Source: Saccharomonospora piscinae (GTDB taxonomy: Bacteria; Actinomycetota; Actinomycetes; Mycobacteriales; Pseudonocardiaceae). From it: a stretch of DNA of 33,109 nucleotides. The position numbers and the translations under genes are program-made. Of the stretch, positions 1-33,109 are shown in pieces. The stretch is taken from the NCBI RefSeq assembly GCF_005862235.1, contig NZ_VCEK01000008.1:1-33109 (forward strand), written 5' to 3'. Position 1 is the stretch's first letter. Every line of letters begins with the position of its first letter. The notes under the pieces are model-generated. The model had not been told where the DNA came from. It saw nothing but the letters and a program-made list of their open reading frames with translations, and made no database searches.

Positions 1-1
1 A

Positions 2-76
2 CTGTGGGCAGCCATTCCGGCCAAGACTCCAGATCCGACAACACGTCCCAGAGGCGCTGGGCGGGAAGATCGGTGA
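2..76 (+). CDS. Possible C-terminal end of a gene entering from the left
   Basis: An open frame runs from the window edge to a TGA at 74-76. That stop is immediately followed by a perfect 26-bp palindrome that could terminate transcription. The roughly 24 residues end in a basic tail (GAGREDR) and resemble nothing I recognise. The only support is the position of the stop before the hairpin; another frame is also open through this stretch. Confidence 0.25.
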   Translation: MWAAIPAKTPDPTTRPRGAGREDR

Positions 77-103
77 CCACGAACCCCGCGCGGGGTTCGT
101 GGT
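76..103. terminator. Perfect palindrome, probable terminator
   Basis: The arms CCACGAACCCCGC and GCGGGGTTCGTGG are exactly complementary, with one more A/T pair outside. There is no T-run, which is common for GC-rich actinobacterial terminators. The right half, extended to 118, recurs inverted at 781-807. Confidence 0.5.
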
Positions 104-154
104 GTCGAGTGCGGCTCAGCCCCAACCCATGCCACCACGTCAGGAGGAACCGCC

Positions 155-586
155 ATGCCCGAGACCACCACCCTCAGCGTGACCCAGGACCACCCGCTGA
201 TGCACCAGCGAGTCCGCATCACCGACGGGCACCCCGACTATGTCGGCCGAGTCGGCGTGCTGGTGCGTACCGAGACCATGGCCACTGGTGAGACCCAGTA
301 CACCGTCTGGGGAGACGGTCAGTCCGGATACCTCGCCACGGGCATCGAGCCCCTCGTCCCGAACACGCTGGCCGACCTCTGCGACCGGATCACCGAGGAC
401 GCGAACATCGCGAACCGGGGACTGCGCCGGGGAAGCGCGTCCTTGTTCGGGCCGCTGCCGAAGCAGAGTCGTGTCGCCGTGGAGGCCGCGCTCATGTTCC
501 TGATCGAGAACCCTGCTCACGCGGAGCGGATCGCCCGCTACGCGAATGAGGCCTCGAAGCAGACCATCCAGCTCGGTTCGCACTGA
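155..586 (+). CDS. Hypothetical protein, 143 aa
   Basis: This ATG gene is preceded by a strong AGGAGGA ribosome site at 142-148, which fixes the start. The protein has a short polar N-terminus, a beta-rich stretch (residues about 15-65, including the GYLATGIEPL segment) and a helical C-terminal half (about 70-143) rich in Ala, Arg and Glu. I see no signal peptide, membrane segment or catalytic motif, and I do not recognise the family. It lies between two related hairpins (76-103 and 793-824), so it appears to be an independent transcription unit together with the small frame at 652-783. GC and codon use match the neighbours. That it is a real gene is well supported; function is unknown. Confidence 0.75.
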   Translation: MPETTTLSVTQDHPLMHQRVRITDGHPDYVGRVGVLVRTETMATGETQYTVWGDGQSGYLATGIEPLVPNTLADLCDRITEDANIANRGLRRGSASLFGPLPKQSRVAVEAALMFLIENPAHAERIARYANEASKQTIQLGSH

Positions 587-651
587 CACCAGGGCGACGG
601 CTGACCACGGCGGGCGGTTGGTGGACCACCGCCGCCGGTATCGACGAGCCC

Positions 652-783
652 GTGGAGGACTACGAGCGGGTGTTGTTCGCCGACGCCACGGGCCAGATCG
701 TGTGGAACCCCGAGACGCAGCGCTACGACCTCGACGAGATCAACGAGGTCGAACTCGACCAGCTCTGCGGCGAGTTGCGCTGA
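652..783 (+). CDS. Possible small acidic protein, about 43 aa
   Basis: An open frame ends at TGA 781-783, directly before a hairpin. It encodes an acidic, protein-like sequence (contains GQIVWNPETQRYDLDEINE). The start is unclear: GTG at 652 is the first conventional in-frame start, while the open frame extends back to about 586 with only CTG codons available. No clear ribosome site precedes GTG 652. The amino-acid composition and the terminator right after the stop favour a real gene; the start does not. Confidence 0.35.
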   Translation: MEDYERVLFADATGQIVWNPETQRYDLDEINEVELDQLCGELR

Positions 784-792
784 GCCGCACTC

Positions 793-824
793 GACACCAC
801 GAGCCCCGTGGGGTTCGTGGTGTC
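793..824. terminator. Hairpin, probable terminator
   Basis: Fifteen-base arms (793-807 and 810-824) pair with a single G-T wobble around a two-base loop. It lies between the stop at 783 and the WhiB gene at 929. The left arm with its 5' flank (781-807) is an inverted copy of 92-118 with one mismatch. Confidence 0.5.
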
Positions 825-928
825 TGTGGGCTGCTCAGAGCCAGCCTGCCGGAGCCGAGGCGCGTCCACCTTCCAGAGCCGACGCGCCTCGGACCGGTCC
901 ACCGAAACCACTTCTGGAGGGAGTTCCG

Positions 929-1225
929 GTGTCTTCATTGTCCACGCCCACGGTGGCCGGTGACCAGTCCTGGCACGCCAGCGCGGTGTGCGCCCAAACC
1001 GATCCTGAGCTGTTCTTCCCCGAGAGCGGGCAGAACAGCGGCACCGCGAAAGCCGTGTGCCACAGCTGCCCGGTCAGCGCCGAGTGCCTGGCTGAGGCGC
1101 TGGCCCGCGGTGAGCGGTTCGGGGTGTGGGGCGGGCTCTCCGCGCGAGATCGGCGCCCACTGCGACGCCAGCATCAGCAGGCCGCCATCGAGCGGTGGGC
1201 CGACAGCATCGGTGGTGACCGGTGA
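929..1225 (+). CDS. WhiB-family iron-sulfur transcription factor
   Basis: This is a 98-residue Wbl protein. It shows the family's four cysteines: one in the N-terminal AVCAQTDPELFFP segment, then the CHSCPVSAEC cluster (C-x2-C-x5-C). The family turn motif follows (FGVWGG) and then a basic C-terminal segment (RDRRPLRRQH). Wbl proteins bind a [4Fe-4S] cluster and act with the principal sigma factor; versions on phages and plasmids often interfere with host regulation. The start is GTG at 929, set by GGAGGG at 917-922. Its stop overlaps the methyltransferase start by four bases, so the two are translationally coupled. It probably regulates this operon or host genes; the target cannot be read from the sequence. 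Confidence 0.93.
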   Translation: MSSLSTPTVAGDQSWHASAVCAQTDPELFFPESGQNSGTAKAVCHSCPVSAECLAEALARGERFGVWGGLSARDRRPLRRQHQQAAIERWADSIGGDR

Positions 1226-2745
1226 TCACCGTGACGGACCTGTTCTGCGGCGCCGGCGGCTCCGGTCTCGGCGCCACCGCCGTGCCGGGTGTGGAGCTGT
1301 ACCTCGCCGCGAACCACTCCCCGCGGGCGATCGAGACCCACGCCGCGAACTTCCCCGACTGCTTGCACGACTGCGCCGACATCTCCCAGGTCGAGCCCCG
1401 CCGCTACCGCCGCAGCAACATTCTCTGGGCCAGCCCCGAATGCACCTCGCACAGCATCGCCAGGGGCAAAAGAGCACCGGGGCAGCCGGACTTGTTCGGC
1501 AGCGCGCCCGACCCGCTGGCCGAGCGCAGTAGGGCGACGATGTGGGACGTCCCGCGGTTCGCGGAGGTGCACCGCTACGACGCGGTGATCGTGGAGAACG
1601 TCGTCGACGCCGTGAAGTGGGAGCCGTTTCGGGCGTGGCTGATGGCGATGGACGCCTACGGCTACCACCACAAGATCGTCAGCCTGAACTCGATGCACGC
1701 CCCGGCGATCGCCGCGCCCCGCGCACCCCAGTCCAGGGACCGGATGTACGTCGTGTTCTGGCGCAAAGGCAACACCGCGCCCGATCTCGACATCCGCCCG
1801 GCCGCCTGGTGCCCGACGTGCGACGCCGAGGTCCGCGCCATGCAGTCGTGGAAAAACGGCCGCACCGTCGGCCGGTACCGGCAGCAGTACATCTACCGCT
1901 GCCCCAACGTCTCCTGCCGCAACAGCATCGTCGAGCCCTACGCGCTCCCGGCCGCCGCCGCGATCGACTGGGCCCTGCCCGGCCAGCGCATCGGCGACCG
2001 CGACAAACCCCTTTCGGCCAAGACACTCGCCCGCATCAAGGCGGGGCTCGAGCGCTACGCGGGCGCGCAGCTCGTCCCAGCAGGCGGCACCTGGAACGAC
2101 ACCTCGTACCCGCCGAGCGACCCGTTCCGCACCCTCACCACCCGCGAGACGCACGGACTGCTCGTCCCCGTCGAGGGCCGCGACGGCAAGCAAGCCACGC
2201 ACGTGGCGACGCCGATGCGGACCCAGACCGCCCGGCACGAGACCGCACTCGTGGTGCCCTACTACGGCACCGCCGAAACCGCCCGCCCCGCCAGCGAACC
2301 CGTCGGCGCGCTCACCACCCACGACCGCTACGGGCTCGCGTTCATCGCCGAGCTACGCGGCGGAGGCAGCGACGCCCGACACGTGAAGGAGCCCCTGGCC
2401 ACGGTGTGCGCGTCGGGCAACCACCACATGCTCGTCCGCCACAACACTGCGCGCGGCAACCCCGGACAGATGTGTACGCCAGCCGTCGAGCCCGCTCGCA
2501 CGCTCACCACCGCCGGGCACCAGTCGCTCGTCGGCTGGCCACACGAGACCCCTGACGTCAAGGACTGCACCTTCCGGATGCTCGCCGTCCACGAGATCCA
2601 GGCCGCGATGGCGTTCACCCCCGACTACCAGCTCACCGGCAGCAAGCGCGAGCAAGTCCGCCAGCTCGGCAACGGGGTCACCCCGCCGGCAGCGGAGTTC
2701 TTGATCCGCTCCGTCGTCAACTCCTTGGAAGGGACCGACCAGTGA
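1222..2745 (+). CDS. DNA (cytosine-5) methyltransferase
   Basis: This 507-residue enzyme shows the C5-methyltransferase motifs in order. The SAM-binding motif is DLFCGAGGSG (residues 6-15). The catalytic Pro-Cys motif is SPECTSHS (Cys about 74; P-E-C in place of the usual PPC). ENV is at about 125-127, QSRDRMYVVF at about 170-179, and the C-terminal QLGNGVTPPAAEF motif closes the fold. Two Cys pairs (about 197/200 and 227/232) form a probable zinc ribbon within a long insertion before the target-recognition region. It would methylate cytosine in a specific DNA sequence. No endonuclease partner is adjacent, so a solitary phage/plasmid methylase protecting the element from host restriction is the likeliest role. 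It overlaps its neighbours by 4 bp on both sides (GTGA junctions). Confidence 0.93.
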   Translation: MITVTDLFCGAGGSGLGATAVPGVELYLAANHSPRAIETHAANFPDCLHDCADISQVEPRRYRRSNILWASPECTSHSIARGKRAPGQPDLFGSAPDPLAERSRATMWDVPRFAEVHRYDAVIVENVVDAVKWEPFRAWLMAMDAYGYHHKIVSLNSMHAPAIAAPRAPQSRDRMYVVFWRKGNTAPDLDIRPAAWCPTCDAEVRAMQSWKNGRTVGRYRQQYIYRCPNVSCRNSIVEPYALPAAAAIDWALPGQRIGDRDKPLSAKTLARIKAGLERYAGAQLVPAGGTWNDTSYPPSDPFRTLTTRETHGLLVPVEGRDGKQATHVATPMRTQTARHETALVVPYYGTAETARPASEPVGALTTHDRYGLAFIAELRGGGSDARHVKEPLATVCASGNHHMLVRHNTARGNPGQMCTPAVEPARTLTTAGHQSLVGWPHETPDVKDCTFRMLAVHEIQAAMAFTPDYQLTGSKREQVRQLGNGVTPPAAEFLIRSVVNSLEGTDQ

Positions 2746-2909
2746 CCAGTGACGCCCCCGACGTGTGGGACGCCTCCATCCCGCCCGGCGGCTACGTGTG
2801 CAGCACCTGCCACACCCCGGTCGAATCCGAACCCTGCCCCGACCACCAACCCACCGCGCACGCTGCCATCACCAGCGGAACCGACCAGGAGGACAACCGT
2901 GACCAGTGA
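2742..2909 (+). CDS. Small Cys/His-rich protein, 55 aa
   Basis: This short gene starts with the GTG that overlaps the methyltransferase stop (GTGA). It ends at TGA 2907-2909, overlapping the next gene by 11 bp. The protein has a C-x2-C pair (YVCSTCHTPV) followed by a Cys-x2-His (CPDH), a probable single zinc ribbon, and a Pro/Thr-rich tail. The tight coupling on both sides argues that it is real despite its size. A role as a small nucleic-acid-binding or adaptor protein is only a guess. Confidence 0.6.
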   Translation: MTSDAPDVWDASIPPGGYVCSTCHTPVESEPCPDHQPTAHAAITSGTDQEDNRDQ

Positions 2910-3183
2910 CCACCGCGCCCTGACCTGGCCTCAGGAGCACAAGGCGACCCGAGACTACGCACAACAGGTTGCCCGGGACCTCGACCTCGACCGTGACCTG
3001 TCCGACCGTGTCGCCGACTACATCGCCAACGAGATCGAGCGCGTCGGTGGCTCCGATGCCCGGCTCGTCATCACCGTCGACGACGGCGCTGGCCCGTATT
3101 GCTCGTGGTGCTGGGGTCTCGGCGGTATGTGCCCGCACATCGCGGGCGGCTCGTCAGAGCACTACCCGAACGCCGGGTCCTGA
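2899..3183 (+). CDS. Hypothetical protein with C-terminal Cys/His cluster, 94 aa
   Basis: I place the start at GTG 2899, because AGGAGG at 2887-2892 lies six bases upstream. The open frame extends further left, but there it only shadows the preceding gene. The protein has a charged helical N-terminus (about 5-60), a beta stretch (ARLVITVDDG) and then CSWCWGLGGMCPH. This C-x2-C-x6-C-x-H cluster probably binds zinc. It belongs to the overlapping operon beginning at 929. I do not recognise a named family. Confidence 0.7.
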   Translation: MTSDHRALTWPQEHKATRDYAQQVARDLDLDRDLSDRVADYIANEIERVGGSDARLVITVDDGAGPYCSWCWGLGGMCPHIAGGSSEHYPNAGS

Positions 3184-3253
3184 TGGTGAGGGGAGCGCGC
3201 AGCTTGCCTGCGCGTTGCCTGCTCCACCAGACCCCCAGCCCGCAGGAGGAACC

Positions 3254-4153
3254 GTGTCCGACGGCACCAGCATCGAGTGGACCAACACCACCTGGAACCC
3301 AGTCACCGGGTGCGACAACTGCTACGCCCTCACCCTCGCCGAACGATTCCGAGGCACCCCCGGCCACTACTTCCAGCACGGGTTCGACGTGCAACTCCGC
3401 CCGAACAAGCTCACCGCCCCGCTCGGCTGGCGGAAACCGCGACGGGTGTTCGTGAACTCCATGAGCGACCTGTTCCACACCGAGGTGCCGGACGACTACA
3501 TCGCCCGCGTGTTCGCGGTCATCGCCGCCACACCCCAGCACACCTACCAGCTCCTCACGAAACGCCACGCCCGCATGCGGGCCCTGCTCAACAGTCCCGT
3601 GTTCCGGGACCTCGTGGCCGTGTACCGCGACGAGTACGTGGGGAACACCGCCATCACCCCCGGCTGGGACTGGTGGCCCCTGCGAAACGTGTGGCTCGGG
3701 GTGTCCGTGGAGGATCAGAAGCGCGCCGACCTGCGCATTCCCGCACTGCTCGACACTCCCGCCGCTGTGCGGTTCCTGTCGTGTGAGCCGCTGCTGGGCC
3801 CGGTGGACCTCGACGGCCTGTCGATCGACTGGGTCATCGCGGGTGGGGAATCCGGGCGCGACGCTCGACCCATGCACCCCGACTGGGTGCGCACCCTCCG
3901 GGACCAGTGCGCTGCCGCGGGGGTGCCGTTCTTCTTCAAGCAGTGGGGCGCCTGGACGCCGGCGGGCCGGGGCATTGGCATGGCGCAGCACAACGTCGGC
4001 CGCGAAGTGCTGGTCGGACCACCGCTCGACGACATGGGCCACCGGCAGGTCATGCGTCGAGTCGGCAAGGGCAAAGCCGGACGCGAGCTCGACGGTCGGA
4101 CATGGGATGAGTTCCCGCAGTTGCTCGCCGAAGCGGGTGTGGCCGGTGGATGA
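3254..4153 (+). CDS. DUF5131 (phage Gp37/Gp68) family protein
   Basis: This 299-residue protein shows the family signature: SIEWTNTTWNPVTGC near the N-terminus, then NCYA, VFVNSMSDLFH (about 66-76), QLLTKRHARM, WLGVSVEDQ, FLSCEPLLGP, DWVIAGGESG and FFFKQWG. GTG 3254 is preceded by AGGAGGA, which decides the start. The family is common in actinophages and mobile elements and carries a conserved cysteine cluster; its biochemical role is not settled as far as I know. The N-terminal cluster here is shortened. Relatives I remember read TGC, about seven residues, then GC-x2-CYA, while this one reads TGCDNCYA directly, so one Cys is missing. The start lies 70 bp after the previous stop, in the same operon. 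Confidence 0.88.
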   Translation: MSDGTSIEWTNTTWNPVTGCDNCYALTLAERFRGTPGHYFQHGFDVQLRPNKLTAPLGWRKPRRVFVNSMSDLFHTEVPDDYIARVFAVIAATPQHTYQLLTKRHARMRALLNSPVFRDLVAVYRDEYVGNTAITPGWDWWPLRNVWLGVSVEDQKRADLRIPALLDTPAAVRFLSCEPLLGPVDLDGLSIDWVIAGGESGRDARPMHPDWVRTLRDQCAAAGVPFFFKQWGAWTPAGRGIGMAQHNVGREVLVGPPLDDMGHRQVMRRVGKGKAGRELDGRTWDEFPQLLAEAGVAGG

Positions 4154-4226
4154 GGTGACCAAGACTTCTGCCCAGACCCACCCGATGGGTTGAGACCAGC
4201 AGGAAACCGCCTGCACCACGACGTCA

Positions 4227-4261
4227 GGGGTCGAGACTCCATACCGGGTCTCGGCCCCTTT
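4227..4261 (+). promoter_or_regulatory. Hairpin between the DUF5131 gene and the membrane-protein gene
   Basis: GGGGTCGAGAC (4227-4237) pairs with GTCTCGGCCCC (4248-4258) with one wobble, and TTT follows. It could terminate the upstream operon, or act as a leader for the gene at 4290. A GTCTC...GAGAC alternative pairing with 4273-4277 is possible. Confidence 0.5.
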
Positions 4262-4289
4262 CGCATGACTGGAGACGAAAGGACCACGA

Positions 4290-5267
4290 TTGATCGGCGT
4301 ACGCGACGAGCGACCCCTCAGCCTCATCGGCGAGAAATTCGCTTCCTGGAAGCAGGAACTTGACCGGCTACACGACACCAACCCGAAACGGCGTGCGTGG
4401 CTACTCGGGGCCGTGTGGGCGGTCATCGCAGCCCTCGGCATCACGGCGCTGATCCTCGGGCTGTCCGAGTCGGAAACACCGCCTCCTCCGCCGCCGGAAC
4501 CGGTGGAGACCGGCGGCTTCACCGCGGCGATGGCGAACATCTGGAACAGCGGGGTGTGGCCGGTCGTCGGCGCACCACTCACCGTCTGGGCACGCACCCA
4601 CCTCGACGTCCCCGGCCTCACCCCCGCAGCGGGGATGCTGGCGTGGCTGGCCTTCGGCGGGCTGATCTTCCTGTCATTCAACCGGAGGTCGATCTACCCG
4701 CGCGTCCTGTGGCTCGGGTTCGGCATGGCCACGGTGTGGATGGGCTATGCCGGCGCGGCGCCCGGCCACGGGATCGCCGCAGCGGGTGCCCTCGCAGTGT
4801 TGTGGGCGCTGCCGTCGTTCCTGGTGTACAAGCGGGCCCCGGAACCTCCGGTGCAGGTCGAGCCGGAGCCGACCCGGACCGAGTCGCTGGCCGAACAGGT
4901 CGAGCGCAACAAGCGCCTGCTGGACGCCGCCCAGCCGGGCAGCTACGCCTACAACCGCCTCCGCGGTCACATCGACGACGACCTCAGCATCATCGTGGGC
5001 TGGGACAACGCCGACCGCGAGGAGAAACGGGCTCTGGCGCAGGCCCGGCGCAAGGCTGAACCCCTGCGTATCCACGCGATGGCGACGCTCGGGTCGTTGG
5101 CGATCCCCACGCTCGGCTGGATCCTGGCGGCCACCGGCTCCACCGTGTGGGGCGTGGTGCTCTACACCCTCGGCGCGCTGGGAGTCGGGCTCATGTTCGT
5201 GGCCACCCCGGCAGAACTCGGAGAAGACCCTGTGTCGCCCGCTGAGGCGCCGGTGGACGCCCGCTGA
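4290..5267 (+). CDS. Multi-pass membrane protein, 325 aa
   Basis: TTG start at 4290, with GAAAGGA at 4276-4282 as ribosome site. The hydrophobic segments suggest about six to seven membrane spans: about 39-58 (AWLLGAVWAVIAALGITALI), 110-130, 137-153, 158-174, then 255-275 and 278-298. A proline-rich stretch (TPPPPPPEP) lies between the first span and the next region. A charged cytosolic-looking domain (about 180-250, LAEQVERNKRLLDAAQPGS) follows. The C-terminus is soluble and acidic. The short protein at 21985 has a related layout (charged helix, then paired spans). Membrane-protein genes of this type are frequent on actinobacterial conjugative elements, but I recognise no named family. A strong terminator follows directly. 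Confidence 0.75.
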   Translation: MIGVRDERPLSLIGEKFASWKQELDRLHDTNPKRRAWLLGAVWAVIAALGITALILGLSESETPPPPPPEPVETGGFTAAMANIWNSGVWPVVGAPLTVWARTHLDVPGLTPAAGMLAWLAFGGLIFLSFNRRSIYPRVLWLGFGMATVWMGYAGAAPGHGIAAAGALAVLWALPSFLVYKRAPEPPVQVEPEPTRTESLAEQVERNKRLLDAAQPGSYAYNRLRGHIDDDLSIIVGWDNADREEKRALAQARRKAEPLRIHAMATLGSLAIPTLGWILAATGSTVWGVVLYTLGALGVGLMFVATPAELGEDPVSPAEAPVDAR

Positions 5268-5285
5268 CCGTGCCGTACAAGACGA

Positions 5286-5336
5286 GGGCCTTGGGTCTGG
5301 AGCGGAACTTCCGTTTCCAGACCCAAGGCCCTTCTT
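5286..5336 (+). terminator. Rho-independent terminator
   Basis: The sixteen-base arms at 5286-5301 (GGGCCTTGGGTCTGGA) and 5316-5331 pair perfectly, and TTCTT follows. It lies 18 bp after the membrane-protein stop and closes the left-hand block. Confidence 0.9.
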
Positions 5337-5340
5337 GCGT

Positions 5341-5551
5341 TCAGGGGTGTGCCGATTGTGGTGGTTAGCGGGTTTCGTCAGCCGGAGCAGCACGACCAGG
5401 TGAGTTGTTCGTGGCCGAGTTGGATGTGCCGCTGTGCGTTCGGCCGATCAGCCCTTTCGCTCTCGGTTGCACAGTCCTTCTCGAGTTGGCAGGTTGCGGG
5501 GTGCCTGTATAACTCCGTACATGGCTCAGCGTGGATGACCGCATGAGCGGG
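5341..5551. other. Intergenic stretch without a supported gene
   Basis: About 210 bp follow the terminator. No frame has both a ribosome site and protein-like composition. The right end may contain more of the decayed Excalibur gene described next. Confidence 0.4.
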
Positions 5552-5623
5552 CGGTGCTGTCCCGCTGGATGGGCGAACCCGGCTACGCTCGACCGCGACG
5601 GGGATGGCGTCGCCTGCGAATAG
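5552..5623 (+). pseudogene. Remnant of an Excalibur calcium-binding domain, frameshifted
   Basis: The family motif normally reads about GEPGY, a few residues, then LDRDGDGVACE at the protein's C-terminus. Here WMGEPGY is encoded in the frame at 5566-5586. LDRDGDGVACE followed by TAG is encoded at 5588-5623 in the next frame, so the two halves are out of register by one base and the intervening residues are lost. No intact upstream frame with a signal peptide precedes it. It appears to be the decayed 3' end of a secreted Excalibur protein. The intact gene starting 18 bp downstream may have displaced it. Confidence 0.5.
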
Positions 5624-5641
5624 CAGAAAGGCAACCGGTCG

Positions 5642-6097
5642 GTGGTGGAGCTACCCGAACCCGTCGAGGTCCTGGGCCCGTGGTCGCCATGGGTGCCCTT
5701 CGATCAGGCCCTCGACACCGCACCCCGCACCCCAGGGGTCTATCTGGCCCGCAACGGCAACGGATCGATCGTCTACGTCGGCATGGCCGGCGAGCGCCGC
5801 GGGATGGGCCTGCGTGGGCGGCTGTCGGTGTATGCCTCGGGCAAAGCGGCCGTCAGCGGCCTCGGCGAAGCCGCGTTCACCCGTGCCCTAGCTGACCCCG
5901 CATGGGTCCGTGAACGGCTCATCGAAATCGACGCTGGCCACCCGTTGACCGCGAAACAGTGGGCCCAAGCCGCCCTACGCTGGGCTCAGCTGTGGCTGTG
6001 CTGGACCCAGACAACCGACCGCGCCTCGGCTGTGGTCCTGGAAAAGGCAGTGATCACCGCGCTGCAGGCCACACCCTTGTGGAACACACGCCGCTAA
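5642..6097 (+). CDS. GIY-YIG nuclease-like protein, 151 aa
   Basis: GTG 5642 is preceded by AGAAAGG at 5625-5631. Residues about 30-50 carry the two-strand GIY-YIG signature as PGVYLARNGNGSIVYVGMAG. The Arg-rich helix after it (GLRGRL) matches the position of the conserved arginine. A conserved Glu is plausible in the C-terminal helix (VVLEKAVITAL). GIY-YIG domains cleave DNA in homing, repair and mobile elements. The protein is only slightly longer than a bare GIY-YIG domain, with an extra Trp-rich helical part (about 100-130) that may recognise DNA. It is a single gene, with a convergent terminator downstream. Family assignment is fairly good; activity is unproven. Confidence 0.7.
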   Translation: MVELPEPVEVLGPWSPWVPFDQALDTAPRTPGVYLARNGNGSIVYVGMAGERRGMGLRGRLSVYASGKAAVSGLGEAAFTRALADPAWVRERLIEIDAGHPLTAKQWAQAALRWAQLWLCWTQTTDRASAVVLEKAVITALQATPLWNTRR

Positions 6098-6117
6098 CAG
6101 CAACGCCGCTTCCTTCA

Positions 6118-6155
6118 TAGCTCGTGGGATCGGCGTCAGCCGGTCCCACGAGCTA
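6118..6155. terminator. Bidirectional hairpin between convergent genes
   Basis: The sixteen-base arms TAGCTCGTGGGATCGG and CCGGTCCCACGAGCTA pair with one wobble and a six-base loop. It lies between the plus-strand GIY-YIG gene and the minus-strand NYN gene. Confidence 0.7.
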
Positions 6156-6232
6156 CAAGTACGTCCCGATGCTCGCATGACGAGCGCCGGACAGGCTTCT
6201 AGCGGGGCCAGCTGTCCTGTCCCCGAACTAGG

Positions 6233-6790
6233 TCAGTGTTCTGGTGCGCGGCTCAAATGATCGAAGTGGGGATCCAGGGCCACGAACTCGTCGGCGGTGT
6301 CGCGGAGTTTGTGGCTGACCGCGTGGGACCAAGACACGACCCGTACCTTGAGACCACGCCTTTGCAGGGACTGGGTGGCTGGCAGGAAGTCGGCGTCGCC
6401 TGCCGCCAGTACGGCCATGTCGCCGTTGGCCGGGTTCATGTACTCGTAGGAGTCGTCCAGCATTTTGGTGCTCAGCCCAATGTCGACCTGCTTCTCTCTG
6501 TTGGTGAAGGTGCTGCGGTCAAACGTCTCAACTTCAAAGTCCGCGTCACGGACTTTCTGCCAGATGCTGTCGTTCTCGGGCGGCCTGGAGCCGAACAGGA
6601 TGGATCTGCCCACGGCTTGACCTGCTGGACAGAGCAGATCGTAGAGACGACCAAAGTCGTAGGTCCAGTGCGCGTAGAGTTTTTGCTCCAGCGCGGTGCG
6701 GATGTCGCAAGCTTTACCGCTTCGGACCGCCTGGATGCGTTGGCCCTCGATCCAGATGTTGGAGTTATCGACGTATACGTACAGGGTCAT
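6233..6790 (-). CDS. NYN domain (LabA/DUF88-like) PIN-fold ribonuclease
   Basis: This 185-residue protein starts with ATG preceded by GGAAGGAA. It carries the acidic residues of the PIN-like NYN fold: D8 in VYVDNSNIWIEG, D103 in KQVDIGLSTKML, and D132/D134 in LAAGDADFLPA. NYN proteins are predicted metal-dependent ribonucleases. The LabA/DUF88 group includes many solitary genes on mobile elements, with proposed roles in RNA processing or defence. The length matches a single NYN domain, so no partner domain is fused. The gene is monocistronic, and its upstream side runs into unusually AT-rich DNA with a long perfect inverted repeat, which may regulate it. Confidence 0.85.
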   Translation of the reverse strand: MTLYVYVDNSNIWIEGQRIQAVRSGKACDIRTALEQKLYAHWTYDFGRLYDLLCPAGQAVGRSILFGSRPPENDSIWQKVRDADFEVETFDRSTFTNREKQVDIGLSTKMLDDSYEYMNPANGDMAVLAAGDADFLPATQSLQRRGLKVRVVSWSHAVSHKLRDTADEFVALDPHFDHLSRAPEH

Positions 6791-6908
6791 GGTGGTTCCT
6801 TCCGTGGTGTAGTGATGATTGGGGCAGCGCAGGCGATCTGTCGGTGTAGCTGCTCTTCAAGGTAGTCTGCGAGCTAATGTCCCATGGAACTTTCGTCCTC
6901 TAATTGGT

Positions 6909-6961
6909 TAATTATTTCATCATCTAAATTACTGGAAGAGATTTAGATGATGAAATAATTA
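6909..6961. repeat. AT-rich perfect inverted repeat, 21-bp arms
   Basis: The arms (6909-6929 and 6941-6961) are exact reverse complements around an 11-base loop. The first arm contains AATTATTTCATCATCTAAAT. The surrounding 6880-6970 stretch is the most AT-rich in the window. It could be an operator for the NYN gene, a transcript-end hairpin, or an easily melted region. Confidence 0.85.
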
Positions 6962-6970
6962 TTTAGTTAT

Positions 6971-7403
6971 CCCCCTGGCGTCCCTCGGATGCCCTGACCT
7001 GCGAAAATGTCCTCTTCGGCGGTGCTCCAGGGACACGAGGTCTTGCCCGAGTGTGAAGTGCACCTCGGTCGACTTGCTGGGAGTAACACAAGAATAGGGG
7101 TCCTCGCGAACCAGCGCAAGGGCCGTTTTCGAGGCGAGTTCACGTGGCTCAAAATGGCGCGTAAACGGTTCAATTCTGCTCAGCCGACATCACCCACGCC
7201 AACCGGCCCGGCGTCACCCCAATCAAACCGCGTCGTCCGAAACTCGACACCGACACTTGGATCGTCGGCGACGCCTGAGTGCGGAACTGCGGCCTGCCAC
7301 TGGCGTGGTCCAAGCTCGACAAGGCCGTGAGACCCGTCGGCGACGATGCCGCACCGCCCAGCCGCTCCCGCAGAGAGCGTCGTGGGTGTCAACAGACGCC
7401 CTT
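6971..7403. other. Non-coding or decayed region
   Basis: About 430 bp with no supported gene. The 15-mer CCTGACCTGCGAAAA at 6993-7007 also occurs in each 68-bp repeat at the right end. A short protein-like frame at 7165-7278 (ITHANRPGVTPIKPRR, then LDTDTWIVGDA and a stop) has no start codon and may be the 3' remnant of a lost gene. Confidence 0.4.
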
Positions 7404-7445
7404 ATGGTTGATCCCAAGACACCCGACGACCCGCTAGGAGCTCCT

Positions 7446-7820
7446 GTGACCAGCGCTTACCTCGACGACATAGCCGCGACCCGCAAGGCCCTCGACCAGC
7501 TCAAGTCCGCTGCCGACCTCGCCGGTGTCGGGCAGTGGAAAGAAGACCCCGGCCCCGGGAGACGGCTGTTGGCCTCCGGTCACCCACTCGCGTGGGTGGA
7601 CTGGCAGTCCTACGGCGAATACGTCGCCATGCCCGCGCAACTGTTCCACGGGAACGTCGACGTGATGCGCGAGATTGTCGACCTGTGCTCCGACGCCGTC
7701 GCCAACCACGGCGGAGGGGACGGCTGCCAGGCATCGACCGAGCTCGCCAACGACCTCGTGTGGCGGTTGCGTCGCGTCCTCGCGCCACCGAGGAACTCGC
7801 ATCGGTTCCCTCAGCACTGA
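7446..7820 (+). CDS. Hypothetical protein, 124 aa
   Basis: I prefer GTG 7446, because AGGAG at 7436-7440 lies six bases upstream. An in-frame ATG at 7404 would add 14 residues and could be leaderless. The protein is soluble and mixed helical (DDIAATRKALDQLKSAADL at the start), with a central aromatic stretch (WVDWQSYGEYVAMPAQLF) and a C-terminal helix ending in Arg/His. I see no motif and cannot name a family. It is isolated: it sits upstream of and convergent to the recombinase at 8046. Confidence 0.6.
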   Translation: MTSAYLDDIAATRKALDQLKSAADLAGVGQWKEDPGPGRRLLASGHPLAWVDWQSYGEYVAMPAQLFHGNVDVMREIVDLCSDAVANHGGGDGCQASTELANDLVWRLRRVLAPPRNSHRFPQH

Positions 7821-8045
7821 ACAGCACGACGCCGCCGCACCTCGACGTCACGACCTTGAAGAGCGGCGGCAGAGGTTGAGCACGTGCGGTGCGGGCAGAT
7901 GCGCCACCAGGCAGGTCCGGACCTTCGCCGTGAATGCCGAACACGGCCATCGAGGCAGGTCGTCGCGGTAGTCGACGACGAGTTCGTCGAGCTATTTCCC
8001 TTGGCCGGGGCAGTGCTCATGTGGTCGGTCAGCATCCACACGTGG

Positions 8046-9212
8046 TCATTCGATGCCCCAGTCGGCGTTGCCGGCCGCGAGGGATGCCGACACGGTGTAG
8101 GCGCCGGAGGATGCCAGGCGTGCGGCGTCGGCGAGGTAGCGCTGGGTGGTGGTCAGGCTGGCGTGCCCGAGGTCGTTGCGGATCTGCTCGACGTGGACTC
8201 CCATCGCCGCGGCGTGCACGGCGTAGAAGCGGCGGCACTGGTGGGGGTGGATCGACCCGCGGATCGGGGCGAGTTCAGCGGCCGCGCGGCGGGCCTGCGG
8301 GGTCGTGCCCTTGCGCTCAGCGATCCGGCACAGCCGGGACAGCGTTTGCCGCACCTGTGCCGGCGTGAGGGGCTTGTCGGTGCGGGCGGCGATGAACAGG
8401 GTTTCGTGGCCTCGGCCGCGGCCGGAGGTGTGGCCGGCCACGGTGACCTCGGTTCCGGCGTCGGCCTGGTCGCGTTCGATGAGGTGGGCCTCGACCGAGG
8501 CCAGGGCCGCGTCGGTCAACCGGAGCTGGCGGGTCCGGCCGCCTTTGCCGTGCACGGTGAGCACGCCCTCGCGGCCGGTGCGGTCGATGCTGCCGCGAGT
8601 CAGCGCGCACAGCTCCGCGGCGCGGAGGCCGGTCGACAGCAGCAGCTCGACCATCGCGACGTTGCGCAGCCGGGTCGGCGTCGAGTCCAGTCGCGCCGAC
8701 AGGCGTAGGGCCTGCGCCTGTTCGTAGGTGAGCGCGTGCGTCGGCGAGGACGGCGACGGGGAGCTGATGCCGTGGGCCTTGCGTTCGTCGGTGTCGAGCA
8801 CCTCGGCCATCACGACGTCGGTGAGGCCGCGCTTGCGCATCTCGCGGTACCAGGCAGCGATGGCACCGGCGTAGGACTGGATGGTGGCGTCGGTGCCGCC
8901 GAACTCGCGGATGGTGGCTACCCACGCGCGCATGACATCGACGGTGACGTCGGTGAGCGGGTTCAGACCATGGGACCGGCACCAGGTGAACCACGCGTAG
9001 GAGGGGGTCGGCTTCGCCGCGTTCGGCCGCGTGGTCGGCCCGCGCCAGGTCTGGCGCTCGCGCGGGATGCCCAGGCGGGTGGCGTAGGCGGTCTTGGTGT
9101 GATCCGAGCGGCGGGCCATGAGCCAGCTCATCGTCGGGGCGGCGACGCGTTCGGTCCAGTGGTCGGCGTCGACGTGCTCGACGGTGGCGGTGTGGGGGGC
9201 CAGAGCGGTCAC
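8046..9212 (-). CDS. Tyrosine recombinase/integrase (XerC/D-like)
   Basis: This 388-residue protein starts with GTG after GGGAGAA. The N-terminal core-binding domain spans about 20-135 (WFTWCRSHGLNP, IAAWYREMRKRG). The catalytic domain has R197 (STGLRAAEL), K223 (HGKGGRTRQLRL), H324 and R327 (HPHQCRRFYAVH), H350 (LGH) and Y359 (TTTQRYL), so the active-site set looks complete. It catalyses site-specific strand exchange through a covalent 3'-phosphotyrosine link. Plausible jobs are resolving plasmid multimers or integrating the element. A 26-bp palindrome with recombinase-core geometry lies 30 bp upstream of its start. Size and motifs are typical of the family. Confidence 0.93.
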   Translation of the reverse strand: MTALAPHTATVEHVDADHWTERVAAPTMSWLMARRSDHTKTAYATRLGIPRERQTWRGPTTRPNAAKPTPSYAWFTWCRSHGLNPLTDVTVDVMRAWVATIREFGGTDATIQSYAGAIAAWYREMRKRGLTDVVMAEVLDTDERKAHGISSPSPSSPTHALTYEQAQALRLSARLDSTPTRLRNVAMVELLLSTGLRAAELCALTRGSIDRTGREGVLTVHGKGGRTRQLRLTDAALASVEAHLIERDQADAGTEVTVAGHTSGRGRGHETLFIAARTDKPLTPAQVRQTLSRLCRIAERKGTTPQARRAAAELAPIRGSIHPHQCRRFYAVHAAAMGVHVEQIRNDLGHASLTTTQRYLADAARLASSGAYTVSASLAAGNADWGIE

Positions 9213-9241
9213 GGATGTTCTCCCAGCCAGCGAGTCAAAAA

Positions 9242-9267
9242 CCTCTTATACGCCATGTTATAAGAGG
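9242..9267. repeat. Core-like site for a tyrosine recombinase, or operator
   Basis: The perfect nine-base arms CCTCTTATA and TATAAGAGG flank an eight-base centre (CGCCATGT). That geometry matches Xer/integrase core sites. It lies just upstream of the recombinase gene, so an autoregulatory operator is the alternative. Confidence 0.55.
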
Positions 9268-9399
9268 ATTACACCGGCGCTCGAACCAGCCCAGTTACCC
9301 ATGCGAACCCGACGACCGAAGCACCGCACCGGCCCGTAGACAGCCTCGCTACCGCGACGGCACGTGACTCAACCGCCTGGTGCGGGCGATACTGCGGCC

Positions 9400-9643
9400 A
9401 TGAGCGCACCCCCACCCCCAGCTCACCCACCTCGACGCCGCCGAGTTCGCGGCCGCGCAGCACGCCCTGTTCTCCGGACGGAACCTGCAGGTCGGCACCG
9501 GTCGCGCGGTGCACGCCGTGGAGTGGGTGTCGTGGGCAGAAGTGGAGACGCTACCCATGCCCGCCTGCCGCACGGGTGGGCCGGGTACGGCGTCAGCGGG
9601 GACGGTCGCCCGACACACCCCCGGTGAGCTGCACCTTTTCTGA
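9400..9643 (+). pseudogene. Frameshifted paralogue of the gene at 14310
   Basis: A frame at 9404-9643 encodes DAAEFAAAQHALFSGRNLQV followed by a segment with HAVEWVSW and PMPACR. It aligns clearly with the intact protein at 14310 (DPAAFAAAQEALFTGQNLHV, HAVDWVPW, PAPACR). The only start (ATG 9400) is in another frame and reads MSAPPPP into a C-rich tract; one base fewer there would join the two. The C-terminal CRRCRR segment of the paralogue is also replaced. It is either a pseudogene or a sequencing slip in the homopolymer. Confidence 0.6.
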
Positions 9644-9824
9644 AAGATCTCCTCAGGCTGCCTGTCCCAGCTGGTGAGCCTTCCACGGCCGATCCCATGC
9701 ACGTGGGCGAGATCGTCGCTCTAAAGCCGAATGGGAGTCTCGATCTGATGTGGAAGGTCGTCACCCGCGCCTGGGCCGCGGGAACCAGGAGTTGGGTGCG
9801 GCTGCACCCTGAAAGGATATCCCG

Positions 9825-10394
9825 GTGCCCACCACCGCCCAGCTGGTGCGCCAGCTCGCCACTGCCCGCCAGAAACGCACCAACGAGATCACCATCCAGT
9901 CGCTGATCCACCACGTGCTGGCCGACCCCGCCCTGGGCCTGGGCCGCATCACGCTGGAATATCCTCTGCCCGGCGGCCGCCGCATCGACCTCTACGCCGG
10001 GCGCCTGGCGGTGGAGGTCAAACGCGACTTGCGCCCAGCCGGTGCGCTGGGCCGTGCGGCTGAGCAGGTGGGCGGCTACCTGCACGCCCTGCACACCACC
10101 ACCCACCGCCACCACATCGGGGTCGTCACTGACGGCGTCCAGTGGTTTGCCTACCAGCGCGACGGCAGCACCCTGCGGCTGGTGGGCCGCCACACCGTGC
10201 GCCACGGCCTGCCAGAGCACGAGGCGCAACGCCTGATCGAGTGGCTCAACCACATGCACACCACCCGCCCCCGAGCCACGCCAGTAGCCAAACCAAAGAG
10301 CACGTCAAGCCTCAGCGGCGACACCTGGTTCGTGCTGCTGGTGTTCACAATCCTGCTGCTGCTGGCGCGGCAACTGCAACTCTGGTTGGGCTGA
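9825..10394 (+). CDS. Membrane-anchored PD-(D/E)XK nuclease-like protein
   Basis: This 189-residue protein starts at GTG 9825 with GAAAGGA at 9810-9816. Residues 45-68 show the restriction-endonuclease-fold pattern: Glu45, Asp55 (RRIDLYAG), then E64-x-K66 in LAVEVKRD. This is followed by a helix (GRAAEQVGGYLHAL) and a strand (HIGVVTDGVQWFAY), as in the PD-(D/E)XK core. The last about 20 residues are one hydrophobic span (TWFVLLVFTILLLL). A nuclease fold tethered to the membrane at its C-terminus is uncommon. It might act on incoming DNA at the cell envelope; that role is inference. The gene stands alone, without a methyltransferase next to it. Confidence 0.65.
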   Translation: MPTTAQLVRQLATARQKRTNEITIQSLIHHVLADPALGLGRITLEYPLPGGRRIDLYAGRLAVEVKRDLRPAGALGRAAEQVGGYLHALHTTTHRHHIGVVTDGVQWFAYQRDGSTLRLVGRHTVRHGLPEHEAQRLIEWLNHMHTTRPRATPVAKPKSTSSLSGDTWFVLLVFTILLLLARQLQLWLG

Positions 10395-10458
10395 ACAGCA
10401 GAGCACTGACTCGCCGTTTGGCGAGCACGCGGTGTTGAGCATCTACATACTGATCGTC

Positions 10459-10698
10459 ATGACTGACGACGAGAGCTACGACCTCACCGACCCGGTCGAC
10501 GTGGCCGCGCTGGCCTTCGACCACTCCGACGGCGTCATCATCGGCGACGTCGCAACCATCCAGTCCTACGTCGACCGTGACGCCGACGGAAACCTCATCG
10601 TCGACGTCTACTCCTCGAACCTGCACCTCGAAGGCGGCGGCACCTTCCGCTACCGGATCGAGCACGTCGGCCCCGCGCCAGAACCCCCGACGTCCTGA
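10459..10698 (+). CDS. Small acidic hypothetical protein, 79 aa
   Basis: I place the start at ATG 10459. A TACATACT box at 10444-10451 lies close enough that the transcript probably begins at or just before this ATG (leaderless). An upstream in-frame extension has no ribosome site. The protein is acidic (MTDDESYDLTDPVDVAALAF) with a beta-rich second half (YRIEHVG). No family recognised. It is a single gene after the membrane nuclease. Confidence 0.65.
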   Translation: MTDDESYDLTDPVDVAALAFDHSDGVIIGDVATIQSYVDRDADGNLIVDVYSSNLHLEGGGTFRYRIEHVGPAPEPPTS

Positions 10699-10891
10699 GG
10701 GGTCTCCACCCGCACCCCACCAGACCGCAGGAGGAGATGCGGGCGCCCATGCCCTGCCCACTGCGTCGTGTCCGACTCCGGTGGACACGAGTTGCGGCCT
10801 GATCGGGGCCGGCATGTCGGGGTGGTGTCCTACGTGATCGGGGTGTGATCGATACTGGGAGTGGTCGGCCTGCCTTGTCCCCGGGTGGCGT
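10699..10891. other. Intergenic region before the first small membrane-peptide gene
   Basis: No supported gene. It presumably holds the promoter for the hairpin leader at 10892. I could not pick a confident -35/-10 pair. Confidence 0.35.
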
Positions 10892-10929
10892 CGTCCGTCT
10901 CTCAGGCCTGGAGACGGACGAGTCTCCAG
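10892..10929 (+). promoter_or_regulatory. Leader with two mutually exclusive hairpins
   Basis: Hairpin 1 pairs CGTCCGTCTC (10892-10901) with GAGACGGACG (10911-10920) perfectly. Hairpin 2 pairs CTGGAGAC (10908-10915) with GTCTCCAG (10922-10929) perfectly. They share bases 10911-10915, so only one can form. The ribosome site (GAAAGGAAGG) and the ATG of the 42-residue membrane peptide follow at once. The layout suggests translational or transcriptional control of that peptide. Confidence 0.65.
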
Positions 10930-10943
10930 AGAAAGGAAGGCCG

Positions 10944-11072
10944 ATGTCGAAGAAAAACGAGGGAAGACCACCTGCTCTGGTGCTCAAGTTCAGTGTTGAA
11001 CTGAACACCAGAGCGATGGCGGTCCTCAGTACCTCACTCGGCATCCTGGTGACCAGCCTCTTGGCCGGGTGA
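10944..11072 (+). CDS. Small single-span membrane peptide, 42 aa
   Basis: ATG 10944 is preceded by GAAAGGAAGG. The peptide has a basic N-terminus (MSKKNEGRPP) and one hydrophobic segment (about residues 24-41, MAVLSTSLGILVTSLLAG), so it is predicted to insert in the membrane. It is enclosed by a structured leader (10892-10929) and a terminator (11079-11115), so it forms a free-standing unit of about 220 bp. A second unit of the same design lies at 14875-15150. Small hydrophobic peptides under hairpin control recall type I toxins or membrane-acting regulators, but I find no sequence match to a known one. Confidence 0.6.
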   Translation: MSKKNEGRPPALVLKFSVELNTRAMAVLSTSLGILVTSLLAG

Positions 11073-11078
11073 GGTCCG

Positions 11079-11115
11079 GTGGGGTTCCGTGCATGCGCGG
11101 GACCCCACTTCTTTT
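11079..11115 (+). terminator. Rho-independent terminator
   Basis: GTGGGGTTCC pairs with GGGACCCCAC (one wobble), followed by TTCTTTT. It lies six bases after the stop of the membrane peptide. Confidence 0.88.
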
Positions 11116-11390
11116 CCCAAGGTGCCTCGGGCCTGGCGACCGTTGGAACCATTGCAACATTGTGCAGCCAGGGTATCTGTGATGTAGCCAGCCTGGTTAC
11201 TCGGGCCTGGTGGACGCCTTGGGTGGCTCACGGTCATCCGCGCGCTCGGCGTCGACGCCAGCGACTCCCGCACAGGGTCGATCGGGCTGGTCGGTGACAC
11301 CGGTGCCGCAGCCTGCGCGGTATGAACGAATTCCTGCGTGATCGGAGCTGCGGTGGCCCGCTGTGTCGGCCCTGTCGGCACAATCGTGTG
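11116..11390. other. Intergenic region without a supported gene
   Basis: About 275 bp. Frames here lack ribosome sites and resemble shadows. A CACAAT box at about 11380 may be the -10 of a leaderless promoter for the DUF3800-like gene. Confidence 0.35.
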
Positions 11391-11993
11391 ATGCCGCCCG
11401 AGACACCCAGCGCTCATACTCCGGCACCGTGTGCGTACGGCGACGAGTCGTTCCAGGAAGCGCACACCGGCGGCTACTACGTCGTGGCGGCCGCGGTGTT
11501 CGCCCCCAACGCCGTCGACGTCGCCCGCGAGGTACTGCTCGACCTCTATGGGCGGCGGGACGGCAAGCTGCACTGGAACGAGATGGCCCCGGTCAGGCAG
11601 CGGGCGGCGGTCAAGCAGTTGGCGGAGCTGGAAGCTCTGCATCTGGTCGTGGTGGGCGGCCCGGTGCCGCCCCGACGTCAGGAACGCGCGCGGGCGCGCT
11701 GTCTGCACCAGCTGGTGCTGGAGCTGCACGGCTACGGTGTCGAGCGGCTGCTGCTGGAGAGCCGTACCCGCGTGCTTAACGCCCGGGACATCGCCACCGT
11801 GCAGGGCGCGCGGTTCGCCTTGCCCAAGGGCAGCCGGTTCGTCATCGACCATGTACCCGGACCGGCCGAGCCGCTGCTGTGGGCGGCCGACCTGGTGGCC
11901 GGCGCGGTGCGCGCCCACCGACAGGGCGATCCGGAGTGCCGGGCCCTGCTGGAGCACTGCGTCTACGAGCTCGACGTCGACACCGGCTGCTGA
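11391..11993 (+). CDS. DUF3800-like protein (RNase H-fold), copy 1
   Basis: This 200-residue protein begins (ATG 11391, probably leaderless) shortly before the family's first strand with its acidic pair: D18-E19 in CAYGDESFQ, followed by GGYYVVAAAVF. Next comes the KLHWNEM block with its conserved His, and near the C-terminus the acidic helix LLWAADLVAGAV. DUF3800 proteins are predicted RNase H-like metal-dependent enzymes, common in mobile and defence regions; their substrate is not established. A second divergent member follows at 12379. The open frame extends upstream to 11322, but that part is poor in protein features. Confidence 0.72.
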   Translation: MPPETPSAHTPAPCAYGDESFQEAHTGGYYVVAAAVFAPNAVDVAREVLLDLYGRRDGKLHWNEMAPVRQRAAVKQLAELEALHLVVVGGPVPPRRQERARARCLHQLVLELHGYGVERLLLESRTRVLNARDIATVQGARFALPKGSRFVIDHVPGPAEPLLWAADLVAGAVRAHRQGDPECRALLEHCVYELDVDTGC

Positions 11994-12378
11994 GCACGGG
12001 CACGACTCCCGGGTCGGGCACTTTCGGGCCGGTCTGGGCAGAACTGGGCCCAGGGCCGTATAGTTGGGCACAGCAGTTCGCCACCGTGGGTGGCGGGCGA
12101 GTCGCCAGGCCAGGTGCTGCCGGGGGTAGACCCGGACCCTGGCCTGACGCATATCCAGGGTCCTTCACTACAGCAGCCCTGCCTTTGCGATCCCAGCATG
12201 TCGCCTCTTCTGGGCGGGTCTGTACCCGTCCGCGACTTGCCGTGTTAAGCGTTATACGGATCAACTGTGCAGGGAATATAGCGGCGCTGAAGCGTGTGGC
12301 AGCGGTTGGCTCCGGCTCGCCGCACAGGCCGTGCCGTTGATCGACAGCAGCAGGAACGCGGGCATATAGCACGCTAGC
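11994..12378. other. Intergenic region between the two DUF3800-like genes
   Basis: About 385 bp with no supported gene. It holds a GC-rich dyad (AGGCCAGGT near 12110 against ACCCTGGCCT near 12142) and the 11-mer AAGCGTTATAC at 12247-12257. That 11-mer recurs at 15374-15384. A TATAGC box at 12364-12369 fits a leaderless promoter for the next gene. Confidence 0.4.
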
Positions 12379-13026
12379 GTGGGACGGGTGACTCTTGATC
12401 AGACCTCTGTCCCGGGCACCCGGGCATATCCCCTGCGGCACAGACCCCGCCACAAGCCAGTCTGTGTCCAGAGGACCCGGCACCCTGCACCAACACTTGC
12501 TCCGCCCGCCGCTCACGTGTTCGTCGACGAGACCAAACGCCCGAACCTGCTGCTGACCGCAGCCGCGCTCCCACCCCAGCAGGTGGCCAGCGCCCGGCGG
12601 GTACTGCGTGGCCTGGTCCTGCCCGGGCAGCGGCGGCTGCATCTGGTCAAGGAAAGCCCGGCCCGGCGCAAGCAGATCCTCGACGCCATCACCGAACTCG
12701 ACCCGACGGTGGCCGTCTACGACGCCGCGCAGCACCCCCGCCGTCGGCAACGCGAAGCATGCCTGCAGGCCCTGGTCACCGACCTCTCCGCCACCAACGC
12801 CGCACGCGTGATACTCGAACTGGACGAGGTCGTACGCGACATCGACCGGAATGTGCTCTACCGCCGCGTCCGCGAAACCGGCGCCACCGACCTGAGATAC
12901 GAGCACCTGCGCGCCCACGAAGAACCCCTGCTGGCCATCCCCGACGCCATCGCCTGGTGCTGGAGCCGCGGCGGCGCATGGCAAGCCCGCGTCCACGAGC
13001 TCGTCGACACCATCCGAACCGTATAG
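12379..13026 (+). CDS. DUF3800-like protein (RNase H-fold), copy 2
   Basis: This 215-residue protein starts at GTG 12379, about ten bases after a TATAGC box (leaderless). A basic, Pro-rich stretch of about 45 residues precedes the conserved part. Motifs parallel copy 1: D50-E51 in HVFVDETKR, then LLTAAALPP, the LHLVKESPARR block where copy 1 has LHWNEMAPVRQ, a strand-helix region (RVILELDEVVRDIDRNVLYR), and the C-terminal acidic segment LLAIPDAIAWCW. I infer the same RNase H-like fold. The two copies are diverged enough to be old duplicates or partners rather than a recent duplication. Confidence 0.65.
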   Translation: MGRVTLDQTSVPGTRAYPLRHRPRHKPVCVQRTRHPAPTLAPPAAHVFVDETKRPNLLLTAAALPPQQVASARRVLRGLVLPGQRRLHLVKESPARRKQILDAITELDPTVAVYDAAQHPRRRQREACLQALVTDLSATNAARVILELDEVVRDIDRNVLYRRVRETGATDLRYEHLRAHEEPLLAIPDAIAWCWSRGGAWQARVHELVDTIRTV

Positions 13027-13252
13027 CTCAGCCGGCCCGCAGCCGAGGTCGATGTGCAGAGCGCGAAACCCGGCCCGTCGACCGTCCGGAAGGCTGCCGG
13101 GTCCACGACTTCACCGCCCTACTGGACGATGCACACCCGAGACTAGCCCGGCGGTCCGGAACACACCACATACGCTTGCGCGGGTAATGATGTTGCCGAA
13201 CTGAGTCTGCCTCGAAGCTCAATCGCCGACGAGCGGCATTTAAGTTCGGCCT

Positions 13253-14251
13253 ATGAGCGCTGACAGCGCAGGTGACGACCCCGGCCTGCACTTCCCACCC
13301 GTGGTCAACGGGGTCGACTTCCTCGACAGCGCGATCGAGAATCTGCTGCATTCAGACGATCCCCGGAAGCTGAAGTACGCAGTCCTCCACTTGCAGGCCG
13401 CCGTTGAGATTTTGCTGAAGGTGCGGCTCCAACGGGAGGGGATCGCGCACGTCTTCGCCGACCCCTCTCAAGCTGACGAGAGCAAGCTCGCGCACGGCAA
13501 GTTCATCAGCGTCTCCTGGAGGCAAGCCGTAACACGGCTGGAGAGGGTAGCCGGCGTGTGCTTGTCGAAGGGCGAGCAAAAGTCGTTGCAACGTCTGAGC
13601 GACGAGCGGAACAAGCTGCAGCACTTCGGCTCAACCGCCGATCGAAACGTGATCACCTCCTGCGCAGGCGATGCGCTGAACGTCACGTCGGAGTTCATCC
13701 ATAATCACCTCCTGCCTGAGGCACCACCCGACGAAGTGGAATCGTTGAAGCGGGCCCAAGTCCTCATCGACGGCGCGCGCACCGAGATCGAGGACTTCCG
13801 CAAGGCACGGATGAAGGCCATCGCGCCCGAACTTGAAGCATGGCCAGGACTCATCCTGAACTGCCCCGAATGCACCCAACTGGCCTGGACCTTCGCACCC
13901 GAGGACGAGAACTGGTGCCGGTTCTGCCGCCACGACTGGAGCCAAGACGACGGGCACGAAATCGCGGAGCTGTACGCCGAGAACGTGCTGGACGAGTCCC
14001 AACACCTGGCTGCGCAAGGACGAGATAGCTGGTCGGTCTCCCTGTGCCCGGTGTGTGACGATACGGCTTTCGTCGATGTCTACACCCGCGATCACACTGA
14101 TGAGCCCCTTGGCATCTGCTTCGCGTGCGGCCTCACGGCGACAGCCGACCGGCGAGCCTCGTGCGGAGGCTGCGGCCGCACGACATTGGACCGGGACGAT
14201 CTCATGCTGTGCCCAGGCTGTCTGCAGTACCGCATGGACAAGGACCCATAA
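13253..14251 (+). CDS. HEPN-motif protein with C-terminal zinc ribbons, 332 aa
   Basis: The ATG at 13253 opens a frame of three apparent parts. The N-terminal helical domain (about 20-150) contains LKYAVLHLQAAVEILLKVRL and ends in DERNKLQHFG. The R119-x4-H124 arrangement fits the Rx4-6H active-site motif of HEPN ribonucleases. A linker helix follows (about 165-200). The C-terminal part carries repeated Cys pairs (NCPECTQ, WCRFC, LCPVC, ICFACG, SCGGCG, LCPGC), read as three zinc ribbons. HEPN domains act as RNases in toxin-antitoxin, abortive infection and CRISPR accessory proteins. Its base composition is less GC-biased than its neighbours, hinting at separate acquisition. Function as an RNase is inference. 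Confidence 0.6.
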   Translation: MSADSAGDDPGLHFPPVVNGVDFLDSAIENLLHSDDPRKLKYAVLHLQAAVEILLKVRLQREGIAHVFADPSQADESKLAHGKFISVSWRQAVTRLERVAGVCLSKGEQKSLQRLSDERNKLQHFGSTADRNVITSCAGDALNVTSEFIHNHLLPEAPPDEVESLKRAQVLIDGARTEIEDFRKARMKAIAPELEAWPGLILNCPECTQLAWTFAPEDENWCRFCRHDWSQDDGHEIAELYAENVLDESQHLAAQGRDSWSVSLCPVCDDTAFVDVYTRDHTDEPLGICFACGLTATADRRASCGGCGRTTLDRDDLMLCPGCLQYRMDKDP

Positions 14252-14309
14252 ACGGCAGCACCGGTCCACAGCTTCCGCCAGGCCGATGTCGGCGCCCATA
14301 CTGGGCCCT

Positions 14310-14612
14310 ATGGCCACGCCCGAGTTGGACTACCACGCTGATCCCGCGGCGTTCGCCGCCGCGCAGGAGGCGCTGTTCACGGGCCAGAATCTGCACGTCG
14401 GTTCCTCACGGGTCGCGCACGCGGTGGACTGGGTGCCCTGGATCAACGGGCTACGACTCCCGGCGCCAGCGTGTCGGCAGGGCTTCGCCGGGCACGGCGC
14501 CCTGGGCGAACTGCGCCCCACCACACTGCCGGTGTCGTGCCGCCGCTGCCGCCGTCTGCGCGGCCTGTACAACGACGGTGAGCAGCCCGCGTTGTTCGCC
14601 CTGCCGGACTGA
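14310..14612 (+). CDS. Small hypothetical protein, 100 aa
   Basis: ATG 14310 starts a protein with DPAAFAAAQEALFTGQNLHV, HAVDWVPW, PAPACR and a C-terminal SCRRCRRLRG. The three cysteines may hold a metal. A frameshifted paralogue sits at 9400-9643, so this type of gene has been duplicated on the element. No clear ribosome site lies before the ATG; the transcript may be leaderless. I recognise no named family. Confidence 0.65.
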   Translation: MATPELDYHADPAAFAAAQEALFTGQNLHVGSSRVAHAVDWVPWINGLRLPAPACRQGFAGHGALGELRPTTLPVSCRRCRRLRGLYNDGEQPALFALPD

Positions 14613-14874
14613 GACCGGACTGCGGTCCTCGGGGCTCAGGTCAGTCGGCACCGCTGTTCGTAGCATGCCAGGCCTGTTTCAGACCCCTGCCGATGCGGTC
14701 GTCAACGAGCGCATCGTTATACTTCTGTGGCCGAGCCGACGGTGCGCCGCGAAAAGCCTAGTCGGTTTCTCACGCCGACACGAGGCCACTGACCTCGGCA
14801 AACAGCACAATCGGGGGTGGTGAATGGCACACGAGGCTGATACGGAATACTGAATCTGCTGCTCCTCCCTCGCG
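14613..14874. other. Intergenic region before the second small membrane-peptide gene
   Basis: About 260 bp with no supported gene. It contains a GTTATAC box near 14715 that could be a -10 element. Confidence 0.35.
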
Positions 14875-14907
14875 GTGTCCGCCTCAGCACAGGGCTGAGA
14901 CGGACAC
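14875..14907 (+). promoter_or_regulatory. Leader hairpin of the second small membrane-peptide gene
   Basis: GTGTCCGCCTCAG pairs with CTGAGACGGACAC with one mismatch. An alternative, shorter pairing (CACAG with CTGTG, 14889-14912) shares part of it. The ribosome site GGAAGGAG follows. The arrangement matches the leader at 10892-10929. Confidence 0.6.
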
Positions 14908-14924
14908 TGTGGGAAGGAGTTAAT

Positions 14925-15110
14925 TTGTCCACATCGGACGAAGAAGAAGGCTGGGACGACGACGGCCTCGACGAACGCTACGCACTCGTCGAGGTGCGCT
15001 CAGACGGAGTGGTAATCCGCCTGAGTCGCAGGGCGCTGGCGTATGCCGCCGCCGCCGTCGCTACCAGTCTGCCGCTTGGCGTCGAAGTTCTGACACATAT
15101 CGCCAAGTAG
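14925..15110 (+). CDS. Small single-span membrane protein, 61 aa
   Basis: TTG start at 14925, fixed by GGAAGGAG at 14912-14919. The N-terminal half is strongly acidic (MSTSDEEEGWDDDGLDERY), followed by a short basic segment (RLSRRA). The C-terminal third is one hydrophobic span (LAYAAAAVATSLPLGVEVL). The gene sits between a leader hairpin (14875-14907) and a terminal hairpin (15117-15150), like the 42-residue peptide at 10944, although the peptides themselves are not alike. Function is unknown. Confidence 0.65.
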   Translation: MSTSDEEEGWDDDGLDERYALVEVRSDGVVIRLSRRALAYAAAAVATSLPLGVEVLTHIAK

Positions 15111-15116
15111 CAGGTC

Positions 15117-15150
15117 GACTGGGGCTCTCCGTAATTGGAGGGCCCCAGTC
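15117..15150 (+). terminator. Terminal hairpin
   Basis: GACTGGGGC pairs with GCCCCAGTC, with a CTCC/GGAG inner stem. It begins seven bases after the stop. There is no T-run. Confidence 0.6.
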
Positions 15151-15611
15151 CGGGCTAGGCTGCCGGTATAGTCATTGAGTCGCTGTCGCGTTCAATATTA
15201 CCCCGGCGCGTTGTCTACTATACCCCGGGGTGCCCAACCCCATAGGTCCAGCTCTTCGAGTCCTCCCTGTGTCAGGTCGCCGATGGCGACGTTGACCGTG
15301 CAGCGCGGGCATCCCGGCAACGGGATGTGCGTGGAGGGCTGCGAGGAAGACCTGAGCCACGCCTGGCTGTAACAAGCGTTATACAGCGTTTGAAACCCGC
15401 ATCGGGCTGTCGGCGTCGCCCCCAACGGCGCGCGGTGGGGATGGTGGTGGTTTTCGGGGTGCCAGGTGGGGTTGTGTCGCTGAGCCGGGTGACACACCCC
15501 CACCTGTGACGCATCGGCTGTGTGGGTTCTGTGGGGTCGGTGTCTCGTAGGTTGTCCACAGATCTCGCGAGCCGACCTCGCGCGGCGGGACGGGGTGGCA
15601 CGGTCGGGCGC
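15151..15611. other. Intergenic region with weak coding candidates only
   Basis: About 460 bp. On the plus strand ATG 15283 would give a peptide ending PGNGMCVEGCEEDLSHAWL, which looks protein-like but lacks a ribosome site. On the minus strand a frame ends CPRCTVNVAIGDL and on to 15198. They overlap, and I cannot choose between them. AAGCGTTATAC at 15374-15384 repeats 12247-12257. Confidence 0.3.
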
Positions 15612-15782
15612 ATGAGTGATGCGAAGTTGCGGCCGGTGCCGCCGTACGAGCCGCCCGCCGTCGAGCACGTCATCGACGGGAATGGTCAACCAGTGGTCGA
15701 GCCTGCACCTACTCCGGGGGCTGACGGTCCTGGAGTTTGGGGACCTACTGAGGGCGGCTTTCCTGGTGGTAGAAGTCGGTGA
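15612..15782 (+). CDS. Small proline-rich hypothetical protein, 56 aa
   Basis: ATG 15612 gives a Pro/Gly-rich, partly disordered protein (SDAKLRPVPPYEPPAVEHV). The frame is open further upstream, but there it reads as low-complexity Arg-rich sequence. Its 3' end overlaps the convergent gene at 15745 by 38 bp. The composition suggests a real but short protein; no family recognised. Confidence 0.4.
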   Translation: MSDAKLRPVPPYEPPAVEHVIDGNGQPVVEPAPTPGADGPGVWGPTEGGFPGGRSR

Positions 15783-16485
15783 GCAGTTTCTCGGCGGCCT
15801 TCCAGGTCTCGGTTGCGGCTTCGGCGGCGGCCAGTTCCCGCTCGACCTGGTGGCGCCGCTCGGTGCTGAGTGCGTCGGATGGCATCGCGTGGAGCTGGGT
15901 GAGGGCGTGGGCCTGGCGCTGTTCGGCGCGGTGGCCGCGAGCGCGCAGCAAGTCCCGGAGTCGCAGGTAGGCCAGTTTCTTCATGCCCATCTGCGTGCCG
16001 TCGAGGGTGTCAGTGGGCGCGTGGGTGGTGGTCGCGGCAGACCAGCGTTCGTGGGCGGACTGTCGTGAGATGCCGGCCGCGGCCCCGATGCGTTCCCAGC
16101 TCGCTCCCGCCGTGCGGGCGTGCGCGACCGCGGCGGTGATCTGGTCGCGGGTGTGGTCGGCGTCGGCAATGAGGTCGTGGACCGCCAGCTCGGGCACCGC
16201 CTGGCGCAGGTGGGCCTGCCACTCGAGGAAGCACCCCGTGCCTGTTTCCCAGCCCTCCACATCGTCTGGGGGAAGGTCTGAGGGCCCGGTGTCGGGCCAG
16301 TCGGAACGTAGGTAGACGTGCTCGCCGCGCCAGCCGCAGGCGCATCCGGCGCTCCAGCCGACCACGCTGCGCTCGGGGGGCACTGGATAGCAGGTGGCGG
16401 TGGTGCCGTCGTCGAGGAACGTCACGACGTGGCCCTCGTGCTCGTACGCGCGGTCGTAGCCGCTGTCATGCACCCAACCCATCAC
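15745..16485 (-). CDS. Hypothetical DNA-binding (HTH) protein, 246 aa
   Basis: The N-terminal part (about 1-60) has a beta-rich, cysteine-containing segment (GWSAGCACGWRGEH). The middle (about 110-150) is a helix-turn-helix: AVAHARTAGASWERIGAAAG, then ISRQSAHERW. The C-terminal part is a long charged helix (about 170-240, ERRHQVERELAAAEAATETW), probably a coiled coil for dimerisation. Proteins of this layout recur on actinobacterial elements. Two copies of a GTCAGGG-NN-CCCTGAC palindrome lie just upstream of its start and could be its own operators. Confidence 0.6.
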   Translation of the reverse strand: MMGWVHDSGYDRAYEHEGHVVTFLDDGTTATCYPVPPERSVVGWSAGCACGWRGEHVYLRSDWPDTGPSDLPPDDVEGWETGTGCFLEWQAHLRQAVPELAVHDLIADADHTRDQITAAVAHARTAGASWERIGAAAGISRQSAHERWSAATTTHAPTDTLDGTQMGMKKLAYLRLRDLLRARGHRAEQRQAHALTQLHAMPSDALSTERRHQVERELAAAEAATETWKAAEKLLTDFYHQESRPQ

Positions 16486-16494
16486 GCCTCCATC

Positions 16495-16537
16495 CGTCAG
16501 GGTTCCCTGACAAGCAGGGTGTCAGGGAACCCTGACG
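16495..16537. repeat. Perfect 17-bp inverted repeat, possible double operator
   Basis: CGTCAGGGTTCCCTGAC and its exact reverse complement are separated by nine bases. Each arm is itself a dyad (GTCAGGG-TT-CCCTGAC and GTCAGGG-AA-CCCTGAC). It lies between the stop of the toxin gene and the start of the HTH gene at 16485, so it is a terminator for one or an operator for the other. Confidence 0.75.
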
Positions 16538-16623
16538 AACGCAAGGTGGGCGGGCGGATTCTTCGCCTCCACGACGGCGAGGACAAAGCCCGCGCGCCAC
16601 GACCAGCGGCCGGGCTCAGGGCG

Positions 16624-16875
16624 TTAGCCCAGCCACCGGACGTCGAGGACTTCGACCCGCTCATCGAAGTCGAGCACCAGGTAGAACACGAGCCCCTCAC
16701 CGTGCGGGCCGAACACGAAAGTCAGCACACCGTGCGGCTTTGCCGGGTGCAGCGGCCGGCCGCTGCTCGGCACGGTCTCCAGCGTGCTGCGCAGCTCCAG
16801 GTAGGCGCTCAACGCCTCGGCGGGCAGCGCATCGAGCTGCGCCTGGACGCGCTCGTCGACGACGATCCGGTACAC
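16624..16875 (-). CDS. RelE/ParE-like toxin, 83 aa
   Basis: GTG 16875 lies seven bases after the upstream antitoxin stop. The protein has the RelE-fold order: a first strand (VYRIVVDERV), two helices (QAQLDALPAEALSAYLELRS), then strands rich in aromatics (GVLTFVFGPHGEGLVFYLVL) and the final strand (VEVLDVRWLG). RelE-type toxins cleave mRNA on the ribosome, ParE-type toxins poison gyrase; this sequence alone does not settle which. Length matches the family. Downstream of an antitoxin on a plasmid, it would serve plasmid maintenance. Confidence 0.72.
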   Translation of the reverse strand: MYRIVVDERVQAQLDALPAEALSAYLELRSTLETVPSSGRPLHPAKPHGVLTFVFGPHGEGLVFYLVLDFDERVEVLDVRWLG

Positions 16876-16882
16876 CCGCGGG

Positions 16883-17212
16883 CTACAGGCCAGCCTTGGC
16901 GCGGAGGGTCTCCAGCGGCTCATCGTCGGCAACCGGCTCCCCGGTGACCAGCTCGGCCGCCCGCCGCGCGACCGCGCGGAAGTTCCCGCGGTCGCTCTGC
17001 AACACCGCGACCCGGCGCCACTGCTCCAGCACCTCGAACAGCTCCACCAGCTCCAGCCGGTCACGAGCGGTCTCCAACGCCGCGGCGTAGGCCGCATCGA
17101 ACCGCGCGCGGTCGGACTCCAGCAGCGCCGAACGAATGGCGTGCGGCGAGGCACCCGGCGAGAGCGGATGCTGCCCGCCCGGCTGCGATACATCAGAGGC
17201 GTGCGCGGTCAC
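16883..17212 (-). CDS. Probable antitoxin (DUF6247-like), 109 aa
   Basis: I start it at GTG 17212; upstream codons read as poor protein, and the GTG may be leaderless. The chain is almost entirely helical and acidic-basic (DRARFDAAYAAALETARDRL, LFEVLEQWRRVAVLQ) and ends in an acidic tail (EPVADDEPLETLRAKAGL), as expected for an antitoxin that wraps its toxin. It resembles the DUF6247 group, which I recall preceding RelE-like genes in actinobacteria. The seven-base gap to the toxin supports a pair. Confidence 0.62.
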   Translation of the reverse strand: MTAHASDVSQPGGQHPLSPGASPHAIRSALLESDRARFDAAYAAALETARDRLELVELFEVLEQWRRVAVLQSDRGNFRAVARRAAELVTGEPVADDEPLETLRAKAGL

Positions 17213-17365
17213 AAACGCCACGATAAACCACCCCCACGCGCCGGACACTCACCTGCAGGCTGGCGGAGTTCCGCGCTGCACCGGCGACAGTTCCCGCCGC
17301 TGCTTCCCTCACAGAAAGCGGGGCGGAGGCCGGAGTGAGACGCTCAAAGCCGGGAGGCGCTGAGC

Positions 17366-17539
17366 ATGAGCGGCAAGCATGGCAGCGACAAGAGCACGCC
17401 GATGAGCAAGGAAGATGCCAGCCGGATCCAGTCCGCGGCCGACCGCAATCCGGACAGCGACTCGGCCCGATCGGGGTTCGCCGAACGTGCACAGTCAACG
17501 GCAGATCGCGCCATCGCCAACGACGAAAACGACGACTAG
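17366..17539 (+). CDS. Small SMP-like hydrophilic protein, 57 aa
   Basis: ATG 17366 follows GGGAGGCG. The peptide contains TPMSKEDASRIQSAADRN and SGFAERAQSTADRA. This two-part pattern (P-M-x5-RIQSA and GFA-x-RAQ-x-A) is that of the bacterial seed-maturation-protein-like (SMP) family of short, probably disordered proteins. Their role is unclear; a link to stress or DNA has been proposed. It is a monocistronic gene, divergent from the toxin-antitoxin pair. Confidence 0.65.
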   Translation: MSGKHGSDKSTPMSKEDASRIQSAADRNPDSDSARSGFAERAQSTADRAIANDENDD

Positions 17540-17748
17540 CCACGGGTCAGTCTCGGCTCCCGGGCCTGCCCCTTCGGTCGTGTCTCGAACGCCGCGATAG
17601 CACCTCGGCTCGGTGGCCTCGCGAGCGTCACTACCGCCGCGTACAACGGTCGGCGCGAGTTCACGTCTGATTCGATCAAGTCCGGGAAGGCTGGTAGCGC
17701 GTGGAGTTCGTTTGTGTGCAGTTCGGGGCCAGCGCAACCGGTGAAGGA
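17540..17748. other. Intergenic region, nothing recognised
   Basis: About 210 bp between convergent genes. No frame is supported and no strong hairpin is visible. Confidence 0.4.
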
Positions 17749-19245
17749 TCACCTTCGACTGTGGTCTCCAGCGGCGTAGCGCTGCCACGTGGTGCCCGCC
17801 TCGGCGGCGATCTGGGTGGCGGTTCTCGGGTTGTAGCCGAGCATTTCGGCGACGACCGGAGCGGGCGCTTGGCGCAGGAGATGCCTGATGGTTGCGGTGC
17901 GCCCGTCAAGGCTGGGCAGCCCGAGGTTGCGCAGCCTCAGCCGTAGCGAGGTGGTGTGCAGGGGTTGTCCGGCGCGGCGGCCGGGGAACAGGTGGCGGTT
18001 GTTGGCGTTGGCTGCGGTGTTCAGGTTCAGCCGGTGGTCGAGATAGTCGGTCAGCACGCTGGCGAAGGGTTCGGGTACTGGTGTGGGCGGGTTGCCGAGG
18101 CGAATGAGCACCTGGTTGTCGTCGCGGATGACGTCGTCGACGGTGAGCCCGGCGATGCGGATGAGGGGCTGGGCGTAGAGCAGGATCAGCAGCGCGAGCA
18201 CGCGGTCGGCGGGCGGAATGGCATGGTCGGTCAGGACGCGCCGGATGAACGCGATCCGCTCCTGCTGTCCCAGTGGCGCGGCCTGCGTGTGCATCACCGG
18301 TGGCGAATCGAGTGGCGGGAGTTCGCGTTGCCGGCGGCACCACTGCAGGAACTCGCGGGTGGCGTGGCCAGTCTGGGCAGGCTTGCTGGCGAACCAGTGG
18401 TCGATGTCGGCTTGGGTGCATCCGTCGATGCGGCGGCCGTCGTAGGCGAGGTAGGTCAGGAACTGCGCGGCGGTGCGCATGGTGTGGCGGGCGTTGTTGA
18501 GGCGGTAGGAGGTCACCGGCGGTCCGTGGCGCAGGCGGCGCAGAACGTGCCAGGTGCCGAACCGGGTCAGCAGCCGGCTGTGGCCGGGGTCGTCGATGGT
18601 TTCCAGCCAGGTGGGTAGCCACTGTTCGAACAGCAGCAGGAACCGGTCGACGGGCGGGAGGACGCCGCACTCGACGAGCAGGTCGCGGATGTAGATGGCT
18701 GACCGCCACGGTTGCAGCTGGCTCAGTCCGTGGTGGGTGAGTGGAACCTCGCCGCGGGCGAGCGCGGTCAGGACGCGCGCGGGCGCGGGGCGGCGTAGCC
18801 AGGTCAGGCGGCTGTTGGGCCAGTTCATGCCGTGGATGAGGTGAAACAGCGGCATCAGCTCGGCGCGCACGGTGCCGCTGCCGTCGTCCAGCAGCTCGGT
18901 GAGCCGGTCGGCCAGAACGCATCGGGCGCACGCGCCGGCGCGGTAGCTCGGTCCCTCCTGGCCGCATCGGCGGCAGGTGAAATCGCCCAGGCCGCCCGCG
19001 CAGTTGGTGCATAGGCCGGTGCCGTCCGGTGCGCGGCCGGGCAGCAGTCGGTGTGTTCCGCAGCCGCCGCAGCGTCCGTAGGTGTTGACCGCCTGCTCGA
19101 AGCAGGCGACGCAGACCGGGCCTTCCGGCCAGTGACGCCGTCGGACGCGCAGGCGGTTGTCGCCGTTCAGTTTGGCGTGGTCGGTGCATACCGGCCGGCG
19201 ACAGCGAGCACAGACTGGCTCGCTGTCCAGGTCGTTCGTGGTCAT
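17749..19245 (-). CDS. Zinc-finger tyrosine recombinase-like protein of a recombinase trio
   Basis: This is a 498-residue protein. The N-terminal about 115 residues hold four to five Cys pairs (VCARCRR, CVACF, CGGCG, CTNCA, CRRCG, CARC), a string of zinc ribbons. The rest is an integrase-like domain, with a core-binding part (about 240-310) and a degenerate catalytic part: LLYAQPLIRIAGL, then TIRHLLRQAPAPVVAEMLGY, then WQRYA. The arginine and terminal tyrosine are visible, but the usual HxxR and LGH signatures are altered (LGY). It overlaps the HTH gene by an ATGA junction, so it belongs to the coupled trio and probably acts as a partner of the intact recombinase at 19577. Confidence 0.8.
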   Translation of the reverse strand: MTTNDLDSEPVCARCRRPVCTDHAKLNGDNRLRVRRRHWPEGPVCVACFEQAVNTYGRCGGCGTHRLLPGRAPDGTGLCTNCAGGLGDFTCRRCGQEGPSYRAGACARCVLADRLTELLDDGSGTVRAELMPLFHLIHGMNWPNSRLTWLRRPAPARVLTALARGEVPLTHHGLSQLQPWRSAIYIRDLLVECGVLPPVDRFLLLFEQWLPTWLETIDDPGHSRLLTRFGTWHVLRRLRHGPPVTSYRLNNARHTMRTAAQFLTYLAYDGRRIDGCTQADIDHWFASKPAQTGHATREFLQWCRRQRELPPLDSPPVMHTQAAPLGQQERIAFIRRVLTDHAIPPADRVLALLILLYAQPLIRIAGLTVDDVIRDDNQVLIRLGNPPTPVPEPFASVLTDYLDHRLNLNTAANANNRHLFPGRRAGQPLHTTSLRLRLRNLGLPSLDGRTATIRHLLRQAPAPVVAEMLGYNPRTATQIAAEAGTTWQRYAAGDHSRR

Positions 19246-19580
19246 TCAGTCGGCGTGATCCGGGCGCGTTTGGGTCGGAGGGCGGCGATGTCGGCCGGTG
19301 CGGGCCGGTCGCCGGCGGTGACCTTGCGGACGCCGACGTTCTCGGCGGACGTGCTGACCAGTTCGGCCGGGTCGGTGGCGAAGATGTCGCACAAGGCGGC
19401 GAGGACTTGGAGCGAGAGTCGTTCCGGAACGCTGGTCACCAGCCGGTGGACCTGCGACACCGAGAGGTGGATGCCGCGCTCGCGCAGCGGCTCTACCAGG
19501 TCGGTGGTGTGGAACATGCCGTGCTCGGCCATCACCTCGCGCAGCCGCCAGGTGTAGGTGACCGTCCGCTTCTTGGTCAT
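19242..19580 (-). CDS. XRE-type HTH protein of the recombinase trio, 112 aa
   Basis: ATG 19580 overlaps the recombinase stop, and its own stop overlaps the next start (ATGA on both sides). This fixes a short gene nested in a longer open frame. Residues about 10-75 form a Cro/C1-type helix-turn-helix: WRLREVMAEHGMF, VEPLRERGIHLSVSQVHRLV, LSLQVLAALCDIFATDPAEL. A basic tail follows (ALRPKRARITPTE). Such a small HTH between two recombinases is a recurring actinobacterial arrangement; it probably represses the trio or directs the recombinases to their site. Confidence 0.85.
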   Translation of the reverse strand: MTKKRTVTYTWRLREVMAEHGMFHTTDLVEPLRERGIHLSVSQVHRLVTSVPERLSLQVLAALCDIFATDPAELVSTSAENVGVRKVTAGDRPAPADIAALRPKRARITPTE

Positions 19581-20710
19581 CGCCGTGGTGCCTCTCCCGT
19601 GCTCGCCGTGCCCAGGGCCTCGGCCATCGTGGTGTCCAGAACCCGCCGCAAGGTGCGTGTGCGGTAGTCCGAGGACACGCAGGTGTAGATCGCCAGGGTG
19701 CTCGCGTAGTCGTGCCCGACCTGCTCCTGCACGAACCGGGCGTCGAAGCCGTCCTCGATGAGGTGCGTGACGTACGAGCGGCGCAGCGAATGCAAGTCCA
19801 ACACCGGGTCCAGGCCCAGCTCCTCGCGGTAAGTCGCGAAGCGATGGTGCAGCTGCCAGCAGCCGACACGGAGCCCGCGCTCGGACGGCCACGCCGCTGG
19901 GTTGTTGTCGCGCTCGAACAGCGGACGCACTTCGGTGAACCACTGCTCCAGAGTTTCCGCTGTCCAGGTCCACACGCACAGCACGCCGCGGCGTTTCGGC
20001 GGGGAGCCCTTCCTGGCCTTGCCGTACCGGACCTGGCAGACGCCGTAGTCGCCGAACTCCGGGCCGTACGGGTTGCGGCTGAAGTCGGCCGCGTCGAGCA
20101 TCCTCAGCTCGTTGCGGCGCAGGCCGAATCCGTAGCAGATCTTGAACATCGTCACGTCCCGGAACGCCGACAGCCAGCCCTTGCGCCCCAACGCCCGTTT
20201 CCGTGCGATCTCCTCGTCGGCGTGGTCGAAGAGCGCCTGCAACTCCTCGCGGGTGAACGCCCGCTTGCGCGGATTCGTCTCCGACTCCTCGACGTGCGCC
20301 GCGGCGTTGGCCTCGGTGATGACCTGCACCGGATGCGTTCCGAACCGCTTCTCGCACTCCGCGGCCCAGCCGTATGCCGGGTCCACGATGAAGTTGCAGA
20401 ACCCGCGCATCGCGCCCTGATAGCCCCGGACAGTGCTCGTCGCGCAATGGTTGACCGCGCGAAGGTCGGCGAACCACTCGTCGACCAGTTGCAGTGTCCA
20501 CAGCCACGGGTACACCTCGACCTGCTTGAAGAACCGCTCCACGCGGCGAACCTGCGCTTCCACCGTCCCGTGCGCGAGGTTGCGTGCCAGCTGCTGGTTG
20601 CGCCAGCCGTCCAGCATCGCGGTGAAGACCTGCTCCTCCGGATGCAACAACGGCACCCCGGAGGCCAGATGCAGCCCCGCAGAACCGGCCAACCTCCGCT
20701 GATCACTCAC
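19577..20710 (-). CDS. Tyrosine recombinase/integrase, first gene of the trio
   Basis: This 377-residue protein has an N-terminal core-binding domain (about 27-115) and a complete-looking catalytic domain: R198/R199 (YGFGLRRNELRML), a Lys-rich beta-hairpin (YGKARKGSPPKRRG), H307 and R310 (LHSLRRSYVTHL), H333 (VGH) and Y342 (LAIYTCV). It is the likely active member of the trio. A mobile cassette or recombination module is the usual context. Two identical palindromes (20751, 20912) lie upstream of its start and are candidates for operators or binding arms. Confidence 0.92.
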   Translation of the reverse strand: MSDQRRLAGSAGLHLASGVPLLHPEEQVFTAMLDGWRNQQLARNLAHGTVEAQVRRVERFFKQVEVYPWLWTLQLVDEWFADLRAVNHCATSTVRGYQGAMRGFCNFIVDPAYGWAAECEKRFGTHPVQVITEANAAAHVEESETNPRKRAFTREELQALFDHADEEIARKRALGRKGWLSAFRDVTMFKICYGFGLRRNELRMLDAADFSRNPYGPEFGDYGVCQVRYGKARKGSPPKRRGVLCVWTWTAETLEQWFTEVRPLFERDNNPAAWPSERGLRVGCWQLHHRFATYREELGLDPVLDLHSLRRSYVTHLIEDGFDARFVQEQVGHDYASTLAIYTCVSSDYRTRTLRRVLDTTMAEALGTASTGEAPRR

Positions 20711-20750
20711 CCTGAACCGCCCTCCACTGATCGCATTCAGCGCGAGTATG

Positions 20751-20765
20751 TCGCATCAGATGCGA
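20751..20765. repeat. Palindrome TCGCATCAGATGCGA, copy 1
   Basis: A perfect 15-bp dyad, 41 bp upstream of the recombinase start. The identical sequence (16 bp shared including the next T) recurs at 20912. Confidence 0.7.
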
Positions 20766-20911
20766 TGGCCGAAATCGGGGCTTCGCTGACCAGGGCGTTC
20801 CGCGAGTCGTCCGGACCTGCCCGGCTCGGTTCGCTACAGTCGATCCCACGACGGCGCCATAGCGCCCCAGCTCAGGGGCTGCATCTGCTCGCAAATCACG
20901 TCGTGTTCAGT

Positions 20912-20926
20912 TCGCATCAGATGCGA
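20912..20926. repeat. Palindrome TCGCATCAGATGCGA, copy 2
   Basis: Identical to the copy at 20751, 161 bp away. It is probably bound by the HTH protein or a recombinase of the trio. Confidence 0.7.
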
Positions 20927-21468
20927 TATCACCGGGAAGCACTCCGAGTGCAAGAGGTGCTGTGGGAAATCGGACGGGTAGGACGGGCAGCGGGGCGGCA
21001 GGCTTGCCGTCTCCCAACGCAGCCCGGCCCGGCAGTCCTAGCGTGCCCCCGCGGGGCCGCGTGCGGACACGGCTCCCCGGACGCGGCGGGCCGCCCGCAT
21101 AGGCACACCCGGCGCGCCAGTTCGCGCCCATCGCCGCGAGGGAGCCGCCGGGGGAGCCGCGGGGTTGGGAGGGAGTTTTCCCTGTGCCCTCCCTCGCTCG
21201 GCTCCCTCGGGCCGACCTGCGCGAGAACCTCCGTCAAGGGAGTCAAGGGAGATCGTTCGACACCGCCAGAAGACGCGGTCCAGGAGCGGGTTTCCGGCGG
21301 ATCGATGCGACGCCTCCCTACGCCCGGTGAGGCACTCTTCGCCGCCCGGTGCGCGGAGCAAGATAGGACCAAGAGGCACTTTGGTCGTGGCATGGTCAAC
21401 GACGACATCGCTGCCGGTTCGAGGTGGGGAGACCTCGGGCCGGCGGGCCGACGACGAAGGGGACGGCC

Positions 21469-21915
21469 ATGACGGAGCAGGACACGGTCTGGGGTGGCAC
21501 GCGGCCGCGGTCGGCGGCGCGGTATCGCGACCGGGTGTGGAGACAGCCGGCGCGGCGCCCGCGGGGACGGCTGCGCTACACCGACACCGAGTGGGCGGTG
21601 ATCTGCCGGGTCGCGGCCGCAGCCGGGATGCGGCCGGGCGCGTGGGCGCAGCAGGCCGCATCCGAAGTGGCCGTGGCTGTCGACCGGGGCCGCCCCCTGG
21701 ACCGTGACGTGGTCGACGCGCTCGTCGCCGAGCTGCTCGAGCACCGCCGCGTCATGGCCAACATCGGCGGCAACGTCAACCAGCTCGCCACGGCCGCGAA
21801 CACGGCAGGCTACGCCGAGGCCGCGCTGGCCGCTGGGGAGCTGCTGCGCCTGGTACGCCGGGTGATCCTCGGATCCGAACAACTCGCCAGCGACCTCCGC
21901 CGCGCGCTGCTGTGA
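21469..21915 (+). CDS. MobC-like relaxosome accessory protein, 148 aa
   Basis: I start it at ATG 21469, with GAAGGGGA at 21456-21463; an in-frame extension to 21424 is less likely. The N-terminus is basic (RPRSAARYRDRVWRQPARRP). A ribbon-helix-helix-like stretch follows (LRYTDTEWAVICRVAAAAGM). The MobC signature is HRRVMANIGGNVNQLATAAN (about residues 92-111), followed by a helical C-terminus. MobC proteins help the relaxase open DNA at oriT. No relaxase gene follows in this window; a small membrane protein does. The element may use a relaxase encoded elsewhere. Confidence 0.78.
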   Translation: MTEQDTVWGGTRPRSAARYRDRVWRQPARRPRGRLRYTDTEWAVICRVAAAAGMRPGAWAQQAASEVAVAVDRGRPLDRDVVDALVAELLEHRRVMANIGGNVNQLATAANTAGYAEAALAAGELLRLVRRVILGSEQLASDLRRALL

Positions 21916-21984
21916 CACCGGGTCAGGTGCGCGCGGTGTCCACGGTTCTGTCGGGGTGGGCTGCATACTGCAGGAACCGCACCA

Positions 21985-22422
21985 GTGGTTGACGCGTTGC
22001 TTCCCCGATATCTGTTCGATGGGGAGTTGGAGGACATCATCACGACCGCCCAGCATGTTCCGTCCGAGAAGACCGTGCAGGCACTACGTGAGCAGTTGAA
22101 CCAGGACACGCAGATCCTGGCGTCCCTCGATCCGAATTCCGACGCCTACGAGCGACTGGCCGCCCGTATCGAACGGCAGACCGGCGAACTACTCGACTAC
22201 GAAGAACAACGGGAACGCCAACGCCGGGCGGCGCGGGTTGCTCAGGCGGAGCTTGCCGAGCGACAGCGCCAAGCCGACGCGACAGCTCACCGCCCGGTGG
22301 GATTCGTGATCGCGGTGATCGGCGGGGCCGTCATCTACACCGGGTGGGGAACCTGGTGGCTACTTCTCGGCATCGTCCTGTGCGTCTTCGGCCTGATCGC
22401 CCTGTTCACCAAGGAAATCTGA
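21985..22422 (+). CDS. Small membrane protein with coiled coil, 145 aa
   Basis: GTG 21985 with GCAGGAA upstream. Residues about 25-100 are a long charged helix with heptad-like spacing (VQALREQLNQDTQILASL, RQTGELLDYEEQRERQRRAA). Two short hydrophobic spans follow (VGFVIAVIGGAVIYTGW and WWLLLGIVLCVFGLIALF). The C-terminus is FTKEI. It lies 69 bp after mobC and may share its transcript, so a mobilisation-linked role is possible but unproven. Confidence 0.65.
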   Translation: MVDALLPRYLFDGELEDIITTAQHVPSEKTVQALREQLNQDTQILASLDPNSDAYERLAARIERQTGELLDYEEQRERQRRAARVAQAELAERQRQADATAHRPVGFVIAVIGGAVIYTGWGTWWLLLGIVLCVFGLIALFTKEI

Positions 22423-22504
22423 CCACAACCTGACAGCCCGGTCCCGGCACGCCTGGGGCCGGGCACTCCGCCGCGCTGCTGTGACACTTCGGGCGTGTGA
22501 ACAC

Positions 22505-22552
22505 GACGAGGCCCCGACCGGGAATGAACAGATTCCTTGGCCGGGGCCTCGT
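22505..22552. terminator. Bidirectional terminator
   Basis: ACGAGGCCCCG and CGGGGCCTCGT pair perfectly, with an inner GGGAAT/ATTCC pairing. It lies between the convergent genes ending at 22422 and 22621. Confidence 0.75.
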
Positions 22553-22620
22553 GCTCGAGCGGGGAAACGGCGATGGCGGTGCCGACGGCGCGCCCTCCCA
22601 CTGGGGGTGGGGCCGACTGG

Positions 22621-23199
22621 TCAGCTGGTGACGCGCCTCAGGTGCGGCGCGTCGGCGGCGAGGTCGCTCTGGAACGCCACACCGTCCCAGATGATCTCCG
22701 AGGTCACGGTTCCGGTGGAGCCGTCGCGCTGATCCTGCACCCGGTCGCCGTCGCGGAACCCGCTGCAGGCGGCGGCGTGGGGGTCCGCGAGCGCGGTCGT
22801 GATGATCCCGGCGTGGTCGAACGCCAACGGCATCGCCAGCGCCTCGTGCATGGGCCACCACACGGCCTCGGTCGCGTCGTCGGCCGCGACCGGGGTGAGC
22901 ATCTCGGGCAGGTCGGCGCGGTAGGCGACGGTGACGTACCGGCCGCGCGGGTCACGACCGGGCGTGTGCCAGGCCCCCAGCTCGACCAGCAGCGGCGGCA
23001 CGATCCCGGTCTCCTCGCCCAGTTCGCGGGCGGCGGCCTCAGCGGTGTCCTCCCCGACGTCGACGTGCCCACCGGGCAACGCCCAACTGCCCTCGAACGG
23101 CTCGTAACGCCGCTTGATCAGCAGTACGTGCTCGGTGCCGTGCGCGTCGGGGGCGATGGCGACCACGTCGGCGGTCAACCGCACGATCTCGTCAGGCAT
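22621..23199 (-). CDS. Nudix hydrolase, 192 aa
   Basis: I start it at ATG 23199, preceded by GGAGGGAG; the frame is open further upstream without a ribosome site. The Nudix box is intact at about residues 42-64: GGHVDVGED, then AARELGEETGI, giving the G-x5-E-x7-RELxEExG pattern that binds Mg2+. The flanking WALPGGH and YVTVAYRADL segments fit MutT/ADP-ribose-pyrophosphatase-type enzymes hydrolysing nucleoside diphosphate derivatives. The C-terminal about 50 residues (FRDGDRVQDQRDGSTGTVTS and onward) form an extra small domain. It is the most downstream gene of the minus-strand run ending at 22621. Confidence 0.9.
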   Translation of the reverse strand: MPDEIVRLTADVVAIAPDAHGTEHVLLIKRRYEPFEGSWALPGGHVDVGEDTAEAAARELGEETGIVPPLLVELGAWHTPGRDPRGRYVTVAYRADLPEMLTPVAADDATEAVWWPMHEALAMPLAFDHAGIITTALADPHAAACSGFRDGDRVQDQRDGSTGTVTSEIIWDGVAFQSDLAADAPHLRRVTS

Positions 23200-23289
23200 G
23201 GCTGTCTCCCTCCAGCGGGATGGGATGGGGTGGGCTGCTCGGCCCATCGGGGGCACGGACCCACCGGCCCGTGCCGCCCTCCTGCACCG

Positions 23290-23433
23290 TCAGTCCACCC
23301 GCGCCCACCCGGCCGGCACGCCAGCCAGCTCGGTCTCGGCGGGAGGGACCTGGCTGTAGTCGACGCGGACCGTGACGTCGCCGTCGACGACCACCACGAC
23401 CTCGGCCTCAACGGGGTGCTCGTAGATGCGCAT
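23290..23433 (-). CDS. Small hypothetical protein, 47 aa
   Basis: ATG 23433 is preceded by GAGGTGAG, and the gene follows the DUF3307-like gene by 14 bp. The peptide is beta-rich (HPVEAEVVVVVDGDVTVRVD) and ends AGVPAGWARVD. Position between two genes on the same strand, a ribosome site and composition support it. No family recognised. Confidence 0.6.
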   Translation of the reverse strand: MRIYEHPVEAEVVVVVDGDVTVRVDYSQVPPAETELAGVPAGWARVD

Positions 23434-23447
23434 GGCACTCACCTCGA

Positions 23448-23909
23448 TCAGTCGGCCAGGGCCGCGGTGACGGCGGCGCCGAGCGGGATCTGCACGCCCT
23501 TGTGGGCGGCCTGGTCCATCAACGCGCGGCCGTTGACACCGTGGGCGGCGAGCGCGTGGAACCCGCGCTTTCCGGTGGTATCGGCGAAGGCAGCCAGGGC
23601 CCGGCCGTCGTCGATGACGGCGTGCGCGGCGGTCTCCACCACCGCAGCGGCCAGCTGGGCCCGCACCGGGACCCGCAGCCCCGCGACCCGATACGCCAGG
23701 GCCCGCGTGGCGGCCTGGGTCAGGCCATAGGACAGGGCGTGGTTCGCGAGCGCCCTGCGGCCCTCCGGGGTGTGCTGCTGCTTGGCTCGGGCGTCGCAGT
23801 CGCGCTGCACGAGGTAGTCAGCCGTCTCGTGCCCGGCCTGACCCGCGACCCATGCGACTGCGAGGACCACGGCACGACGAAGTGACGACGTGGAGAGGGG
23901 ATGCTGCAT
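23448..23909 (-). CDS. DUF3307-like helical protein, 153 aa
   Basis: I start it at ATG 23909 (GGGAGAA upstream); the longer open frame is a shadow of the gene before it. The pattern GHETADYLVQRDCDARAK (about 29-46), then RALANHALSYGLTQAATRAL, then HAVIDDGRALA and LMDQAAHKGVQIPLGAAVTA, matches my memory of DUF3307. That family has a conserved H-x3-D near a Gln-x-D and a later H-x2-ID, and is of membrane-associated or unknown function. Several helices are hydrophobic enough for membrane contact. The assignment rests on motif order only. Confidence 0.55.
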   Translation of the reverse strand: MQHPLSTSSLRRAVVLAVAWVAGQAGHETADYLVQRDCDARAKQQHTPEGRRALANHALSYGLTQAATRALAYRVAGLRVPVRAQLAAAVVETAAHAVIDDGRALAAFADTTGKRGFHALAAHGVNGRALMDQAAHKGVQIPLGAAVTAALAD

Positions 23910-23954
23910 GATGGTGTTCTCCCGTTCTACGTTCTCGTGGAATGAGGGCAAGGA

Positions 23955-23997
23955 CCCGGCGCGGGGCGGTGCTTGGCCGTACAGGCCCCGCGCCGGG
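23955..23997. terminator. Perfect hairpin between two small genes
   Basis: The thirteen-base arms CCCGGCGCGGGGC and GCCCCGCGCCGGG pair exactly. It lies just after the stop of the gene at 24004 (minus strand) and before the gene starting at 23909. There is no T-run. Confidence 0.65.
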
Positions 23998-24003
23998 GCG
24001 GAC

Positions 24004-24234
24004 TCACTTCGCGGCGGGACTGAGCGACGCGAGCGCCTGCGCGATGTTGGCGTGCAGGTTCCCCAGCTGGAGGCACGTGTCCCGCGTCTCCAGTGCCCAA
24101 CGACGGTTGGTCTCGTCCTTCTGCGAGATCGCGTCGGTGTGCGCCTCCTGCGCCTTCCGGGCGAAGGCGTGGGCCCGCTCGCAGTTCGAGTTGACCGCCT
24201 CAAGCAAACCTTTGAGGTCGACCTCCATGGACAT
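24004..24234 (-). CDS. Small helical hypothetical protein, 76 aa
   Basis: ATG 24234 with AAGGAGAA upstream sets the start; the longer frame runs over the repeat element. The protein is a predicted helical hairpin (MEVDLKGLLEAVNSNCERAH, ETRDTCLQLGNLHANIAQAL). No motif identified. It is part of the minus-strand run of small genes and is preceded by copy 1 of the 74-bp element. Confidence 0.65.
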   Translation of the reverse strand: MSMEVDLKGLLEAVNSNCERAHAFARKAQEAHTDAISQKDETNRRWALETRDTCLQLGNLHANIAQALASLSPAAK

Positions 24235-24274
24235 GGTTGTTTCTCCTTCTGCTTCGCTGCGGGGTTCGTAGGGC

Positions 24275-24347
24275 CGGTCAGCCCCCGCACCCCCAGGGGC
24301 ACCCAAGGTTGGGGTGGCCGCGGGGGACGGCCGGTCGACCGGACCGG
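24275..24347 (-). repeat. Duplicated intercistronic element, copy 1
   Basis: About 73 bp, roughly 85 percent identical by eye to 24653-24726. It contains the 12-bp palindrome CCGGTCGACCGG and CCCCCGC/GCGGGGG arms that can form a long stem. Lies between the stop of the gene at 24362 and the ribosome site of the gene starting at 24234. Confidence 0.75.
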
Positions 24348-24361
24348 GCAGGCCGAGCGCC

Positions 24362-24616
24362 TCAGTTGTCCACCAAGACCACGCCCTGGCGAGCGATGCG
24401 ATCGAACGCCACGGCAGCCAACTCGGCGGCGATCTCGGCGGCCTCACGCATCCCCGCGCGGTACTCGGCTGTTTGGCCGGCCCCGTCGGTCGTAGCCGCG
24501 CGGGCGGTGGTGTCCTGCACCGCATCGAGGGTGGACATGATCTCGGCGCGGATCGCGGCGAGTTGGGCCGAGTCGATCCTCACCACGGTGGTGTCGTTCA
24601 TCGGGTCGGTGGGCAT
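24362..24616 (-). CDS. Small helical hypothetical protein, 84 aa
   Basis: I start it at ATG 24616 (GAGAGGA nine bases upstream) rather than at the longer frame. A short strand (NDTTVVRIDSAQLAAIRAEI) is followed by long helices (REAAEIAAELAAVAFDRIAR). No family recognised. It lies between the two copies of the 74-bp element, in the same orientation as its neighbours. Confidence 0.65.
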   Translation of the reverse strand: MPTDPMNDTTVVRIDSAQLAAIRAEIMSTLDAVQDTTARAATTDGAGQTAEYRAGMREAAEIAAELAAVAFDRIARQGVVLVDN

Positions 24617-24652
24617 GGTGTGGCGTCCTCTCAGTTGGTGTTCCGTTGGGTT

Positions 24653-24726
24653 GGTCAGCCCCCGCGCCCCCAGGGACACCCGACGTGCAGGGTGGCCGTG
24701 GGGGAAGGCCGGTCGACCGGTCCGGG
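24653..24726 (-). repeat. Duplicated intercistronic element, copy 2
   Basis: This begins one base after the stop codon of the gene at 24727 and ends before the ribosome site of the gene starting at 24616. Same palindrome and stem arms as copy 1. Confidence 0.75.
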
Positions 24727-25152
24727 TCAGGCGTCGGCGTGGTCGACGTAGGCGGCGGAGTTCATCCCGCGCGACTCGGCCGCCGTGATTCGCTCAACGC
24801 GCTTTTTCACTCCGGGGGCGGACATCTCCAGCGCTCCACCGATGCGGGCCAGCGACACGTTCTTCTCCCGCAGCACCTGGATCAGGCGGTCCTCCTGGCT
24901 GGCGAGGGAGTAGACGACGCGGTGCAGGTGGTCGAGCAGCCACAGCAGATCGCCGTCGGTCTCGTCGGCGAGCGGGTCGCTGCCGTCGTCGCGGTAGCGC
25001 TGCCCGAGTGCGTCGACCAGGCCCCGCACGCGGGAGGCGAGAACCAGGGCGGCGGGGTGCATCTCGTCGGGAGTGACCTCGACCTCGACGGTGGTGGTCT
25101 GACCCATCGGGAACGCGCCGACCACGTTGTTGGACCAGTGGGACGTGGCCAT
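24727..25152 (-). CDS. Putative DNA-binding protein, 141 aa, divergent from parA
   Basis: ATG 25152 with AGGAGGTAA upstream. An N-terminal beta segment (TTTVEVEVTPDEMHP) precedes helices (about 35-90, LLWLLDHLHRVVYSLASQED). The C-terminal part reads as a helix-turn-helix (EKNVSLARIGGALEMSAPGV, then KKRVERI). First gene of the minus-strand run, divergent from parA across a 237-bp promoter region, so it may regulate both directions. Family not recognised. Confidence 0.65.
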   Translation of the reverse strand: MATSHWSNNVVGAFPMGQTTTVEVEVTPDEMHPAALVLASRVRGLVDALGQRYRDDGSDPLADETDGDLLWLLDHLHRVVYSLASQEDRLIQVLREKNVSLARIGGALEMSAPGVKKRVERITAAESRGMNSAAYVDHADA

Positions 25153-25159
25153 CTCACTT

Positions 25160-25215
25160 ACCTCCTGCCATTAACTTTGTTTACGTGATCTAGATTGACA
25201 CGTTTACCTAGTTAA
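25160..25215. promoter_or_regulatory. AT-rich divergent promoter/operator region
   Basis: This AT-rich stretch contains direct GTTTAC repeats (25179 and 25202) and outer TTAACT/AGTTAA arms between the divergent genes. It probably carries both promoters and a binding site for ParA/ParB or the HTH protein. The parB-internal palindrome does not occur here. Confidence 0.45.
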
Positions 25216-25389
25216 CGACAGGGCTGAACGGGTGAACACACCCAAACGGCCCCCCAAGCACCTCCCACCAGCCCGACGCGCCCAACGCCATGCCACGCCA
25301 CAGGCATTGCCCGAACCCGACCACCCCACCTCGTACGCTGTGCCCGATCCGAAGTACCGAAACGGGAAGCGCACGGAGGACACACACCC

Positions 25390-26061
25390 ATGCCCAAAAT
25401 CCACGTCGTCGTCAGCCAGAAGGGCGGAGTCGGCAAGACCACCCTGGCGGTCAACATCGCCGCCATCGTCTCCGACGTCCTCGGCGGCAACCCCGAACAA
25501 CCACCCGTGCTCGTGGCCTCCATCGACCCCCAAGCCTCCGCCGTGTGGTGGGCCGAACGCGGCGACCCCGACGCCTTGCCGTTCGACTTCGACCAGCTCG
25601 ACGACCGCCCCGAAGAAGTCGCGAAACTCGGCGACCTGCACGAATACCAGCACATCTTCGTCGACGCCCCCGGCTCCCTGGCCAGGCCCACCGTGCTGGC
25701 ACGCGCCCTCGACGTCGCCACCGACGCGATCGTGCCCGTCATCCCCGAACCACTCGCCTACGGCCCCACCGAGCGCACCGTGCTCGACCTCATCCAGCCG
25801 CGCGATCTGCCCTACCGCATCGTGCGCAACCTCTGGGACCGCCGCGACGGCCACCTCGACCTCGACGCCCTCACCGACTGGCTCGACGAGCAGAAACTCC
25901 GCTACACCAACACCATCGTCCGCCGGTACAAGATGCACACCACCGCCGCCGCCGAAGGCCGTGTCGTCACCCAGTACCCCAACGGCCGCACCGCCACCGA
26001 AGCCCGCAACGACTTCCTCGCCCTGGCGCTGGAGCTCGGCTACGGCGGGACGGTGGCCTGA
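25390..26061 (+). CDS. parA: ParA-family partition ATPase
   Basis: This 223-residue protein starts at ATG 25390 after GGAGGACA. The deviant Walker A motif is KGGVGKTT (residues 11-18). The switch I region is SIDPQASAVWW and Walker B is IFVDAPGSL. The C-terminal part binds DNA non-specifically in the family. It is at the short end for ParA and has no N-terminal HTH, so it resembles type Ib or small plasmid ParA proteins. ParA forms ATP-dependent gradients on the nucleoid that move ParB-parS complexes. It overlaps parB by one base (TGATG), so the two are coupled. Confidence 0.95.
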   Translation: MPKIHVVVSQKGGVGKTTLAVNIAAIVSDVLGGNPEQPPVLVASIDPQASAVWWAERGDPDALPFDFDQLDDRPEEVAKLGDLHEYQHIFVDAPGSLARPTVLARALDVATDAIVPVIPEPLAYGPTERTVLDLIQPRDLPYRIVRNLWDRRDGHLDLDALTDWLDEQKLRYTNTIVRRYKMHTTAAAEGRVVTQYPNGRTATEARNDFLALALELGYGGTVA

Positions 26062-27041
26062 TGGGACGCCGCCGCCGCATCGAGGGCTCCGCCCTGGCCA
26101 CCACCAGCGCCCCCGCGACCGTGCCGGTCACCTCGATCGCCCACAACCCCCGCAACCCCCGCGACGACTACGACGACGTCGGCGAGCTCGCCGACTCCAT
26201 CCGCGAAGTCGGCGTCCTGCAGCCCATCGGCGTCGTGCGCTACGAGGTCTACCTCTCGCACTACCCCGACCACGAACTCGAGGTCGGCACCTGTGACTGG
26301 GTCGCCCTCAACGGCAACCGCCGCCTGGCCGCCGCCCGACGTGCCGGCGTCGACGAGATCCCGGTCCACGTGCTCGACCGGCTCGGCCGCGAGGATCACC
26401 TCGACGAGTCCGTTCTCATCGAGAACATCCACCGCGAGCAGCTGCCCCCGCTGCGGGAGGCACAGGCGATCCGGCTGCTGGTGGACCGGCACGGCTCCCA
26501 ACGCGCCGTGGCCAAACGGATCGGCAAGTCCCAGGGCTACATCTCCCAACGCCTCTCCCTGCTGAAGCTGACCCCGCAGCTGCAGGACGCGTTGCGCTCC
26601 GGGCAGATGACCGTCGAAGACGCCCGACGCGTCGCCGCGCTCCCAGCCGAAGAGCAGCAGGAAAGCTGGCAGCGGATCCAGTCCGGTGACTACGCCGTAA
26701 TCACCCCGGCACCCGCCCCGCCGGCCGCGCCGCCCGTCGACGACCACGCGCCAAGTGATTACGGCGTAATCACCCACGACCCCCCTGTCGGCGAAGACAC
26801 GCCCCGCGCCGGCGGCCGCGGCGGCACAGGTGATTACGCCGTAATCACCCCGGGCTCCACCAACGGGCACCACACCAACGACGCGTTCGGTGATTACGGC
26901 GTAATCACCCAGCCCCCGCCCGCACCAGCCCGCGAGCACCGCACCATCGCTGTCGACAGCCCCCAGCAGGTCGCCTCCGCGCTGCGCCAGCACTTCACCA
27001 CCCCCCAACTCGAGGAACTGGCCCAGCTCCTCCTCAACTGA
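26061..27041 (+). CDS. parB: ParB-family partition protein carrying palindromic sites in its gene
   Basis: This is a 326-residue protein. The N-terminal ParB/Srx-like domain (about 15-135) includes NPRNPRD, the CTP-binding-type region with GNRRLAAARRAG, and ENIHREQLPPLREAQAI. It contains a short insertion (YEVYLSHYPDHELEV). A central HTH follows (about 145-185, SQRAVAKRIGKSQGYISQRL). The C-terminal third is a Pro-rich linker interrupted four times by GDYAVIT or DYGVIT. A predicted dimerisation segment ends the protein (VASALRQHFTTPQLEELAQL). The four heptapeptides are encoded by near-identical 19-bp palindromes, likely the DNA sites ParB binds. Confidence 0.93.
   Translation: MGRRRRIEGSALATTSAPATVPVTSIAHNPRNPRDDYDDVGELADSIREVGVLQPIGVVRYEVYLSHYPDHELEVGTCDWVALNGNRRLAAARRAGVDEIPVHVLDRLGREDHLDESVLIENIHREQLPPLREAQAIRLLVDRHGSQRAVAKRIGKSQGYISQRLSLLKLTPQLQDALRSGQMTVEDARRVAALPAEEQQESWQRIQSGDYAVITPAPAPPAAPPVDDHAPSDYGVITHDPPVGEDTPRAGGRGGTGDYAVITPGSTNGHHTNDAFGDYGVITQPPPAPAREHRTIAVDSPQQVASALRQHFTTPQLEELAQLLLN
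26686..26704. promoter_or_regulatory. parS-like palindrome 1 inside parB
   Basis: GTGACTACGCCGTAATCAC; one base differs from the perfect palindrome. Encodes GDYAVIT. Confidence 0.7.
26755..26773. promoter_or_regulatory. parS-like palindrome 2 inside parB
   Basis: GTGATTACGGCGTAATCAC, perfect nine-base arms with central G. It encodes SDYGVIT and starts 69 bp after copy 1. Confidence 0.75.
26830..26848. promoter_or_regulatory. parS-like palindrome 3 inside parB
   Basis: GTGATTACGCCGTAATCAC, perfect, extending to 21 bp with one more G/C pair. It encodes GDYAVIT and starts 75 bp after copy 2. Confidence 0.75.
26890..26908. promoter_or_regulatory. parS-like palindrome 4 inside parB
   Basis: GTGATTACGGCGTAATCAC, perfect, extending to 21 bp. 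It encodes GDYGVIT and starts 60 bp after copy 3. Confidence 0.75.
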
Positions 27042-27048
27042 ACCACCC

Positions 27049-27096
27049 GGGTGATGGGCCCGAAGCCACCCACCTACCGCTCCGCGCCCATCACCC
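27049..27096 (+). terminator. Inverted repeat after parB
   Basis: GGGTGATGGGC (27049-27059) pairs exactly with GCCCATCACCC (27086-27096) across a 26-base loop. It starts eight bases after the parB stop. No T-run follows; it may instead mark the edge of the tnpB insertion. Confidence 0.45.
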
Positions 27097-27191
27097 GCCT
27101 TCCCCACGCCGCACATCACCGGTTCTGTCGGACCCCGCCGCTACCCTCCACTCCCGCACGAACCACCGGGGCGCGACAGCAGGGGGGCGCG

Positions 27192-28676
27192 ATGTCGAGC
27201 GGCACCACAGCTCGCCGCATGCGCGCCTACCGCTTCACCCTCGACCCCACCCGCACCCAACTCGACACACTCGCCCAACACGCAGGCGCCGCGCGATGGG
27301 CCTACAACCACGCGCTGGCCACCAAACTCGACGCGCTCCGGCGACGCCAGCTCCAAATCGACGAGCTGGTCACCCTCGGCCTCACCGAGCAACAAGCCCG
27401 CCGCGACGCCACCGTCACGGTGCCCAGCAAGCCGCAAGTGCAGAAGCGGTGGAACCAGCTCAAAGGCGACACCACCCGCGGCGGCGACGGGATCTGCCCC
27501 TGGTGGCGGGCCGTGTCGACCTACGCCTTCCAGTCAGCGTTCCTCGACGCGGACCGGGCCTGGAAGAACTGGATGGACTCCCTCACCGGCAAACGCGCCG
27601 GCCGCCGCGTCGGCGCACCCCGGTTCAAGAAGAAGGGCCGCTGCCGCGACAGCTTCCGCCTGCACCACGCCGTCAACGACCCCACCATCCGACTCGAGGG
27701 CTACCGCCGCCTGCGGATGCCCCGCCTCGGCAGCATCCGCCTGCACGACTCCGGCAAACGCCTCGCCCGCGCCCTCGCCCGCGGCGGCCGAGTCCAATCC
27801 GTCACCGTCTCCCGCGGCGGACACCGCTGGTACGCCTCCGTACTCGTCGACGAACCCGACCACACCCCCGGCCGCGAAACCCAACACCGCCCCAGCCGCG
27901 CACAACACACCGCCGGCGGCGTCGGCGTCGACGTCGGCGTGCACCACCTGGCCGCCCTGTCCACCGGCGAAACCCTCGACAACCCCCGCCACCTCCACCA
28001 CGCCCACACCCGACTGGTCAAAGCCCAGCGAGCCCTGGCCCGCACCCAGAAAGGCTCCCACCGCCGACGCCGCGCCGCCGAACGCGTCGGCCGCCTACAC
28101 CACCAACTCGCCGAACGACGCGCCTCCCACCTCCACACCATCACCAAACGCCTGGCCACCCAGCACGCCCTGGTCGCCGTCGAAGACCTCAACGTGCAGG
28201 GCATGACCCGCACCGCGCGCGGCACCCTCACCCAACCCGGCCGCAACGTACGCGCCAAAGCCGGACTCAACCGCGCCATCCTCGACGCCGCACCCGGCGA
28301 ACTACGACGCCAACTCGAATACAAGGCTTCCTGGTACGGATCCACACTCGCCGTGTGCGACCGGTGGGCCCCCACCAGCAAGACGTGCTCGACCTGCGGG
28401 ACAGTGAAAACCAAACTGCCCCTGTCGACGCGCGTGTACCGCTGCGACACCTGCGGGATGGTGTGCGACCGCGACATCAACGCCGCACGCAACATCCTCA
28501 AGGACGCAGACCCCGTCGCCCCTGGAAGAGGGGAGACGCTAAACGCCTGTGGAGGACCCGTAAGCCCATCAGCGCCACACGCGCCGACGGCAAGGCCCAG
28601 CGAAGCAGGAAGACCGGGCCACCCAGCCCGGTCACCACGGGGGAACGATCCCCCGTCCACCCCCAAAACGGAGTGA
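27192..28676 (+). CDS. tnpB: TnpB (IS200/IS605- or IS607-type) RNA-guided nuclease
   Basis: This is a 494-residue protein. I start at ATG 27192 (AGGGGGGCG upstream), followed by the conserved MRAYRFTLDPT opening. The N-terminal helical part includes WAYNHALATKLDAL and SAFLDADRAWKNW. The RuvC-like nuclease has all three acidic residues: D247 (GVGVDVGVHHL), E331 (LVAVEDLNVQGM) and D428 (CDRDINAARNIL). The zinc finger is intact (C399/C402 in TCSTCG, C418/C421 in RCDTCG). TnpB cuts DNA guided by an omega RNA made from the 3' end of its own gene and the flanking transposon end. The tail after D428 (GETLNACGGPVSPSAP) is the usual stretch overlapping that RNA. No TnpA transposase is adjacent. Confidence 0.92.
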   Translation: MSSGTTARRMRAYRFTLDPTRTQLDTLAQHAGAARWAYNHALATKLDALRRRQLQIDELVTLGLTEQQARRDATVTVPSKPQVQKRWNQLKGDTTRGGDGICPWWRAVSTYAFQSAFLDADRAWKNWMDSLTGKRAGRRVGAPRFKKKGRCRDSFRLHHAVNDPTIRLEGYRRLRMPRLGSIRLHDSGKRLARALARGGRVQSVTVSRGGHRWYASVLVDEPDHTPGRETQHRPSRAQHTAGGVGVDVGVHHLAALSTGETLDNPRHLHHAHTRLVKAQRALARTQKGSHRRRRAAERVGRLHHQLAERRASHLHTITKRLATQHALVAVEDLNVQGMTRTARGTLTQPGRNVRAKAGLNRAILDAAPGELRRQLEYKASWYGSTLAVCDRWAPTSKTCSTCGTVKTKLPLSTRVYRCDTCGMVCDRDINAARNILKDADPVAPGRGETLNACGGPVSPSAPHAPTARPSEAGRPGHPARSPRGNDPPSTPKTE

Positions 28677-28695
28677 ACCAAAACTCCACAGCGGC

Positions 28696-28708
28696 GCGGG
28701 ATTCCCGC
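28696..28708. repeat. Short hairpin between tnpB and the CRISPR array
   Basis: GCGGGATTCCCGC pairs as GCGGGA/TCCCGC around a single base. It could be part of the transposon right end, the end of the guide RNA scaffold, or what is left of the CRISPR leader. Confidence 0.4.
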
Positions 28709-28720
28709 AGGTCAAGAAGC

Positions 28721-29243
28721 ATCGGCCCCGCGCACGCGGGGGTGTGGTCCCCACACGACACCACAGAGAAGTTCCTAACTCTGATCGGCCCCGCGCACGC
28801 GGGGGTGGTCCGATCCGCCTGGACGCGATCCGGTCGAAGGACGGATCGGCCCCGCGCACGCGGGGGTGGTCCGACGAACAAGAAACCACCCTCCTCCCCC
28901 CAACCCCCCGTCGGCCCCGCGCACGCGGGGGTGGTCCCGTGTGCATCTCCTCGACTGTGTGTGGCCGGCCGGGAGTGGCCCCGCGCACGCGGGGGTGGTC
29001 CGCGATTGCGTCTGCTGTTCGCGCGAGCAGTCGCCTGTCGGCCCCGCGCACGCGGGGGTGGTCCGAGTCCTCCCTCCTTCTGATCGAGAGTGACCCCGTC
29101 GGCCCCGCGCACGCGGGAGTGGTCCCTCCTGCTCATCCACGCGGCCGACGTGTGGGCAGTCGGCCCCGCACACGCAGGGGGTTCGGAAGAAACGATGTCC
29201 ACGATGCCGATGCCCGAGTCGGCCCGCACGCAGGCGAGGTCGG
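28721..29243 (+). CRISPR. Type I-E-like CRISPR array without cas genes
   Basis: Seven well-conserved 28-base repeats start at 28721, 28784, 28845, 28910, 28974, 29037 and 29098. Two decayed repeats follow at 29159 and 29218. The repeat core is CCCCGCGCACGCGGGG, a stable stem, and the 5' and 3' ends (GTCGG and GTGGTCC) suit the type I-E pattern. Eight spacers of 31-37 bases separate them, all different. Decay at the right end places the leader side on the left, against tnpB. The first repeat carries an extra GT. No cas gene is present in the window, so activity would need a host type I-E system. The last repeat ends 15 bp from the dnaB stop. Confidence 0.95.
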
Positions 29244-29257
29244 AACAGCGGCGGATC

Positions 29258-30628
29258 TCAGCCCCGCGCCAGGCTCGTCACTCGCTGGTAGTGAGGCTGG
29301 TACGTCACGGTGACCTTGGTGTCGCGGCGGCCGTGCCGGTTCTTCGCGAGCAGGATGTCCAACTCACCGCCGCGACCTTCGGATTCTTCTGGCAGGTGCA
29401 ACAGCAGCACATTCGCCGAGTCCTGTTCGATGTCGCCGGACTCACGCAGGTCCACCAGTCGCGGCTCGCGGCCTTCCGCGTCGCGATTGAGCTGGTGCAC
29501 GACAAGCATGTGCACCTCGAACTCGGACGCCAACGCCCGAAGCGCCTGCATGGTCTCCGCCAACTCGAGCTGCCGTCGTTCGTAGCGCTGGGTGGCTCGC
29601 ATGATGCCGAGGTAGTCCACTACAACCAGGCCCGGCGCCTCGTGGCTGGACCTTTCACAGTTCTTGATCAGCCAGCGCAGCCGGTGCCGTAGGTGGGTCA
29701 CGCTGATCGCGGAGGCGTAGTCGGTGAACAGCGGCGCTCCGGCGAGCTTGTCCTTGGCCTGTTGGAGTCGCCGCAGGTCGTCGTCGCTCAACAGGCCGGG
29801 ACGCACGAGCGCTTCGTGCTGGACCCGTGCCTGTGCCGCCAGAGTGCGGCGCACCATCTGCGTCTTGGACATTTCCAGCGCAGCGAAGAACACCGGGATG
29901 CGGCAGTTGACTGCGACGTGCTGGGCGATCGTCGATGCCACCATCGACTTGCCCACGCTCGTGCGGGCAGCCAGCGTCGTCACGTCACCCGGCTCCATGA
30001 TCAGCTGGTCATCGAGGTCCGTGAGACCGGTGGCGAACCGGGGAGGCTGTGGGTCGAGCAAGTCGGCCCACACCTCGTCCACGTCGTCGGCAAGGGACTG
30101 GACGACATCCTGCTCCTGGCCGCTGTCGAGGGAGGCCAACGCCTCGGTCGCATAGTCGACCGCGCTGGCAAGCAAGTCACCGTCCCACGCTCGCGCCGCG
30201 GCGCGCTGGATGAGGTTCTGGCCGATCTCGTGCATACGGCGCCGGTGAGCGTCGTTCACCACGCCGTTGGCCAACGTCTCGGCCGCGCTGGCGTTGGTGG
30301 CCACCTCCAGCAGTTCGAGAACGTAGCCGCCGCCTCCGACCCTCTCCAGCTCCTCACGGCGGAACAGCTCGTTGACCAGCACCGTGGGGTCGACGGACTG
30401 GTGCTGTCCGAGGATGTCGACGCACGCGGCAGCGATCGCGGCGTGAGCAGGGCGGTGGAATGCTTTCGGCTGGCAGATGTCGAGCAAACGAGCGCCCACC
30501 CCGGTGGGGTGATCGAGGCGCCCTTCAGCGAGCACGGTGCCGAGGACCGCGCGCTCGGCGTGAACGATCTCGTCAGGGGCGTCCCAAGTGTTCATGTCGC
30601 TGGTGTGGGGCATCCTGGTGATGGACAT
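29258..30628 (-). CDS. dnaB: DnaB-like replicative helicase
   Basis: This is a 456-residue protein, starting at ATG 30628 with GGAGAGA upstream. The N-terminal DnaB domain (about 20-130) contains ERAVLGTVL and FHRPAHAAIAAAC. The RecA-like C-terminal domain has Walker A AARTSVGKS (about 220-228), the FFAALEMSKTQMVRR segment, Walker B VVVDYLGIM, then LVVHQLNRDAEGREP, SGDIEQDSANVLLL and ILLAKNRHG, all in DnaB order. It would unwind the replication fork as a hexamer. Together with the probable initiator upstream it forms the replication module. Length matches bacterial and plasmid DnaB proteins. Confidence 0.94.
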   Translation of the reverse strand: MSITRMPHTSDMNTWDAPDEIVHAERAVLGTVLAEGRLDHPTGVGARLLDICQPKAFHRPAHAAIAAACVDILGQHQSVDPTVLVNELFRREELERVGGGGYVLELLEVATNASAAETLANGVVNDAHRRRMHEIGQNLIQRAAARAWDGDLLASAVDYATEALASLDSGQEQDVVQSLADDVDEVWADLLDPQPPRFATGLTDLDDQLIMEPGDVTTLAARTSVGKSMVASTIAQHVAVNCRIPVFFAALEMSKTQMVRRTLAAQARVQHEALVRPGLLSDDDLRRLQQAKDKLAGAPLFTDYASAISVTHLRHRLRWLIKNCERSSHEAPGLVVVDYLGIMRATQRYERRQLELAETMQALRALASEFEVHMLVVHQLNRDAEGREPRLVDLRESGDIEQDSANVLLLHLPEESEGRGGELDILLAKNRHGRRDTKVTVTYQPHYQRVTSLARG

Positions 30629-30701
30629 CGTCTCTCCGATTCGGTGTCAGGCCCGGCCGGGTGCTGTGGAAGGTGACCGGCCGGGCTTCTTCAACTTCAG
30701 T
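30629..30701. terminator. Hairpin between initiator and helicase genes
   Basis: CCCGGCCGG (30652-30660) and CCGGCCGGG (30677-30685) pair, with CTTCTT on the plus-strand side. Since both genes are on the minus strand, it may attenuate helicase expression or mark a decayed junction. Confidence 0.45.
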
Positions 30702-31796
30702 TCAGGCCGACTTGGTATTCCGCAGACGGCACCCGCGGCAGGGACGCTCGCGCGTCACGCCGTCCTCCTCCTCGACGACCACAAATCCGTAGTCGCATCC
30801 CGGCTCACAATCGAGCTCGAGACGCTCGACGGTCTTCTCAGGCTCGGCGGGCTGCTCAACGGTCTTGGCCGCGCCGCGAGCTCCCTCCCGGGTGATGCCT
30901 TTGCGGGCGAACACCTCGACCAGCTCCGGGTCGTCCTTGAACTCGAGGACCTCGTTCGGGTCCGGTTCTCGAGCGATCTCAGCGGTACGTTCCCTGAACG
31001 CCTTCATCACGTAGGACGGGGGGTTCGACGTCGATTCGATCAGCTTGCGGGCGGCGTACCACCGCACCTGGTCCAGCGTCGCGCCGTACCGGCTCATCGC
31101 CGTGTAAGCGAGGTCCACCAGCTCACTGAACACCTTCGGCGCTGGGGTGATCCCGCGTTTCTTCCATCCCACCGTCAGCAGGGCTGTCTTGACCTTGTCG
31201 CGGGAGACGGGGAGCTCTGGCGACCGAATCGGCAGCGACGTGAGCCGGTTAGCGTCGGAGGCCGCTTGCTGCGCTTCGACCCGGCCGACCTCGGTGCGCC
31301 GGATCGTCACTCGCCCGGCGCGTGGTTTCCGGCCGGCCTTCTCGACCTCCCGGTACGCCAAGTCGCGGTCCACGATGTACCGAGCGCGAGCCTCGGTTCG
31401 GTTGCGCGGACCGAGGTACCCCGCCGGCGGCTCAAGGTTGATCACGTACCGCGCTGGCAGCGGATTACCTGAGGCGTCCCGACGCGGGCGGCGGCGGCCG
31501 GTCTCGGGGTCAACACCACCGTCGAAGATCGTGAGGAAACCGATCCCGACCAGCTCGTTGAGCGGGGCACCGACCTTGTCGGCACGGCCGAGGCCCGCCT
31601 CGTAGGCAAGGTACTCGCGGTCGAGCACGCCGCCGGCGTTGTCGCCTTGGGCGGTGAGGAGATCGTCGGTGAGTAGCTCGGCGATGGTCCGAGCTACCGG
31701 GCTGACTCCGGAGTACTGCACCCACCGCGGGGACAGTCCCACGCTCGGGGCTTGCGCGGCTTGGGTGATGAAGCCCTTGGGCTCTTCGTCTTCCAT
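30702..31796 (-). CDS. Probable plasmid replication initiator/helicase-loader-like protein, 364 aa
   Basis: I start it at ATG 31796, with GAAAGGGA upstream. The N-terminal winged-helix region (about 20-100) includes WVQYSGVSPVARTIAELLTD and LAYEAGLGRADKVGAPLNEL (an HTH with a recognition helix), then GIGFLTIFDGG. Two basic linkers follow (about 100-190). A second helical domain resembles the DnaD-like fold: KVFSELVDLAYTAMSRYGAT, DQVRWYAARKLIES, PPSYVMKAFRERTAEIA. The C-terminus carries a zinc-type cluster (CEPGCDYGF, RPCRGCRL). Winged-helix plus DnaD-like proteins next to dnaB are typical initiators or loaders of phages and plasmids. The assignment is from context and fold pattern. Confidence 0.65.
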   Translation of the reverse strand: MEDEEPKGFITQAAQAPSVGLSPRWVQYSGVSPVARTIAELLTDDLLTAQGDNAGGVLDREYLAYEAGLGRADKVGAPLNELVGIGFLTIFDGGVDPETGRRRPRRDASGNPLPARYVINLEPPAGYLGPRNRTEARARYIVDRDLAYREVEKAGRKPRAGRVTIRRTEVGRVEAQQAASDANRLTSLPIRSPELPVSRDKVKTALLTVGWKKRGITPAPKVFSELVDLAYTAMSRYGATLDQVRWYAARKLIESTSNPPSYVMKAFRERTAEIAREPDPNEVLEFKDDPELVEVFARKGITREGARGAAKTVEQPAEPEKTVERLELDCEPGCDYGFVVVEEEDGVTRERPCRGCRLRNTKSA

Positions 31797-32019
31797 GTCG
31801 GTCCCTTTCGGGTGAGGGACCGGGGTCACACTCGCATCGACCGGTATCGGATACGACGGCTCTCGTTGTATCCTCGATTCTCGACGGTCATCGTGAGTAC
31901 CCCCTCACGCGATGAACGTCAGATCGGATGGGAGTGAACCCCGGTCAGAGTTTGAAGGGCCCCGCGTTCTTGTTTGGCGACAGGCGCGGGGCCTTTTCAC
32001 GTCCAGGGTGTGTCGGGCT
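31797..32019. promoter_or_regulatory. Promoter region of the replication genes, with a terminator hairpin
   Basis: GGATAC-like boxes on the minus strand (GGATACAACGAG near 31872, TATCCGATACC near 31850) could be the promoter for the initiator gene. GGCCCCGCG (31958-31966) pairs with CGCGGGGCC (31985-31993), followed by TTTT on the plus strand; on the minus strand the same hairpin follows the antitoxin-like gene. Confidence 0.55.
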
Positions 32020-32211
32020 CTACACCGGCACCTCCTCGCGGCTCTCACGGGCGCGCTTCTCGGCGAGCGCCTGCTCAGCCTCGTGCCACGTGTCGGCCGG
32101 GACGACCGCGACGTAGGGGCGGTTGTACCGGGTCAGCATGAGGGGGGTGCGGTCGGCTACGACTGCACGCAGCGTCCGGGGCCAGATTTGGGCGAACCGC
32201 TTGAGGTGCAT
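32020..32211 (-). CDS. Phd/YefM-like antitoxin, 63 aa, without a visible toxin
   Basis: I start it at ATG 32211, with AAGGAGA some 12 bases upstream; the frame is open further upstream. The protein has the Phd/YefM pattern: a short N-terminal helix (MHLKRFAQIWPRTLRAVV), the central strands (RTPLMLTRYNRPYVAVVPAD) and a charged C-terminal helix (EAEQALAEKRARESREEVPV). Antitoxins of this fold bind their own operators and a toxin. No toxin gene follows; the next gene downstream is the replication initiator. It may be an orphan used as a repressor of replication genes. Confidence 0.55.
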   Translation of the reverse strand: MHLKRFAQIWPRTLRAVVADRTPLMLTRYNRPYVAVVPADTWHEAEQALAEKRARESREEVPV

Positions 32212-32269
32212 GGGTTCGTCACTCTCCTTCCTCACCAACCAGGGGACTGGCAGCAGGCACACCCTACGT

Positions 32270-32660
32270 CGCTGGTTTAAACCCCGCGATCACTTGGGGT
32301 ATCTACGGCGTGTCGGCCTCAACATCGCCCCGCGCCACATGCCGTTCATCGCCCCAAGTGGCCAACGAATCGATAGAACGCCCTCAGGTCCCCTGTGAGC
32401 CCCCAAGATTTCCTTGTGCGACAACTTACCCCAAGGCAAGCCAAACGTGCCTCTACGGTCCAATCAGGCCACACTACGGGACGGCACGCACCGACAGGGG
32501 AATCACCGACGCACCTCCCGTGGTCTCGACCACTCGACTCCACCACGCTACGACGCCGGATATTCGTCACCCACAGTGATCAACCTTAGGGTTCGTCGGT
32601 GGGTTTCGGCTGGCTTTCGCACGCCATCACGAAACGGTTCGCAGCGGGTTCCCCTCGCGC
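32270..32660. other. Non-coding region with iteron-like motifs, candidate replication origin
   Basis: About 390 bp with no supported gene, less GC-rich than its surroundings. It contains four CCCCAAG motifs: 32293-32299 (reverse strand), 32352-32358, 32401-32407 and 32429-32435. Position upstream of the replication genes suits an origin. Spacings are irregular (about 28-60 bp), so the iteron reading is tentative. Confidence 0.4.
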
Positions 32661-32962
32661 GCGTACGCGCGACGCGCGTTACGCGTGGAGCCTCACGGGC
32701 ACGAGTGCCGCCGTCCGCGAAACCCCCGCCCGTTTCGCGATCCACTGGCGATCACCAGTCGTGACCAACCGCAGCAGCATCCCGTGAGCGAACGGGGTGG
32801 GGTTGGCTGACGACGGGTAGGGGCGGAGAGGCGTACGTGCACTGACCTCCCCGCGTTCTTGCCCTGGGCTCGCGTCGCCCGGCCCGGCGTCAGCCGGGCG
32901 GCGCGAGCCTCCATCAGTCAATCGGAAGGACTCTCTGAGTCCTTCCTCCTTCTGATCTGAGA
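32657..32962. other. Non-coding region with CpG-rich palindromes and a hairpin
   Basis: The perfect palindrome CGCGCGTACGCGCG lies within 32655-32675. Further right, GGAAGGACTC (32924-32933) pairs with GAGTCCTTCC (32937-32946) around a three-base loop. The right part of this hairpin starts the sequence matched by CRISPR spacer 6. Open frames crossing here lack ribosome sites. Confidence 0.5.
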
Positions 32963-33109
32963 GTGACCCCGGAATCCGGTGACAGTCCTGACCTGCGAAA
33001 ACAGGAGGTGTCACCGGAATCCGGTGACACGTGACCCCGGAATCCGGTGACAGTCCTGACCTGCGAAAACAGGAGGTGTCACCGGAATCCGGTGACACGT
33101 GACCCCGGA
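32963..33109. repeat. 68-bp tandem repeats with nested palindromes, cut by the window end
   Basis: Two exact copies (32963-33030, 33031-33098) and the first 11 bases of a third are present. Each unit contains GTGACCCCGGAATCCGGTG at its left, CCTGACCTGCGAAAA in the middle, and the palindrome GTCACCGGAATCCGGTGAC at its right. Exact tandem copies at the very end suggest that the assembly stopped here and that the array is longer. Confidence 0.9.

Follow-up and report, generated by a model that had tools for sequence, protein, structure and literature searches.

The window, which is the whole stretch of DNA analysed here, is an entire contig of 33,109 bp (C10) from an assembly of 4.9 Mb. It contains a parA gene (25390..26061, + strand) predicted to encode a ParA-family ATPase of 223 aa (Pfam AAA_31, 1.9e-8; CbiA, 1.6e-6). 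The end of parA overlaps the start of parB (26061..27041, + strand), and the predicted ParB is 326 aa long (ParB_N, 5.9e-12; HTH_ParB, 1.2e-15). With a ParA ATPase gene adjoining parB, and with both ParB_N and HTH_ParB in its product, the locus appears to be a ParABS system of the type-I HTH-ParB kind. The PDB relatives of this ParB are Spo0J (1.6e-22), Noc, ParB and KorB, and its closest relatives are actinobacterial. One other HTH_ParB protein is encoded in the genome, on contig C4.

ParB_N occupies residues 20-124 and HTH_ParB residues 126-211, followed by a low-confidence linker (approximately 208-300) and C-terminal helices (301-325). In an AlphaFold2 model (mean pLDDT 76, pTM 0.50), an N-terminal domain precedes an HTH whose recognition helix spans residues 158-169; a low-confidence stretch and two C-terminal helices follow. 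The codons for S157-Q158-G159, where the recognition helix starts, are at 26529..26537 (+), and the codon for E186 is at 26616..26618 (+). In alignments, Q158 and E186 correspond to R173 and G201 of Caulobacter ParB, with the numbering set by the residues named in PMC7383237.

We found four parS-like palindromes of the form GTGATTACG-N-CGTAATCAC in the parB frame, in the linker region. The 19-mer is GTGATTACGNCGTAATCAC and its half-site is ATTACG. Copy 1 (26686..26704, +) has a single change (GTGACTACG) and reads GDYAVIT. Copy 2 (26755..26773, +) is a perfect palindrome of 19 bp and reads SDYGVIT. Copies 3 (26829..26849, +; 19-mer from 26830) and 4 (26889..26909, +; 19-mer from 26890) are perfect over 21 bp and read GDYAVIT and GDYGVIT, respectively. 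The start-to-start spacings are 69, 75 and 60 bp. All of this agrees with an initial annotation of the DNA, which had described four in-frame linker copies with these spacings, this degree of perfection and the change in copy 1. The annotation had also judged the palindrome to be unlike the chromosomal parS consensus, and it is: the half-site is ATTACG, and Gln158 stands where the canonical ParB has an Arg (residue 173). The canonical chromosomal parS half-site is GTTTCAC.

The encoded peptides, [GS]DY[AG]VIT, span ParB residues 209 to 283. Copies 2-4 fall in the lowest part of the structural model (block means of 38-48 pLDDT), and copy 1 is at the start of that stretch (65). Measured from codon 158 (at 26532), the sites are 154-376 bp downstream, with their starts at 154-358 bp.

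Dinucleotide shuffling, repeated 100 times, gave no chance match even when three mismatches were tolerated. Across the 4.9 Mb assembly there was no 19-mer outside parB with two or fewer mismatches, and raising the limit to three added a single match, with 3 mismatches. The 13-bp core was perfect in the window only; one further site with one mismatch was found on contig C4. None of 60 related genomes had the 19-mer with at most one mismatch. We looked for an overlap between the ends of contig C10 and found none, so further sites could lie on plasmid DNA that was not assembled.

Several other features surround parAB. Directly past the parB stop is an inverted repeat with 19-nt arms (89% complementary; 27048-27097), possibly a terminator. 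A TnpB/OrfB_IS605-type gene with a Cas12f1-like TNB domain lies 3' of parB (27195-28676, +), and just downstream of it is a CRISPR-like array (28714-29180) of eight GC-rich repeats of ~29 nt, 61-65 bp apart, with the core CGGCCCCGCGCACGCGGGGGTGG. A gene for a DnaB-like replicative helicase (29258-30628, -) is near parAB. On two Pseudonocardia plasmids (L076 and L077), dnaB adjoins parB, and two copies of the palindrome GATAACCnGGTTATC lie between both genes. Elsewhere in the window are genes for two tyrosine recombinases and for a C-5 cytosine methylase, together with a NikA/MobC-like match that is weak and below the cut-off (these four features are at 8046-9212 (-), 19577-20710 (-), 1222-2745 (+) and 21424-21915 (+)).

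Codon use and reading frames at the palindromes

We found that the palindromes are written in codons that the two genes otherwise avoid, as the initial annotation had noted for parB. GTA is used in all four sites (4/4) and nowhere else in parA and parB. GGT and AGT are also absent from both genes outside the sites. GAT encodes Asp in 3/4 sites, versus 2/41 of the Asp codons outside. Given the peptide, the summed log10 P of the codon choice is -19.8, with codons taken as independent.

On either strand, one frame of the full 19-mer is closed by a TAA and a second by a TGA. A gene that crosses the 19-mer is therefore confined to the third frame, which encodes [GS]DYxVIT or a close variant that depends on the outer bases. 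It might nevertheless be argued that the GDYxVIT peptide itself is selected, for example as a partner-binding motif in the linker, and that the palindromes merely follow; the peptide does recur four times. The rare codons speak against this, and so do the linkers of the 120 ParBs surveyed below. These linkers contained 132 peptides of the site-encoded kind, of which 126 were on a perfect palindrome and 6 on a palindrome with one mismatch; none (0/132) lacked the palindrome. One DYVVI peptide in the conserved core, with three mismatches, is not a site. The initial annotation had named a peptide kept without its palindrome in relatives as evidence against its proposal. We found no such case in the 132, and the reverse, a palindrome with another peptide, does occur.

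Sites of one class, ATCACGnCGTGAT, were read in two frames across parB genes, giving 27 LSRRD-like copies and 10 YHAVI-like copies, and a later set of loci contained further copies in both frames. One parB gene (L229) has its own site in two frames. Among 104 spacings between neighbouring intragenic copies (134 loci), the only one that was not a multiple of three was 61 bp, between the two copies in L229. In addition, kin of the window ParB have different peptides with different sites, and identical sites also occur outside parB. At the level of the sequences compared, selection for the peptide is already contradicted, and we regard it as exceedingly improbable. Judged by the linker test, the two-frame reading of ATCACGnCGTGAT and the rare codons, selection is on the DNA of the sites, with the peptide a likely by-product, as had been proposed from the window.

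One proposed signal was not borne out. The alternation of the centre base (C, G, C, G) had been taken as part of the pattern. When neighbouring C/G centres inside parB were compared across 134 surveyed loci, they agreed in 70 cases and differed in 31. The alternation carries no signal because the centre base only shows the strand from which a symmetric site is read.

Palindromes in related ParB loci

We scanned for the exact 19-mer in one genome per species and obtained 66 stretches, mostly from Streptomyces; one IMG/VR contig added two more. A ParB match was present in 38 of these 68 motif loci (2.3-10.7 kb). The remaining 30, three Haloarcula loci included, had no ParB match within their stretches. 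The Haloarcula loci (L013, L019 and L044) each contain one exact 19-mer, with identical flanking triplets. In the six motif loci whose frames were inspected, copies in long frames read DYxVIT, and all 34 intragenic ATTACG copies of the survey described below share that frame. Of 40 motif-chosen loci with a readable ParB (including two added plasmid loci), 38 had SQG at 157-159 together with D or E at 186. Of ten whole genomes or records, most had their copies of the 13-bp core on one contig within ~10 kb, among the matches listed. Among those same matches, one genome (G960) had one stray core copy, and a virus record of 104 kb (G956) had four over 80 kb.

A Streptomyces plasmid (L079) has copies inside parB, downstream of parB and upstream of parA. 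This arrangement bears on whether ParB binds such sites mainly to control its own operon, by road-block or autorepression, with the true centromere elsewhere. Operon control would fit the position of the window sites inside the parAB operon, and KorB, a relative of this ParB, is a repressor. Against it, the sites of the L079 plasmid flank parAB on either side as well as lying in parB, an arrangement that resembles a partition complex, and the assembly-wide scan gave no second location for the 19-mer at two or fewer mismatches. Furthermore, on the Streptomyces coelicolor plasmid SCP1, the available part of the report describes ChIP-seq signal that spreads from parS, with one site inside each parB (PMC13245405). 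We consider operon control as the main role of the sites unlikely.

We searched for ParB loci irrespective of the motif. In the window's family there were 8 genomes with a match among 150, and in the phylum 8 among 396, the window's own genome included in both; in the genus taken to be Streptomyces 269 of 392 genomes had a match, many near the threshold. The survey comprised 120 loci including the window, many of them related to one another; 11 overlap the earlier motif loci, and one locus (L178) was left out because it had no ParB frame. Each was scanned for repeated perfect palindromes, blind to any known site. With approximate E-values, 111/120 loci had a palindrome family at E <= 0.05, and 105/120 had an odd-centred, AT-rich repeated palindrome. 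After dinucleotide shuffling, 0/120 loci had an odd-centred AT-rich family and 2/120 had any family. Two Amycolatopsis relatives (L074 and L075) had no evident repeated site.

The palindromes were concentrated in the parB linker. At least one copy was inside parB in 84 of the 105 loci, and in 15 of 105 all copies found within ~3 kb either side were inside it. Intragenic copies numbered 163/516, versus 83 expected under an even spread, and the linker held 161 of the 163. The median distance from codon 158 in the survey was 250 bp. Spacings of 39 or 60 bp were the commonest in intragenic arrays. In L205, L216, L224, L185 and L283 the parB linkers have arrays of 4-12 sites, again mostly at intervals of 39 or 60 bp, which suggests that such arrays grew by duplication.

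Covariation of ParB residues and half-sites

The survey contained 16 types of half-site, and we found that the palindrome sequence tracks ParB residues 158, 159 and 186. A recognition helix starting with SQG went with ATTACG, T[PA]A with TTAAC[GC], SQM with AAAAC[CG], TQ[AP] with ATAAC[GC], SS[GP] with CT[TA]AC[CG] and TNG with TTTACC; a helix continuing ISSKL went with ATCACG. Gln158 was paired with A at base 1 without exception in the 105 loci (52:0 versus 0:25 when collapsed at 90% identity), and the pairing persisted after collapse at 50% identity (p = 4.9e-7). Within a cluster of 29 ParBs, residue 186 was the only column that perfectly split G6 from C6. The nearest survey relative of the window ParB (L225; 74% identity over the core when the helix is left out) combines TNG with the half-site TTTACC and has the site TTTACCnGGTAAA in parB, and a ParB that is 56% identical (L226) has SQG and ATTACG.

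In 148 loci with an assigned site, residue 158 fit base 1 in 147 (one exception) and residue 159 fit bases 2-3 in 142 (six exceptions). Lys or Arg at 186 went with C6 in 26/26, and other residues went with G6 in 119/122 (three exceptions). A perfect site was inside parB in 120 of the 148, in 1 to 12 copies, and 28 had none there. We also built a 148-tip ParB tree without the specificity residues. Residue and base changed on the same branch in 5/5 cases for 158 and base 1, 10/11 for 159 and bases 2-3, and 9/9 for 186 and base 6; these are raw counts with no null model, and total base changes on the tree were 6, 12 and 12, respectively. When ParB columns were scored against parS class by plain mutual information, the HTH did not stand out. 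That measure is confounded by ancestry, and we therefore used collapsed clusters and same-branch changes.

The grouping by residue 159 was made post hoc, after the survey, and the rules for 158 and 186 match contacts published earlier. According to the available text of PMC7383237, A1 is preferred when residue 173 is Gln and C6 when residue 201 is Arg, a Lys at position 179 or 184 has a permissive effect, and Gln at the 158-equivalent contacts A1 in Noc-NBS. The window ParB has Q158, R164, K169 and E186. By alignment, residues 158 and 186 follow the published ParB/Noc specificity contacts. Some Arg186 ParBs have sites with a 2-bp centre, also inside parB: TTTACC-GC-GGTAAA in L236, L274 and L282, and TATACC-GC-GGTATA in L278-L280.

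The DNA-reading residues of ParB and the sites change together, which often allows a site to be predicted from its ParB. We fixed a residue-to-base rule before reading 39 further loci from the genus search. A significant palindrome family was present in 32 of these, and the exact six bases were predicted in 26/32; always guessing the commonest class would score 18/32. Four of the 39 loci overlapped earlier motif loci, all predicted correctly; without them the score was 22/28, versus 14 by guessing. For loci whose nearest survey ParB was less than 80% identical, the rule was exact in 5/11, or 7/11 if a 2-bp centre is allowed. One ParB (L276) has both SQG and K186, which never occurred together in the survey. 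The rule predicted ATTACC, and the locus has three perfect copies, one of them in parB; its nearest survey ParB (86% identical) has ATTACG.

The rule missed in six loci. In L274 and L282 the predicted arm is present but surrounds a 2-bp centre. Three loci are true misses, at base 6 in L252 and at bases 2-3 in L261 and L278. In L255 the sole family is weak and of another sequence. The remaining 7/39 loci had no significant palindrome family. Three of these seven (L247, L259 and L281), and L207 and L210 of the survey, have an SQG helix and no ATTACG site with at most one mismatch in their stretches.

Eight loci with a TQG ParB lack a repeated AT-rich family. Each contains a single perfect copy of the predicted site, ATTACGnCGTAAT, and it lies within parB, 3' of the HTH codons. 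GC-rich families had been candidate sites in this clade and were dropped in favor of the single perfect ATTACG site per parB. These ParBs (L125, L127, L129-L132, L135 and L144) are ~50% identical to that of the window. Two of the loci (L125 and L129) are perhaps integrated elements since they are in the middle of contigs 7.9 and 10.3 Mb long.

The covariation and the predictions weigh on two other accounts of the palindromes. They could act as hairpins in the parB transcript. None of 200 shuffles folded as well as the region itself (z of -5.9), but such folding is expected of any perfect palindrome. The palindromes also occur outside parB, and their sequence follows the residues with which ParB is expected to read DNA, which makes a role as RNA hairpins very improbable. 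Alternatively, another DNA-binding protein or a self-spreading palindromic repeat could account for the copies. The evenly spaced arrays in relatives hint at duplication, and the 30 motif loci with no ParB in their 2.3-10.7 kb stretches also fit such an account. Duplication may explain the origin of the sites but not their retention. Against this account stand the covariation of half-sites with DNA-reading residues of ParB and their prediction from ParB alone. We give this possibility hardly any weight.

Proposed intragenic parS sites and known partition systems

Our results are best explained if the four palindromes are parS sites of the plasmid's own type-I HTH-ParB, arrayed in the linker region of parB. 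We place the probability of this reading at roughly 0.93. An intragenic parS array had been suggested from the window alone, and comparison with relatives, through the residue-base covariation and half-site prediction, lends that suggestion strong support as far as sequences can.

We infer that ParB would load at the sites through its HTH, with Q158 matched to A1, residue 159 setting bases 2-3 and E186 matched to G6. Loaded ParB would then close into a CTP clamp and slide onto neighbouring plasmid DNA, and ParA would move the ParB-loaded DNA, giving the sites a role in segregation. The GDYxVIT-type peptide would be a by-product since the linker tolerates the peptide forced by the frames of the 19-mer. 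Because one short stretch of DNA carries both key and lock, a recombination event could move the specificity as a unit; the short distance between the helix codons and the sites hints at an advantage of such linkage.

It seems reasonably likely, although less so than the reading of the window itself, that this extends to a large group of ParBs from actinobacterial plasmids, including some that are chromosomally located. In this group, codons of the linker would serve as the centromere, and residues 158, 159 and 186 would spell most of the half-site, so that parS could be read from the protein. Embedding would let recombination move specificities and so diversify partition compatibility, and the peptide would be a fossil of the site.

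In this segment, a DNA site largely dictates the amino acids of the protein that should bind it, which makes it an unusually plain example of a cis-acting site superimposed on coding sequence. More than 100 putative natural ParB-parS pairs also emerge from the analysis, and the simple rule that relates residue to base in them matches published co-crystal contacts at two positions. If the interpretation is correct, centromeres and plasmid incompatibility could be predicted from sequence alone, and the evolution of DNA-binding specificity could be studied with key and lock physically linked. Among the open-licence papers listed, our searches brought up neither a multi-site parS that is wholly intragenic nor a residue code for plasmid ParB-parS, and matches of literature text to the letters of the site, among those listed, were unrelated.

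Intragenic parS sites are themselves known. The initial annotation held that plasmid centromeres usually lie outside genes. That generalization needs correcting, given the precedent of SCP1, and the position of all four window copies within parB stands. In the part of the SCP1 report available, ParABS1 and ParABS2 of S. coelicolor (Nucleic Acids Res 2026) each have a parS inside parB1 or parB2, and the intragenic parS was silently recoded for complementation (PMC13245405). SCP1 and the window have in common a plasmid type-I HTH-ParB with a short inverted repeat inside parB, which is parS in SCP1 and putative parS in the window. The SCP1 parS sites are given there as 13 bp and as 19 bp with a 15-bp core, the 19-bp inverted repeat being parS2, and are compared here with the window 19-mer by length and form. 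The excerpt describes three sites per SCP1 system around the operon, one of them internal, whereas all four sites detected in the window are inside parB. What appears to be new is a putative centromere of several sites, all of those detected lying within parB, among ParBs from which parS is often readable.

The parS-359 site of Bacillus subtilis differs in sequence from the window site. It lies inside parB (spo0J), as do the window sites, according to the accessible text of PMC4442127; parS-359 is chromosomal, whereas the window sites belong to a plasmid. A similar overlap with coding DNA is described for Pseudomonas aeruginosa, where parS sites inside reading frames were silently mutagenised (PMC4368675). 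Those sites are chromosomal, and the portion of that paper available does not place them in parB.

The closest parallel for the residue code is the work on Noc-NBS and Caulobacter ParB-parS, in which, from the available text, the equivalent of residue 158 (Gln in Noc, R173 in ParB) reads base 1 and the equivalent of residue 186 (G201 in ParB, Arg in Noc) reads base 6 (PMC7383237). Those systems and our survey agree in pairing Gln with A1 and a basic residue with C6. The published work concerns two specificities of chromosomal proteins, whereas the survey contains 16 types of half-site. A third tracking position, residue 159 for bases 2-3, sets the surveyed ParBs apart from Noc and Caulobacter ParB, as does the odd, 1-bp centre of most of their sites.
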